Notes under the pieces: model-generated
What the model saw: only the letters and a program-made list of their open reading frames with translations
What the model was told of the DNA's origin: nothing
The model's database searches: none
Shown here: one piece after another, positions 1 to 64,000 of the stretch
Layout: each line of letters starts with the position of its first letter
Position numbering within the stretch: the stretch's first letter is position 1
Origin: Romanomermis culicivorax
Taxonomy: Eukaryota > Nematoda > Enoplea > Mermithida > Mermithidae
Reading direction: 5' to 3'
DNA: 64,000 bases
Assembly (NCBI GenBank): GCA_963922205.1
Contig: CAWUHX010000063.1
Location: 62,001 to 126,000 of the forward strand
Made by a program: the position numbers and the translations under genes

Positions 1-1041
1 ATAGGGGACACTTTTTGCTGGTGCTAATTTAAGTTTACTTTCTGCATGAAGCAATTGTCAAGAGACGTTTGAGATTTAAGTTCATGCTCTAATTTGGTTT
101 TTGAGTTGCTAGGTTCATTTTTTGGCTATCTTTAAAGAAAACACAAAAATTAGTTCTTTAAGATGACTATACTAGCAGCAATTTGTTCCCCAATTACTTC
201 TATTTTCATTATCTTCTTTTTATTTAGCCGCAAACTGCTTTTACTCGTATATTGCCGTATGTTTCCTCTCCAAATATTTTCTCTGACATCCAGTAGCACA
301 ACCTTTTCTGGATAACTGTATTCTGCATTTATTGCACTTTGCCTTTTCTTCATCATCTGGGGACACCGTGAATTAGTCCCACACTCTGCTAGTGGAAGAA
401 AAACTTGAATCCATAATTTCTGAAAAAAAGTTTCCATTTCTATTCATTTCTTTTCTGATGGAGCCAATATTAATCTGAGCATGAATACGATTTAATGAAT
501 GAAAATTACTAATTAGTACATGTTAACTATTTCAATAAACGAACACCTCAATCATTAATAATCTATTAATCTATTGACACCAACTAATATAAATTCATAC
601 AACTCAATTTTAGACAAATTAGACATAGTACATATACTTATTGAAAGATCTGGATCCGGTCGGATCTGTTCCTCAAGATCCGGATCCGCTGAGCCAAATT
701 TTTTTGGATCCGGATCCGCTGAACCAAATTTTTCAAGATCGAGATCCGGATCCGCTGTCGCCAAAAAAGTCGATCTGGCCCGTCCTACTATATAATAAAC
801 ATCCGGCTGAAGGTGAAATTGAACTTCCGAACGATCACTGTACGTGATACTCTACGAGAAAAACATTTTCTGCAAATTGTTTAAACTTATTGTGTTCAAC
901 ATACTCTGTATAAGGCACCGGTACCTGCGGAAGAACCACCTTAGCGCCAGCATCGACAAAAAATGTCGGCACTGAGACACCAATGGAAGCTTTTCACAAA
1001 AATACCGCCTTCAGTTGAAATTTTTTATATGTTCTTTTCAG
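1..1041. other. Probable RABEP1 intron, no gene seen
   Basis: No coding exon is recognised before the splice acceptor at 1040-1041. The rabaptin exon that follows begins mid-protein, so this stretch is most likely intron of that gene. It contains the GGATCC-rich repeat listed separately and otherwise nothing I can name. Confidence 0.6.
645..765. repeat. GGATCCGGATCCGCT short tandem repeat
   Basis: Three imperfect units of roughly 30-35 bases share a GGATCCGGATCCGCTGA core followed by CCAAATTTTT. The core is itself palindromic. Overlapping ORFs in both strands here are only translations of this repeat. Confidence 0.7.
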
Positions 1042-1536
1042 GATAATGAAAAAAGACTACGCCAACAATTGACGAGTAACCAAAGCGTCATGGAAAACTT
1101 CAAAACCGAATTAACGTCCGAAAAAATTTTGCGTTCCGAAAATGAACGAAAATTTGCTGATATGAACGTCGAATTTTCTAACGAACTACAATCATTGAGA
1201 CGGTTATTGCACAATGTCGAATCTAAATTTCAACAAAACGAGCAACTTTTCGATGAAAAATGGCAAGATTGTCAGCAAAAATTCAAAGAAGCCACGGCCA
1301 AAAGTAAAATCTTAAAATCAAAAATGGAAGGCGTCCAAAATCGATACGAAAATTTATTGGGTAAACACAGGACACCAGTTGACGCAATGACGCGCGAAGC
1401 TATCGATTTACCTCAGACAGTTGAAGAATTACATGTTTATTGCCTTAGATTAAGGGAAGAATTGATCGAAGCTAAAATCGCGAAAGACCATTTAGAAGAA
1501 ACTTTGAAATCGGAGTTGCTGTTTGCTAAAGATCAG
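1042..1536 (+). CDS. RABEP1: Rabaptin-5 orthologue, coiled-coil exon
   Basis: This exon encodes 165 residues of a Rab5 effector that bridges Rab GTPases and the endosomal fusion machinery. It starts after the acceptor TTTTCAG at 1035-1041 and ends at a GTATAA donor (1537), both in phase 0. The protein is a charged heptad-rich coiled coil. The segment LPQTVEELHVYCLRLREEL followed by DHLEETLKSELLFAKDQ resembles the LPDTVEEL...AEILFLKEQ stretch of animal rabaptins. The next exon (5554-5919) joins in phase and continues the same homology. Earlier exons must lie left of the window. Identification rests on remembered family sequence plus consistent exon phases; other long coiled coils are the alternative, but the downstream exons make that unlikely. 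Confidence 0.88.
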
Positions 1537-2879
1537 GTATAAACTCATTAAACGCATGCATTTAATTGAACTCAGAGTTCTATACGAGAGTCAGAGCACC
1601 CCATGGGGGGTATGGGGGGGTATTACCCCCGTCTTAGATTTGGAAATTCATTTACTACCCCTATAAAAACAGCTCACTATAGCAAAAAATTTTGGTAGAC
1701 TTCATCCTCTCCTCAGTAGGTTATACTAATTCGAGAAAAATTGCAGAATGTGTGATTCTGAGGAATTACTCACTGTTCTTTTTGACACATTTACTGAGCA
1801 AATGATAATGGGAAAGTATGCAACTTCTGTGCCATATAGCGATTTTTAGGAAAGGATATCAGCACATTAATATATACTACTTGTAGGAAATCATTATAAA
1901 TATAATTGGGAGATGAAATAATGACTTATGTATATGTGATTAATCAAAAAATCGCCCCTTGGGAAGAAAAACATTATGTTCTTAAAATTCTGCCTCTTCA
2001 TGCTCTCCTTTCCTTTTCCCCGCTTCTGCGTTGGGTCTTCTGTGCACATATAATTACCCAACTCATAGCAGCTCATAGCAGTCTCAACTCATAGCAGCAT
2101 ACTTTCCTGCTATGAGTTGAGACATGTGAGGTCTGTTGACGTGGATAAGGAGTGGTACTTAGTTTCAAACTCGTAGTTCATAGTCTAATGGGATTAATAA
2201 TAATAAAGCCACATTCAGCATCAGGACTTTCAATTGGAAGCACTGTTCCAAGCCTAATCGGTGATGGGACAAGCCCATACTGCTGAAGATGCTGGTTGAA
2301 ACAATGTTTCCAAACGTATGTTGTGCCCGATTCTTGAGATGTGCAGGAATCAGTTAGCACAACAGTCTTCAAAGTGTGACTATTCTGTACGTATAATTAG
2401 TGCATTAAAGTTGCATGATTGGGAGCTGGAAAATGGAGTTGAAATACTAAATGTTTTTTGACTAAAAGCCTAAAGTAGGGGCATTAATCATTTTTGTAAG
2501 TTCGAGAAACTAAAACTCCCCCCTCCTTAGCAAAAAGCTGAGAGCAAAAAAGGTGACGGCATATTTCAAGTACTACCCTTAAAATTTACGATTTTACCCC
2601 TACCTAAATTTTCGACCTTGGGGACCTCTGATGAGAGTCAACAGACTCTTTTGGATGATGTCCACTATACATGCACATAGGGAGTCAGGGGGAAGTCTGA
2701 GACCTTGAACACCTCTCCCTTGCTCGAAAAAAATCATGAAACACCCATAACACTTCGTATTAACGGCACGAAAAAAATTGTCATTTTTACCATTTTCTAG
2801 CAAATAGTAGACATTCTCCAACTTTTTCAACTCAAGTAATGTTGCCCGAAAAGGTCTGATAAATAGTTTAAAAATAGTA

Positions 2880-3147
2880 ATTTTCGTTTATAAAATGTAA
2901 AAAATGTATGCATGGAGCAAAGCGTAAAGGAAATTAATATTTTTGACCATTTTTTGTTCAAAAATTGACACTTTTCATCAAAAATTGGCATTTTTCAATT
3001 TTTTCGACCAAAAATATGGGGGTCCGTCCATATGGCTAGCCATAGGATTGGCAAATCCTGTGGGGGATCACCCAATGGCTAGTCATATAGCCGACGATTT
3101 CGGCGGCGGGGCGTTCCAACTGAACTTCCTCCCAATTACATATATGG
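2880..3147 (+). mobile_element. Degenerate copy of CATACATGTAA MITE
   Basis: It shares with the dated copy at 45398-45832 the ordered blocks CGAAGCG-like, GACCATTTTTTGTTCAAAA, the paired ATGGCTAGCCATA motifs around GGATTGGAAAATCC, and a terminal CCCAATTACAT. Its left half is missing or too diverged to place. Confidence 0.6.
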
Positions 3148-4149
3148 TGGGGCTACCCAAAATGATAGGCATATTACTGGCGGAACCTGTAGCAAATCGT
3201 TGTGAAACTTTTCTCCAATTACATGTTTGCTCAAAAAATTTTTAAATAAGTGCTCCGCAAAGGAATTATTCCTAGTTCATCGATAGCCCGAGATTTGAAG
3301 AAGAATCTTCCAATTACATTTGTTTTTGTACTACACTTATAGTACCAATCATGACCCCAAGCTCTCAGTCATATAAACTTTCGTTTGTAGATTAAGGAAA
3401 ATTTTTTTCCAAAAACATCCTGCATTTCGAATGAAAAAAAATCTTTTTTCACCCCTAGATCAAAAATATTACACATTTATGATGATCATGACTTCAAAAA
3501 ATGATTATTGATTCAGCGTCAATATTTGAATTAATCAATTCGGGAAGATGCTTTCTTTGAGAGTTTTCGAGAGCAATAAAAAAACTATCTTCTGGTTAAT
3601 CATAAGAGTATCAATAGGGATTGAGGAATAACACAAAGCATAAATGCAAGCGAGCATACAATGTCAGGGTTGGCGTGCCGTTCATTCAACGAGTAGGAGC
3701 CAGTCTCAAATTTAAAAATCAGATGTCGTTAAAAATCTGAGATGTCAGGCACATGAAACGTCGGGAATTATGATGTCAAAAATGCAAAAAAATTTATTTT
3801 TTCATTACTCTATCTCAAATTTTCCTTTTTATAGAGTACAAAGAACCGTATATTTTGGTTTGCACTCGGATTCGTTTTGTTTACAAAGTAAAAGTCTCCT
3901 ATTAAGAATATTTGCCAGCTGTAGGATAGAAATTTCTCTGTAGAACTGCTTCATGTTCACAGATATTTGTTCCAACTGAGTGTTGAAAATTTGAGAAATT
4001 TCCAATTGAGAAAAATGTGTGACAGCGGCGCAAAAAAATTTTCTCGTTAACAACATATTGAAAATTGGGTAAGGGTTTTTTCCTAAAGTTTGATAGAAAT
4101 ATATCATGAAAACTGCATTCAGTGCGCCAAATGATGAATATATAATAAT

Positions 4150-4553
4150 CATACATATAATGGGGCCTCCAGGCCTGGGGGAGTGGTCGAACGATCTTTT
4201 TGGGCCGACTGTCGCTGATCCTCAAAGTTTTAGGGGGGGGGGTCTCTGAATTTAAAAAATCGATTTTTTCAGCAAAAAAGTCTAAAAAACAGTTGAAAAG
4301 TAATAATTCTTGTCTTACAAATCGTAAAAATGTACTCATGGCGCGAAGCGCCGTGAAAATTGACGGTTTTGATTATTTTTTTTTTAATTGACATTTTCAT
4401 TCAAAAATCGACATTTTTTTGGTATTTTTCCGACCTAAAGTTTTTCCGGCCATAAGGTTTCAAAATCCTCGTGGAGGTCGCCGAATGGCTAGCTATATGG
4501 TCGACGATTTCTGGGCGGGGGCTCTTATAGTACTCCCCCCAATTACATGTATG
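4150..4553 (+). mobile_element. CATACATGTAA-family hAT-like MITE, copy B
   Basis: Begins CATACATATAATGG and ends AATTACATGTATG, with the same internal order as the copy in the Polinton repeat: GGGCCG, a G-run, GGCGCGAAGCGCC, then the ATGGCTAGC blocks. Flanking 8-mers are similar but not identical, so this is an old or edge-eroded insertion. Confidence 0.7.
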
Positions 4554-5553
4554 GTAAAAATCGTTCCTACTCTATTTTTTATTCATTGACGCCAGTGAGA
4601 TAAGAAAAACTCTTTAAAAATGGTTTACGATTCACGAAGAAATGGAATGCTGAGAGATTTCAAATATCTCTACAGAATAGTTCAGGTTTTCTTTTCTTTT
4701 CATTTCTGAAATTTATTTCGAACTAAGATGTAAAAATTAAGTATGTCTGGAATGGTTTGATTCTAACGAAGATGAAGTCAAAAGTTACATGAACTTTTAT
4801 TCGAAAAGGTGAGACAAGAATGTAAATTTTTCCATTTGAATTAAGAATTTCAGCTCCTAATGATACACAAAATAAATCGACGATTTATCAATTTATCAGT
4901 CATTGACAATCTATTGCAATAAGATAAATATGCTATTTTGACAAAAATGTTCTCGCGCTCGGCCCAAATTAGAGTAGTTAATATAATATTCATTGACCGG
5001 AAGCAAAGCGCCGAGGAAATTATACGTTTTCAGCTCATAAAATGCCTTCAAATCAAGGAAATTTACCGTTTGATCAGTCAAAAAATTTGTGTCATTTTCT
5101 CACAAAACGCTAAAATATCTTCATACCAATAACTATGTTGACACAAAGAACACTTGACTGGATAAAAGACGTTTTAACCATTTTCTTTTCCATAAACGAT
5201 AAACAGAACAACTGCAGATTTTCCTCTACAACCTCATTAAATGATCAAAGTTTCTCGAGTAACATTCATGTGCCAAACACCAAATCAAAAGTGGATTAGC
5301 ATCGTGATTTCTTTTGTAATTTTGGCCCGTCATGGATAAATTCAACGTTTTTATGGTATAGAATTCTCCGCTCAGTGAAAATTGTGCATCAAATCGAACT
5401 TACTTTTTTGGTTGTCGCTGCATCTGTCATTTAAGAAGTAAATAGGTTATAGATTTCATGGGGCAGCTTCCTTCCGGTAATTGTTTATCATATTAGAAAT
5501 GTACATATATTTAGTTGATTTCATATTTTTCTAATTTTAATCGTTTCGCGCAG

Positions 5554-5919
5554 ATCAAATCAGAACAACAGTCCAAAGAGCAACTAGAAGCAACGTTGAG
5601 CGACGAAGTCAATACTCTGCGTACGGAACTGGGCGTCGCTAAAAGTTGTTTGGAAGAAACAGAGCGTTTGCGTAAACTGTGCGATGAAAGAGATCGTCAG
5701 GTCGACGAATATCGATTTACTATCAACGATCTAGAAAGCGCTTTATCGCAAATTAAAACCGAGCGTAATAAAACGGAAAAGCTTTATCACGACTGCAAGC
5801 AAAGGTCGTCTATTTTGCAGCAAGAATTGGACAATAGCGAGCAAGTTCAACGCGATTTCGTGCGTCTATCACAATCTTTGCAGATTGAATTAGAAAGCAT
5901 TCGTCAGGCAGATCATCAA
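5554..5919 (+). CDS. RABEP1: Rabaptin-5 orthologue, Rab5-binding region exon
   Basis: The exon encodes 122 residues, following the acceptor CGCGCAG (5547-5553) and ending before a GTAATA donor at 5920; both ends are phase 0. It continues the coiled coil. The stretch SEQVQRDFVRLSQSLQIELE then SIRQAD is the most diagnostic part, nearly matching the SEQVQRDFVKLSQTLQ...RIRQAD block near the C-terminus of vertebrate rabaptin-5, in the region known to contact Rab5. Splicing to 8616 appends a FYVE-type finger, as I recall for invertebrate rabaptins; the vertebrate protein stops soon after RIRQAD. Codon use and GC content match the flanking exons. Confidence 0.92.
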
Positions 5920-5994
5920 GTAATACACAAATGTACTGCCGACACTATTAATGTTTACATACCCGTAACCATACATGCCCGTGGGGGTTCGGAG

Positions 5995-6305
5995 AGGGGT
6001 TGATCCCCAGCCGACTCTGATTGACCCCCAGCAGATTCTTGCTGACCCCAGCAGATTTGACTACCCCAGCAATGATCGAGAAGATGACGAAGGAAAATGA
6101 GCAAGAGAGAAGAGAAAGTCCAAAAAGTAACATTAAAACTTTAAAAAGTGCATTATAGGCAAATAATGTCACATATCTGACTAATATAAAATGAAGAATA
6201 TGCTGCTTGGATGTTATAAGACCTATCGAAGATCTTTTCTTCCTTATCAAGAACGACAAAAAATTTTGTGTCCCACCCCTTGTCCTGGCTGACCCCCAGC
6301 AGAAT
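5995..6305. repeat. TGACCCCCAGCAGA short direct repeats
   Basis: Several imperfect copies of a 14-18-base unit (TGACCCCCAGCAGA or TTGATCCCCAGCCGA) lie in tandem at about 6000-6075, with another copy at about 6285-6305. The interval between them is AT-rich. It lies in the RABEP1 intron. Confidence 0.6.
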
Positions 6306-6326
6306 TTCTATGCTGTGCATGTATGC

Positions 6327-6745
6327 CCGTAACTAGGAGAAATGTTAGGAATCGCCCCTGAAATGGGATCGAAAAAAATTTTTAGCCTGTCGGATAAAAT
6401 GCAGCTTCATTATGTTATATTACGTGGCAGACGCATACCGCTCTGTTAAATTTGTATGAATGATTTTATTCCTAGTGCAGTACCAATTCAAGAATAAATT
6501 TTGATCATGAGTAATCTAAATTATTTTTTCCAACTATCCATTTTTAGGGACCTTTCGAGTCTGAAGCAGATAAAAATCGATTTTTTCTGGAGCTTCGCCA
6601 CAGACCCCACCAGGAGGCGCTTAGGCGCGATATTCTGAAACTCTCAACCCGACATTCGATAGCTACGCGACCTCACCAAGTTTCGTCTATGCTAAAAAAT
6701 TTTGGAATTCTCCCCCTTGAAAAAAATTCCTGGGCACGGGCCTGA
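6327..6745. mobile_element. Degenerate CAGGCCCGTAAC-family hAT copy
   Basis: Left edge carries CCCGTAACTAGGAG and right edge carries GGCACGGGCCTG in inverse orientation. The inside shares with the better copy at 22212-23154 the block about GGAGCTTCGCC...ACCCCACCAGGAGGCGCTTAGGCGC. No clean duplication was found. Confidence 0.55.
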
Positions 6746-7173
6746 ATGTACATATCGTGACCAATTATTTGCTTAGTAGTAACTTGACTCCAAGGTTTGG
6801 GGATCAGTGAGAATTTTATAGATAGTGCGATATGTTGTCCAAAATTGAGTTGGTAGTCGCCGAATAAAAAAAGCTCGAAATTTTGCCTCAAAGATCGGAA
6901 AAATGGCTCAAAAACATTTCTTTTAGTCGTAAAAAATTGACAGTTCTCAGCCTTATTTCTCCCTAAATGGAGCCAATCAAATCTAGTTCTAAATAACCAT
7001 ATGATTGGCGAATCTTAGGGGGGAAATCGTCATACGATTTCTTAGTGGAATTTCTATGGCACTGTTCTTCAATCGCATGTATGATAGTAACCGGCTCCAG
7101 TCCGCAAGTTGCATTTACATTTGGGGTCTGCGATTGACCGGTAATAGTGCATGAAAGTCTATTATGATATGCA

Positions 7174-7907
7174 AGGTGTTGCATAATCATTCGCCCTACC
7201 CCTACAGCTATATGTGTGAGTGCAACATAAACCTGCAATATATCATCTTGTAGAGAATTCAATTCTGCGTTTTACACTGTATTTTATATGGTTTACAAAT
7301 TAAGTCAACTTTATACGGAATCAAAAAAAATAAAAGTGTTATAGAATTTAGTAAAATATTTTTTATTTTCGTTGTTAAAATGAGTTTTGACTCAGAAGGC
7401 CAATGCCATGCAATATTTGTGAGCAAAGTATCAAGTTTTGGGGCAATGATATATGGCCTGGTAACAGTCCAGATTTGAACTCAACCGAAAATTTAGGAGA
7501 AATCGTCAAAGATCGAGTGGAGCGTTGGATGCATTTGGAGGCTAGTCAAATGCTTTACTCACAGCAAGCCTTGAGGAAAAATTTAAATATCGTTTCGTTT
7601 TAGCCCAATTAGAGTTTGACACGGAACTTTTTCAAAATCTGTTGTGTTCAATGCTAGAGCGTTTTCGACGAGTTAGGAATGTAAATAGCGTTGAAACAAG
7701 TTATTGATTGCAATTAATTTTCTTTGTTTTCTTGAAGTTTTCAATCGTTTTTGTTTCTGAGCAATAAAAAGTTTTCTGTTCACAGTCATATTATAAAAAT
7801 CGTTTCATATTTTGCAGAATTGAATTCTCTACAAGGTGATGTATTGCGTGTTTATGTTGCACTTAAAGATATAGCTCTAGGGGTAGGGAAAATCATTATG
7901 CAACACC
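7174..7907 (+). mobile_element. Tc1/mariner-like element remnant with ~95-bp TIRs
   Basis: The segment 7174-7268 is an inverted repeat of 7813-7907. Both contain GGTGTTGCATAAT, CCCTACCCCTA, AGTGCAACATAAAC and TAGAGAATTCAATTCTGC in matching order. Between them is the C-terminal part of a Tc1-type transposase. The element is internally deleted, since only about 545 bases separate the repeats, and it sits in the RABEP1 intron. Confidence 0.75.
7403..7603 (+). pseudogene. Tc1-type transposase, C-terminal remnant
   Basis: The translation contains IWPGNSPDLNSTENLGEIVK. This matches the WP-x-x-SPDLN-P-(I)-EN-LW signature holding the third catalytic acidic residue of Tc1/mariner DDE transposases. 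About 66 residues remain of a protein that is usually about 340. The N-terminal helix-turn-helix and first two catalytic residues are absent. It lies between inverted repeats and in the same orientation as the host gene. Confidence 0.75.
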
Positions 7908-8615
7908 ATCTGTTTGTCTTTAGATTTATGAGCAGCTATCTACATATACTCATTCAGGTGAATGAACAGGTCAAACAAATCGTCATATAATTTTTTTAAA
8001 AGTTTGAAAATAGCGAAAATTGATGTTTTATTCTCTAGTTTTCAGTTGATGCTTTTGAGTTGATCCATCAATATTTTGATATTGTAGTCGCGTAATAGCA
8101 CAATAAAAATCTTGACGCCGTCAGTAGCATGCTCATCATTTAATTTGCGTGTATAAATCAGCCCTTCGCATAGTTGCTATACCGTGATTTTTGGTTGAAT
8201 TTTCTGATGTTAGCTCCCATTTCCAAGAATTATCTAAACATATCAACAGACGTAAAACGGCTCTGAAAAAAATATTCTTCGTTCGGTTCATTGATTCTTA
8301 GCAGTACTTGTAAAAGCGTCATAAACTTCTAGACAAAAAATGGGAAATGTTTACATAAAAGCTTGATTGTAAAAGTGAAAAAATTCTGAATAGTGATTTA
8401 AAGGAAACGAAAAGGGCATTTATACTCTGCGCAAGCAAATTTCTTACGATTTTAAGAAAACGTTTGATTGGGTCACATGATTTGTATAACTGTACAAAAA
8501 TCTATGTTTTCTATCTGTTCATCACGACATGAAATCGAACTAAATGCAAGTCGAGTTTTTGAAAAAATTAAAGCTACACCCTACTTTTTACGAATTTCAT
8601 GTTTCACTTTTCAAG

Positions 8616-8864
8616 GTTCGCTGGCAACACGAAGACGACGTTTTCATGTGCAGCGGTTGCAAAGTGCCGTTTAGTAAACACCGTCGGAAAGTCCATTGTA
8701 ACCACTGCGGAAAAATTTTCTGTGAAACGTGCTTGACGAAATCGGCGCCGCAGGGGCCAATGAAACGCCCTGCCATCGTTTGCGACGTTTGCCACACCTT
8801 ATTGGTGCACGATACATCGCCCTATTTCGCTCACACAGTACCGAATAGCGTTCCATCCGCTTGA
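8616..8864 (+). CDS. RABEP1: Rabaptin-5 orthologue, C-terminal FYVE-type finger exon
   Basis: The last exon (82 codons plus TGA) follows the acceptor TTTTCAAG (8615), phase 0. It encodes VRWQHEDDVFMCSGC, the entry to a FYVE-type zinc finger. Eight cysteines are spaced C-x2-C-x12-C-x2-C-x4-C-x2-C-x16-C-x2-C. The conserved W-x-x-(D/E)D lead, RRKVHCNHC (the R(R/K)HHCR position) and the closing VCDVC are visible. FYVE fingers bind PtdIns3P on early endosomes, matching a Rab5 effector. The basic patch is less canonical (RRKVHC, not RRHHCR), so lipid affinity may be altered. The stop at 8862-8864 ends the gene in this window. Confidence 0.9.
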   Translation, partial: VRWQHEDDVFMCSGCKVPFSKHRRKVHCNHCGKIFCETCLTKSAPQGPMKRPAIVCDVCHTLLVHDTSPYFAHTVPNSVPSA

Positions 8865-10293
8865 AAAATTTTTATATTGGCGTAAATATCCACTCATACA
8901 CGAAAAGAGCCGGAGCTAGTCGGCTTTCCAGGCTTGACTGAAACGTAAAATTTTAGATATGGCGACAAGTCAAAACCCCAAAAGCAATCCGAATATGAAT
9001 AATGTTTTGAATTATGAAAAATCGTATTCTTTTAACTCACGGAGACCGATACTAAAAATGATGCGTGATTTTGACCGCATCGAAAGACATAACATGACAA
9101 AAATGAGTGCTGTACCTGAAATCGTTCACACATATTTTTCGCTAGTAATAAGTTTCAAGAGTTTAGTTAATTTAACTTTAATTATGACACGTGGTAAAGC
9201 TGAAAATTCTATAAATATAATGAATATTACCTGTTTTTCAGTTTCACAATTTATCATTTTGAGAAAAGAAAAAAATATGGAAAGTGAATATCAGATATGA
9301 AAAATTACCATTTGGTTTTCCTCCACTATTTTTGGATTCCCATATTTGCTGCGGCTCCGGTTCTTTATTGCTATACTGGGCTTTAGGATTCACTTGAGCG
9401 ACTACGGGAAGACTAGTCTTCGTCAGTTTTACATATGTATTTTAGCTCTACTATGTGTATTTGCGCGCGTATTTTCTTTTTTGGTGTGGTGTATTTTCCG
9501 CGTCTGCTGTGCGAGGCATAGCTTTTTTGTGTTTTTCGCTATATAATTTTAAATTACAGGTATACACAGCCTAACTCTCTTTGTACATGAACGCGGGTCG
9601 AATTGAAGGTTTGTATAATCCATAACTCAGAATTTGGATATTTACATGATCAAAATGTGCCCTTTGTTGGTCTCCCTTAACCGGCCGTGCACTCGAAAAA
9701 TTGTTATTTGATTATTTTTAAAGCTGCCAATGAGGTCTACAAGTGTCAGTAGCTGAAGGGAATTCATTGCCTCACATTTCTGAACAAGTTTCAACCATTT
9801 AGAGCCATAAAATCTCAAGTTTCAGGAAACTGAGACGTGAAACAGACCATTTGAAAGTTGTTGCTGAAGTAATGTTTCAACAGTGCCCTGTTTTAGCCGC
9901 ACCGTTTCTTCATCTGAAACTCATCTACAGCCCATTCATTCACCTTATATTGGGTAGATTTATAGAACACGATGTGTGATGTACCTAAACCTGCCTAAGT
10001 TGAAAGAAGTGTATGTTGAAAATAGAAAATTTTCAAATTTTGCCTTACTGTAACTATGCGAGTCCTGACGTTCAGAAAAATAAATATCATTTTCGTTCCC
10101 AAAGCATCATGTTACACCAAAAGTGTGATTTTTTGATGGAATTAATTTTTTACTTATTATAACTCTCTGTATGAGAAGGCGAATTTTCTCAGAAAGTATC
10201 TTCATAATTTACATTCGTTCAATAACTACTGTCAATCATGGAATTGGCGAATACACTCGGTTTTGACATACAGTAAGACAACATTTGACAGGC

Positions 10294-10500
10294 GTGTCCC
10301 CAATACAGCGAAACTCAAAAGAGTGAATCTCAATACAGCGAATAGTAAAATGCGATAGAGTAAACGTACACGTCATTTTTTTAATAAATAAGCAAATTAG
10401 ATATACTAAAATCGTTTTTGCTACAGTTGAGATAGTCTGTTTGCATTCAGCCATCTAAGTTTCACATGCTTTTGTGCTGCAATTGCGGTAGATGTGCACG
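10294..10500 (+). repeat. Copy of GCGTGTCCCCAATACAGCGAA repeat family
   Basis: It starts GGCGTGTCCCCAATACAGCGA and continues with CTCAA-x-ACAGCGAA units. The same AT-rich tail follows as at 16440-16590 (GAGATAGTCT, GGCCATCTAAGTTT-like, TGCTTTTGTGCTGCA). Here the ~15-bp unit is present only two or three times, against a dozen or more in the second copy. Confidence 0.7.
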
Positions 10501-10610
10501 AACGGGGCCCAACCTGAATAGCCTACTACTGTGTTTTGTATACAGATCCAAAAATATTAGCTTGGCTATTAGGCTAAACGTGCTTATGAATTAAGCCAAT
10601 GTGACTGAGT

Positions 10611-10700
10611 TGGCTAATGTGGCCAATGGGCTAATGTGGCCAATGGGCTAATGTGGCCAATGGTCTAATGTGGCCGATGGGCTAATGTGGCCAATGAATT
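10611..10700. repeat. 17-bp tandem repeat GGCTAATGTGGCCAATG
   Basis: About five consecutive units of GGGCTAATGTGGCCAAT with single-base variants. Degenerate GGCTAA words continue on both sides (10560-10770). Confidence 0.8.
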
Positions 10701-13149
10701 AATTGGCTAATGCATTGTGTTATAAATAATGGGTCTGGCGCATGGGCTAATATGCTAAAATAGGCTGAATCATTAATATTGCCTATAGAAAAGGCCGCCA
10801 ATAGAAAGTAAAGAGTTAGAATCCTACAGTGCATAATTACCTGATTCCGATAATCTAGATATTCCAATTATCTACACAGGAATCAAATCAAATAACTATT
10901 TTCGAAGACAAAGAAAAAATAATACAATTCACAAAAAATTTCGGAAAAATAAAAAAAATTCTGGCGCAATGTAAAACAAACATTTTAGTGTACATAAAAT
11001 CATAAGTCTGTTAATGAGTTCGCAAAAAATTTCCGAATGGAATCATTATTATCTTTATAATTTTGACGAAATGAAAATTCATCCAAGTGAGCAGCTAAGC
11101 GTTCCATTATTTTTAATCCATGCATTCTCGATATCCTCTGTTTGACGATTGGGTAGCAGATCTCCTACGTACTGCACATCCACTACCTATGGCACGACCG
11201 CCACCTAGTGCACATCTGCTACCATAGTCAGATCCGCTACTAGACAGCAAAAATGTTTTGCAATTGTTTTCATAAGGGTTTTCCGAAGACAAAAGAATAA
11301 ATGAAAATAAAAAAAATGGAATATGGTAGGCATTCTGCATGGTAAAAAATATTTTGTTTGCCACTTTTATGGAACCATAAGAATGGTTAAAAAACGTATT
11401 ACTACAGAGAGTCTACCTAAAGATAAGTCACTAATGAGTAAAGATATGTAATAAAATGATAAAAATGTCCACGCAACCACATTCTAATGCATGAAAAATT
11501 CTTATTTACATAACAAAGGGACCACACAAGCACCTCGAGTGACAGAACAATCAGCCTTGATGGACGTTTTTCATTCTTTACCTGTACCAATCCGGGTGAT
11601 GAAAATATTGTTTCCGTTTTGTTTTTTAATTTTTTTTCAAATACTTTTTTTATTATTTTCAAATATTTTATCATTTTGAGTTCTGTAACGCCCGATTTTC
11701 TACTGTACTTTTACTTGAATCAATCCCTTAAATTTCCAAATGTCCACAGGGACGACACACAAAACGATATAAAATATGATGGGAATGATAATGATAATCA
11801 ATGAACACAATATTGCAGACCACTTTCTTAGGCGTCGACGGCAACACGATTACACGAATTTAATCTTCCACACATGGTTTTATAAAAAGCGGAATACGAA
11901 CAAATCTGCCTATTTCATGCTTTCTCCGCTTTTTATACTGCTTCCTGTTGGCCACTCCCTTGATCTGTGGGGGGGTCTGCTTCGGAAATCTTCTTTCACC
12001 AATCGCCGCTTCCTGCTTCAAACACTTCTGTGTACTGTATGCTTACCTAACCACGCCTTCCATGCTTTCTAACTATCGTATGCTTACTACACTTTTTTGT
12101 GTTACGCTTGCTTCTCTATCTACATGCTTCCGACTTACGGTGGCTTAGCCACGCCTACGTACTTTCTTATTAATTATGCATGTATGTGCTTCTGTAATGA
12201 ACTGCAGCTACTTTTCCACTTGAGACTGGTGTCTGGGTTGGGGTTTCTACTTTTTATTACGGGCAGGTGTATTTACGATTTTGGGGGGAATTATTATACC
12301 TATGGAATGTGTCTTCATGTGAGTTATGAGGGTCAGGTGCCGATGTGCAAATTAATTATGTAATGTCTTTAATTGGGTCAATAACAGCTTCTGGGTGTGA
12401 GACGTTCGAAACAGAACACTTCAAATGAATTTACTGGAATGTCAATATAGGAAAACTCAGACATCCTTGAGACAATAAATTAATGGTATAAATTTGTATA
12501 CAGTAATAGAATACACATATCGTACATTGTGAATTTACACTGATGCATTACATTACACTTCAAAATTAAAAAAAAAACTATTGTTGAATATACCCCCCCC
12601 CCAGTAGACCAAGGACTGATTATTTTCAGCAAACGTGGATTCATGGCAATTATCCCATTTCTATCGAAAATTATAGGGATAACCCTGGGTTTAGAATAAC
12701 AAACCCCTGCATCTCACTGGGGTTCGTGGCACACATTTGACAGAACACAATTTCTTGCATTTACTTCTTCAGAAAATACAGGGCAAATTGAAAATTTTGA
12801 GTCCCATTGGTTGTAACCGCATATTTCCCAATTTTTAAGGAATGAAATTTTTAATTTTCATGATAACTGCGCCATCAATTGGTAAGAAAAATTAAATGAG
12901 CCTAATAATTTGTCAATGTATATTGTACATTCTTCCATAATGAAATCCTGCCTGGATTATTCAACACAAAAGTAAATGTAACGTGTTATTTATATACCTC
13001 AGCAGAAAGTAGTGGATGTGCACTAGGTGGCGGATATGACTATGGTAGGGCATGTGCACTAGGTAGTGCATCTGACACCCATCTTGTTTGACGAGTCCCC
13101 ACAAGCCTTCTATGGTATTTGTATGAATGCCATCCTCAGTCACGAATTC

Positions 13150-13530
13150 CTTTCAAAAATCACTTTGGTGCTTTGAAGCTCCGTTTTCTGGCGTTTCTCA
13201 ATGTGCTGCGCCTTTTGGCATAAAAATTTTGGTTGTAGGACGAAAAAAAATTTTGATCCTAAAAAAATATTTGGTACCAGGCAGAAAAATTTTGAAATTA
13301 CAGCTTGAAAACCAAAATTTTTTTCGAATATCTCGTTCAAAAATCACTTTGGTGCTCTGAAACTATTTTTTTCGAATAGCTCACTCAAAAATCATTTTGG
13401 TGTTCTGAAACTCCGTTTTCTGGCATGTCTCAATGTGCTGCGTCTTTTGGCATAAAAATTTCTGTCCTAGGACGAAAAAATTTGATACCAGGCAAAAAAA
13501 ATTTTGAAATTACAATTTGAAAACTGTGAA
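13150..13530. repeat. ~235-bp tandem duplication
   Basis: The block with CAAAAATCACTTTGGTG, GCTCCGTTTTCTGGC, CTCAATGTGCTGCG, TTTTGGCATAAAAATTT and GTACCAGGCA recurs in the same order at about 13150-13320 and 13385-13530. A partial third start lies near 13335. Confidence 0.75.
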
Positions 13531-13718
13531 TTCTGATATAACTTAAACTGAAATGATTCGTTTTATTTTTTAGCATTTTTAGCTGTTTCTTTCTACAAAA
13601 CGGCTCAAAAAATTTTTTGACTCAGACTTCTGGGGGTGTTCAGACCCCCCCCAAACTCTCTGATGCCGATGTATGGTCCCCCAGAGACCCCACAGAGTAC
13701 CTGCACGCACATGACTAT

Positions 13719-14182
13719 CAGTGTTTTTTTGTACTTTACAAACGAAACGGTCCAGAGTACAAACGAAAATTTGGACTTCGTTTGTACCAGTACAAAGGAA
13801 AATTTTTGGACAAAAAAATTTTTTGTTGCTCAACAGCTGTCAGTATTCAGTATCAATGGACTTTGTAGGACTTGTTTGTTATGCGTCCACATCGAAAACG
13901 ACAAACTATATCAGCTGTGACATAATAATAAAAGCTTTTTGTGGAGTATTTCACTAGTGCATGTTATGTGCCTCATGATCAAGTGTTTTATATGTCTGAA
14001 TTTGTAGCCTTTTTATGTGTCTCGTGGAAATAGCCAACTTATTCATATTTCACAGCATGTTTGTTGCATTTATAACAATGAATCCTTTTTTCAGCAATTT
14101 TTCGAAAATTTTGGAGTACAAACGGTTTTTGAGAGGTCGTTTGTACCAGTAAAAATGGACCGAGTACAAAAAAAAAACACTG
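13719..14182. mobile_element. hAT-type MITE, TIR CAGTGTTTTTTTGTAC
   Basis: The 464-bp element begins CAGTGTTTTTTTGTAC and ends GTACAAAAAAAAAACACTG. It is flanked on both sides by the identical 8-mer ATGACTAT (13711-13718 and 14183-14190). The CAGTG ends and 8-bp duplication are typical of hAT elements. Internally GTACAAACGA-type words are repeated in both orientations. No transposase is present, and ORFs inside are repeat translations. Confidence 0.85.
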
Positions 14183-14589
14183 ATGACTATGCATAATTAC
14201 CGTTATCTTTAATCTTGTAGCAGGAGCCATCAAAATGGAAGCCGCTGGGAGAAGAGTTCAAAAAATAAATTCCGGTTTGGTATTTTTTGAGAGTGACTTG
14301 TGAAGGAAAAGCTTTTCGATCTAAAAAGTTTATAAATAACAAAGGCACCCTGTTGTTTCTAGAAAATTTACATCTGGTGCATCAAATATATGGTTAAAGT
14401 CAATGTTTTCTTTGTATGCCCGAACATATGCAATATTGCAAAGCCCATCCGTAAGTTTTGACTTTGACGCCATTAGGTTAAAATCAAGAACACAAACAGA
14501 AAGCTAGAAAATGCAGATTTCCAAATGAGAGAGACCACAAGAAATCCTAGCTGAGCTCTGGAAGAAACAAAATTCTAACTTGGCTTTTC
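14183..14589. other. Non-coding stretch, nothing recognised
   Basis: About 400 bases with no domain-bearing ORF, RNA gene or repeat that I can identify. Confidence 0.5.
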
Positions 14590-14820
14590 TGCTGAAGGGT
14601 CATTTGCTCACAAATTGTCACCAAAGAAAGCTTGGGGTTTTGTTTTTTTGCTGATGGGTCATTTGCTTACAAAGTGTCACCAAAGAAAGCTTGGGGTTTC
14701 GTTTTTTTGCTGAAGGGTCATTTGCTTACAAAGTGTCACCAAAGAAAGCTTGGGGTTTCGTTTTTTGCTGATGGGTCATTTGCTTACACAGTGTCACCAA
14801 AGAAAGCTTGGAGTTTCTAA
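14590..14820. repeat. ~60-bp tandem repeat, four copies
   Basis: The unit contains GCTGATGGGTCATTTGCT, CAAAGTGTCACCAAAGAAAG and CTTGGGGTTTCGTTTTTT. Four copies run head to tail with few differences. Its length is close to a multiple of three, so it stays open in more than one frame without implying a protein. Confidence 0.85.
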
Positions 14821-15449
14821 GCTTAATATCAATGATGACCTAAGGAGTTGCATTTGCATATCTCAAATTTCATCCTGTCCATGGTCTTTAGAGATTTTTA
14901 GAGGCAACATGCAATATACGAATTATGTGCGCTCCATTATGTATTTCAACAGACACCAGCTTAGCAGTTGTTTCATTTGGCATGTATAAAACAAAAAAAA
15001 ACCAACTACTAATACTGAGAAGTTTCAACATCTATGTTATTGACCTTGATCGCTCCACGCTTTATGGGTTACTTGTGCGGCACTCAAAATAACCTCAAAT
15101 GTATAACGAACTTACCAGTGTGTCATCCCCACAACTCAACTTTTGAAATATCATGAAGAGGAAGAAACAGAAGAAACAAGTTGTCGTGCGAACTCTTGCA
15201 AATAAAAATCATGTGTTGCTTTTCCTCTGGCCTTGTGCTAGTGTTTCATTAGCATATTTAAAAATATACAAATATGACAACAATAATACAGAAGTTATCA
15301 TATATGTACATATATGCTTGATGGACATTTAAAATGTATATTTTGTTCATTAGCCCACTAGCCGAGTAAATAACTGAATCAATAAACGATCATTTTTAGC
15401 CATGGTGCATGCTGTAGTAGGCTATTTCGGTTGGCTCCACGAACGGACC
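14821..15449. other. Non-coding stretch, nothing recognised
   Basis: About 630 AT-rich bases without a supported gene. The stretch ends with a pyrimidine/purine-biased region leading into the duplicated block at 15450. Confidence 0.45.
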
Positions 15450-17000
15450 ATTCCAAAATCACAGAAAAATATCTGTCAGAGAAACATTTTTGCGAAACGT
15501 TTTGAAAAAAACGAAGAAAATTAACATTAAGATCCGATTAAAGTTGTTTCGAATGGAGCTTAAATGAAAAAAATAAACTTATGAAATAAATAAATAGAAC
15601 AAAATGAAATAAGCAAATAAGACGAAATGAATAAAATAATTAAGCAATAAAGGCAGAACAAAAAGGAAATAATAAAGAAACGAAAAGTAAAATAATGTAG
15701 TAAAAATTAGGTAAAAAAAGGACAAAAGTAGGCAACCTGAAAAAATTAAACAAAAAGTGGCTCAAAATGAGAAGAATATAAAAGGAAACTACTCAATAAA
15801 GGAAAAAAGAAACAAAAAACATGAATTTAGATACGTTAATAATAAACAACCCACAATAATAAGCTATAATGTCAGGAAAACACATGCTGTAAAGCCATTT
15901 GGTCAGAAATCTGGCGATTGACGCCAAAATGTGTGACAACCAGCATCCACCAGATCGAAATAGAGGACCAAATAGGCCGTGCACCAAACCGTCTACCCCG
16001 CCCAATCACCATTCTAAGGATAACTTTTTCGAAAATTCGCAATTGTTCATTTGTTCTGAAACTTCGCTGTTTTGAAACCTCTCTCTTTTGAGAATCGCTG
16101 CTATGAGACTTCGCTGTATTGAGAATCGCTGTTTTGAGTTTCGCTGAATAGAGGTGAAACTCTTTGACATTTTTATTATATCTGCCAGATGATGTGTGTT
16201 TTTTATGGCGTGTCCCCAATACAGCGAAACACACAACAGCGTTTCTCAAAACAGCAAAATCTCAAAACAGAGATTCTCATTACAGCGAAGTCTCAATATA
16301 GCGTTTCTCAAAACAGTGAAGTCTCAAAACGATTCTCATTACAGCGAAGTCTCAATATAGTGATTCTCAAAACAACGAAGTCTCAAATCAGCGACTCTCA
16401 AAAGAGTGAATCTAAATACTGCGAATAGTAAAAAGTTTTATGCATTCGAGTAAAAGCACCCATCATTTTTATAATTAATATGCAAATTTGGTATATTGAA
16501 ATTGTTTTTGCTAGTTGAGATAGTCTATTTTTAGTTGCATTTGGCCATCTAAGTTTTACATGCTTTTGTGCTGCAGCTGAGGTGCACGAAAGAATCTTTC
16601 AAAAATCACGAAAAAATATCTGTCAGAAAAACATTTTTTCCAAAACGTTTGAAAAAAACAAAAGCAAAAACTTATCAAAAAATTCCCTTTTAAAATTGTC
16701 TTGTATGGAGCTTAATTGTAAAAAAAAAATTAAATTAGTGAAATGAAATGAATAAGGCAGAACAAAAACAAAAAATAAAGAAATGAAAAGTAAAATAATG
16801 TAATAAAAAGTAGTAGGTGAATAAGGGAAAAAAGAAAAAACATGCATGTAGATATGTTAGTAATAGACAAACCAGAATAAAAAGCTGTAATGTCGTGAAA
16901 ACACATGCTATAGAGCCATAATGTCAGAAATCTGCTGATTCGTGCCAAAATGTGTGACAACCAGCATCCACCAGATCGAAATAAAGGAGCAAATTGGTCT
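15450..17000. repeat. Duplicated block flanking inverted ACAGCGAA arrays
   Basis: A block starting near ATATCTGTCAGA and ending at ACCAGCATCCACCAGATCGA occurs at about 15450-15965 and again at about 16600-16985 in the same orientation. Between the copies lie short-unit arrays in opposite orientation: TTTTGAGAATCGCTG-type units at 16030-16160 and CTCAAAACAGCGAAG-type units at 16205-16435. The two arrays could fold on each other. A further array of the first orientation lies at 17318-17410. No gene is present. Confidence 0.7.
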
Positions 17001-17905
17001 ATTCACTGTAAAAAAATTGTAGGATTAACGCAACTTTGTTGAATGAAAATGGTTGCCTCAACATTTTTACGTTGAAAGAACTCAACTTTTGTTGTGTTAA
17101 TCCTACCCAAATATTGTATGTCTTGAACGTAACAAAGTCAAGTAGCCATTTGTGTAGCAGTTGCGTAGGATCTACTCAACTTCTGCTATTGTGATGATTT
17201 TGCAAAAGTTACGTAGGTTTAACGTAACTGATTTTTATTCTTAAAATCAAAAAATCAATAAAAAAATAAAAACCTAGCCCGCCCAATCTTCATTTTCCCA
17301 TTCTAAAGATGAATATTTTGAAAATTCGATATTTTGAGAATCCGTTCTGAGACTTTTGCTGTTTTGAGAATCGCTGTTTTGAGTCTCGCTATTTTGAATG
17401 CCGCTGAATAGGGGTGAAACCCTTTTTATAGGGAGATGAGGGAAGAGAAATCGGAAAATTCTTAGATTATGCGTGACATAGGTTTACGACCTGCCGATTT
17501 TCTGATCGGCAAAGTGTGCTTGACGCGTCTCTAACGCGCTCGGGGCAGGCGGTAAATTTCGCCTGTAGTATATATTACGCAATCATAGCATCAAAAGTGC
17601 TTTTGAACAAGGAATACTGGGAGTTCAATCGCTGAGACTAAGCAGGTGCGACCTGACCTACCGCGAAATTATTTGTTTTTTTGGAGAATATACATTATTT
17701 TTCCTGAAGCTTGTCAGATTCCAACACCTGTCACTTGTAGAATTTGTGTTCAGTGGTGCGTTAATAGTTACTATAATTTCAGTAGAAATTGTCAAGTATT
17801 TTTAAAGAGACAAACATCATAAACAATCCAAAACGATAGCTCGCTACGTACTCTTACATTTCTATTAAAAAATGTTACGCAATATAAGGAGTAATTGTCA
17901 ATATT
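17001..17905. other. Non-coding stretch downstream of ZNF830
   Basis: It contains a stretch at about 16990-17250 with partly inverted words (GTAGGATTAACGCAACTTT near the left, GTAGGTTTAACGTAACTGA near the right) and another ACAGCGAA-type array (17318-17410). The AT-rich part just before 17906 should include the ZNF830 3' UTR. Confidence 0.5.
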
Positions 17906-18065
17906 TCAAAATTTTTTTGCTCTCCAGCTGTTCAATTCATCAAAATTTAAAGTGTCGTCGTTTTCGTCGGACATTTCTTCGTCGGATATTTCTTGTTTGA
18001 TCTGTCCGGCAACTCTTCTAGTGGCTTCCAATTTTTCTAGTTCTACGAATTTAGCCAGATCACCC
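17906..18065 (-). CDS. ZNF830: ZNF830 orthologue, last exon
   Basis: The minus-strand terminal exon runs from 18065 to a TGA at 17908-17906 after the acceptor CGCTAG. Its first base completes the ATG codon begun at the end of the 19849 exon, so the splice is phase-consistent. The encoded tail GDLAKFVELEKLEATRRV, then an acidic stretch (ISDEEMSDENDD) and ELNSWRAKKF, parallels the C-terminus of animal ZNF830/CCDC16: a helical segment, an acidic serine patch and a final (D/S)WR-x-K motif. ZNF830 is a nuclear zinc-finger protein linked to pre-mRNA splicing and DNA-damage responses. Its zinc finger lies outside this window. Confidence 0.85.
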
Positions 18066-19848
18066 CTAGCGTTAAAAAGACAGTATGAATTACAGACGGC
18101 AATGCGGACAGTTAAATGAGAGAAGAAAATGTTCAAATTTTTTGTGATTCGCTCTTCATACTTTTCTTTCGAACTTTTAACCCAGAAATTTGGAAAACTC
18201 AGACATAATATTTCAAGAAAATGCTTTTCAAGTCAGATACTCGTCCTCATACTCTGCCGACTGTTGGCGACGAAAGATCAAGTTTTTAAGACCCGCTTTC
18301 TGAGAAGTTCGACCTTGACTAGAGTTAAATTTATCATACCTGAAAATCAGGTATATTATATAATTTTACGTGCTGAGTATGTAAACACATCCCGGCATTT
18401 ATTTAATTTTTGAAAGTCAAAATTCTCGTAATTACAGTATCTCAAGCCTTAAAATTTCATCATTTTTTGAATTTTCAGCTTCGAACTCGTGATTCGATTG
18501 TATCAAAAAGTTTTTATAATTTCTTACTTTCCACTTTTTGCGCTTGTCAGAAAGAGGGGGGAAAGCCTATAAAATCATTTGGAGCCTTTTTTGGAGACCG
18601 GGGAATTTTCTTCATTTCTTTAGCCACTAACGTCTGATATATTGTGTTGAAATTTCAGGCCGATTCACGCACCGTTTTGGGAGCTGTAGAAATTTGTACA
18701 CACTACAGTAAATACGTTTTTGAATCTAAATAAATCATCAAGCAAAAAGATTCTGCGAACACAGGGGGCGGACATTGGACAAAAAAATGTGACTCGAAGT
18801 CCTGGTAAAAACTTAATGATTTAGCTTTGACGTTGCTGATCGATAGGCCTCAAATGAGAGGTCGAAGATTTGGAAATTCTCAAAATGTTAGAAATCGTGA
18901 TTTTTTGACTTCTATTTAGGGAAGAACGGCGAGAGTTATTCTGATGCCCATTGCTGAGTTGGAGAGACACTGCAATCTACTATCATTTGCTTTATTTTCA
19001 TCTGGCCGACATCGCGCGCTGTGATACAGGGTGCCCACAACTGTAGAACACTTTTTCGAAGTTTGTAGTATAGCACGGAGTCAGGCAGGCATTTACTTTA
19101 TAATATTAAACTCGCGGCTTCAACTCTTTTCAATTATATTACCGAAAAAAGAAATTTTGTAGCATCTTTGTCTAGACAACCTGTTGCACAACCATTGTAA
19201 ATAGATCGATGCAATTTTACCAGTGATTCGACTCACACCTTTTCCTTTTATTTATTTAGTTTGAACGCATTCATTTTTTTGCATCTCGTTGATAGAATAT
19301 TTAGTGGGATTAAACAGCATTTTTGTATCATCTTGCGGTGAGTGCAAATACTTACTTAAGCTCTCCAGAACGGTATACAAATCTGATTGACATTTTAACA
19401 CGATGTGTTGGACATTTGTGGCCACGGAAATGGATAAAAAATTTCTGTAGAATCCTATGGGAAACGTCCAAAAAGAAATCCAAATGATTTTTTTGGCTTA
19501 TTCCCACCACTTTTTCGAGACTTCAAGACAGCATAAAAAGCGTAAAGTAAATGATTAGAAAAAGTTCTTCATGCTTGATAAGGGAGCATGGAATGAGCAT
19601 TTGGCTAGAGTCACGTCTTTCTTGGTCTGTGACATCTCGAAATACATAACTAGACCGAGAAATTCCAAAAAATCTAAAAATAAAACACTTTAAGGCACCG
19701 TAGTTGAATTTAATGATACTCAAGATGCCACCAAGATACTCAGCGATATTATCAATTTTCAAATTGACACAAGTCGATGTACCACAAAGTCGATGTAACT
19801 CAGAAAGCGCGTCTCAAGGTGCATTGTAGAAAGCAAATACGAACTTAC
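18066..19848 (-). other. ZNF830 intron
   Basis: Intron of 1783 bases from the GTAAGT donor (19848-19843) to the acceptor CTAG at 18067-18066 on the minus strand. No other gene or clear mobile element is visible in it. Confidence 0.75.
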
Positions 19849-19925
19849 ATTTCGTTTTGTACTTCTTCTATCTCTCTTTCAGAATGAAGTCTTATATCTT
19901 CATCGTCCACAATAGCATCGGCCAC
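19849..19925 (-). CDS. ZNF830: ZNF830 orthologue, 77-nt internal exon
   Basis: This minus-strand exon is bounded by TTTCAG (acceptor) and GTAAGT (donor). It encodes VADAIVDDEDIRLHSEREIE and a few further residues (EVQNE plus AT of the next codon). The family equivalent is the ISEAIVAEEDEE...RQIGEIDEQ coiled-coil segment. The exon starts in phase 0, matching the end of the exon at 54353, and ends in phase 2, matching 18065. It is separated from the upstream exon by a 34.4-kb transposon-filled intron, so correct splicing depends on pairing across that distance. Confidence 0.87.
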
Positions 19926-20429
19926 CTGAAATAAAAAAAAATCATGAGCACGAATTTCACCTGAACTCATCGCTATTGATAATCAAAATACGACAGGAAT
20001 ACTACAGACTGAACGGAAAAACTAATTTCCATAACTTGTTATATGCCAAATTTTAGCTGATCCAAAACTATCGTTTTCCCAATATTTACCCCTGCAGTAA
20101 AACACCTATGTCTTTTTATATTTTTGTCCATGTTCAATAATATTGCATGATTATTCCTGTCGTTTTCGTTGTCACATTGTGGGCCATTTGGTCGCATTTC
20201 ATTATTCGTTTTGATCTTATTATTTTTGCCATATTTCGTCCGTCGATAATAATGGGAAATAATCGTTAACCCTCAACTAACTCTTAATAATTTTTGGTGA
20301 AAACAAATTCTGTCATCAAATCTCTGTGTGAACGATTCGGACAACAGTGTAAATTGGTCATTTTCCGAACTACAAATGTCTTTTAAAAACTGAATATGGC
20401 CCAAATTACAGAACGCGTTAAAATAAATG

Positions 20430-20590
20430 TAAAATCTCGGGTAAGGTAACCCATGTTTAACCCGCCATTTTACACGCCTTTCACTTACAATTTTACCCAG
20501 GATTGTACTCATCTTTAACCCGAATTTTTACTCGAGATTTTACCCGTCTTTTACCAACGATTTTATCAATGTTTAACTTGGAAATTTATC
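20430..20590. repeat. Degenerate TTTTACCCG tandem repeat
   Basis: Roughly 22-26-base units contain TTTAACCCG or TTTTACCCG followed by an ATTTTAC word, repeated six or so times with drift. It lies in the long ZNF830 intron. Confidence 0.55.
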
Positions 20591-20810
20591 CGACTTTTTT
20601 AGTTTTCGTATTATAGAACGTAGGTAAGCGGCCGGTTACCCAATCGATCATTTTAATATATGTTTTTCATGGTGAGGTTGTTTTTAGTCGTATGAGCAAG
20701 GTATCCCAAAGCTAAAATACCGATATCTCACGATGGAACATTTCTTTCATGCTCCTGTAACTGCAGTTATCCTGAAATAATTCTTATGCCTTACTGAATT
20801 GTGAGTAGGT

Positions 20811-21227
20811 ATACATGTAACGGAGCTCCGAGGTCTGGAGGGGGTTGGAGCACTTTTTTCGGGCCGGGGGTCAGTAATTCCCAAAATTTTGGGGGGAGGA
20901 GTCGCTGAAGGAAAAAAAAATTCAATTTTTTCATGAAAAATGTCCGAAAACCGTTCCAAAAAGTAATAATTTTTGTCCAAAAAAATGATCAAATATGTAC
21001 TTATGGCACGAAGCGCCGAGAAAATTGACGTTTTTGACCATTTTTTGTTCAAAAATTGACATTTTTCAGTATTTTTCCGACTAAAACTATGCAGGTCCTT
21101 AGGGCTACCATATGGCTAGCCATAGGATTGGAAAATCCTGGGGGGGGGGGGTTGCCCAATGGCTAGCCATATGGTCGACAATTTCTGAGGGGGGTTCACA
21201 TAGCACTTTCCCCCAATTACATGTATG
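20811..21227 (+). mobile_element. CATACATGTAA-family hAT-like MITE, copy C
   Basis: Starts ATACATGTAACGGAGCTCCG and ends CCCCAATTACATGTATG, closely matching the copy at 45398-45832 throughout (GGGCCG, G-rich block, GGCACGAAGCGCC, paired ATGGCTAGCCATA motifs). No exact flanking duplication was found. Non-coding. Confidence 0.8.
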
Positions 21228-22211
21228 ATTGAAGTGCCATCCAATATGAGTTGTCGGTAGTTTTGTAATTGAAAGCTTGATGTGCATGGAAAAGGAACAG
21301 TGTAAGCTGCGTTATAACAATCCTGTTCTGGGCGCCATAATATTTATAGTACACACACATCCAGCTAGGAAGAACTGCTGTGAGTTCTTCTGTGCAGTGC
21401 GGATCACATCATAAATATCTAGGATGAAACTAGTCTGGGAAATCTTGCACGATTTGTCATGAAGCTGTGGTGGCTTGTTGCAAGATTGTCAGATCCAATT
21501 GTAAATGTGCCTGATTGAAATAATTAATGATAATCATTTCATCAGTCCTTCACCGAAGTATTTGGGCAGTGATAGGCGCAGTAGGTACACTAGGGTACCA
21601 TTTTTCAGGCAGTGTTTGTGGACGTCCAAATCATCTATGTAAAATTTTATACTCGCAAACAAATCTATTTTTTCATGTTTCCTTATTGATCGTTTCAGTT
21701 TGTTGCGAAGTAGTGGGCTCATGTAACATTTTCTCAGAGTCAGCCGTTGGAGGCTGTTGACTCTCTTTCTCTTCAATAATATCTTTTTTCAATTGATCAC
21801 GTTTTAGAGCGCTGGCCCATTCAAGCTTCTTTTGAACATCCCTAAAGTCACTAGGATGTTCCTGTTTGTATCGAGAGTAGTATCACTTGTGATAATACTT
21901 TCTTGGTTGTTCCTTTGATGCATATTCCCTATATCAATTTTTTGAACTATCATAGTCTCCATTTTCTCGACCTGTAGTAGACTGCGAGGGTTGTTCGTGA
22001 CAATATCAGTGACTTTTATGTTCACGATGTTGTTCAATTTCTTTCCTTTTTTTGCTTTTTCATTCATCTCTCAATCCTTCATCATGACGTTTTTTTGATG
22101 GTGGAACATAGTTCAGATCTTCAGGATGTGCTTCAAGATAATCTTGAACCATTTGCAATAGTTTATTGGTCGCATTTTGTCTTCGGAACAATGAAAATTG
22201 ATATGCACACA

Positions 22212-23154
22212 CAGGCCCATAACTAGGAATTTTTTTCAGGGGGGGGGAATCACCAAAATGTTTTGACTTACTCAAAAATCGGTGAATGGAGGTCGTGCAG
22301 GGACCAACCAGTGGGCTGAGAGGTCCAGGGTGGCGCGCTTAAGCGCCCCCTGGTAGGGTCTGGGGCGAAGCCTCAGAAAAAATCAATTTTTAGCACTGTT
22401 AGTGCTAGAAAATTCCTTAAAATGCTATATTTAAAATACATAATTGAGAAAACTCAAGATCAAAATTCATATTATAATTCATCAACATTTATTGTTTGAA
22501 TCGAACTAACCTGCTGATGATGCTACTGAAAGGTCTGCTGGCATCGACGATTCTGTAGAAGGGGTAGTTGATGCTAGTGTTACAACTGGATTAATATTCA
22601 AATAAATTTTAACTCATTAGAACGATGATACAATTTTATTCTAACTAACTGATTCTGATTCTGAAGGTTTTGAGAATCATTCGCAGCACTAGATTCACGT
22701 GAAGAAGCTGAATTTGATGCTACACATTGACATTTGTTGTTTAAATTTGAAGATGTAAAATAGCTAGTGATACGCTTCATATTGTATTAGATTCAAAAGT
22801 TGAAACAAATTTTTCATAAACTTCAAACCCTACTATACATCCAACACAAATTATAAAATAATGTACGGCAAGAAAAAGTGTAATATTATGTAGGAAACAG
22901 CGAAATGAAACTCAATCAATATTCAACAAATGTATTACACTGTTAGACATGCAAATTTTATTATAAAATATAATATTTGTACCTTTAACCCTTCATTTTT
23001 ATGATTCAATAAACGAAATGAAAAAAAATTCACAGGTGCCAAGAGTAGTCACTTTTTCACATACATGCGCTCAATCAGATATGCTAAAAAATTTTTTCGG
23101 ATTTCATTTCAGGGGGGGGGGAATTCCCCCCATTCCCCCCTAGTTACGGGCCTG
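22212..23154 (-). mobile_element. hAT element, TIR CAGGCCCRTAACTAGG, 943 bp
   Basis: Left end CAGGCCCATAACTAGG and right end CCTAGTTACGGGCCTG are inverse. The identical 8-mer TGCACACA flanks it (22204-22211 and 23155-23162). Poly-G/poly-C runs follow both termini. A short minus-strand ORF inside (22780-22598) looks like the N-terminal exon of a hAT transposase, so this is an internally deleted derivative. Confidence 0.88.
22598..22780 (-). pseudogene. hAT transposase N-terminal exon remnant
   Basis: The ORF begins MKRITSYFTSSN, followed by a Ser/Asn/Gln-rich stretch. A basic start followed by an (S/T)-x-(F/Y)-F motif is typical of the first exon of hAT transposases of the TTF-finger group. 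No BED/TTF finger or catalytic domain follows within the element. The assignment rests on this short motif and on position inside a hAT-type element. Confidence 0.5.
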
Positions 23155-26100
23155 TGCACACATGTCATGGATCCAATTGCCATGTTCATTGCATAGTCGA
23201 TCATCTTTTACTTCAAATTTCGGAGTCCTACTGTCAGTGCTAACAGGTAGAGTGACTTCTGTTTCTTGCATTTTTGGGATTTTGTGTGTATTAATTGGGG
23301 CGGTATCATTTGTGATTTGCTTTCTTCTTCCTTCGAGAAATCCTTCAACGATATCATTTCAACGAGTGCATTTTTAGCACTGTATTCTTCTCCTTTGATC
23401 CAATTGATATGTTGAGTACTATATGACAGACTCTTCGACAGCAGAGTAGTCGAAGTTGTTGTTTTCATCATTGGCGTTTGTGTTCTAGTATCCTTTTCAG
23501 ATATGTCTTTGGTGTCCCTTTTGAGGTTGTATTACATCCATTTCGCTTGGAATTTTGGTTTTCACAACATGGGATTATTGTGCGACATCTTTTATTAGGG
23601 ATTCTATGGCCATCGCTGTTTCATTACTGAATTCAAGTTCAGTTGTAGCCTGTTGTGGCGTTTTTGTGGGGCTCGTGTTTTCACCTAGCAGCATTGCTTC
23701 TGGGAAAGCGGGTAAGTTCCAACTCATTGTCAAGATGTTATCCAGCAGGAAGCAAAATAAATGTTCTCATTTTCGAGAAGCCAAAATTGGTTAATTATAC
23801 GAAAAATAATAATAAGGATTTTCCTTATATTTCTTTTTCTTTACCCATTTGGTGTAGTTATAGACAGGAAAACTGTCATTTCTGAATACTATTGGACAGA
23901 AAAAATAGCGATTAGAGTAGACTGGTCATTTATTATCCCTTCAGGTTTTCTCAGTTAGCGGCATTCAGTTTGCCCATTCAGTGAGTTTGTTGTCAAACAT
24001 TCTGACACATTTTCTAATTTTGTTCGCCAATTAAAACGATTCCAGTATCATTGGTTTCTGCGAGAAGTTTTGGTATTTTATTTCAAATGATGGTATGCAA
24101 TTCCATTTCAGAATGTGGCATACCAACATGCACAACTATCGGCATCATACTGAGGACTGCATTCATCCATTCATTGTGGTTTAGTGTCGCATATAGCAGT
24201 GCTAAGACCAGTGTTTGTGAAATATGATAATCGGATTTTATGTCGTAAAACAGCCACTTTTTGGGAGGACCATAGACTTTGAACAGATCAGTAATGAAGA
24301 GACTAAAATTTGTTTGTTTGAACTTCTCAACGGTGACCATGTTTTTGTCGATATCAAACAAAAACAGAATCAACATCAGTGCACTGACTTCATATTGAAT
24401 TCTGGGTATGTTATTAGAGCATAGAGCTCTGTCTATGATTTCAGCACAAAGACTGAAGTTATCCTACTGTTTGGTTTTTTCATTGTTGGCTAGGGAAGAC
24501 ATATTTTGCTTATTTTTTTTATTGTCGGTAGTTTTGATGGATGCATTTTTTGTCTCAACGATGGTTGTATAGACACATATTCAGTACAGTGTAGCCATAG
24601 AAGATGATCTTGTTTAATACCAAGATTTTGTCTCTCATGATCACATGGAGAAGACTCTTCAATAACCTCAGGTCAATGAGGCTGAACTTGGCTTTTTCTT
24701 AACCCTCGAATTCAATGCTTGCGCTATTATATAGATTTTGCGCGGCAGTATTGATATACTCGGGCGGTAGGAAGATGTGTGGAAAAATTTGAATATTGTC
24801 ATATACGCTATGGAGGAATCTGTAGCAACCGTATGCTAGGAACATTAGAATCGGTTAATACGCATCAAGTATTGAATACGTTATGACCTGGTTATCAGGT
24901 TCACCTGCTATGGCCTTTCAGTCATTCGCTAGCAGAAAGTCCAACATGAAATGTTCAATGTTGATCCCAAACATATCAGACACAATACCTATCAATTTTT
25001 TGTTTTTGGGGCAAAGGACGATGAGTCATGCTCTTTCCCATTTTTCGGCAGATCTTTCAATGTTTTCTAGTATAATCTGGACGTCTACCAATATACTAGG
25101 GGCTAACACAGTAGTGTGCATTTTTCAGGCTTTGGATGAGTAGAAGTTTCAGCTGTGCATGTCTTTGAGAAATTTCCAATTGTCAGGTTAGTCAAAACTG
25201 ATGATCAACATTTTCGGTGTAGACACAAATTTGTAGAATGAAGTCCAGTGCTTGGACATAGCTGGGAGAGCACAAAACATTAGCATATGACCAGTTGGGA
25301 ATCCAAGATGTATGGACCTAGCCACATGAGCCACGTTTTGATTCTGTATATCCAATTTTGTCTTGTGAATATATAGTTGATTCATCAAAATCTTTTCAAT
25401 GTTGAAACTGACCAACACGTGGCTTTGAAAATTCCATTTGGCATGGATTGCCAACACATTTTTGAGATTGCCATTTTCAATGTAGGTTGGCTCCTGAAGG
25501 ACGTTTAATGGTTGACCATAGACCATCTCATTCACTTGATATTGTATTCATCAGTGAAGAAAAATCAGTCATCCAGGTGATGCTGTTTCATTGATACATT
25601 ATATAAGGATCTTGATTATTGAAAATTTTTTGAACATTGGGGGTGGATTGACCAATGACAAAACCAATGCCGACACCTGCAATGTGGTCACTTTGCTCTC
25701 ACCCGTCATGATTGATTTGAATTTTGATTCAATCAGTATCCAAATACTTCAATGATATTGCTTAACAATTTGCAAAATTTGAAGAATGAAAAACAAGTTG
25801 CCAAAACCTTGCTATAAAGAATGATGCTGTAGAATGGAGAGTAGTTAACCACAATATCAAATTTTCATGCACATATCAGAAAGTGTAAAATTAAGATTGG
25901 GTGGGACCAGAGGAAGATAATTCTATGGCGCACGCTTTTCCTATTGGAATATTCGTTTTTTGAGTGGTGCTGCTTCTCAGGGAAGGTCAATTTCTTATTT
26001 GATTGATGGTGGCTATTCGCATCAGTTTGTGACAAATAAACACACATTCCATTCACTCAATCCACTCAGAATCTTGCAGTAGCGCCTTTAGTGCATTTTT

Positions 26101-26221
26101 AAGAATACTAGTATTTTAGGCTCATCGATGAAATTTCTGATTAAAATATATATGAACGATTATCACAATTTTGTTAATAAATATAAAAATAAATATGTTA
26201 GTCCAATTGTTATGAATATAT

Positions 26222-27979
26222 TTACAAATCTTTCGAATCGTTTTCTAGTTTCAGAGGACCACTGTCTTCGGATTCTAGAATTGCCAATGCCGTATGAGGC
26301 ATGTGTGGCTTAACTCCCGAAAGTGAGACTTTCTGAGATTGTCCAGGACAATCTAAACTATCAATAGTTATAACGTTTTTCGAAATTTTGGAGTTCATGA
26401 CCACTACAAAGGGTCAGATGAAGTCTTTATCAATTTTCGTGGATTTTTTGCTATTAACTAGCAGTACTAGATCATTTAGATCATATTTTTGCTCTTTCGC
26501 TTTTCTATCAAAATACCCATTATGCGATTCAGATGCCTGAGTGAAGATAGGGATCGGCCGAGGGTAAAATAAAAAGCCTCGGCCTCGGCGGAGGATTTTT
26601 TTAACATGATATTATATTAATACACTGGTCACTGGTAATACTAATAAGAGACTTCTTTACTCTTGCCTTTATGATCTTCATCAAGTAATTCAAAACATAA
26701 AAAAATTTATTGTATGTAGGTTGAAACTTGAAAGCAATAACAAATAATTTCAATTGAGAAAGTCAAGTAAATTTCACTCGGATTTTGTAGAATTTATGGA
26801 GTCAACCCGTCACTTTGATGCAGTAAACATTTTACATCAAAAATATCCTACTTGCTTTAGAGTTGCAAATAATCCTTGGCCTCAGCCATTTTTGATCGAC
26901 ACCCTCGGCCTGGCCGAGGGTACCAATCCTCAGCTGAGGCCCAGGCCGATCCCTAAGTGAAGATACATTGGTACGCCTTGTAGTTTAATGTTAGTGTTAG
27001 GCTTTTCGCACAATTGAAGTCAATAGCAATTCTGGGTTCATACCCTCACAACAGTCGAAATGGAGAAAAGTGAGTAGCTGTGTGAGGAACAGTGAGATAT
27101 CCTTCCCATTTATTGGGATCATTGACAGTGAACTTTTTTAGTTGCGAAATCAATGTTTGGTTGAATCTTTCCACCATGCTGTTACATTGTGGGTGATACA
27201 CAGTAGTGTTTATTTTTTGGGTTATTGTTTTTATTTAGAAGATTCATGATATCTTTCATCAAATTTGAGGTAAAACCTGCACCTTGATCTGATAGCAGGT
27301 ATTTTGGGCTTCCATGAACCAGGATTACATTATTTATGAAACTTTAAATAATAGTGGCTGCTTTTTGATCTACAATCAAATGAGCACTTACCCATTTGGT
27401 GAAATTGTCTTGGAAGACAATGACATATGATCTTTTCTCACGGAGAGGAGAAATATTTACCATATCAGTTGCAATGATTTCAAACAGATATTTCGGTTGT
27501 ATTGGCAAAAGTCGATGTGGTTTTGGGAACTGTGAAGTTGTTTGTTGACAGATTTTGCATGTTTTGATCCATTTGATTATCGATTCTTCTATCTTTGGCC
27601 ACCAAAAATGTTGATGGATCATCGCGGTAGTGTGAGTATGACCCTGATGGCTCAAAATTTTTGTGCCATGAAATTGAAACAAAATGCTTTGAATTAGTGT
27701 AGTTGGGACTACTATCGTTGAAGCTGTGTTAGCTTGTTTCAAAGTTTGATATAGTATTTCATTGTCAGTATGGAACACAGATGAAATCATAGAGATTTGC
27801 TTCTGTTCAAGCATTTCCAATAATTTCACGATGTACAGATCCTTTTTCTGGGCTTCTCGAATTTCTTCTGACGTTTTTAGCATTACAAGATGTTTGTTGG
27901 GTTGCTGGAAGTCTTTTTCGCTTTTAGGCAGTTTATCTTGAGAAGGAAGTTTGCTGTTTTCTTCTTCTTTTTGAGTCAT
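26222..27979 (-). pseudogene. Retroelement integrase region (H2C2 finger and rve core)
   Basis: The first 211 residues (27979-27344) stay open. They contain an HHCC-type finger ([15 protein letters not shown]...TCKICQQ) and the first part of the rve core, where ATDMVNIS holds the first catalytic Asp. Further downstream in broken frames are a DQG-A-GF motif (second Asp) and a VERFNQTL motif with the catalytic Glu. Beyond that lies a C-terminal segment resumed after the 408-bp MITE at 26548-26955. The enzyme would join retroelement cDNA ends to host DNA; here it is interrupted by several stops and the MITE. Confidence 0.78.
26548..26955. mobile_element. hAT-type MITE, TIR TAGGGATCGGCC
   Basis: The 408-bp element starts TAGGGATCGGCCGAGGG and ends GAGGCCCAGGCCGATCCCTA. 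It is flanked by the identical 8-mer AGTGAAGA (26540-26547 and 26956-26963). CCTCGGCC-rich subterminal words occur on both ends. It interrupts the retroelement integrase region; the coding frame resumes across the empty site. Confidence 0.9.
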
Positions 27980-28039
27980 TGATCTTGTGATAGCTACAAC
28001 AGTTCATTGATCTTGTGATAGCCACATGAAGCATCAGTC

Positions 28040-29400
28040 AAAATATTTCATTCGCCACTTCTTCATTAGACATCAATTTTGGTTTAGAATGAGGCTTGTT
28101 TCCTGACAGAAAGTCAGTGCAAATGTTCTCTTTTCCTTTCACATATTTAACATGATAATCATAGTCTTGAAGTTTCACCACGAAGTTTAGGAGTCACGAG
28201 TTTCGATGTTTTTCTTCTTTGATTCATTGTGAAGGTTTATAGTCAGTTCTGACCATCACCTTTTGACTGTAGACATAGTGTCTATACCATCAAAATGCTT
28301 CTACAATTGCGAGACACTCGCACTTAGTAGTACTGTAGCGAGTCTCTACGTCTGAAAGAACTCTACTGTTGTAAGTGATGACCCATTGATCATTTTGGTT
28401 TTCTTGATATAGAGTCCCCCTGATAGCAGGATTGCTAGCATTGGTCTGTATGATAAATTCCGATTTTTTTTTGTTATAGACAGGATATCACAAAAATGGT
28501 GTTAAAGGTAGAGATCTTTTAATCTCATTAAAAATGGCTATATGTTCTTTCATATCATATTTGGAGTCCTTTCATAGGAGTTGATACAACAGTTGTGAAA
28601 GAGTGGCAAGATTTGGTATGAATCGTGTGCACCACTGGACAAGGCCCAAAAAACTTTGAAGATCTTTTAGTTTTCAGCATTTCATAGTTTACGATTGTGA
28701 ATACCTTTTCAGGATCAGGCCAGATGCTCTTTTCACTCAGCAAATGGCTGAGAAACTTCACTTGTTTCGGTAGGAATTCACATTTATCAGGTCATAATAT
28801 TAGATTCACATTGCAAAGAGCCTCGAAAATCAGTTGGATATGCTCTAGATGGTCATTATATGCTCGCCAAAAACCTATAATATTGTCCATGTAGATGAGA
28901 CAGATTTTCCAGATTTAAGGATGTAAGATCCGTTCTGACAGTCTCTGAAACTCAGAAAGAGCATTTTTCAAACCGAAATGTAGAACTTTGAATCAGAACA
29001 AGCCTTCTTGGCTGATGAAAGTCCTTTTATCACATGAATTTGCCAGTAGCCTGCTTTTAAATCTAGAGTTGAGAAGAATGGCCCATTTCTCAAAACATCT
29101 AGGTAGTCATTGATTTGCTGAATCAGAAATTTATCACTCGGTGTGACTTTATTTATGCCTAGATAGTCGAGTATGGGTCGCCAACTTCCATCTGTTTTCA
29201 TTACAAGAAACATAGAGGCAGCCCACAGAGATTGCAAAGGTTCTTTTAGACCTTTCTCGAGCATTTCTTGGATTTTCTGATGTACCATCAGCCTCTGTTC
29301 AATGGGCATGAGATAATTGTGTTTCGCAAATGGTTTAGCATCACTAGTGTCTATGGAGACTATTGACTCATGAGTTAGAGTAGGTTGATCTCCGAGGAGA
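28040..29400 (-). pseudogene. Retroelement reverse transcriptase and RNase H
   Basis: The RT starts near 29370 on the minus strand and includes AASMFLVMKTDGSWRPILDY and FFSTLDLKAGYWQI, hallmarks of the Ty3/Gypsy RT palm. The active-site box reads YMDN at 28893-28882 instead of YMDD, so the second metal-binding Asp is lost. RNase H follows with QTNAS where QTDAS is expected, again Asp to Asn. Frames are broken around 28965, 28760 and 28550. Known function of the family is cDNA synthesis from the element RNA; this copy cannot do so. Confidence 0.82.
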
Positions 29401-30445
29401 CTGAAAACATCACATTATTGGTTCGTAACTTTGATAGCAATTTTCTTATCATCTTTATCGATATTCAATTTTTCACTCATTTTTCCAAAAGTGATTTGAA
29501 GTTTTTCTTCTTCCGATTTAGTCGACTGATCATTAACCAATGCAGCTGGCTCATGATCTTTGTGATTGCTTAGTGATGTGATAATTATTTTCGGTTCTTG
29601 GAGCTTGAATTTAACCTCAGGGATGAGCTGGTTAGGTTGTGGTTGTGGATATTCACAGTTTTCTTTGCCAAAGATCACGGGCTGAACTATGAAGTTTTTA
29701 AAGCTATCACTCGTGAAACAGTAGACTTTCAGTTAACCTAAGTTTGGCAGTTCTGTTCTACATAGCATGATGAGATGTTCAAAATCAGTAGCAATTTGTT
29801 GATTTTCACAATTTGCGTTAGATTTCATCCTGAACATCCCGAATACTTTAGCATAGGGCCTTTTTCTGATTAGTTTCAAAACTAGATTTAGTTCTTGCTG
29901 AACATCTCCAATTTGAATGAAATTTTCACGAAAGTTGATTACAGCTCGTACGCTAGGATGCCCTAGGAAATCAGTTCCTAAGGGCTTTGCTCTCTGATGG
30001 TAAGTAGTATCCAGCATCATATTAGATGGGTTCCAAAAGATGATTTTATTTTGAAGATTATCACCCCTCAGATATCAATGATATCACCCTGGGCAACTTT
30101 TACCTGTGCAGATGTTTCTAGCCAATCATAGTCAATCCCAAAAGAGCATTGAGCTAGACATGAGGAAATGACTGAGCACTGGGCACAGGTATCGATTAGC
30201 ACTTTTGTTTTGTTTTTTCCAATTTTGGCATCAATGTGAAAAGCACATGTAGGAGCATAGAGGCTCAAAAGTTTGATATCTTTTTGAGAACATTTTTCAA
30301 ATCGACACATGCTAGATCTTGCAATCCACCGTTCTGTGGTTTTTTCAATACTGAAATTGGTGATTCTCCGAGCAACGAAAAAGTTTGTAGCTTTTGACCT
30401 TTCAGTCGGTTCAAGCATATTAGTGGTGTTAGTCCTTAGTTTCAT
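29400..30445 (-). pseudogene. Retroelement aspartic protease and linker to RT
   Basis: Residues 82-95 of the ORF ending at 30068 read VLIDTCAQCSVIS, the retropepsin active-site loop. The D-T/S-G triad appears as D-T-C (Gly to Cys). The next open segment (30020-29733) contains LGTDFLGHPSV, resembling the C-terminal LG-x-DFL hairpin of retropepsins. A polar segment (29678-29415) then leads to RT. A stop splits the two halves near 30065. Confidence 0.72.
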
Positions 30446-30529
30446 CAGAACAAAAGTTTTAGGTGAGTTAGATTAGTTAGTTAGTTAGATTAATTAATAG
30501 CAAAATTTTCTGCTACAGTTGCGAAGAAG

Positions 30530-31628
30530 CTAGCTGAGTCTGTGCAGACTGTGAGCTATTCATTGGATAATAGTAGTGCTTCTCATTTATCTTTTCTTGA
30601 TGTGGTTCAAAATCACATAGAGAAATGTTGGCTACATCTCTCTGGTAGTTTCTATTATCATGATTGTAAAATCAATTATTTCGGTCTAAATTTTGGTTGT
30701 GATTTAGCATGTAGTTACACATATTTTGTTGAAAATGAGGAGGCCAATTATTGTTTTGCCATTGCAGATTTGATTGTTGTTGTCGAGGCTGTGCAGCCTG
30801 TGGTCTCAACTGATGGCATTTGGAAATATCATGTTCACACTGACCATGATAGGTGCAGTATTTTGGTGGTCAATCACATGACTGATTTTGCTGAAAATTT
30901 CAATTCTGAGAAAAATCCCATGAAGGAATGTTTTCTCTATTTTGGAAATCCGGACTCCTTCCCTATTGAATCGCAATCTTCAATTTTCGAAATTACTGTT
31001 GTTTCATGAATTTTCTCGTATTCTGAGTTTTTCGAGGATTCATTTCACGCTTTTTTAGCTTGTTATTCGTCATTGTAGTCTGATTTTCTTGAAATCTCAC
31101 AGTATTTTGCTGTCTGAAGTCATTGCTGTTTCGGGATCGCGAACTTTCCCTGAAGGGATGTTTCGAATCATCTCTAAATCTAGACTGAGATGGTTGCTGT
31201 TTTGATAGATTTTCGAGTTTGTTAACCAGTATAGGTTGTTCAACTCTCACGCTCATCTGTTTATTTACTCTTTGAAATTTCTGAACTTTTGCGATGGCTA
31301 TTCCTAAATTGGTGATAGTTTCTAGAGTGCTCGTGTCAATCGAGCCTCTGTAGATTTCCAGCATTTTCCAAAGAAAAGTTGTGATAACTTTTCTATGGCA
31401 ATACTCAGCACTCCGGTCATACTACAGTAGATGTATGTATGTGCTGATTCTGTTTAGGAATGCAAACAGATCTTTGGTTTCAAAAGGAGTGATAGACTGT
31501 GACTTGCATTGGACGTATCTTGATCCCAATTCAGAGCATTCATACACATCAAAATTTGTTTCACTTCTTCATATGATCCGACTTCTCTTACGGTGGTTAG
31601 AGCACCATCCCAAGTCAAGCGATGCATA
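30530..31628 (-). pseudogene. Retroelement gag, C-terminal part with zinc knuckle
   Basis: The minus-strand reading that begins at the Polinton boundary (31628) is open for about 80 codons in the same phase as the gag segment on the other side of the Polinton. It later contains basic Arg/Gln-rich stretches (31364-30993) and a zinc-knuckle-like CTYHGQCEHDISKC near 30830. Gag packages the element RNA. Stops and frameshifts separate the pieces. The plus-strand ORF at 30542-31009 is a shadow of this region. Confidence 0.7.
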
Positions 31629-32239
31629 AGTAGTATAGAGACCCCCCTTAAGAGTGTTTTGGGGACTACACTGTGTTAAATATAGGAAATTTAGTACACA
31701 TAAAAACTTTGAAAGAAAACGGGGACTAGTGTACAAAACATAGCCGACCTTCTTTGGACTACTATGACCTCATTTTTCCGGCTGGAAAAAACATGACGTC
31801 ACACCTGAGGTACAAAGAAAAAAGTTGCCGAAACTTGGCCCACCCACATCTCTGTCAAAACTCCAAATAATGTAACATATATGGTACTTTTCAGAATCAG
31901 CTCAATGTGATCTATCCATTGGTACCCAACATAACCCATCCAACGCTAAAGCCTAAATTTAGTGTGGGCTCTACCATTTATGTTATTTGTTAATATGCAT
32001 TGCCCCCGCTGCCCACCGCCGCCCGCGCCTGTTGGGGGGGGGAGGAAAGTTTGCCTAGCTAATAAAGCTGAAGCTGCCGCTTCAAGCTTTACATAGCTAG
32101 CCTAAATAGGAAAGTCATGTGATACATCAACAGAAATTGTGTACTTATTCACACTGATCACAGGATCAGTCCCAGTGCCAGCCGCGGGGAGGCTAGTACA
32201 CATGTGGCACTGATACTTTCATAGAAAGTACCCATAATA
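31629..32239. repeat. Polinton left terminal inverted repeat
   Basis: About 611 bases match the inverse of 44919-45971 once the 435-bp MITE and its duplication are removed from the right copy. Scattered substitutions are visible, so the copies have diverged since insertion. Confidence 0.93.
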
Positions 32240-32596
32240 TGAGAAAAGTGTTCAAATAACAACAAATATTTAGCACTCTGCATACATATGCATGCCTGAT
32301 GCACAAATCTGCTTGACCCTAGACTGTCAATGGCTCCTCACCATGCATCTAGTGCCAAACAGTGCTTATGCACATGTGTGTGACTCCAGGCCATCAATGG
32401 CTCCTCACCATGCACCAAGAACCCCTACAATACACTGACCTCAAAGGGTATCCATACTTAATTATCTGACTTCCTTTTTCATAAGCTCTAAGATTCAAAT
32501 ATCTACCTAGGAGGCAACCAAAAAGCAAAAAAGAGACAAGAATAAAAAATAAAGGGCAAAAATTGACAAGGACAAAATTTTATTCGAAAAAATATT

Positions 32597-35500
32597 CTAA
32601 CAACTATGGAAAAAATAATACACTTCTTGGATGCATAATGGTAAAGTAGTTATTCCATCATCTAACACTTTCCTCTTTATATACAAATATGGTAATCCTT
32701 GTTTTTCTTGTATGTATCTCCATATCAGCTTGGGTTTTGAAACCAATATTTTCACCTTCCCAAGGTGTTTTTGTTGCCAAAACCATATTGTATTTGTCAA
32801 AGGTTAGATCATTGATCTTTTTCATAATACCATTACAGCTTATTTTCTTTTCATTGTTTCCAATTCCTATGTAAGTTTTTGCTGATAAGCAGCACATTGC
32901 AGTTCCTTGCCACTCAACTTTGAGCAATCCTGGTGTTCACTTGTCTTCTTTTCTTGTTACAAACCATTTGGGATAAATTTCAGTTATAAAATGGTCTTTC
33001 AATTCAGGTCTAACTGCATCAAGCAAAGTCTCTGTTGATAAAGCCAAATAAATGCTGTCAGTATCAGTTTCCATACACTGATATTTTGTTTGATCAAGGT
33101 AAATTTGAAGTACATCATAAAAAAATTCTAGCATCTTGATTTTTGCCCAATTATAAACAGATAAACCAATCACAATTGGCAAATCCAATTTGATTTCAGC
33201 TTTCCACATTTGCACTTTGTAACAGTTGGATGAAATACTTTCAATTTTTTTTACATAAGGACTGTAGCTACATTCTACAGCTTTTTCCTGATCACAGTAG
33301 AAAACATTCACATGTTTTTCTTTGTTTGTGAGTGTTTTACCATATCCGGTGTTACCAAGCAGTTTGTATGTATCTGCTAAGATTGATAACTCCGGGTCAG
33401 CATCTCCATCTTTGCAAAGCTTTGTAACTACATCACAAAATTTTTCACAGGGTTTTGATTCATCATACTGAACAACTTCATAAATATTATCAAACACTAA
33501 GCCATGTTGAACCAAGAAACAAATCATTGGTGTAGATAGAAATATGTCTTTGCTAAAGTAGCTGCTAATTAAGCAGTCACATGGTTTACTTAATTGTCTA
33601 GTCTTCAAAGCATATTCTTTCATATGATCTCCAATATCATCAATTCCAACTTGAGCATGCTTGATTATTGGAGGAAAGTCAGCATACTTCTGTCTTAGAT
33701 GCTCTGGTGTAGAAATGTCAACTCTTGCAAAGCCAAAAACCATTCCACTCAGAATTGAGGACTTCATTTGTTAATAAGGGAGGAATTTTGAATTGAAGAA
33801 TGCTCTAAATAGATGTTTGTTCTGGGAAATGTATTTTTGACGAGACAACTTCCATTCATATTCCCATATGGTAACTAGATTGTATCCCAGTGATTGTATG
33901 TATTTCTCTTTTTCAACAATCCAGTCTTTTGCTTTCATTGAATCTTTCCCTTTGTTTCACCATCCTGCGGGGCAGTCATGACAGTGCCAGTAACATCCAT
34001 AAAATTCGTAAGCATTATTAGTCGTTTGACAAAATCCATCAACAAGTAAATGTTTCGGTCCAACCCATTTTTCTTTATTATTTCCTAAATGCTGAATATG
34101 GTATCCACATTTTTGTGACTCTTGTTCTAGCCACTCAATCAAAATTGACTTTGAGGAAACATTCTCTTTAAAGCCATCCTGATTGAGAACCCAGTGATCG
34201 AAGTGACCTGATGGTGTTGACATTGACTGAGCCCACAAATATAAAGCATTAAAATCTAACCCGATTATGCTTTTCACAATTCTCTCAGGATTATTCTGGA
34301 TGAAGGTTGCATCTTTAATTGCAAATCGATTCATTACCATGGCAAGCCCTCCACGCATACTTGCCTTAAGTCTATAGTGTAGTTCCTTTGTTTTCTCATT
34401 GAATAACACAAAATGAGTTTCTGGTATACTGTTACAGAGGTAATGCTCTGTTACACCAGGTAAAGAAAGAGCCTCTCTAAATACATCAATTTTGAAATTA
34501 ATCCAATAAATTTGGACCATATTGAGGCATGCTTCCAAAAATGGTTCAATATTGCGTAAATTATAGAATCTGAGATAATCAAACATAGTTTGCATCCCAT
34601 TTTCATTCTGCTACTGCTGAAATTGATTGTATGACTCTTGACTGATGGATTCTTTCCTTAATGAACTATAGAATCATTCTTTGGCAGGAAGTTGTTTTTC
34701 GTAAAGCTTTTCGAATGAATCTATATACTGGTATGGGAAATGAGCTTTTGTCAGTTTGGCCTTATAAGCCCTCATGAACCTGTCAAGGCTGAAACCTGGA
34801 GCTGCATATACACTTGCATCCAAGAATTTGAGTGAATCACTTGAAAGACATAGATAGAATCCATTGCGTAAAATAGCCTTTGGCCATCTTACCAAATCAT
34901 TTGATCTTGCTTGATTGACCATCTTGGGAAATATGTTATGTTTGATTAAATTCAAGTCGTACTTTCCAGAATTAAATCCAACACAAATCAATTGCTCACA
35001 GTACATTGTCAACTTGCTCTTTATGGATTTTATAAAGTTTAAATGACCCTTTGCACGCCTCACATCTTTTTGATTCTTCTTCAACTCAGGTATAAGACAT
35101 TCAGATTTGTTCGTCTGTGATTCAAGTTCAAAAAATATTGATTGAAATTGATGCAGTAGTATTTCTTGCTGTCTCATGCTTATGAGATAGAGATGATCCA
35201 CCATTCTGGAAATTAATACATCTGGATTGCTGTCAATTAGACACACAGCTTGTTCATATCCAGGCACATTAGAGGCTACTGCACAAAAGACTGGTTGATG
35301 CTCTGCAACATAAACTAGCTTATTTGATGCTGTCTTCTCTTCTCTGATCAATAATGATTCGAAATCATACACAGCAATATATTTGCAGAACTGTAAAGGC
35401 AATGGAATTTTTATATTTAAAGTCTCTAATAGTTCAAATACAGTTTGCTTTACTTGAAAAACCCCTCCCACAAATTTATGGCGAGTCTGTCCACTGTGGC

Positions 35501-36788
35501 AATGATTGTTGATATGCTCATTCAAATTGGATGCATTTTTGAACAGTCAGCCACAATCCAAGCAAGCATATCTTTTTGCATATTGGTCCAAGTTGGTAAT
35601 GTATGCGAAATGAGCTTTTCCTCCTTGAGTGAATGAAATATCAAGATTCATCAAATATTTATGTTTCTTCACTACATTTTTCCAACATGTAGCATTTCCA
35701 TTCTCCATGTAGTATATCTGTACATCAACATCAAACAGCTCTTCTAAATATGGTATTTCATCAAAATTTATGCCAGGAAATAAATCCACTGTTGGATGTA
35801 TGTTCTTTGATACACAATACTGTTGAAAATAACTGAGGACATAATCTTTCTTCTCAAAATACCCCATAATGCACTGTGTTAGACATCTGAAGAAGCATAA
35901 GTTATCATTGAGTCGAGTATGTTTTGAATCCTGAGTCATTCCAATAATGTTATGTCTTTGATAAGAAATTTGTTCAGGTAAAATGTAATTCCTACATCCA
36001 GCAACAAAATTCAACTGAGGCATTATGTAAAATTCTACATTGGTGACTGCAGCCAAATACCATTTTGTATTAGGGTGAGTAAATTTTTCAGTCATGTCTA
36101 CTTGTTGTAAAGTATGAGCCAAATTCTGAAGGTCATCACTGTTTTTGATCATCAGAGGTTTCTCTAATAACATGAAATTATTATGACATGCATACCAATA
36201 TTTGAGCTCTTCTGTCTCCCTATTTATGAGAATGCAGCCAATAGCTCCATTAATCCTGAAGCACTGCCTCTCTTTGAAATAAATATCCATTAGCATTTTA
36301 GAAAAATCTCCATTGATCTGGCTCCATCGATAATTATAAACATGATCCAATAAATTGACTAGTGATTGTCGTGTTCATATAAGTCGGCAATAATTCTGGA
36401 TAGTATTGCCTAAATTGCCAGGGTAGTCCTCTATTTCTGGATTATCTGATTCTTCCTTGATCAGAATAGTGCTATCATCTGATGTATTCTGTTCTATAGC
36501 TCCAATCGAGTCTACTGGTTTAATCAACAAACACCCATTTATATGTTCTTTTGATAATAGAGACTCCAAGCAAGTGAATGCTGTATCACAGCAAAAGCAT
36601 TCAAAAGAATTTGAATGTTTGTCTCTAATGTGGGACTTCAATTGACGTTCATGGCTGTATGTTGTATAACAAATGGGACAGTTGTACCTCCAACCTTTAT
36701 GCACTGCATTCATATGTTCAGTCATATACCTTTGTTCAGCAAAGGTTTTGCTACATTCTTCACATACAAAAAATCGCTTTTCATTCAT
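32597..36788 (-). pseudogene. polB: Polinton protein-primed DNA polymerase B
   Basis: One minus-strand frame runs from ATG 36788 to about 32660, then shifts frame for the last ~30 codons. The N-terminus has C2H2-like fingers (CEECSKTFAEQRYMTEH). An OTU-like segment (LNDNLCFFRCLTQ) follows, then the exonuclease motifs (YDFESLL; VGFNSGKYDLNLI). The polymerase motifs are DFNALYLW, KLLGNTGYGKT and METDTDSIYLAL (near 33065). The family replicates Polintons by protein priming. Seven internal stops are visible: TGA at 36375, 35547, 34674, 33957 and 32937; TAG at 34611; TAA at 33771. All motifs survive, so decay is recent relative to point substitution. A TATAAAAGC box lies upstream at 36893-36901. 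Confidence 0.93.
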
Positions 36789-36892
36789 AATCAACACTAA
36801 TTTTTGGAAAAAAAAATTTGATGACAATATAATAGAATTTACCTTCCTTCAAGTTGATAAAAATCCCAAATGAGCTTTCCTCAAATTTTTTT

Positions 36893-36901
36893 GCTTTTAT
36901 A
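36893..36901 (-). promoter_or_regulatory. TATA box upstream of polB
   Basis: On the minus strand the sequence reads AGTATAAAAGCAAAA, about 105 bases before the first in-frame ATG of polB. It shares TATAAAAG with the plus-strand boxes but not the GTTG extension. Confidence 0.5.
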
Positions 36902-37413
36902 CTCTTATGGGCAGGATTACTGTAGGCTTAGTGGAACAGCAAAACCTAGTGATCTATTCCATCAAATGTCACATCTTTCTCACTTTTTCTGATGATTCAT
37001 ACTGAAATAAACTGGTTTTTTCTGGTTTTTTCTTATCTCACTTTCTGATCTGTCTTTCAAGTCAAATTTAATGAAAATGCACATATAAAAAACTTTCTTG
37101 CTTACGTCACTTTTCTTTAGACAAGCAGTCACCTTATGAGTCATTTTCTCAACTATCTGGGTATAAAATTATTTCTTGCTTTTTAGCTAGCCTTGATTCA
37201 CAACATTGAGCATGTGAATCACTTGAGCTTCTAATACTGTACTTCACTGCTCTTTCAATTTGATCTCTTTGCTACTTTCACTAGTGGAAAAAAATGCCAG
37301 ACTTGACCATCTTTTCATCTACATAAAATGTTTCATGTAGTGGGAAGGTTTTCAATCAATAAAGTTTAGGTAAATAAACAACAACTGGCTCTCTTTGAAA
37401 ATTGATTGGTGGC

Positions 37414-37424
37414 TATAAAAGTTG
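37414..37424 (+). promoter_or_regulatory. TATAAAAGTTG promoter element, copy 1
   Basis: Perfect 11-mer, 38 bases before the ATG of the short ORF at 37452 in the polB-integrase spacer. Confidence 0.6.
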
Positions 37425-37665
37425 GCTTGCTCTCTAAAATGAAGAAAAAACATGGATGCTAACCACACTATTGAACATTTTCTAGCTTGTCTGGAAAGGC
37501 ATAATGGGAAACAGTTTTTACTGAGATATGGTATTCTGTGGCTCTATTGGCTATACTAACAATACTGACTCTATTGGAATTGTTAAGGAGATATTTGGAG
37601 AACCTGTTCACCAAAAAACCTAAAACTAGTACAAAAAGTGTCAGATTCAATCTTGCAGATGTATA

Positions 37666-37681
37666 AATAAAAGTTTGACAG
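37666..37681 (+). promoter_or_regulatory. TATA box upstream of integrase (variant)
   Basis: TATAAATAAAAGTTTG lies about 32 bases before the integrase ATG at 37698. It looks like the TATAAAAGTTG motif with an insertion and one extra T. Confidence 0.55.
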
Positions 37682-37697
37682 TAGCATGCTTGAAAAA

Positions 37698-38738
37698 ATG
37701 GACAAGCTCTTTGAGAGCATATACTTCAACCCAAGTACAGGATATTGTAGTGTTCAGAACCTGTTATGACAGGCAAAATCTAGTAATCCAAGGGTCACTC
37801 TGCATTCTGTTAAGGAATGGTTACAGAAACAGCCAACATATACTGTACACAAATATGCTAGGCGCCATTACCCCAGGAATAATGTTCTAGTTACTGATAT
37901 TGATGAACAGTGGCAAATGGATCTTGCAGAGCTCAGTTCACTCACCAGGCATAATGATGGATACAAATTCCTTCTAAATTGTATAGATGTCCTGTCAAAA
38001 TTTGCATGGTCTGTACCCTTGAAAAATAAAAATACATCATCTATTTTGCATGCCTTTCAAACAATTTTGAAATCTGGGAGAAAGCCACAAAAAATACAGA
38101 CTGATGCTGGTACAGAGTTTACAAACAAAGCCTTCCAGGCCTTATTAAAGAAACTTGGCATTAGTTTTTTCATAACTGCTGGTGAAACTAAGGCTAACAT
38201 TGTTGAGCGGTTTAATAGAACTTTAAAGGAAAGAATGTGGCATCATTTTACTCAAAATAATACATACAAGTACCTAAACATTCTACCCCACCTGCTAAGC
38301 TCTTACAACTCGACTAGGCATAGGACCATAGGTGTTGCTCCCATTGATGTTACTGATGAGAATGTTGAAAAGCTTTTCAGGAAATGAAAGTATAGTTTAC
38401 AATTTAAACTGGTCCCTGGTGACAAGGTACGCATAAGCAAAGTCAAAAGGACTTTTGAGAAGGGTTACACTCCCAATTGGAGTGATGAAGTTTTTGTGAT
38501 TCGTGAGCAAAAAGCTAGATATCCTCCTGTATATACGGTAGAAGATCAGCTGGGAGAAGTCATACAGGGTGTATTTTATGAGCCAGAATTACAGAAAGTT
38601 GATGCGATTACAGATGTTTGCATTATAGAAAAGATTATACGAAAGAGAAAAAGGGCTGGGAAAACTGAATACTTTGTTACATGGAAGGGTCACCCAGATA
38701 AATTCAATAGTTGGGTGACAGATTTGATAAAACTATAG
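37698..38738 (+). pseudogene. Polinton retroviral-like integrase with chromodomain
   Basis: A single frame of 346 codons has premature TGA codons at 37767-37769 (codon 24) and 38385-38387 (codon 230). After a short N-terminal region come the rve core motifs: DEQWQMDLAEL (first Asp), IQTDAGTEFTN (second Asp) and KANIVERFNRTLK (Glu). The SYNSTRHRTIGVAPIDV block, an SH3-like linker and a C-terminal chromodomain (EYFVTWKGHPDKFNSWV) follow. Polinton integrases insert the element with a 6-bp duplication, and chromodomains can steer such enzymes toward marked chromatin. The catalytic triad is intact, but two nonsense codons inactivate the copy. Confidence 0.95.
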
Positions 38739-38804
38739 CTACAGTATGAAAACTAAACAATGATTTGCAGGTCCAAAATTTTTTACCTGTGCCTGACATT
38801 TCAG

Positions 38805-38816
38805 TATATAAGCAAC
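38805..38816 (+). promoter_or_regulatory. TATATAAGCAAC promoter element
   Basis: Variant of the Polinton TATA motif, 45 bases before the ATG at 38850. Confidence 0.5.
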
Positions 38817-38849
38817 TTCAAAATTATTTTAATCATTTGATTAACTAGA

Positions 38850-39125
38850 ATGGAGTCAAAAAAAGTTAAAGCTCCTATTGAACTCTGCGCTCGAAACTTG
38901 CCAAGAGCCATGTATCCCTTAATGATTGAACTGTGTTATTTTTGTCAAAAGAATAGCTCTGAACGGGAGTGTTTCCAGTTGTCTCAGGGTAAAACATTCT
39001 TTACTATTGAAATGTGCCCAAAATGTCTAGAATACAATAAGGCATTGCAGGAAGCTGGCACAGCTGTACTAAAGAAGCAGCTGGCTGATAGACAGGCACT
39101 CATCTTCAAGCCTACAGTAAACTAG
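38850..39125 (+). CDS. Small CxxC Polinton protein, unknown function
   Basis: Intact ORF of 91 codons. Two CxxC-type pairs (LCYFCQKN and EMCPKCLEY) are separated by about 24 residues and could bind one zinc ion. The C-terminal third is helical and Lys/Gln-rich. A TATA-like box precedes the ATG, and the next gene follows after about 110 bases. Small Cys-rich ORFs are found in many Polintons near the integrase, but I cannot assign a function. The ATG at 38850 is the first in frame. Confidence 0.6.
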   Translation: MESKKVKAPIELCARNLPRAMYPLMIELCYFCQKNSSERECFQLSQGKTFFTIEMCPKCLEYNKALQEAGTAVLKKQLADRQALIFKPTVN

Positions 39126-39164
39126 GGAAATGTGATTTGCAAGTATTCTGTAACATTTCTTATG

Positions 39165-39176
39165 TATATAAGTTAC
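39165..39176 (+). promoter_or_regulatory. TATATAAGTTAC promoter element
   Basis: Variant of the TATAAAAGTTG motif, 73 bases before the ATG at 39238. A T/C-rich tract lies between box and ATG. Confidence 0.5.
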
Positions 39177-39237
39177 AAATTCTCCTTAGTCTTCAGTCTT
39201 CAAACTTTTCCTTCTACAGTTTGGTCACTTTTTCAAA

Positions 39238-39570
39238 ATGGAAGATATTTTTTTAAATGTTGCACTGAGTATGGGCACTTTTCTCAAAAGACCTTATACT
39301 CAAAAAGATGTGGCCAGATATGCCTCATATTTTTGGGATCGAATAAATGATGGCTACAAGCGTGAATGGAAGATTTTGGCTAAAGTAGCCAATGAGCTGG
39401 ATCATTGTACGGGTAAGAGAAAACTGACTGGGTTTTGGCATTTTGCCAAGGCACTAGAGGGTTTGATAAAAACCTGCAGTGCTGGACCCCTTCTTTTTGA
39501 GATTTGGATGAATCTTACTCCAGAGGCTGTACAAAAATATGATGATGAAGGTATAGATATACCCTATTAA
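39238..39570 (+). CDS. Polinton hypothetical protein, 110 aa
   Basis: Intact ORF, mixed alpha-helical composition. Internal features are QKDVARYASYFWDRIN, then EWKILAKVANELDHCTGK, with an acidic C-terminus (YDDEGIDIPY). No catalytic or metal-binding pattern is apparent. It sits between the small CxxC ORF and the packaging ATPase with its own TATA-like box. Not recognised; a virion or DNA-binding accessory role would be guesswork. Confidence 0.6.
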   Translation: MEDIFLNVALSMGTFLKRPYTQKDVARYASYFWDRINDGYKREWKILAKVANELDHCTGKRKLTGFWHFAKALEGLIKTCSAGPLLFEIWMNLTPEAVQKYDDEGIDIPY

Positions 39571-39676
39571 TATTGTAATTATTGTGAGTGAATATTGTGA
39601 TAAAAAATAAAGACAAGAAAAAAAATTAAAAAAAAAATCAAAGCACAATTGCCGGTATTTCCAGCATGTTGCATGT

Positions 39677-39687
39677 TATAAAAGTTG
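39677..39687 (+). promoter_or_regulatory. TATAAAAGTTG promoter element, copy 2 (ATPase)
   Basis: Perfect 11-mer 35 bases ahead of the ATPase ATG at 39712. A transcript starting ~30 bases below the box would have almost no leader. Confidence 0.7.
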
Positions 39688-39711
39688 AGAATCTATAGAA
39701 GAAAAAAAAAC

Positions 39712-40329
39712 ATGGCTGTAAAATTTAATCACCCCTTTACATGTATTGTTGCTGGCCCTACAAAAGCGGGTAAAACAACCTTTGTAAAGAATTTAGTACT
39801 AAATGTAAAATACTTGATTGAACCTGAACATATTCACTGGCTCTTTAGTGAGAAGCAGCCAGTCTACAATGACTTGTCTGGCAGAGTCAACTTCTATCAG
39901 GGATTACCTGACATGAACTTGATTAGAGAGCTCAGTCCTGCACCCCAACTTGTTATACTAGATGATCTCATGCAGGAAATGGCTAAAAATAAGCACCTAG
40001 ACATTCTTTTTACTCGTGGATGTCATCACATGAATGTGTCTGTGATACACATTGTTCAAAATGTTTTCTTCGAGGGTCTGAGAACATCTAGAATAAATGC
40101 GGAGTACCCTGTTTTGATGAAGAATCCTGCGGATAGGCTCCAAGTAAAAACTTTGGCAAGACAGTTGTTTCCTGATAAAGTAAAGTACTTTCTCGAATCT
40201 TTCGAGGATGCCACATTTAAACCATACAGTTATATAATTGTTGATCTTTCTCAAACAACACCTGATAAACTCAGACTCAGAGCCGATATTTTCTCAAAAT
40301 TTTCCATGATATATGTGCCAAAAGTATAA
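39712..40329 (+). CDS. Polinton genome-packaging ATPase (A32/FtsK-HerA type)
   Basis: Intact ORF of 205 codons. The P-loop GPTKAGKTTFVKNL lies at residues 14-27, and Walker B PQLVILDDLMQEM is near residues 81-93. A later NVSVIHIVQNVFFEG block corresponds to the sensor region. The family resembles the poxvirus A32 and adenovirus IVa2-type motors that pump DNA into icosahedral capsids. The ATG at 39712 (MAVKFNHPFTCIV) is preferred because the P-loop then lies at the usual distance; the frame is open to 39685 but lacks an earlier ATG near the box. Its TAA stop (40327-40329) lies within the next TATAAAAGTTG. One of the few undamaged large genes here. Confidence 0.93.
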   Translation: MAVKFNHPFTCIVAGPTKAGKTTFVKNLVLNVKYLIEPEHIHWLFSEKQPVYNDLSGRVNFYQGLPDMNLIRELSPAPQLVILDDLMQEMAKNKHLDILFTRGCHHMNVSVIHIVQNVFFEGLRTSRINAEYPVLMKNPADRLQVKTLARQLFPDKVKYFLESFEDATFKPYSYIIVDLSQTTPDKLRLRADIFSKFSMIYVPKV

Positions 40330-40335
40330 AAGTTG
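40325..40335 (+). promoter_or_regulatory. TATAAAAGTTG promoter element, copy 3, overlapping ATPase stop
   Basis: Perfect 11-mer that contains the ATPase stop codon TAA. The next plausible ATG is at 40361, 36 bases downstream. Confidence 0.7.
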
Positions 40336-40360
40336 TCTATTCTTCAGTTGTAAGGTCAAA

Positions 40361-40703
40361 ATGCCTTGTGATCATCTTAAACAATATTGATTACATCAGG
40401 GTACTAGCTAAGGCTAGACCCAAGCAATGAAAAGCAATTATTAGTACTGCTGATTGTGAACTGATACTTTGTTTGTGTGAATGTATACTCAACTTTCTGG
40501 AAGGCAATATAAAAGTTGACAAAAATACCTTGAATAAATTAAGTTCCCACAAGGGACATTTATGAGTATTAGCAGATGAGAAAACAAGTCTCAGCAAAAG
40601 ACGAGACATTCTAGAACAAAAAGGTGGATTTTTGCCGGTATTGTTGGCACCAATTTTAGGAATAGCTGGACAATTACTAGCTGATGCAATTATAAAAAAA
40701 TGA
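40361..40703 (+). pseudogene. Polinton small protein with GGFLPVLL tail (PX-like)
   Basis: The reading starts at ATG 40361, shifts frame near 40380, and then carries TGA codons at 40428 and 40563 before the final TGA at 40701-40703. The C-terminal part, KRRDILEQKGGFLPVLLAP followed by a hydrophobic ILGIAGQLLADAI stretch and Lys-Lys end, is the signature of a short protein found in most animal Polintons. There a Lys-rich helical domain precedes a VQKGGFL-type hydrophobic tail. It is suspected to be a membrane-active or DNA-associated minor virion component, but this is not established. Inactive here. Confidence 0.75.
40508..40518 (+). promoter_or_regulatory. TATAAAAGTTG copy 4, inside the PX-like gene
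   Basis: Perfect 11-mer located within the coding stretch (GNIKVDK), 210 bases before the ATG of the PY-like gene. It could drive that gene from a distance, or be coding-constrained coincidence; the PY-like gene has no closer box. Confidence 0.4.
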
Positions 40704-40717
40704 TGCATACAAATAAA

Positions 40718-41428
40718 ATGATTCTTGTACCGCATGACATTGGTCATAGGGAGGATATAGCAGCTAATGTAATGACTGCTTTCGATAAAGAAATGAATGA
40801 CATTTTAACTAATAAGTCATTGCCCTCTGACAGAAAGATAATCTTATACAATCAAGTGTTGCACAGATATAGGCAGGCTACGCAGGATCAAACCAGACCC
40901 TATGAGTTGACTGTTAGTGAACCTGTTGCAGAACACCTCATTCCTGATCTGGAAGAAATAACACCAAAGCTAAAAAAGCCAGACACTGCTGAAAGCATTG
41001 TTGATGTTACCCCGAGAAAAGATGTGCTGTATGAAAAAACTATGAAAATTGTACCAAAAAAGTGGCATAGTCAAGCTAAAATGTTATATGGTTATGCTAA
41101 AGATAATCCACACATGGAGTGGTCGGATAAAGGAGAAATGATTCTGAAAGGCAACAAAATAAGTGGAACTAACATTGTTGATTTGATTTCTGAGGTAGCA
41201 AGAGTTGGTCTGAGGCATCAGCAAGAAATAGGGTCAGAATTGTTTGTAAAGAACTTCTTAAAGGAGAATGTGCCTCAAGATCATTTTGTAAATAAGTCCA
41301 GGTTAAATGTTGGAAGTGAAAGCGATGAAACATTTGCTTCCCCCAGTAGCCCGGTAGATGGTAAAAAGATTGAGGTACCCAAAAGCATGACACCAAGGTC
41401 TAGATGGTTAGAATTTGGAAAAGTATAA
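40718..41428 (+). CDS. Polinton PY-like virion-associated protein
   Basis: Intact ORF; the ATG at 40718 (MILVPHDIGHRED) is preferred over 40700 because relatives begin with a similar FVLIP-x-D motif. Family features visible are an N-terminal helix ending KIILYNQVLHRYRQA, a charged linker, and a conserved block MLYGYAKDNPHMEWSDKGEM leading to NIVDLISEVAR. The C-terminal region is Ser/Pro-rich. Proteins of this type are widespread in animal Polintons, next to capsid genes, with unproved function. The stop TAA (41426-41428) lies in the next TATA motif. Confidence 0.78.
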   Translation: MILVPHDIGHREDIAANVMTAFDKEMNDILTNKSLPSDRKIILYNQVLHRYRQATQDQTRPYELTVSEPVAEHLIPDLEEITPKLKKPDTAESIVDVTPRKDVLYEKTMKIVPKKWHSQAKMLYGYAKDNPHMEWSDKGEMILKGNKISGTNIVDLISEVARVGLRHQQEIGSELFVKNFLKENVPQDHFVNKSRLNVGSESDETFASPSSPVDGKKIEVPKSMTPRSRWLEFGKV

Positions 41429-41434
41429 AAGTTG
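41424..41434 (+). promoter_or_regulatory. TATAAAAGTTG promoter element, copy 5, overlapping PY stop
   Basis: Perfect 11-mer containing the TAA stop of the PY-like gene, 41 bases before the ATG at 41465. Confidence 0.7.
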
Positions 41435-41464
41435 TAACTTACAGCATTCTCTAAACTTATAAAT

Positions 41465-41845
41465 ATGAGACAATACTTTAATCCAGAAGATTATGCAGCT
41501 TGGCTTCAGTACTACAATGAACAAGCTGAAAAAACTGGCTATGTTTTCAAAGGCTTCAAAGGCACTCCATATCAGCGTGGAGGAGGTCTGGGAAGTTTCT
41601 TTAGATCATTATTCAGAATGGCCATTCCTGTTATTAAGTCAGCTGCTGGCCATATTGGTAAGCAAGCACTATCCACAGGTGCACATATTGCTGGAGATTT
41701 AGCAGAAGGTCAATCCATAAAGGAGTCTCTAGAAGAACATGGCCGAGCAGCACTCTCCAAGTTGGCTCACAGTGCTGGAGGTGCCCTGCAGACTGGGAGA
41801 GGCTTGGGGACTAGACCAAAAGGTATAAAAGTTGAGAAAAAATGA
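41465..41845 (+). CDS. Small Gly-rich Polinton virion protein
   Basis: Intact ORF of 126 codons. An N-terminal aromatic segment (MRQYFNPEDYAAWLQYYNEQ) is followed by a Gly-rich region, RGGGLGSFFRSLFRMAIPVI, and an Ala/Gly/His-rich amphipathic stretch. Polintons commonly carry a protein of this design immediately before the major capsid gene. The GxG-type sites and amphipathic helix recall adenovirus pVI-like membrane-lytic precursors cleaved by the viral protease, but that parallel is inference. The last codons overlap a TATAAAAGTTG box. Confidence 0.7.
   Translation: MRQYFNPEDYAAWLQYYNEQAEKTGYVFKGFKGTPYQRGGGLGSFFRSLFRMAIPVIKSAAGHIGKQALSTGAHIAGDLAEGQSIKESLEEHGRAALSKLAHSAGGALQTGRGLGTRPKGIKVEKK
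41824..41834 (+). promoter_or_regulatory. TATAAAAGTTG promoter element, copy 6 (major capsid)
   Basis: Perfect 11-mer within the last codons of the preceding ORF, 51 bases before the capsid ATG at 41875. Confidence 0.7.
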
Positions 41846-41874
41846 TATATTCACAAAGAAAAAGAGAAGGAAAC

Positions 41875-43177
41875 ATGGCTCTAATTGATACAATTTCTAG
41901 TATTAGTACAAACTCTGAATTGGACTTTTTCACTGTTCCTCCCACACAAGTAGTAATTAAACAAGGCTACTGGGATGAAGTTAACCCGATAAATCCTATC
42001 ACTAATTATGGTCCATACCAATTTCGTATACCTTCAGATCCTCACATGATTCAGCTTAGCAAAAATTATCTGTACATGACCTTGAAAATTACTTACACTG
42101 TTCCTGCTGGTGGAGCTGCACCAGTAATTGCACCTATCAATCTGATTGGTAAAGCATTTTTCCAACAAGTGAAGCTCTTCCTGAATGGTCGTCTTATTCA
42201 TGATAGTGGGGATAAGTATGCCTACAGAGCACTCTTTGAAACTGATTTAAATTTTGGTTTTGTGCTAAAAATAGTCACTCACAGTCTTCTTTGTATACTA
42301 TGGAAGCTGGTCCCAAAATAGATACTGCTGATTGCCAGTGTTTTAAAGACAGGGTAAAACAGTTTGAAAATGGTCAAACAGTTAAAATAACAGCTCCTCT
42401 TCATATTGATCTTCTTATGCAAGATTGATATTTACTCAGCAATACTGAGCTCAAACTGGAATTGATCCGCAATAGTAATCCATTTGTATTACAGTGCCCA
42501 GCTGGTGATGCAGGAAATGCAAAATTGGAAGTTTCCCAGATGAAACTCTTTATCAGAAAAGTTGAAGTTCTCAACAGTGTTGGATTGGCTCTAGAAAAAG
42601 CAATGTTAAAAACATCAGTCAAGTACCCAATCAGATGAGTCCAAATGGTGAATCTTCATATTGCTAGTACAACGCAATCTACACCTCTAAATATTCTATT
42701 CACTGGTCAATTGCCACGTAGGATGATTATAGCATGTGTGGATGCAGATGCATATCATGGAGAAATCAAAAAATCTCCATTTAATTTTAAATATTACAGT
42801 ATAAGTGAAGTCAAGGTTGTCTCTGGTGGTCAAGCTTTTCCAGCAACTCCACTAAGACTTGATTTTGCCAACAACAAATATATTCGAGCGTCGTATGATC
42901 AGCTCTTTGAAACTCTAGACATGGCTAAAGATAACAAGGGGAATGGCATTAACAGACTTAATTTTAAAAATGGACAGTGCTACTTTGCCTTTGATTTTAC
43001 ACCTGATGAAGATGATAGTGGACATTGGGACTTGATTAGAGATGGTTCCACAAGTATAGAATTGACTTTGCTGATACGATACCTGACGCAGGTATAGAAG
43101 TAATTGTTTATGCAGAATTTGACAATTTGATTATGATCAATAAAAATAGACATGTCTTTAATGATTATACTGCATGA
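41875..43177 (+). pseudogene. MCP: Polinton major capsid protein (double jelly-roll)
   Basis: The start MALIDTISS and the following SELDFFTVPPTQ and YLYMTLKITYTVPAGG blocks, then FFQQVKLFLNGRLI and YAYRALFETDLNFG, match the major capsid proteins of animal Polintons (often mis-annotated as F54H12.2-like). Breaks: a frameshift near 42255, TGA at 42426 and 42636, and another frameshift near 43070. The C-terminal VIVYAEFDN block leads to a TGA at 43175-43177. It would assemble the icosahedral shell as double jelly-roll trimers. The ATG of the protease gene overlaps this stop (ATGA). Confidence 0.92.
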
Positions 43178-43668
43178 ATACCTCTGAAATCTACATCTTG
43201 ACCAATAGAGATCAAGCTCTCAGACAAATCTTCAATGGGGTATTCCCTATAGACTGTTTACCACCTCTCGACACTGTACCGGCAGCATTGGTTGTAAATC
43301 TGGACAAGCAGGATGAACCTGGTTCACACTGGGTAGCTCTGTTTGTTGATAAAAAACATGCATGTTGTTATTTTGACAGTTATGGCCTGGAACCACCTCA
43401 ACAGCTTATGAATTACATCAAGACTATATCTACTTCTTACAAGTGGAATACCAAATGTGTTCAACAGTACCTGACTGCTACATGTGGTCAGTTATGTGTA
43501 TACTTTCTCATGTGGATAGTCAGAGGTATAAGAATGAGGGATATTGCTGCTAGTTTGTAACAAAGCTATGCTGAGCAATTAGTTACTGGCTTCATCAACA
43601 GTCTCTTTAGAATAAATACTCCCATACATGATGATGCATTTTTATTCGACCAGCTCAACAGAATATAA
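43174..43668 (+). pseudogene. PRO: Polinton adenain-like cysteine protease
   Basis: The catalytic set of C5/adenain-like enzymes is visible: GSHWVALF (His), ACCYFDSYG (Asp) and TATCGQLCVYFL (Cys, with the preceding Gln elsewhere in the loop). Such proteases cleave capsid and minor proteins during virion maturation. An in-frame TAA at 43558-43560 removes the last ~35 codons of the same frame, which continue as QSYAEQLVTGFINSLFR to a second TAA at 43666. The catalytic core precedes the stop, so a truncated product cannot be excluded. The start overlaps the capsid stop by ATGA and no TATA box of its own is seen. Confidence 0.88.
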
Positions 43669-43674
43669 AAGTTA
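43664..43674 (+). promoter_or_regulatory. TATAAAAGTTA promoter element (minor capsid)
   Basis: One mismatch from the 11-mer; contains the TAA that ends the full protease frame and lies 40 bases before the minor capsid ATG at 43704. Confidence 0.65.
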
Positions 43675-43703
43675 GTTTCCACCCTAATGAAATATTGAAA
43701 AAA

Positions 43704-44340
43704 ATGGATTTTTCAGTTTTATGTAACATTATCGAGCAATGCTCAGAGTGATCTGAGTAACTCGGCTTCAAATTTTAGTATCAGGTTGCCTCATAGATTG
43801 ATTTTGCAAGGTGAATGGGAATGTGCACTTTGTGAATTCATCTACCCAAATACGTGGTTCAATATAACACCTAGTGATAGTGTAATAAAATTTTATGATC
43901 TTCAGACCAATACTAGGCAATTACTAAAAGTACCTTCTACAAGGTATGAATCTGTAATAGATTTAATTGAAGCTATTCAACCATCCATCAGGTTGTTGAG
44001 TGAACATGAAAAAGTTCCATATAATGAGTTTATCGAATTTTCATATAGGAGATTAGCCAGAGCAGTTGTCCTGGAAGTGAACTTGACTAGAATCAAGAGC
44101 ATAAAATTAAGTGATCCTTCACTCTACCTGTTGGGCTTTGAGAAATCACAACTAGAAACAACTTCATCTGAAAAATTGAAAATTGCTGTTGCACACCCTG
44201 CTGATATGAAGGCTGGTCTCGAAACTATGTATGTTTATTGTAACATCATTGAACAACAGATTGCTGGTGATATTTTAGCCCCCCTCCTCCGTATTGTTAA
44301 TATAGAGGGAGCTATTGGTGACATTATAGATAAGATACTG
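43704..44340 (+). pseudogene. mCP: Polinton minor capsid (penton) protein, truncated
   Basis: After the first three codons a one-base insertion in a T run shifts the frame; the +1 frame then gives a standard minor capsid start (short FYVTLSSN motif). It continues RLILQGEWECALCEFIYPN and later ADILAPLLRIVNIEG-like text (IAGDILAPLLRIVNIEG). Single jelly-roll penton proteins of Polintons share the GEWEVAL-x-EI-x-YP and LLR-IV-x-(E)G landmarks. The usual C-terminal strand after LLRIV is missing: about 20 codons later the sequence passes into the TBP-like gene, apparently by an internal deletion. Confidence 0.85.
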
Positions 44341-44368
44341 CTCAAACTCAAACTATACTGCTCAAACT
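44335..44368. repeat. Direct repeat ATACTGCTCAAACTC at deletion junction
   Basis: The 15-mer ATACTGCTCAAACTC occurs at 44335-44349 and again at 44355-44369, separated by five bases. It sits exactly where minor capsid homology ends and TBP homology begins. Confidence 0.7.
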
Positions 44369-44642
44369 CGGCAATCAGCCAAGACCCAGGAAATTTAAAA
44401 TGTGCAATATTGTTGCATCATATGCCCTAGATCACTGTATAGGCATTGAAGAATTTTATAACACTCATAGGGGTCAGTGTGATTATTCTCCCGAATTATT
44501 TCCTGCACTGAAATATACAATTATCAAGCAGGGCTTATGTGCATTGATTTTTCACAAAGGTAAAATTATTATCACGGGTGCCAAGACCTATGATGAACTG
44601 CAGAAGAACTTCAAAGAGTTACTTGTCTGTTTTCAAAGTTGA
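44336..44642 (+). pseudogene. TATA-binding-protein homologue, C-terminal half
   Basis: The open frame from about 44334 to TGA 44640-44642 encodes the inter-repeat linker and second repeat of a TBP fold. KMCNIVASYALDHCIGIEEF corresponds to the K-x-x-N-(M/I)-V-x-S strand of TBP. YSPELFPALKYTI matches the invariant Y-x-PELFPGL-Y block, and LIFHKGKIIITGAKTYDEL matches the LIF-x-SGK-(V/I)-x-TGAK strand and the start of the following helix. The C-terminal helix ends KELLVCFQS. Cellular TBP has two such repeats forming a saddle on TATA DNA; here the first repeat is absent, lost with the 3' end of the minor capsid gene. The second repeat has no internal stop. Half a saddle is unlikely to bind DNA alone. 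Confidence 0.85.
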
Positions 44643-44685
44643 TGAGTAAGTACTAGTATGATTCAATTACAGTACTACTCACTGG

Positions 44686-44697
44686 TATAAATATATC
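44686..44697 (+). promoter_or_regulatory. TATAAATATATC promoter element (last gene)
   Basis: TATA-like box 43 bases before the ATG at 44729, same spacing as the other Polinton boxes but without the AAGTTG extension. Confidence 0.5.
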
Positions 44698-44728
44698 ATA
44701 TAGAAAGCTGAAACATTCATTCTCTGCA

Positions 44729-44908
44729 ATGGAGCCTTGCAACTTATGTGGGAAAATTCCTATGAATTCTGTGCATTATGCTGTGTATAGATATGTTCAA
44801 GCAGGTAGATACAGAGGATTGGGTGCTGATCCTTCACCAATTAACAGAACGAAAAAGCTGATGAAGAAAGAATGGACTTGGGATCACAACTATACTAGAA
44901 AAAAGTAA
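44729..44908 (+). CDS. Small CxxC Polinton protein, 59 aa
   Basis: Intact ORF too short for most ORF callers. It reads MEPCNLCGKIPMNSVHYAVY near the start and is rich in Lys/Arg at the end (NRTKKLMKKEWTWDHN). A single CxxC pair is present. It begins 43 bases after a TATA-like box and stops 10 bases before the right TIR, which supports it as a real terminal gene. Function unknown. Confidence 0.6.
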   Translation: MEPCNLCGKIPMNSVHYAVYRYVQAGRYRGLGADPSPINRTKKLMKKEWTWDHNYTRKK

Positions 44909-44918
44909 AACAACATTT

Positions 44919-45971
44919 ATTATGGGTACTTTCTATGAAAGTATTGGCGCCACATGTGTACTAGCCTCCCTGTGGCTGGCGCTGGGACTGATCCTGTGAT
45001 CAGTGCAAATGAGTACACAATTTCTGTTGATGTATCACATGACTTTTCTATTTAGGCTAGCTATGTAAAGCTTGAAGCGGCAGCTTCAGCTTTATTAGCT
45101 AGGCGAACTTTCCTCCCCCCCAACAGGCACGGGCGGTGGAGGGCAGCGGGGGCAATGCATATTAACAAATAACATAAATGGTAGAGCCCACACTAAATTT
45201 AGGCTTTAGCGTTAGATGGGTTATGTTGGGTACCAATGGATAGATCACATTGAGCTGATTCTGAAAAGTACCATATATGTTACATTATCTGGAGTTTTGA
45301 CGGAGATGTGGGTAGGCCAAGTTTCAGCAACTTTTTTCTTTCTACCTCAGGTGTGACTTCATATTTTTTTCCAGCTGGAAAAATGACGTCATAGTAGCAT
45401 ACATGTAACGGAGCTCCGAGGTCTGGGGGGGGTTGGAGCACTTTTTTGGGGCCGGAGGTCACTAATTCCCAAAATTTTGGGGGGAGTGGTCCCTGAAGAA
45501 AAAAAATCCGATTTTTTACATGAAAAATGTATGAAAAACGGTTTAAAAAGTAGTAATTTTTGTCTAAAAATGATAAAATATGTACTTATGGCACGAAGCG
45601 CCGAGAAAATTGATGTTTTTGACCATTTTTTGTTCAAAATTTGACATTTTTCATGAAAAAAAATAACATTTTTCAGTATTTTTCCGACTAAAACTATGGG
45701 GGTCCCTAGGGCTACCATATGGCTAGCCATAGGATTGGAAAATCCTGGGGGGGGGACGCCCAATGGCTAGCCATATGGTCGACGATTTCTGGGGTGGGGT
45801 TCCCATAGCACTTCCCCTCAATTACATGTATGCATAGTAGTCCGAAGAAGGTCGGCTATGTTTTGTACACTAGTCCCCGTTTTCTTTCAAAGTTTTTATG
45901 TGTACTAAATTTCCTATCTTTAACACAGGGTAGTCCCCAAAATGCTCCTAAGGGGGGGTCTCTATACTACT
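44919..45971. repeat. Polinton right terminal inverted repeat, with MITE inside
   Basis: Inverse of 31629-32239. The MITE at 45398-45832 plus one 8-bp duplication accounts for 443 bases; the remainder is about 610 bases, equal to the left copy. Confidence 0.93.
45398..45832 (+). mobile_element. hAT-like MITE, TIR CATACATGTAA, 8-bp TSD
   Basis: The 435-bp element starts CATACATGTAACGG and ends AATTACATGTATG. It is flanked by CATAGTAG on both sides (45390-45397, 45833-45840). The left Polinton TIR supplies the uninterrupted site, with a single CTACTATG-type word at 31769-31780. This copy defines the family's true ends and duplication length; other copies lie at 4150, 20811, 47861 and 49791. 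Confidence 0.92.
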
Positions 45972-45977
45972 TGCATA

Positions 45978-46866
45978 GTATGAAGTTTCATGTATTCGGA
46001 TGAATCCAGACCAAACTCATTTTCGAGCACAATGAAGAATTTCAAAACTTGTTGATTATGGGTCGAATTATCCAATTTTTGCGGGGCTATCTTTTTACAG
46101 ATACTTTTAATGATCGTTTTTTCATTGGCAAAAGATCTATTTACCTGAGAAGGTGGAATAGATGGAAAATTTATTTGTGAGCTATGTGTGTTTAGCTACA
46201 GCAGTTGAACGATTGTGTCAGGATGATCAAAACATCATCATCATCAATTATGCCTCAAAAGCTGAGTTGACTTTTTTGATCATTGACAATTTTTTTTGGT
46301 TTTGATGATTTTGGAGACTAAGTGTAAGAGCCCATAGGTCTCACGATATTTCTGATTTCAGAAACTTTCAGACTCAAAAGCTCTTTTTCCTGAGGCTTTA
46401 TCTCTTTGATTTCAGTTTTATACCCTACAAGGAGTTTTTGCTGTTGAGTTGCTAATGTGACAATTCCGCTTAACGCATTAGAAGCCTTGCTGTGAAAATT
46501 GATCATTTTGACATCACATTTTTGCATTAAATCAATATACACATCATTATCGAAGATTTTTCCAGTGTCAGTCTCCTTTGGTTTTGATTTTAGAAAGTTG
46601 CATTTTCGATTTTCGGCGATTTTCAGAGATGGTGATCGCAACGTTTTTCTCACTTTTTGCAGCTCAGACATTTGCGGTAGCTGGAAATTTCATTTATCAG
46701 TTTCATCAAAAAGTGGTAGACTTGCATTTAAGATTTGCTGTGTTTCAGGCAAATCCTTAAACTATTCTAAATTTCCGATTTCTTGGTCCTTGGGATTCAC
46801 TAGTTTTTTGTGGAAGCCCTTTTTGTGGCCCATAGTGGTAGAGCAATGCGAACAATTTCCTTCCAT
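45978..46866 (-). pseudogene. Retroelement gag, N-terminal part
   Basis: The minus-strand ATG at 46866-46864 opens MEGNCSHCSTTMGHKKGFH. A coiled, Lys/Glu-rich segment follows (46671-46318) and then, after stops, an open stretch ends at the Polinton boundary (KFFIVLENEFGLDSSEYMK). That last stretch is in phase with the gag reading at 31628 on the other side. Stops occur near 46765, 46690 and 46318. The plus-strand ORF at 46499-46936 is its shadow. Confidence 0.65.
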
Positions 46867-46960
46867 TTTATGGGTCGATTCTGGTAGTTTTTCAGATTTT
46901 CGATTTTTCACAAATTTGGCGTTTCCTCAACCTTGAAACGAGCTGGTACAGTCACCATTT

Positions 46961-47489
46961 AGTTACATACCCCTTTTACTGCGCATGTTGGGAGAGACAT
47001 ACCGAGCATAGATAGCATGTAGAATGCTTTAGATTGGGACATTCAGAGTGTCTGATGAATTTCATGCAATGATAATCGAATGCAGGAGATTGACATGCTT
47101 GTAGAGAGCACTGTGTCAATTTATCCACGGAACGTCCCTCAGTCGTTTAAGGTTCTTGGTGCTGAAACTTGGAATGTGCTAGCTCACCCTACTAGGAGTT
47201 GTACCCAAATAACTATTTTCCAAATAGTTTGATTCAACCTAGACCACATGTGAGGTTTTCGATTTACTAAGTATACAAAATGCCACTTCACTCTCTCAAA
47301 AATAACACACACATGAAAAAACACAACTGCTCTCTAGTGCTACAGAAAACAACACTGAAACTTTCACAATTTCACTGGCTATCGTAGCCATACCCCCCAT
47401 TGGTCTTGACAGGATCTTTCAATTAGAACTTGCCAATCTTTTCGAAAATTTACATGCTGTTTACAACTTTGCCAAAACACTCCACAATA
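46961..47489 (-). repeat. 5' LTR of the minus-strand retroelement
   Basis: About 526 bases, an inverted match to 50902-51432, with shared landmarks GGTCTAGGTTGA, GGGTACAACTCCTAGTAGGG and ACGGAACGTCCCTCAGTCG. It is followed on the minus strand by TGGTGACTGTACC, in the position of a primer-binding site, and by gag. The LTR assignment comes from that position and the polypurine tract beside the other copy; no duplication was found. Confidence 0.7.
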
Positions 47490-47559
47490 TTTTCTGTCTT
47501 TTTCTTTTTTTATTCAAAGAACTATAAAAGCATACAAAACTCATGAAGGATTATATATC

Positions 47560-47850
47560 TGCCAAAATTCTGCCATGTAAACAGATGGCGGATGTGGATC
47601 CACCCTGTTCTTCGAAATCCGCCTTTTAGATGTACATATCCATCAAAAAAAGTTTCCGACTTGAACAAATCGACTGAAAAATTGGGGAAAAAATGTCCAG
47701 CATCCACTGAGCATATCCGCCTTTTAAATTTGAAAAGGGCGGATTCCATATCTGCCTATTAGGCCAAATATCTGCAAAGAAAGAGTGGATTCTGCATCAG
47801 TGTCCGCTGATTAGACCATATCTGCCATCTGCATCAGCATGGGGATTCTG
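47560..47850. repeat. GCGGATTCC / ATATCCGCC dispersed repeat, copy 1
   Basis: Contains GCGGATGTGGATCCA, ATCCGCCTTTTAGA, AGGGCGGATTCC and GATTAGACCATATCTGCC. The same ordered blocks occur at 52000-52210 and 53300-53450, where a TIR element splits them. Confidence 0.7.
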
Positions 47851-47894
47851 CAGATTTCAGGTGTACATGTAATTTGGGGGAAGTACTATAGGAA

Positions 47895-49107
47895 ATCGTG
47901 CCCCAACTCCGCCACCATCCCAACACCACCACCATCCCATCTCCACCACTGTCCCAACTCCGCCACTATTGTGTCCCAACACCGCCACTGTCCCAACCCC
48001 GCCACCGTCCCATTCCTGCCACCGTCCCAATTCCCCCACTGTTCCAACTCCGCCACTTTCTTGTCCTAACTTTCACAATCTTTCAAAAAGTTTGTTTTTT
48101 GTAACAAAGTTGTTTTTTTACTTAACAACATGACATTGCTAATTCATAGGATGGCAAAAACTGATATTATCATTAAAGCAATAAATACATGGGATATCTA
48201 TATAATCTTTGTTTGTATAGTCGTACTTAACTATACAAACGATTTTACCGAAATAACCAAAAATAGAACAATGAGCGTGAGACCGGAATTTACTTCATTA
48301 GCATATTACCAAAATAACTGTGTGCTTTGCACATTAAAATACAAACATACGGATCTGTTTTCATTTCTTGTTTTCAATTGATTCGAATTTGTGTAATCAA
48401 ATCATGGGTGACTTTGGTCCTATTGAAAATTTTATGAATCAGGAATTAAAGAGTAATTTACTGATAATTGTGGCGCGTAATGATCCAGATTTGTATTTTC
48501 TGTTCTGGAAGAAAAGTTCTAAACGTTTGTCAAACAATGAAACATCGCATTATTATGTGTGCATATTCTGCTCTGAAGATGGAAATGCTGGATCGGCGAG
48601 AACTTCTGTTCAAAATGGAAGATTCATATCGGATCCTTTTATTGGACATTTGCCAGTTTGTGTTCCGAAATCGGAAAGTGCAATGGAGGGCTTAAAACTA
48701 ACACGAGAGGCTAAACAAAGATGTTCAAGTGAAGGGGTAGCCCCATTACGGTGAGATACAAATTTTGATGAATCATATCGTATATTTAATAATATAAGAA
48801 AAATGGAGGACTTCTAAATATTTCTGTGAAAAAAAATGACTGTGAAGTATTTTATCAAATTATTGGGTCACAATAGCATTTAGCCACTTGCTTGTGAGTA
48901 AATATATTCAGAATTCACTGAACAGCAGCTAAAATTGTACCTCGGTCGCGACCACATGCAATTAAAAGTTAAGTTTAACGTGTTACAAAAATAAACTTTA
49001 TGAAAGATTGCGAAAGTTAGGACAAGAAAGTGACGGAGTTGGGATGGTGGTGGAGTTGGGATGGTGGCGGTGTTAGGACACAATAGTGACAGAGTTGGGA
49101 CGGGCCC
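47895..49107 (+). mobile_element. TIR element (MULE-like) with FLYWCH-like ORF, 9-bp TSD
   Basis: The 1213-bp element is flanked by CTATAGGAA on both sides (47886-47894, 49108-49116). Its ends are inverted and made of ~18-bp tandem units of CCCAACTCCGCCACTGTC type: about ten units on the left (47900-48060), about five inverse ones on the right (49020-49105). The units are followed by matching CCTAACTTTC and TTGTAACA-type words. A 9-bp duplication points to the Mutator-like superfamily. No transposase is present. Confidence 0.8.
48404..48754 (+). CDS. FLYWCH-like single-exon ORF in TIR element
   Basis: Intact ORF of 116 codons starting MGDFGPIENFMNQELKSN. It contains FLFWKKSSKRLS, YYVCIFCSEDGN and FISDPFIGHLPVCVPK, giving a Y-(Y/W)-x-C-x2-C ... 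H-x3-C pattern like degenerate FLYWCH zinc modules. It ends LKLTREAKQRCSSEGVAPLR. The ORF at 52577 has the same layout at low identity. FLYWCH/WRKY-GCM1 modules are associated with Mutator-type transposons. The N-terminal half of such proteins normally precedes a transposase, but here there is none. The assignment is tentative. Confidence 0.5.
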   Translation: MGDFGPIENFMNQELKSNLLIIVARNDPDLYFLFWKKSSKRLSNNETSHYYVCIFCSEDGNAGSARTSVQNGRFISDPFIGHLPVCVPKSESAMEGLKLTREAKQRCSSEGVAPLR

Positions 49108-49450
49108 CTATAGGAACCCCCCCAGAAGTCGTCCGCCATATGGCTAGCCATTGGGTGACTCCCCCAGGATTTTCCAATCCTATGGCTCGCCATACGGTAG
49201 TCATAGGGACCCCAATACTTTTGGTCAGAAAAATATTGAAAAATGCAAATTTTTTTGATTAAAAATGTTAATTTTTGTAACAAAAAATTGTAAAAACGTC
49301 AATTGTCCCTTCGCTTCGCCCCGTGGATACATTTTTTACAATTTTTTTAAAGCAAAAATTACTATTTTTGAACCATTTTTTTTGGCTTTTTGGGTGAAAA
49401 GATAGAACTTTTTTCCTTCAGAGACCCCTCCCCTTAAATTTTGAGGAATT

Positions 49451-49730
49451 AGTGGCTGTATACAGGATTTTTAAAAAAGGGGGGAATTGTCAAAATTTTC
49501 TACAATTTACTGAATAAAAAGAAAATCATTCCTGCAGTAAAGACGACTTATTTTTAGTTAGTTTATGAGTGCTTGGATTAGTGGCTAAATTCTATGTTTG
49601 ACGAAAAGTATGTAAATATAATAATTAAGTTCGGGAATTGTGATATATAAGTACAATGATGTTGCTGAAAATCAGAAAAAGATTTAGGGGGAATTCTCCC
49701 CCTTGCCTCCATCTAAATACGGGCCTGACA
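49451..49730. mobile_element. Partial CAGGCCCGTA-family hAT copy
   Basis: The left border has CAGGATTTTTAAAAAAGGGGG. The right border has GGGGGAATTCTCCCCC and TAAATACGGGCCTG, the inverse of the family end seen at 22212 and 23154. Ends are eroded and no duplication is seen. Confidence 0.5.
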
Positions 49731-49790
49731 CCCTTACACTCAAAGTAATCATACCACAAAATTCCTTAGAGTGAATTTCATTCTTACACA

Positions 49791-50157
49791 CATACATGTA
49801 ATTGGGGGGAAGTGCTATGGGAACCCCCCAGGATTTTCCAATCCTATGGCTAGCCGTATGGTAGCCCTAAGGACCCCCAGAGTTTTAGTTGGAAAAATAC
49901 TGAAAAATGTCATTTTTTGAACAAAATATGGTCAAAAACGTCAATTTTCTTGGCGCTTCACGCCATAAGTACATATTTGATCATTTTTTGGACAAAAATT
50001 ACTTTTTTTGAAACAGTTTTTGAATATTTTTCATGAAAAAATTGAATTTTTTTTCCTTCAGTGACTCCTCCCCCCAACATTTTGGGAATTCTTGACCCCT
50101 GGCCCGAAAAAAATGCTCCAACCCCCCCCCGGACCTCGGAGCTCCATTACATGTATG
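49791..50157 (-). mobile_element. CATACATGTAA-family hAT-like MITE, copy F
   Basis: Complete inverted copy from CATACATGTAATTGGGGG to GAGCTCCATTACATGTATG with all internal landmarks of the 45398 copy. No exact flanking duplication. Confidence 0.82.
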
Positions 50158-50901
50158 ACTTCAATACATCCTACAGTGTCTAACTGATAGGAAAGCGCTC
50201 AACTATCCCATGACTGATGAAAAGAAACAAATAATACACTAAATCCATTGAGGATACCAAATGGAGACAAGCTAAATTGAAAAAGAAGAAAAGTTCGACT
50301 ATGCCCACTCAACCAGCTATAATATCCAAATTTCTAATGAAACTGGCACCAATAATCACTACAACCAGTCTGATACAAGCTCAAACAATGGGAATATGAA
50401 CTTCGCTAGGTGCCACTCAAAGAGTCCTCACTGCCTGAGCACAGTCGACTATCCAAGAAACCCAGATGCCAACGCCGAGCATAGCAAAATCAAGCAAAAA
50501 GCCAGTGAAGGTCTTGCTGAAGGGCCAAGGTTTCCTGCCAAAACAAAATTGATCAAAAAACACACAAAAGTGCTATTGCAACGCTACATGCATTCCCATT
50601 AGTTCACTTACTTCTATTAGAATCTTTTCTTATTTGTAATCTCTGAAAACTTTAAAATTTCTTGATTCAAAAATACCAGTTTATTTTTGCTCATCATTCT
50701 GCGCTTTTTGAAATTCCTAATCTTATTTTTGTATACTTTTGTGGCTAGGAAAAGAGAAAGGTTGCATCCCCATCCCAAAAGAATAAAATGTTGCTGATAC
50801 GAGCTATATGCTCTACTATGATCAAATATCCTTAAATTGCCAACCTCGTCCACTGAAACTTTTAAATTGCTTGATGCCATTTAAGTCGAAACTGGGAGGA
50901 G
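50158..50901 (+). other. 3' end of a second, plus-strand retroelement copy
   Basis: Lies directly before an LTR-like repeat and ends in a purine tract AACTGGGAGGAG immediately adjoining it, as a polypurine tract adjoins a 3' LTR. One plus-strand ORF (50396-50602, NFARCHSKSPHCLSTVDYP) has no recognised domain. Its upstream part is cut off by the MITE ending at 50157. Confidence 0.5.
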
Positions 50902-51432
50902 TGTTGTGGAGCATTTTGGCAAAGTTGCAAACAATGTGTCAATTTTCGAAAAGATCCGCAAGTCAAAATTGAAAAATCATGTCAAGACCAATGCGGGGGC
51001 CTGGCTACGATAGCCAGTGAAACTGTGTAAGTTTCAGTGTTGTTTTCTGTAGTGCTAGAGAGCAGTTGTGTGTTTTTCATGTGTGTGTTATTTTTGAGAG
51101 AGTGAAGCGGCCTTTTGTATACTTAGTAAATTGAAAACCTCACATGTGGTCTAGGTTGAGTCAAACTATTTGGAAAACAGTTATTTGGGTACAACTCCTA
51201 GTAGGGTGAGCTACCACATTCCAAGTTCCGGCACCAAAAACCTTAAACGACTGAGGGACGTTCCGTGGATAAATTGACACAGCGCTCTCCACGAGCCCGT
51301 CAATCTCCTGCATTCGATTATCATAGCATGAAATTCGTCAGACACTCAGTGTGTCCCGATCTACAGCATTCCACATGCTATCTATGCCCCATACATCTCT
51401 CCCAACACACGCGATAAAACGGGTATACGACA
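50902..51432 (+). repeat. LTR of second retroelement copy, inverted to 46961-47489
   Basis: Begins TGTTGTGGAGCATTTTGGC after a polypurine tract and ends near GGGTATACGACA. It matches the inverse of 46961-47489 along its whole length with perhaps one difference in ten bases. Internal sequence to the right is not retroelement-like, so this is read as a 3' LTR. Confidence 0.7.
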
Positions 51433-51584
51433 AAATGTTATTATAGTGATACCCCAAATCCTCACTTCACTTTGGTGCAAAAACGGTTTTTTATGTATGC
51501 ATTCAGAAAACGTCAATTTTTTCATAATATATTGTGTTTTCTGTTGACTAGAGTTTAGAAAGTTCAATTTAATTTATATTATTT

Positions 51585-51930
51585 TTTATATTTTGATTTT
51601 TTGATAATAAATGGTTTGATTGAAATTTGATTTTTCAATTTTTCAAAATCTAATTTAAAATTTAGTTTAATATAAAATTTGATTTAATAGTTTAATTGAA
51701 TTAAAAACTTAATTTAATTTGAAATTTAATTTAATTTGAAAATTAATTTAATTTTAATTTAAATTTAATTTAAATTTAATTTTAATTTAAATTTAATTTT
51801 AATTTAAATTTAATTTAATTTAAATTTAATTTAATTTAAATTTAATTTAATTTAAATTTAATTTAATTTTAATTTAATTTAATTTAAAATTAAATTTAAA
51901 ATTAAATTTAACTTAAAATTTAAAATTATA
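51585..51930. repeat. AATTTAATTT low-complexity tract
   Basis: Over 300 bases built almost only from TTTAATTTAAATTTAA-type words, palindromic throughout. No gene. Confidence 0.9.
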
Positions 51931-52210
51931 ATCTTGTTGCGAAATTAAAGTTCAATCCTACCACATCTTATCTGCTACATCCCCGAAATTTTTCTGCTGT
52001 TTAGTCAAATGATGGATGGCGAATGCGGATCCACTGTTTCCTCTGATATCCGCCTTTTAGACGTACATATCACCAAGAAAATTTTTGGAGTCGTGCAAAA
52101 CCATTGAAAAATTTGGAAAAAAAATATCCACCATCAGCCAAGCATATCCGCCTATTAGACTTGAAGAGGGCGGATTCCTTCATTTTCCGCATCCGCCGAT
52201 TAGACCTCAA

Positions 52211-53291
52211 GGGTAGGAATCATTAGCGCATTCGGTTCAGAAGTGCAGTCAATGCAAATGGGTTCAAAAGCACAGTCAGTGATGAACTATTCCACAATAG
52301 TTCAAAGGGTCAAAAGTGCAGGCAACCGTTAGCTACAGACAAAATTTCACCTAAAAATATGTATAAATTTTTCGAAAACTGAGTGGGCATGCTACACACA
52401 CGACAATAATACTCAAAAAATGCATCTCATTAAGAAAAAGCGTCGTTTTTTGGCCTCTTTTTGAGTGCTTCCAAAAATAGGCAACTTGTACATGGTGCTA
52501 AGTTCACAAAAGTGTTTTTGACTTCCATCGTTTGTAAAATCGTTCTAGTCAATTTGCTCCGAATTGTACCATTCCAATGAATTTCCGTGAAGCGAGCTAC
52601 GTGTTGAATTATTCTCTGAAAACCAAGATTCTTTCGTATGCAAATCCTTTAAATTCGAATCAACTTTACCAATTTCGTAAAAAATCGCAACAAGTTTTGA
52701 GAACCATCGGTGAACTCAACGAATATTGGCTTTGTTTGGAATACGAAAAAATTTTGAAAACTCGTGGAAAAGAAGATAATGAATTATATTCAACAATTAT
52801 CGTTTGCAATGATACAATTTTGAAAAATCCAATGATTGGGCATCACAGTGATTGCGATTACAGAAATTTTGGCGCCGTGAATACCAGGCAATTGGACCGT
52901 GAGGCCAGGGAAAAATATGCCAAGGGGCAAAAGCGTCCATTAGAGGCACATGTGGATATGAATTCGGAAATAAACTATCGTTTTCATAACGTTCAAGAAA
53001 ACGAAACAGTTGAACAAAATTTGCCGCAATATAAAAACATAAAAAATGGAATAGTAGAATGATGTTTGCAATGTAGAAATAAAATCGACTTTGATGACAA
53101 AACTATAAACCTGCAAATCATACATACACATGTCGCTGAAAAGCAAAATTAAGCATTATATCTGCAATTAGCAAGTTCCGAAGCAACGTTTATGCTAACG
53201 AAACATTTGACTGCGCTTTTGAAACTTTTGGCTGCTCTTTTGATGCTCCTGCGCTATTGAAACAACTGGCTGCGCTTTTGACCCCCCAACC
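52211..53291 (+). mobile_element. TIR element (MULE-like) with FLYWCH-like ORF, 8-bp TSD
   Basis: The 1081-bp element is flanked by GACCTCAA (52203-52210, 53292-53299). Subterminal regions on both sides carry inverse copies of a TCAAAAGYGCAGYCA unit: three or four on the left at 52230-52325, four on the right at 53205-53285. Outer ends are only loosely inverse (GGGTAGGAATCATTAGCGCA versus GGTTGGGGGGTCAAAAGCGC). It splits the GCGGATTCC dispersed repeat. No transposase. Confidence 0.75.
52577..53062 (+). CDS. FLYWCH-like single-exon ORF in second TIR element
   Basis: Intact ORF of 161 codons starting MNFREASYVLNYSLKTKIL. LYQFRKKSQQVLRTIGEL and EYWLCLEYEK are followed by an acidic/hydrophobic segment and NPMIGHHSDCDYRN, then LDREAREKYAKGQKRPLEA. 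The aromatic-Trp-x-Cys, IGHH-x2-C and REA-(R/K)-x-K landmarks mirror those of the ORF at 48404 in the same order, marking one protein family. FLYWCH-like is the best guess; a canonical C2H2 set is incomplete (only two Cys are obvious). Open reading over 486 bases among decayed neighbours suggests recent activity or selection. Confidence 0.5.
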   Translation: MNFREASYVLNYSLKTKILSYANPLNSNQLYQFRKKSQQVLRTIGELNEYWLCLEYEKILKTRGKEDNELYSTIIVCNDTILKNPMIGHHSDCDYRNFGAVNTRQLDREAREKYAKGQKRPLEAHVDMNSEINYRFHNVQENETVEQNLPQYKNIKNGIVE

Positions 53292-53299
53292 GACCTCAA

Positions 53300-53450
53300 T
53301 ATCTGCCCAAAAAGTGCGGATTCCACCATTTCAATCCCCTGATTAGGCAGCGGTATGCGGATTCCGCATCCGCCACCCATATCCGCATCCGGCGATTAGA
53401 CCATATCTGCCATCCGCATCCGCATGAGGATTCCGCCGATAATCCACTTT
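53300..53450. repeat. GCGGATTCC dispersed repeat, right part of split copy
   Basis: Continuation of the repeat at 52000-52210 after the TIR element, with GATTAGACCATATCTGCC and GAGGATTCCGCC matching 47790-47850. Confidence 0.65.
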
Positions 53451-54352
53451 CTGTAGTTTGGGCTTATATGTTCATTTATGCTAGCACACTGGATTCTAAA
53501 TAAATGTTTAGACATACGTGCGACAACTCAAAAATTGTCTCTCAAAATTTATGTTAGGTGGCACTCATTTAGTCTATAAATGTCTTCCATAATACATACG
53601 TCCTAGCAAAATGAATCGAAAGTATCGTCTTGTGAGTTTGCAGTACTCTAATTTTCGGCTCGGAATTGCCTGCCGTGTAGAAAACTACCAGTTTCACGCC
53701 TTCAATTTTTCAAATTTTCATGAATATCATGCTAGTGCTATCACAGGTTGAAATAACACTGAATATCAGTAGAAAGGTCATCTTTTGTAGGGTAAAGTTG
53801 GAAATTTGGTCGTCTTCCGAGCATAAAACTTTCGAACAAAATTGCACGAGTCCTGATTTTAAAGCATTCCGGCGCAAATAATTTTGATTTTCAGACAAAG
53901 GAATGTAAACATGGGGTAAACCCACCTACCTGAGACTTTGGCTACCTCCTGGCCGAAAAAAATCATCAAACACCCCTCCTGAAAATTTTCCAAGACAGCT
54001 TTTTTGATGACTTTGCATATTTTGTATGAAAAACATGCTTGCGGAACTATTTTTTGGTATTTTGCTCGCCCACCCGCCACAATAAAAAAACCGAGGACCC
54101 TCCCTAGAAAATCCTTGCCGTGCATGTCTAATCGTGAGGGGCAAGTAATCTTTAAATTATTGTGGCCTTCTATTACGTGAGCTACTAAATACTAAGTTAG
54201 ATTGGAAAACGCGTCTTAATTGCGACGATTGACTTTGGCGAATAAACTTCAGCGCTACTATTACAGCGACAAAAATTATTAAAAAAATACAATTGAAAAT
54301 TTTGGTTATCACCCAATGTAAAAAACAAGTAGTTCGACTTCGACAAACTTAC
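53451..54352 (-). other. ZNF830 intron, donor-proximal part
   Basis: About 900 bases between the dispersed repeat and the GTAAGT donor (54352-54347, minus strand). A block with GGCCGAAAAAAATCATCAAACACCCCTCC near 53950 resembles 2730-2760 and may be a decayed mobile element. No gene. Confidence 0.5.
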
Positions 54353-54686
54353 ATGTTGTTCTTGAACCAATTCTTTCTGAAACTTTTTCCATTCATCTTC
54401 AAATTTATCCGCAACTTCTACGTTGCGAGCTTTGGCGTCTAATTTTTTATCGTCGAAAAAGCCTTCGGGCAATGCCGACGAAGACGTCGATGGCTCATTA
54501 AAACCGTCACTATTATGATCTATAATTTCTTCTATTTGTATCGTTGTCGTTCTGATCGCAGTTTGTTGATGAACCGAAATTGAAGTATCCGATTCGGAGC
54601 TTTTTGCAACGTTGGACGTTTTTGGTTGGACGAACGTTGATTTAGAAGCCTTGTCGAGCGTTTCGAAAAAATCTTTGGGAATATTT
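54353..54686 (-). CDS. ZNF830: ZNF830 orthologue, central exon
   Basis: The minus-strand exon runs from acceptor TTTTTCAG (54687) to donor GTAAGT (54352). It begins with the last base of a split codon and ends phase 0. It encodes NIPKDFFETLDKASKS, a Ser/Thr-rich region, then ALPEGFFDDKKLDAKARNVE and EDEWKKFQKELVQEQH. The two landmarks (LPNDFF and LPEGFFDDPEVDARVR...EWDEFQKAM) are the best-conserved parts of animal ZNF830. The C2H2 finger exon upstream was not found between 54.7 and 64 kb and is presumably beyond the right edge. No in-frame ATG is needed at the exon start. Confidence 0.92.
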
Positions 54687-54970
54687 CTGAAAAATTAATA
54701 AGCGTATTAAAAATTATGCATCAAACTGATAGCCGTTCGAAAAAATGTACTATGTCACAGAACATAATAAATATTACTGCAACCGATGAGATTTTTAGTT
54801 GACCGAGGTTTATTCATCTCAAAAATGGCACAACGTTCATAAAACTCATTTGTAGTACGGTGGCACATTTCTGATTTAATGTCCTACAACATTGACAACG
54901 ACATGTCTTGGACATCGATTTCGGACATAGCAAACACACTGTTAGGTGACGTTTCTGAATGTACGTCTTG

Positions 54971-55203
54971 AGGGTCATTTATACTTGCCTTTTTCGGCGG
55001 AACGGAACGGAATTCAGTCGACACAACGTTATCGAACGAAAGGAAAATTTTCGTTCCGTTCGGTTGAAGGTTACCGTCGGTCATTTTTTAGAAAATTGCA
55101 GTTATCCTTCCCGATCGGAAGTTGATTTTCGGGCTGAACGTTTCAAGCTGTTGGCGATCGGTTCCGTTCCGTTCCGCCGAAAATGGCGAGTATAAATGAC
55201 CCT
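54971..55203. mobile_element. MITE with TIR AGGGTCATTTATACT
   Basis: The left end AGGGTCATTTATACTTGCC and right end GGCGAGTATAAATGACCCT are inverse, followed inward by inverse GGCGGAACGGAACGG words. The length is 233 bp. Flanks read TTG and TTA, compatible with an eroded 3-bp duplication. ORFs across it are repeat translations. Confidence 0.72.
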
Positions 55204-55994
55204 TTAGACAGTTTTAGTCAGTGTCGTAAGACAGTAACCGAGACATCAGCTGTGTCTTATTTGCTCATGAAAATGTTTGTTTATAACAAAATTGGCGAAT
55301 GTTCAAAAGACAATGTAATAAGAAAAAATAGCGTAGACCTCCGAATAAACGGTTTGAAGTATTTTCCTCTTTCGGAAAAATATTGCTGGCCGTTGTTGCG
55401 CCACGCCTTTTGATACGAAAAGCGAGTTAAAAGCCAAAAAGGCTCAACAGGAAAAATCAATTCGGCAGACTGGTGGGGGTTGTGATCTTTCACCCTTGGT
55501 ATATGCTATCGCCTGATGAAGGCAAAATTATAGAAGCCACGATTCCTCCCGAGGAAGGCTTCCTTTAAATGCGAATTTTGCAGCAATTCATTTTTTCTAC
55601 AGCGCTTTATAACTGATGATGAAAATTCTGAACATCCTCGTTATCTTACAACGTCTACAGAAGTTCTACGTCAAAAGCCAAATGCTTCGGCTGCAATTCC
55701 CTCAAGGAAAGCAACGTCCGCCGATGCCGAAATTTCATTTATTTACTAGTTGAAAATGAAAGTACACAAGAATATAAAATAAAAGTATTACGGTGAAAAA
55801 CATTTAAAGAACGCTGGAAGTTGAAAATTATAAGACTGAACGAAAATAAGAAAATGCGCAGAAATTAACTTTGAAACAATTAAAAAACGAAAGTGAAACA
55901 GTCGTTTCAACGCAGTGTCACTGCGAAATGAACAAACTCACAGTAGAGAAAAATTCAAATAATCTAGGAAGCGCAGGTCACAAAGAGCAATAAA
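55204..55994. other. Non-coding stretch, nothing recognised
   Basis: About 790 bases between a MITE and a LINE fragment with no supported gene. Confidence 0.45.
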
Positions 55995-56430
55995 CTAGCG
56001 CGCTCCCTCATGGAACTTGGAAAAATCAATTTTTATGATATCATTCTTAAAAGATTGTAGAGTTGAAGAATTGATCGCATCGTAAGGGAGGTTGTTCCAT
56101 ACATTAATGTAAGTGTGAGAAAAATAATATAACCTCAAATTTATTCTTCCTTTGCCAGTAATAAGTTTCAAGTCGTGTTGGCAACGTGTGTTGTCATCAG
56201 AGTTTAGCATGAAAAAATCATTTTTATCAATACAAGTATAATCCTTAAGACTCCGAACATTAATGAAAGCGCTGCGAGTCGTTCTTGAGAAGGCGTTTTT
56301 TTTCGATCCTCATAAGAAAGGCTAGATTTCTTACCAAATAATCTCTTGGTAAACTTCCTTTGCACATTTTCAATCAGCTGAATTTCAATAACATGAAAGG
56401 GATTTCATACGGTGGAACAGGATTGTTTTT
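55995..56430 (-). pseudogene. LINE (non-LTR retrotransposon) 3' end
   Basis: On the minus strand a segment near 56400-56290 reads LIENVQRKFTKRLFG and YEDR, resembling the (Q)IEKVQRRFTR-x-L ... LSYEERL block at the end of LINE reverse transcriptases. After a frame change, 56210-55995 reads FSHTYINVWNNLPYDAIN and LQSFKNDI, the FF-x-R-V-x-(L/P)WN-x-LP ... SLN-x-FK motif. Only the C-terminal tail is present, as expected for 5'-truncated LINE insertions. Confidence 0.8.
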
Positions 56431-56608
56431 CCACAAATGACGCCATTTGTGGAAAATTTTTTTAGAATGTGAAAAGAATTTAGGGTCTTTCATAGAACAA
56501 ATTTTTGTGATTCTTGACGAAATCTTTTTACTTAAAAATTTGGATTTACGGATCAGCGGAAGAATGCATCAGAACATTTATTTTTCTAAATTAACGGTTA
56601 TGTAGGAT

Positions 56609-56768
56609 CAGGGCCGTGCGCAGGATTTTTTCATGGGGGGGGGGGGGTGGACTAAATTTTTTTTACTCAATAGCCCCAGAAAATATTGATTTTACGCGAT
56701 ACACTGTGTGCATGCTGCCTCAATGGGAGGGGGCGGTCGCCCCCTCCGCCCCCTCGTGCACGGCCCTG
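56609..56768. mobile_element. hAT MITE, TIR CAGGGCCGTGC, copy 1
   Basis: 160 bp with ends CAGGGCCGTGCGCAG and GTGCACGGCCCTG and an identical 8-bp duplication TGTAGGAT (56601-56608, 56769-56776). Poly-G near the left and GGGCGGTCGCCCCC near the right. A second copy in opposite orientation lies at 58834-58992. Confidence 0.92.
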
Positions 56769-56860
56769 TGTAGGATCATCATCGCCATTATCCTCATTTA
56801 TCGGCATTATCATCATCACTTTCATCATCTGATTTTTCTGTAGTATTAAAATACGATTAA

Positions 56861-58250
56861 AGGCCCTGTCATACTTCACCGCGCGGTACCGCGCGGCGCC
56901 GGTTGTTCTATCCATACTAAAAAGCGGCGCCCGCCGGCGCCGCGCGGTACCACCTTAGAAGTATGAATAGGTTTTTGTAATTTCTGCGGCGCCGCCATCA
57001 AGTTTCAATTCAGCCGAAATTTTCGATTAAGTTATGTGTTCTAAAGTTGCAGCATACTGTTGTTGTATCATATTGTTGCATACTGTGACATCAATACATG
57101 TTGTTGAATCATATTTTTCACTTGAATGGTGAATTCTGACACTTGTCAAATTATTTTAACTAATTGATTACTTAATTTTCAATGAAGATTTACTAAGAAA
57201 TTGATCACTCAATTTGCAATGAAGACATTAATGTGTAAAAATTATGAATATGCAAAGTAGGTAGGTGTGAACATGTTTCTACAGCAAGTGTACTCGCACA
57301 TTTCGATTGTGTTCCCCAACGTCCCTTTTCCGCAAACATCCCGATTGTCCGAAAGTTCATATTCCCCGTAGGTTCCGATTCCCCGAATAATGAATAAATT
57401 TCCTATTTCCCCGAAAAATGCATTAGACCCTATTCCCTGAACGTCCCGATTTCGCGAATACCAGGGAAAAGATGGATCCACTTTGAATCTGGGTTCTAAA
57501 CAGCAGGTCCGACTGGACACAGATCAGATCCGGATCCTGTATATAGCACATATCTGAATGAATAATTGTGTATATACAGGGTGAGCCGAAAAAATAGCGA
57601 CCGGTACTGAGTTTTATAGCTTCCGAACGGGTGAACCTTTTTTAGTGCTTTTCGAAAAATCATCACTTTTACTAAATTTCTGTTTGTACAGTAACCATCA
57701 ATGCTGGGAACATAAACTTTGGGCCTTGTAACAAAGACAAATAGGGCATTCTGACGCAGCAATCCGCATTATAAAACCTTCATCCGTTCAAAAAATATGG
57801 AAGCCAGCACCGGTCGCCTTTTTTTTGGCTCACCCAGTATATTCAATTTTTAAAATCAATTTATATAAAATTGATATTTCTCAGCAGTTCAAGAGCTATT
57901 AATCGTTGGAATGAGAAGCAAATTGAAGCAAGAGTCCAAAATCTTTAGACTAGGCTTTTCTGCAAGCTTCTATCTGCAGTGTGAAGGAATGATTGATTTT
58001 CATTTTTCTTTTGCGCTTTTTATTTTTCGCATTTTTCATCTTTTTCGCATTTTTCGTATTTCGCATTTGTCGAGACAGGCAATACACATTTTTTGAAAAG
58101 AGCAAAATCCAAAAGTGAAAAAGCGGCGCCGTACGGCCCCGCGCGGTACCACGCGGCGAAGTATGGCAAGCCACCGCGCGGCGCCGCTTGTTAGTATGAA
58201 TAGAACAACCGGCGCCGCGCGGTACCTCGCGGCGAAGTATGACAGGGCCC
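56861..58250. mobile_element. Harbinger-like element with GC-rich TIRs, TAA TSD
   Basis: The left end AGGCCCTGTCATACTTC and right end GAAGTATGACAGGGCCC are inverse. The match continues for at least 75 bases through repeated GCGCGGTACCGCGCGG palindromes. TAA flanks both ends (56858-56860, 58251-58253). A 3-bp TWA duplication fits PIF/Harbinger. No transposase was seen in the 1390 bp. A mariner-like MITE is nested inside. Confidence 0.78.
57577..57837. mobile_element. Mariner-like MITE, TIR CAGGGTGAGCC
   Basis: 261 bp, left CAGGGTGAGCCGAAAAAAT and right GGCTCACCCAG with ACCGGTCGC inside both ends in inverse order. TATA occurs on both flanks, consistent with TA target duplication. Non-coding. 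Nested in the Harbinger-like element. Confidence 0.8.
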
Positions 58251-58833
58251 TAACTTGCTCGAGTTTTTTTGGAGTGCTGAAATGATGGAAAATGCAAAAA
58301 ATTTGAGCAGTACTCAAGAGTGGGTCTAACATTCAGTGCGGCTCAAAAGTTTCAATGCAAGTTGTAAAGTTCGATTTTTTAAAAAAATTGACCAACTCTA
58401 AATTGAGTTTATTCCTTGAATATCCAGCCGATTCCGATATTTTTTTAGTACCATTCAGTAGTTTATTCATTATCCTATCCTACAACGTGGTGTATACTGT
58501 TGACGAAGTTGTTCTGCATATCCTTATTAATTAAATAACAGAATACTAAGATACAACGTTTCATTATCTTTTTGAGAGCATTTTCGACTATATCAACGAC
58601 GTTTTTCGAAAATATTTCGCATGGAATTTATGCTTATAACTCACCGACCTTCCCAAGTTTTTTATGCTGATTCCAATCGTGCAAGAATCATGATCGTGGC
58701 TAAAAAAATTGAAGGAGATAAATTCGATTTCCCAAAATCTAAGACTTCAACTTTTCTGATTTTTCTACGTCTGATGCTGATTTGCAATAAAGCTGAGCAC
58801 AACATAAATTTTTCAGTCATGATTACAATATCA

Positions 58834-58992
58834 CAGGGCCGTGCACAATAGTGGGGCGGGCGGGCGGTCGCCCCCCCCCCCCCATTGAGGCAGCATGCAA
58901 ACAGTGTATCGCGTAAAATCAACGTCTTCTGGGGCTATTAAATGAAAAAATTTAGTCCGCCGCCCCATGAAAAAATTCTGCGCACGGCCCTG
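58834..58992. mobile_element. hAT MITE, TIR CAGGGCCGTGC, copy 2
   Basis: 159 bp, ends CAGGGCCGTGCACA and TGCGCACGGCCCTG, duplication CAATATCA (58826-58833, 58993-59000). Inverse orientation to copy 1. Confidence 0.93.
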
Positions 58993-59000
58993 CAATATCA

Positions 59001-61960
59001 TATCACAATTCACAACCATTAGAATAGAATTAGACTCCCTTTTGCTTTGATCCTGACGTCTATACGACTAGGCATTGAAAATGCCAATTGTATAAGCAAT
59101 CTTCCTTGGTTTTGGAAAATCGAGTGTATTTCGTTTAAATTTATCGTAATTCTCTGTGATTTAATAGGGACCAGTAAAACAAATTCACCAACAATATACA
59201 CCGCTTTTTAAGAAAATGAGCAAACTGCCGAATGGTACCAAATATATCGTGATCAGTTAAGTGTTTATTGAATTAACTTACTTCAAAATTGTCGGAAAAT
59301 CGAACTTTATGAAGTGCGCCTAATCTTTTGAGCTGCATTGTATCGAAAGCTGTGATAGAACCGATTTATTTCTGGAAGTGAAAGCCTTCAAAATCAATAA
59401 ATTTTATTGATGAGCTTTGCTCACAATCGAGTTGGTGATTTTTTAAAGAAAAATTGCGAGAAACAAGCATGCCAATATTTTTCGTTTGCTCTTCATGGCA
59501 TATATATGTAAACATCAGCTGTTCAACTGATAACAGTGAATAGGAGGAATATATAGTTGCAAGGTAGAAGACCAAGCTAAAATTAAGATCTGCTTGAAAT
59601 CAGCCAACAAAAGAATATTGTGATTGATGTTGTAAAGAAGATCATGTAGGCGTTGTAGGTCCTAAGGCGCTGCCTTGTGGAAGACCACTTATGACAAGAG
59701 TGAATTAAGAGAAACTATTTTCCATATTTACTCTTTGATATCGCTCAAAATAAAAGTAGAAATCCAATTTAAGTAGTAATGAGGTTGACGATGAAGTTTC
59801 ATGGCAAAAAAATCATTTTTAAATAATAATTTTAATATGGATAGCATAATTAATTTTTTACAGAAAAACGATAAAAATTACAAATGGAAATAATTTTCAA
59901 AAAACAGGATGAAGATGAAATATGAATGCGAAGTTTAGAACAAAACTTACAGCTCTAAGTTCGATAATTTGAAATTAAATACAATCTTTTTGATCTTGAG
60001 AAGAAAGTGATGAAAGAAGCGTTTGAAACGCAAAGCGCTGAGCGCACCTATGAACTGAAATTGAGTAATTTGAATGCTACTCTGGCTTTCTATCCATTAT
60101 TTGAAAACTAAATTACCACCTTTATGGCTAAAGTTTTTTCCACGCACATTGCGGATTTTTTTCTGCTGTTTGAAAAAAAATTTTTGGGCATTTTCTACAC
60201 AGAACGGAATTTTTTGGCGTTTCTACTGCTGGCATTGATGATAAGTGCATTTCGGTGCAATTAGAAGGTCAAAATCTCAAATTTTTGCGGCTCTTCGCGC
60301 CGGCAATGACAATAATTTATAATATTCACTACAACTAAGCTGAAGCACGGCCAAAAAGAAGTTTAGTCGTATTTCTCAGTTATCCTTGTTTGTTCCCGTC
60401 AATTTGCTAATGTCTCTGCTAGAGTGAGTAAAACTCGTCACTTTGTTTTTGAAAATATAGTGAGACTTGGAATTTTAACGATGAATATGAATTTGTCGAT
60501 TTTTCCGAGATTTTTTCATACATTCATCTAATAATCCTCATCTCATTCATCAATCGGTAATCTTCAATATTCAGTTCAGATTTTCTTGGAAATTGAGATT
60601 TATTATTTATCTTCATGAATTTTTTCTCTCGCTTGAAGTTTTCTGAACTTTGTGAACATAAATTTAGTCACACGATTTTCGACTAAAAATGTAAAGATTT
60701 TATTTTCAGGATAAGAGTTGGAAAGATTCATTTTCCAGCGTTCCAGAATATGAAAATCCAGAAATTGAGTCAATTGAAAAATCAATTGAAATCTATAAAT
60801 CTTTACGACTTATCAAAGAAATGACAGTAGCAACTATTAATTTTGCTCAATCAATCTAAAATGTTTTTGAGCTAGAAAAATAGATAGTTTTCAAGATTTT
60901 CCTTGCAATTTACAATTTTCGTTCATTTAAGACACTTTTCAACTTCGAACGAAAAAAATTTTCGTGTGCGGACAACATTTTGGGTCATTTCCGCACGACG
61001 CGGATGAAGGCGTGCAAAAAAACCCCGGGCTCACACTATGTTGTGGATAACAGATTCGCAATAAATCATAATTATGATATATTTGTAGTCATAAACGTTG
61101 TTTTTGGCGGCTAAATCGAATAAATGCTATTCAAAATTAAGCAAAAATATTCACAGGTAGACTTTCGTTTCATTTTTGTAAATCAGCTTTGAAACTGTGA
61201 TTGACGCTCACTTATTTCCATAGTTCCGAAATGTGACTTAATTACATAATAAAAAATACCGATACAATGAAAAATAAATGCCTTTTCATCCAATTTATTA
61301 TTAATGGGAGTCTATTCCATGATCGGATTCGAGAATATTCAGATAATTTAAGCACTCTATCACCATCATTATCATCAAAATCAAAGGTAAATTGCCGCGC
61401 TGTGCTACACCAAAAATTGATGATCAATGTCCTGAGACACCTACAGACGTATCCTAGGACACTGTGTGTTTGTAGGACATGTCACAAGTCGATTCAGAAA
61501 TGGACAGTGTCTTAAGCAGTGTTTTTTGCACTGTGCAAAACTTTTTCCGCTCGTGCAAAACTTTTTTTAAAGATTTTTTGCACCGTGCAAAAATATTTAT
61601 CAAATGTGGAAAATAAATTTGGGGTTTTCATTAGAAAAGATACATTTTGGTGATTTTAGTAGGTTCAAATCTCAAATTTTTCCGGCGCATTGCGCCAGTT
61701 AACTTTAACAATCATTATTATTTATTGATTTTAGTCATCAGGCTTTTTTTTAGTCATTTTAGGAGCCTGGGCTCCTAAAAGTTCGAAAATGGCTCCTAAA
61801 ATTTTACTTCAAGGAGCCAATTTGGCTCCGAAAAATTTAGCTGAAGTTTAACCGAATTTTAGTTGTTTGCTATAATTATATTATATATGAAGCAACTTTA
61901 CATGAATGCGTTTCTATTTTTAAGATCTCTAACAATAAACGATTTACTATTATTTTTAAC
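59001..61960. other. AT-rich stretch without recognised genes
   Basis: Nearly 3 kb with only short ORFs and no domain. Near 61530-61600 the word CCGTGCAAAA / GTGCAAAACTTTTT repeats three to four times, and near 61740-61840 GGAGCC/GGCTCC words recur in both orientations. These could be the subterminal region of the hAT element whose transposase follows. Confidence 0.45.
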
Positions 61961-61969
61961 TGTTTCGTT

Positions 61970-62238
61970 GTGATTGCCATCGCTGCTATGGTGATTATTT
62001 ATGTCCCAAAAAGGTTGGATTTTTTCTACAATCGTAAAAAAGCTGCTGAACCAGAGTCAAACGAACATTTGGATGATGATGTACAAAATTTGCCGTCACC
62101 AGTACCATCTTCCGACGAAGATGCTGGACAAATGGAAACGCCAGTAATAGAAGTTGAAAAAGATAACAGACTTGAAGATGATCTTAAACTTGGCCCATCA
62201 AAGAAGAAAGTGAGAATACGAAATTTAAGAAAGTAAAT
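61970..62238 (+). pseudogene. Probable first coding exon of hAT transposase gene
   Basis: The reading VPKRLDFFYNRKKAAEPESN followed by an acidic Ser/Pro-rich stretch and KKKVRIRNLRK resembles the KR-x-x-(L/I)D-x-FF N-terminus of hAT transposases with a TTF finger, including a basic nuclear-localisation-like end. A GTAAAT donor lies at about 62235. The phase with the next exon is not clean, so the join is uncertain. Confidence 0.5.
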
Positions 62239-62284
62239 CGTTAGGTAGAAGCTGTATGCCATAAAATGACAAAAACATTTCAAG

Positions 62285-64000
62285 GCGAAGCGAACTTTCA
62301 ATTTAAAATGTCGAGAAGAAATGCCATGGATAGTTTGGGATATGCGCTCAAACCAAGTCAGTTGTTGAATTTGTGCGCTAGTGAAAAATGTCAAGGATAC
62401 CGAAAGTAGAAATTGGTCGAAAGGATTTTCTTGTCCCACAAAGGACGGGTGGAAAAAACAAACTTTTAAACAGCATCAAAAGTCGAAAAACCATATCGCT
62501 GCCTCACAAGTATATTAATAATACAATGTATGAAGTTTCATCTACTTCAATAAAGTAAAACTTCAGGTGCCAGAAAGGCATGAAGAATTGAAAAACGCCA
62601 TAAATTCAGCCAATGCCAAAGCCGTTACGCCTGTTCCAGGAAAAATTATGCTCATGAGGGATGTTCTTTTCACCGCAAAAAATGAATTTCCGATTAGTGC
62701 TGTAGAAAAGCTACATTCTTTGGTTAAGTCACATTTGGACAAAATGCACCGTGATTTGAAAACAAAACACGTGCGTCCAGTCATAAGGAGAACCATTCTG
62801 AAAACTAAATGTTTGAATGTTTCAGCCGAACGAAAGTGACGTCAGTTCGCCATACCAAATTCAAGGCTTCAATGACCACAATTCAAATTATTCGACGTAT
62901 GAATTTTTGGATTCGCTGAATGAATTTGTTGAATCACAAGAAATCAACGAGTTTAAGGTATACAAATGAAATACTTTTTCACACTCTCACAAAAAATTCA
63001 AACTAGGCTGCTAATGCTTTAACGATTCATGTTGACGAATCAACAGATATTTCCAAAACGAAGTTGTTGCTTTTGTACACACAACATGCTGATTGTTCGA
63101 ATAAGGTGGTTAGGCACATGTTTCATAAAGTTTTAAATTTACAAGCAACCGACACCAGCGCTATTGCCACAGCCATCACTGATTACTTTGAATCGAAGGG
63201 AATTGAAGGTAAAAAATTGGTTATGTTTACGTCAGATGGAGCTGCTGTTATGCTAGGCTCCAGGAATGGAACGGCTGTCAAGTTGAAGAAAAAGTTAAAC
63301 ACTCCGCATGTTATTGCTTTTCACTGCGTCACTCACCTGCAAGCTCACAGAGTCAAAGATGTTTGTCAGGTTAGTAAAGCATAAAAAACAAATATGAAAG
63401 CATTATTAGACAAATCTGATCTACAGATGGAAAAACATGTTTTGTTCATGAAAATTGAACATATCCTCAATGATTTGATTGGATTTCTAAACGCGCATAA
63501 ACATAAAGTCGAAATAAAAGCCTTGGCCAACATTATGGAAACTGAGTATACTAATTTAGAACTATGGATAGCTGTCAGGTAAATAAATTCATTTAAATTT
63601 TAATAAATTACACACAACACATTAATATTTTACATTAAAGATGGTTGTCGCAGTCACAATCCATACAATCTGTGGTGAAAAATTTACTGTTGTTGATCGT
63701 TTACTTGGAAAAATCGAGCAAGGATTACCCAGCAACAGAAGGGTTATTCAAAAAATTGTCTACTGTTGAGTCGCTAGTCAAAATACATGCTCTTAATGAC
63801 GTTTTGATGCATTTGAACCACTTGAATGAGCAGTATCAAAAGGAGAACCTGCATCCATACGATGTTAAGGTAAAATTTTGAATTCATGCATGCTTTTCAC
63901 TTTAAACTAACATAACATTACTTTTAGGTGTTCGCTGATTCAATTTGTACCTTGATTGAAGAATTTGCTGTGTCACATGAAACAATAAAAAATAGAGGCA
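62285..64000 (+). pseudogene. hAT-family transposase gene (TTF finger / DUF4371 type), runs off window
   Basis: The phase-consistent exons are 62285-62509, 62567-62770, 62826-62957, 63007-63369, 63427-63578, 63641-63869 and 63928 to the edge. Introns are only 49-62 bases. Exon 1 is a TTF-type finger (EEMPWIVWDMRSNQVSC ... KQHQKSKNHIAAS) interrupted by TGA at 62366-62368 between its first two Cys. Later exons carry FTAKNEFPISAVEKL, TIHVDESTDISKTKLLLLY (catalytic Asp block), MFTSDGAAVMLG, a CVTHLQAHRVKD block and AVRWLSQSQSIQ, all in the order of hAT/ZNF862-like transposases. The C-terminal dimerisation domain lies off the edge. The single nonsense codon makes it probably inactive. Confidence 0.82.

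Follow-up and report, generated by a model that had tools for sequence, protein, structure and literature searches.

The window, by which we mean the whole stretch of 64,000 nucleotides of Romanomermis culicivorax DNA that was analysed, contains a decayed Polinton with inverted repeats at both ends, which are 94-95% identical according to sequence comparison (Table 1). The Polinton hallmarks found in the window are an RVE integrase, an A32-like ATPase, a C5 protease and the terminal inverted repeats (TIRs). A chromodomain is also present in the integrase homologue of locus L010. The window's PolB region is homologous to a piece of the class D locus L009, where the neighbouring ORF is a DNA_pol_B_2 gene (E = 3e-23); none of the window pieces tested gave a PolB match in Pfam. 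The major capsid protein (MCP) was assigned by homology as well. Its homologue in L018 shows a weak match to a DJR-like domain (E = 3e-4, under the cut-off), and Pfam returned no DJR-like match for the homologue in L023 or for the MCP pieces of the window. The gene in the minor capsid position (mCP) is without a match in Pfam or PDB. Adjoining the left TIR, minus-strand ORFs that by eye resemble those of retroelements were seen in the ORF list (27344-31364).

Table 1. Features of the decayed Polinton, with positions counted from the first letter of the window
Feature	Position	Strand	Basis or remark
Left TIR	31628..32239		matching pieces 31628-31766 and 31759-32239
PolB region, several ORF pieces	32658..36827	-	C2H2 fingers N-terminal; polymerase by homology to L009
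Integrase, two ORF pieces	37917..38738	+	Pfam rve, E 1e-11
TATATAAG box	38805..38812	+	45 bp before 91-aa ORF
91-aa ORF with CxxC pairs	38850..39125	+	kept across cassettes
TATATAAG box	39165..39172	+	73 bp before 110-aa ORF
110-aa ORF	39238..39570	+	kept across cassettes
TATAAAAG box	39677..39684	+	35 bp before ATPase ATG
Packaging ATPase	39712..40329	+	Pox_A32, E 2e-7; TTG-start ORF at 39685, ATG at 39712
TATAAAAG box	40325..40332	+	overlaps ATPase stop codon
p242, 242-aa ORF	40700..41428	+	kept across cassettes
TATAAAAG box	41424..41431	+	overlaps p242 stop; 41 bp before p126
p126, 126-aa ORF	41465..41845	+	kept across cassettes
TATAAAAG box	41824..41831	+	within p126, ahead of capsid gene
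MCP, two ORF pieces (41842-42321 and 42645-43097)	41842..43097	+	homology to L018 and L023
Protease	43174..43560	+	Peptidase_C5, E 6e-5
TATAAAAG box	43664..43671	+	ahead of mCP, hence of TBP in intact A/B copies
mCP, C-terminus removed by deletion	43786..44337	+	named by position
Filler, about 17 bp, at deletion junction	44338..44354	+	comparison with L022
TBP remnant: end of repeat-1 linker, whole repeat 2 and stop	44355..44642	+	Pfam, phmmer, L022
TATAAATA box	44686..44693	+	43 bp before 59-aa ORF
59-aa cysteine-rich ORF (MEPCNLC...), own TATA box	44729..44908	+	between TBP and right TIR
Right TIR	44918..45972		matching pieces 44918-45397 and 45833-45972

Just inside the right TIR, and in the same direction as the cassette, lies the remnant of a gene for a TATA-binding protein (TBP). 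The translation of 44334-44642 is open over 102 aa and matches the Pfam TBP profile (PF00352) with an E-value of 4.1e-19 and 68.6 bits (cut-off 22.9) over profile positions 1-79 of 85. In a phmmer search, its residues 7-96 align with the second repeat of solved TBPs, for example positions 177-266 of 7z7n_D (E = 1.2e-21). The two sets of scores rule out a chance similarity and bear out the initial annotation, which had read the ORF as the second repeat of a TBP. A shorter ORF with an internal ATG covers 44400-44642 of the remnant. Compared with the intact copy L022, identity ends at 44337 and restarts at 44355, with about 380 bp gone, and this deletion took the end of mCP together with TBP codons 1-77. 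The earlier idea that the first repeat had been lost by deletion is therefore right, and the TBP copy of the window is a dead remnant.

TBP genes across the assembly

When the assembly from which the window comes (359 Mb, 595 contigs) was searched with the Pfam TBP profile, 438 candidates were obtained, of which 150 were scored. All 150 lie above the cut-off and represent at least 110 loci when matches within 1 kb are merged. Searching again, this time with a TBP of group C, gave 264 candidates (150 scored), and both searches combined amount to at least 154 TBP loci including the host gene, which excludes that TBP is confined to the copy in the window. According to a hand count in the table of the group C search, about 60 copies are free of stop codons over at least 160 of 177 positions. 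Intact Polinton TBPs consist of two repeats in a single ORF of about 166-195 aa beside mCP, and four such proteins scored 119.8-149.5 bits against the Pfam TBP profile, with two tandem repeats. The initial annotation had posited an ancestral element with a full two-repeat TBP and proposed a search for such Polintons; intact relatives do carry this gene at the same place, and the host assembly holds intact two-repeat copies beside mCP.

TBP is a conserved member of the capsid-side cassette in one Polinton lineage. It lies directly 3' of mCP in 17 of 20 loci that were chosen for diversity, the other three being of the divergent class D. Among 20 further loci, taken as about every fourth of the remainder, an mCP homologue adjoins TBP in 19 (18 at the 5' side and one, of class D, at the 3' side), and L041 is without an mCP homologue within its 2.5 kb. 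A search with the ATPase gave 1069 candidates, of which the 150 listed comprise 103 of the A/B/C type and 47 of a further Polinton lineage, termed E. Among the matches listed, a TBP follows 78 of the 103 A/B/C ATPases at a distance of 0-7 kb downstream, always on the same strand, and 25 are without a listed TBP. The capsid type is widespread, with 461 relatives of the MCP at E <= 1e-5 among 8000 scored, a count that is silent on the presence of TBP there. On two contigs, pieces of group C TBP are arranged alike (C60:1246960-1248439 and C125:77670-79147), perhaps as parts of a duplicated segment.

Groups A (the family of the window), B and C share the gene order integrase, z91, o110, ATPase, p242, p126, MCP, protease, mCP and TBP, and in the group C loci L010 and L020 the PolB region comes after TBP. 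In L009, a class D locus that has near copies in L003-L006, and in these copies, TBP is followed by a 112-aa ORF and then by a divergent homologue of mCP; L012 carries a class D TBP too, but with a different ORF after it. The DNA_pol_B_2 gene of L009 lies near the divergent TBP. The divergence of the TBPs parallels that of the capsid protein, ATPase and mCP, with A nearer to B than C is, as would be expected if the common ancestor of A-C had TBP. One mismatch was seen between L014 and L011, where mCP is mostly 95-99% identical and the second half of TBP only 56-73%, which hints at an exchange of the second TBP repeat between elements.

Lineage E shows a different arrangement (ATPase ... INT, protease, mCP, pX, MCP in L061 and L062) and many near-identical ATPase copies. 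None of its 47 listed ATPases has a listed TBP on the same strand within 10 kb, and one has a TBP on the opposite strand at 6.1 kb. No TBP match came from the stretches available for the E copies L061, L062 and L063, where the best E-value was 0.56 compared to 1.6e-69 for L022 in the same search. TBP is thus likely to be absent from lineage E, as judged from partial E copies and among the TBP matches listed.

Relationships and sequence features of the element TBPs

In order to place the element TBPs, a maximum-likelihood tree of 58 TBP sequences was calculated. The TBPs of groups A, B and C form one clade with the JGI protein P0003 (99.8/100), and those of D form a separate clade with the JGI protein P0004 (99.8/99). 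Cellular eukaryotic TBPs constitute a clade without element TBPs (94.5/100). The host TBP, whose repeats lie in separate ORFs, groups with the TBP of a nematode (97.7/99), which points to a nematode as host. A TBP phylogeny had been proposed in the initial annotation as a means to separate host capture from a viral TBP. It places the element TBPs outside the cellular eukaryotic clade. Backbone support is low (for example 51.8/72 and 61.8/55), so the TBPs of A-C and D may have one origin or two, and the element TBP may go back to an old capture from a cell.

P0003 and P0004, the best two of 3657 matches, come from JGI contigs that are about 1.2 and 1.4 kb long. P0001 found no match among 5.8 billion proteins; nor did the element TBP, P0003, MCP and ATPase in IMG/VR, or the MCP in GTDB contigs. 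Twelve IMG/VR viral contigs (L029-L040) carry TBP genes, most of them with an archaeal-type YEPEQFPG motif, and these 12 viral TBPs show no supported grouping with those of the Polintons.

Most pairs of element TBPs are under purifying selection. Values of dN/dS range from 0.10 to 0.54 within A (28 pairs) and from 0.11 to 0.28 in B (one saturated pair left out); they amount to 0.28 for the D pair and to 1.01 for the one C pair tested. The single-ORF structure of the gene, its broken copy in the window and this C pair might suggest a recent retrocopy of the host TBP or a passenger without function. We regard such an origin as highly improbable given the constant place of the gene in the cassette, the dN/dS values under 0.6 that all other unsaturated pairs within groups show, and the relatives P0003 and P0004 in JGI data. 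A recent host retrocopy in particular is ruled out by the position outside the cellular TBP clade and by the at least 154 loci (host gene included); the same tree and loci dispose of the case that the initial annotation had named as fatal to its reading, a host retrocopy inserted in a single copy.

When a profile was built from 13 element TBPs, it could be aligned with 170 positions of the human TBP core with no gap (E = 4e-50). At the positions that we take to be those of the four intercalating phenylalanines, Phe is kept except for F116Y in A/B and F190Y in L027. The two presumed DNA-surface asparagines are kept, and the first of them is present in the full B/C ORFs. All element rows retain Glu188 and Leu189, and Glu186 is replaced by Ser, Thr, Ala or Val in A-C. 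A further change concerns helix H2, numbered here as we assume for yeast, which we take to be the positive N-lobe cluster that docks TBP regulators. Its net charge lies between -4 and +2 in the element TBPs and between +3 and +5 in those cellular eukaryotic TBPs that were examined. In every complete A-C row, position 137 has Asp or Glu instead of Arg, and Arg141 is often replaced by Asp or Glu as well. The basic residues that remain are Lys145 in A and some B and Lys138 in D, and P0004 has three basic positions. The basic H2 face of the element TBPs is thus largely, though not wholly, neutralised. With this changed H2 and their place outside the cellular clade, the element TBPs do not belong to the cellular eukaryotic TBPs.

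A similar pattern has been described in viruses. According to the available text of PMC7221094, the positive cluster on the TBP N-lobe docks TFIIA, Mot1, Brf1/2 and TAF1, and it is not retained in viral TBPs, which keep the DNA-binding positions and lose the N-lobe signature.

TATA boxes and the proposed function

The promoters of the cassette genes show a pattern that is a new observation, absent from the initial annotation. We searched for TATAWAWR between -25 and -95 relative to the start codon in 34 genes, of which 33 come from a single representative of each of the groups A, B and C and one is PolB of L023, and compared the counts with 500 dinucleotide shuffles. An upstream TATA box is present in 25 of these 34 A-C genes (shuffle mean 2.06, maximum 8), and the exact TATAAAAG occurs at -34 to -63 upstream of 17 (0.33 in shuffles). 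Across 40 stretches, TATAAAAG was counted 107 times in sense and 5 times in antisense orientation. Some boxes lie in the stop or C-terminal codons of the preceding gene (those at 40325, 41424 and 41824 in the window), so promoter and coding sequence are shared there.

By gene, with starts assigned by pattern, a box precedes mCP in 23 of 24 cases, the 59-aa ORF in 23 of 24, p114 and MCP in 11 of 11 each, the ATPase in 11 of 12, z in 9 of 12, o in 12 of 18, p126 in 9 of 11 and TBP in 4 of 33, and it was found before none of 15 p242 and none of 22 protease genes. Seven of the nine boxless A-C genes directly follow a gene that has a box (p114-p242, MCP-protease, and mCP-TBP in A/B), which is what one would expect if transcripts are shared. 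The remaining two are z80 of L010 and PolB of L023, neither of which is a second cistron. In lineage E, for which two copies of partial length were available, a box was found in 5 of 16 genes and TATAAAAG in 1 of 16, so that both are rarer than in A-C (Fisher p = 0.006 and 0.004, respectively). In the TBP-bearing group D, 2 of 7 genes have a box, of the TATAAATA type, and TATAAAAG is absent from 20 kb of the class D loci L009 and L012.

To our knowledge, little is known about the transcription of Polintons. Judging from sequence, we consider it fairly probable that the TBP is an initiation factor which the element brings along for promoters of its own and which uses the host RNA polymerase II (Pol II). 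In groups A and B, TBP would be made from a shared mCP-TBP transcript, would bind the TATA boxes ahead of most cassette genes, and would load host TFIIB and host Pol II there. We propose host TFIIB and host polymerase because Pfam recognised neither a TFIIB nor an RNA polymerase in the cassette ORFs tested, p114 and the 59-aa ORF aside. The largely neutralised H2 face would be poorly seen by host TFIIA, Mot1, TAF1 and Brf, which control or evict cellular TBP. More tentatively, and with chances that we judge to be just short of even, these predictions would add up to a private promoter class in a Polinton lineage of about 14 kb, composed of an own TBP largely freed of host regulators, TATAAAAG boxes, and host TFIIB and Pol II. 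The statement of the initial annotation that some Polintons bring their own initiation factor is one that we likewise infer, backed by the TATA boxes of A-C, the mostly kept DNA-contact residues and the purifying selection in most pairs.

Other roles are conceivable. The changed H2 face and the replaced Glu186 would suit a TBP that binds DNA and initiates poorly, and it might then act as a decoy or antagonist that occupies TATA boxes or sequesters TFIIB/TAFs, damping host transcription or silencing competing elements. We consider this unlikely, since Glu188 and Leu189 are kept and sense boxes at similar distances from the start codons of A-C genes would mean self-harm for a pure repressor. TBP might alternatively serve in an architectural manner, bending DNA (as we take TBP to do) for replication, packaging or integration, a role that would agree with the location of its gene near the right TIR. 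In the cassette, the boxes stand before genes, and we consider such an architectural role very improbable. Since TATAAAAG is an optimal box for ordinary TBP as well, host TBP could serve these promoters, and this weakens the proposal of an initiation factor for the element's own promoters. The captured TBP would then be auxiliary, raising the dosage of TBP or replacing limiting host TBP with no promoter specificity of its own. In line with this are the box, which we take to be canonical, the DNA-contact residues, which are largely as in cellular TBP, and the few such boxes in the TBP-bearing group D. An auxiliary TBP nevertheless seems rather improbable to us in view of the deep divergence from host TBP and of an H2 face that is unlike that of a plain dosage copy.

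For the factor with its own promoters, which we favour, several further points have to be weighed. It is weakened by group D, which bears TBP and has few boxes and no TATAAAAG, by an H2 that is not wholly stripped, and by the doubt about host TFIIB use that is voiced in the available text of PMC7221094. Also counted against it are the dN/dS of 1.01 of the C pair, the 25 of 103 listed ATPases without a listed TBP and the two boxless genes that are not second cistrons. If the proposal holds, a small virus-like element would bring its own core initiation factor, and even DNA elements of only about 14 kb could assume control of Pol II initiation at its first step. Since one and the same genome contains elements that bear TBP as well as elements without a TBP match, the question can be put to a direct test. 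As a natural TBP whose regulator face is altered and whose DNA face is retained, the protein would moreover be useful for probing the role of the regulator face in cells.

Polintons have been linked to the origin of several groups of eukaryotic DNA viruses. The elements described here share with other Polintons/Mavericks an integrase with chromodomain, an A32-like ATPase, a C5 protease and TIRs, and perhaps also a DJR capsid, to which the match is weak, and a PolB, which was assigned by homology. What sets them apart is TBP as an additional cassette gene and, for groups A-C, the recurrent TATA box. No precedent for a Polinton or Maverick with TBP was found in the literature searched, which covered a minority of subscription papers. 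The available text of PMC11071308 and PMC10120064 has no mention of TATA, TBP or transcription, TBP appears in that of PMC10675990 solely in mirusvirus-like elements and in that of PMC7786948 solely as a host protein, and in that of PMC12220804 'tata' is the name of an author.

Virus-borne TBP mimics are known from herpesviruses (KSHV ORF24, EBV BcRF1). In beta- and gamma-herpesviruses, this vTBP takes the place of TBP at late promoters of the virus and relies on host Pol II, as far as the available text of PMC7498053 goes. It combines a TBP-like domain with an N-terminus that binds the Pol II CTD, and its system further comprises a TATT motif and no fewer than six viral proteins. The element TBP, in contrast, has little beyond the classical two-repeat core and is accompanied by TATAAAAG. 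There is no room for an N-terminal CTD-binding domain in the unbroken element TBPs of 166-195 aa, and Pfam recognised no partner vTA proteins of the herpesvirus type in the tested cassette ORFs. By analogy, the element TBP would work like herpesvirus vTBP or the TBP of CpV-BQ1, yet outside the herpesvirus system.

TBP is also encoded by large DNA viruses, as stated in the available parts of the respective papers, namely by mirusviruses (PMC10132985), a megavirus (PMC11464507) and CpV-BQ1, whose TBP is thought to redirect the host polymerase (PMC12085832). The genomes of these viruses are much larger, and the megavirus and CpV-BQ1 encode TFIIB as well. The CHeCMEs of Cymbomonas are repeat elements of putative viral origin, with TBP genes that are more sporadic; they are mirusvirus-like and not Polintons, and according to the available text (PMC10675990) neither a DJR capsid nor a packaging ATPase nor a DNA polymerase has been identified in them. 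Insect TRF and other cellular TBP paralogues share the two-repeat core with the element TBPs, but they group inside the cellular TBPs and keep a basic H2.
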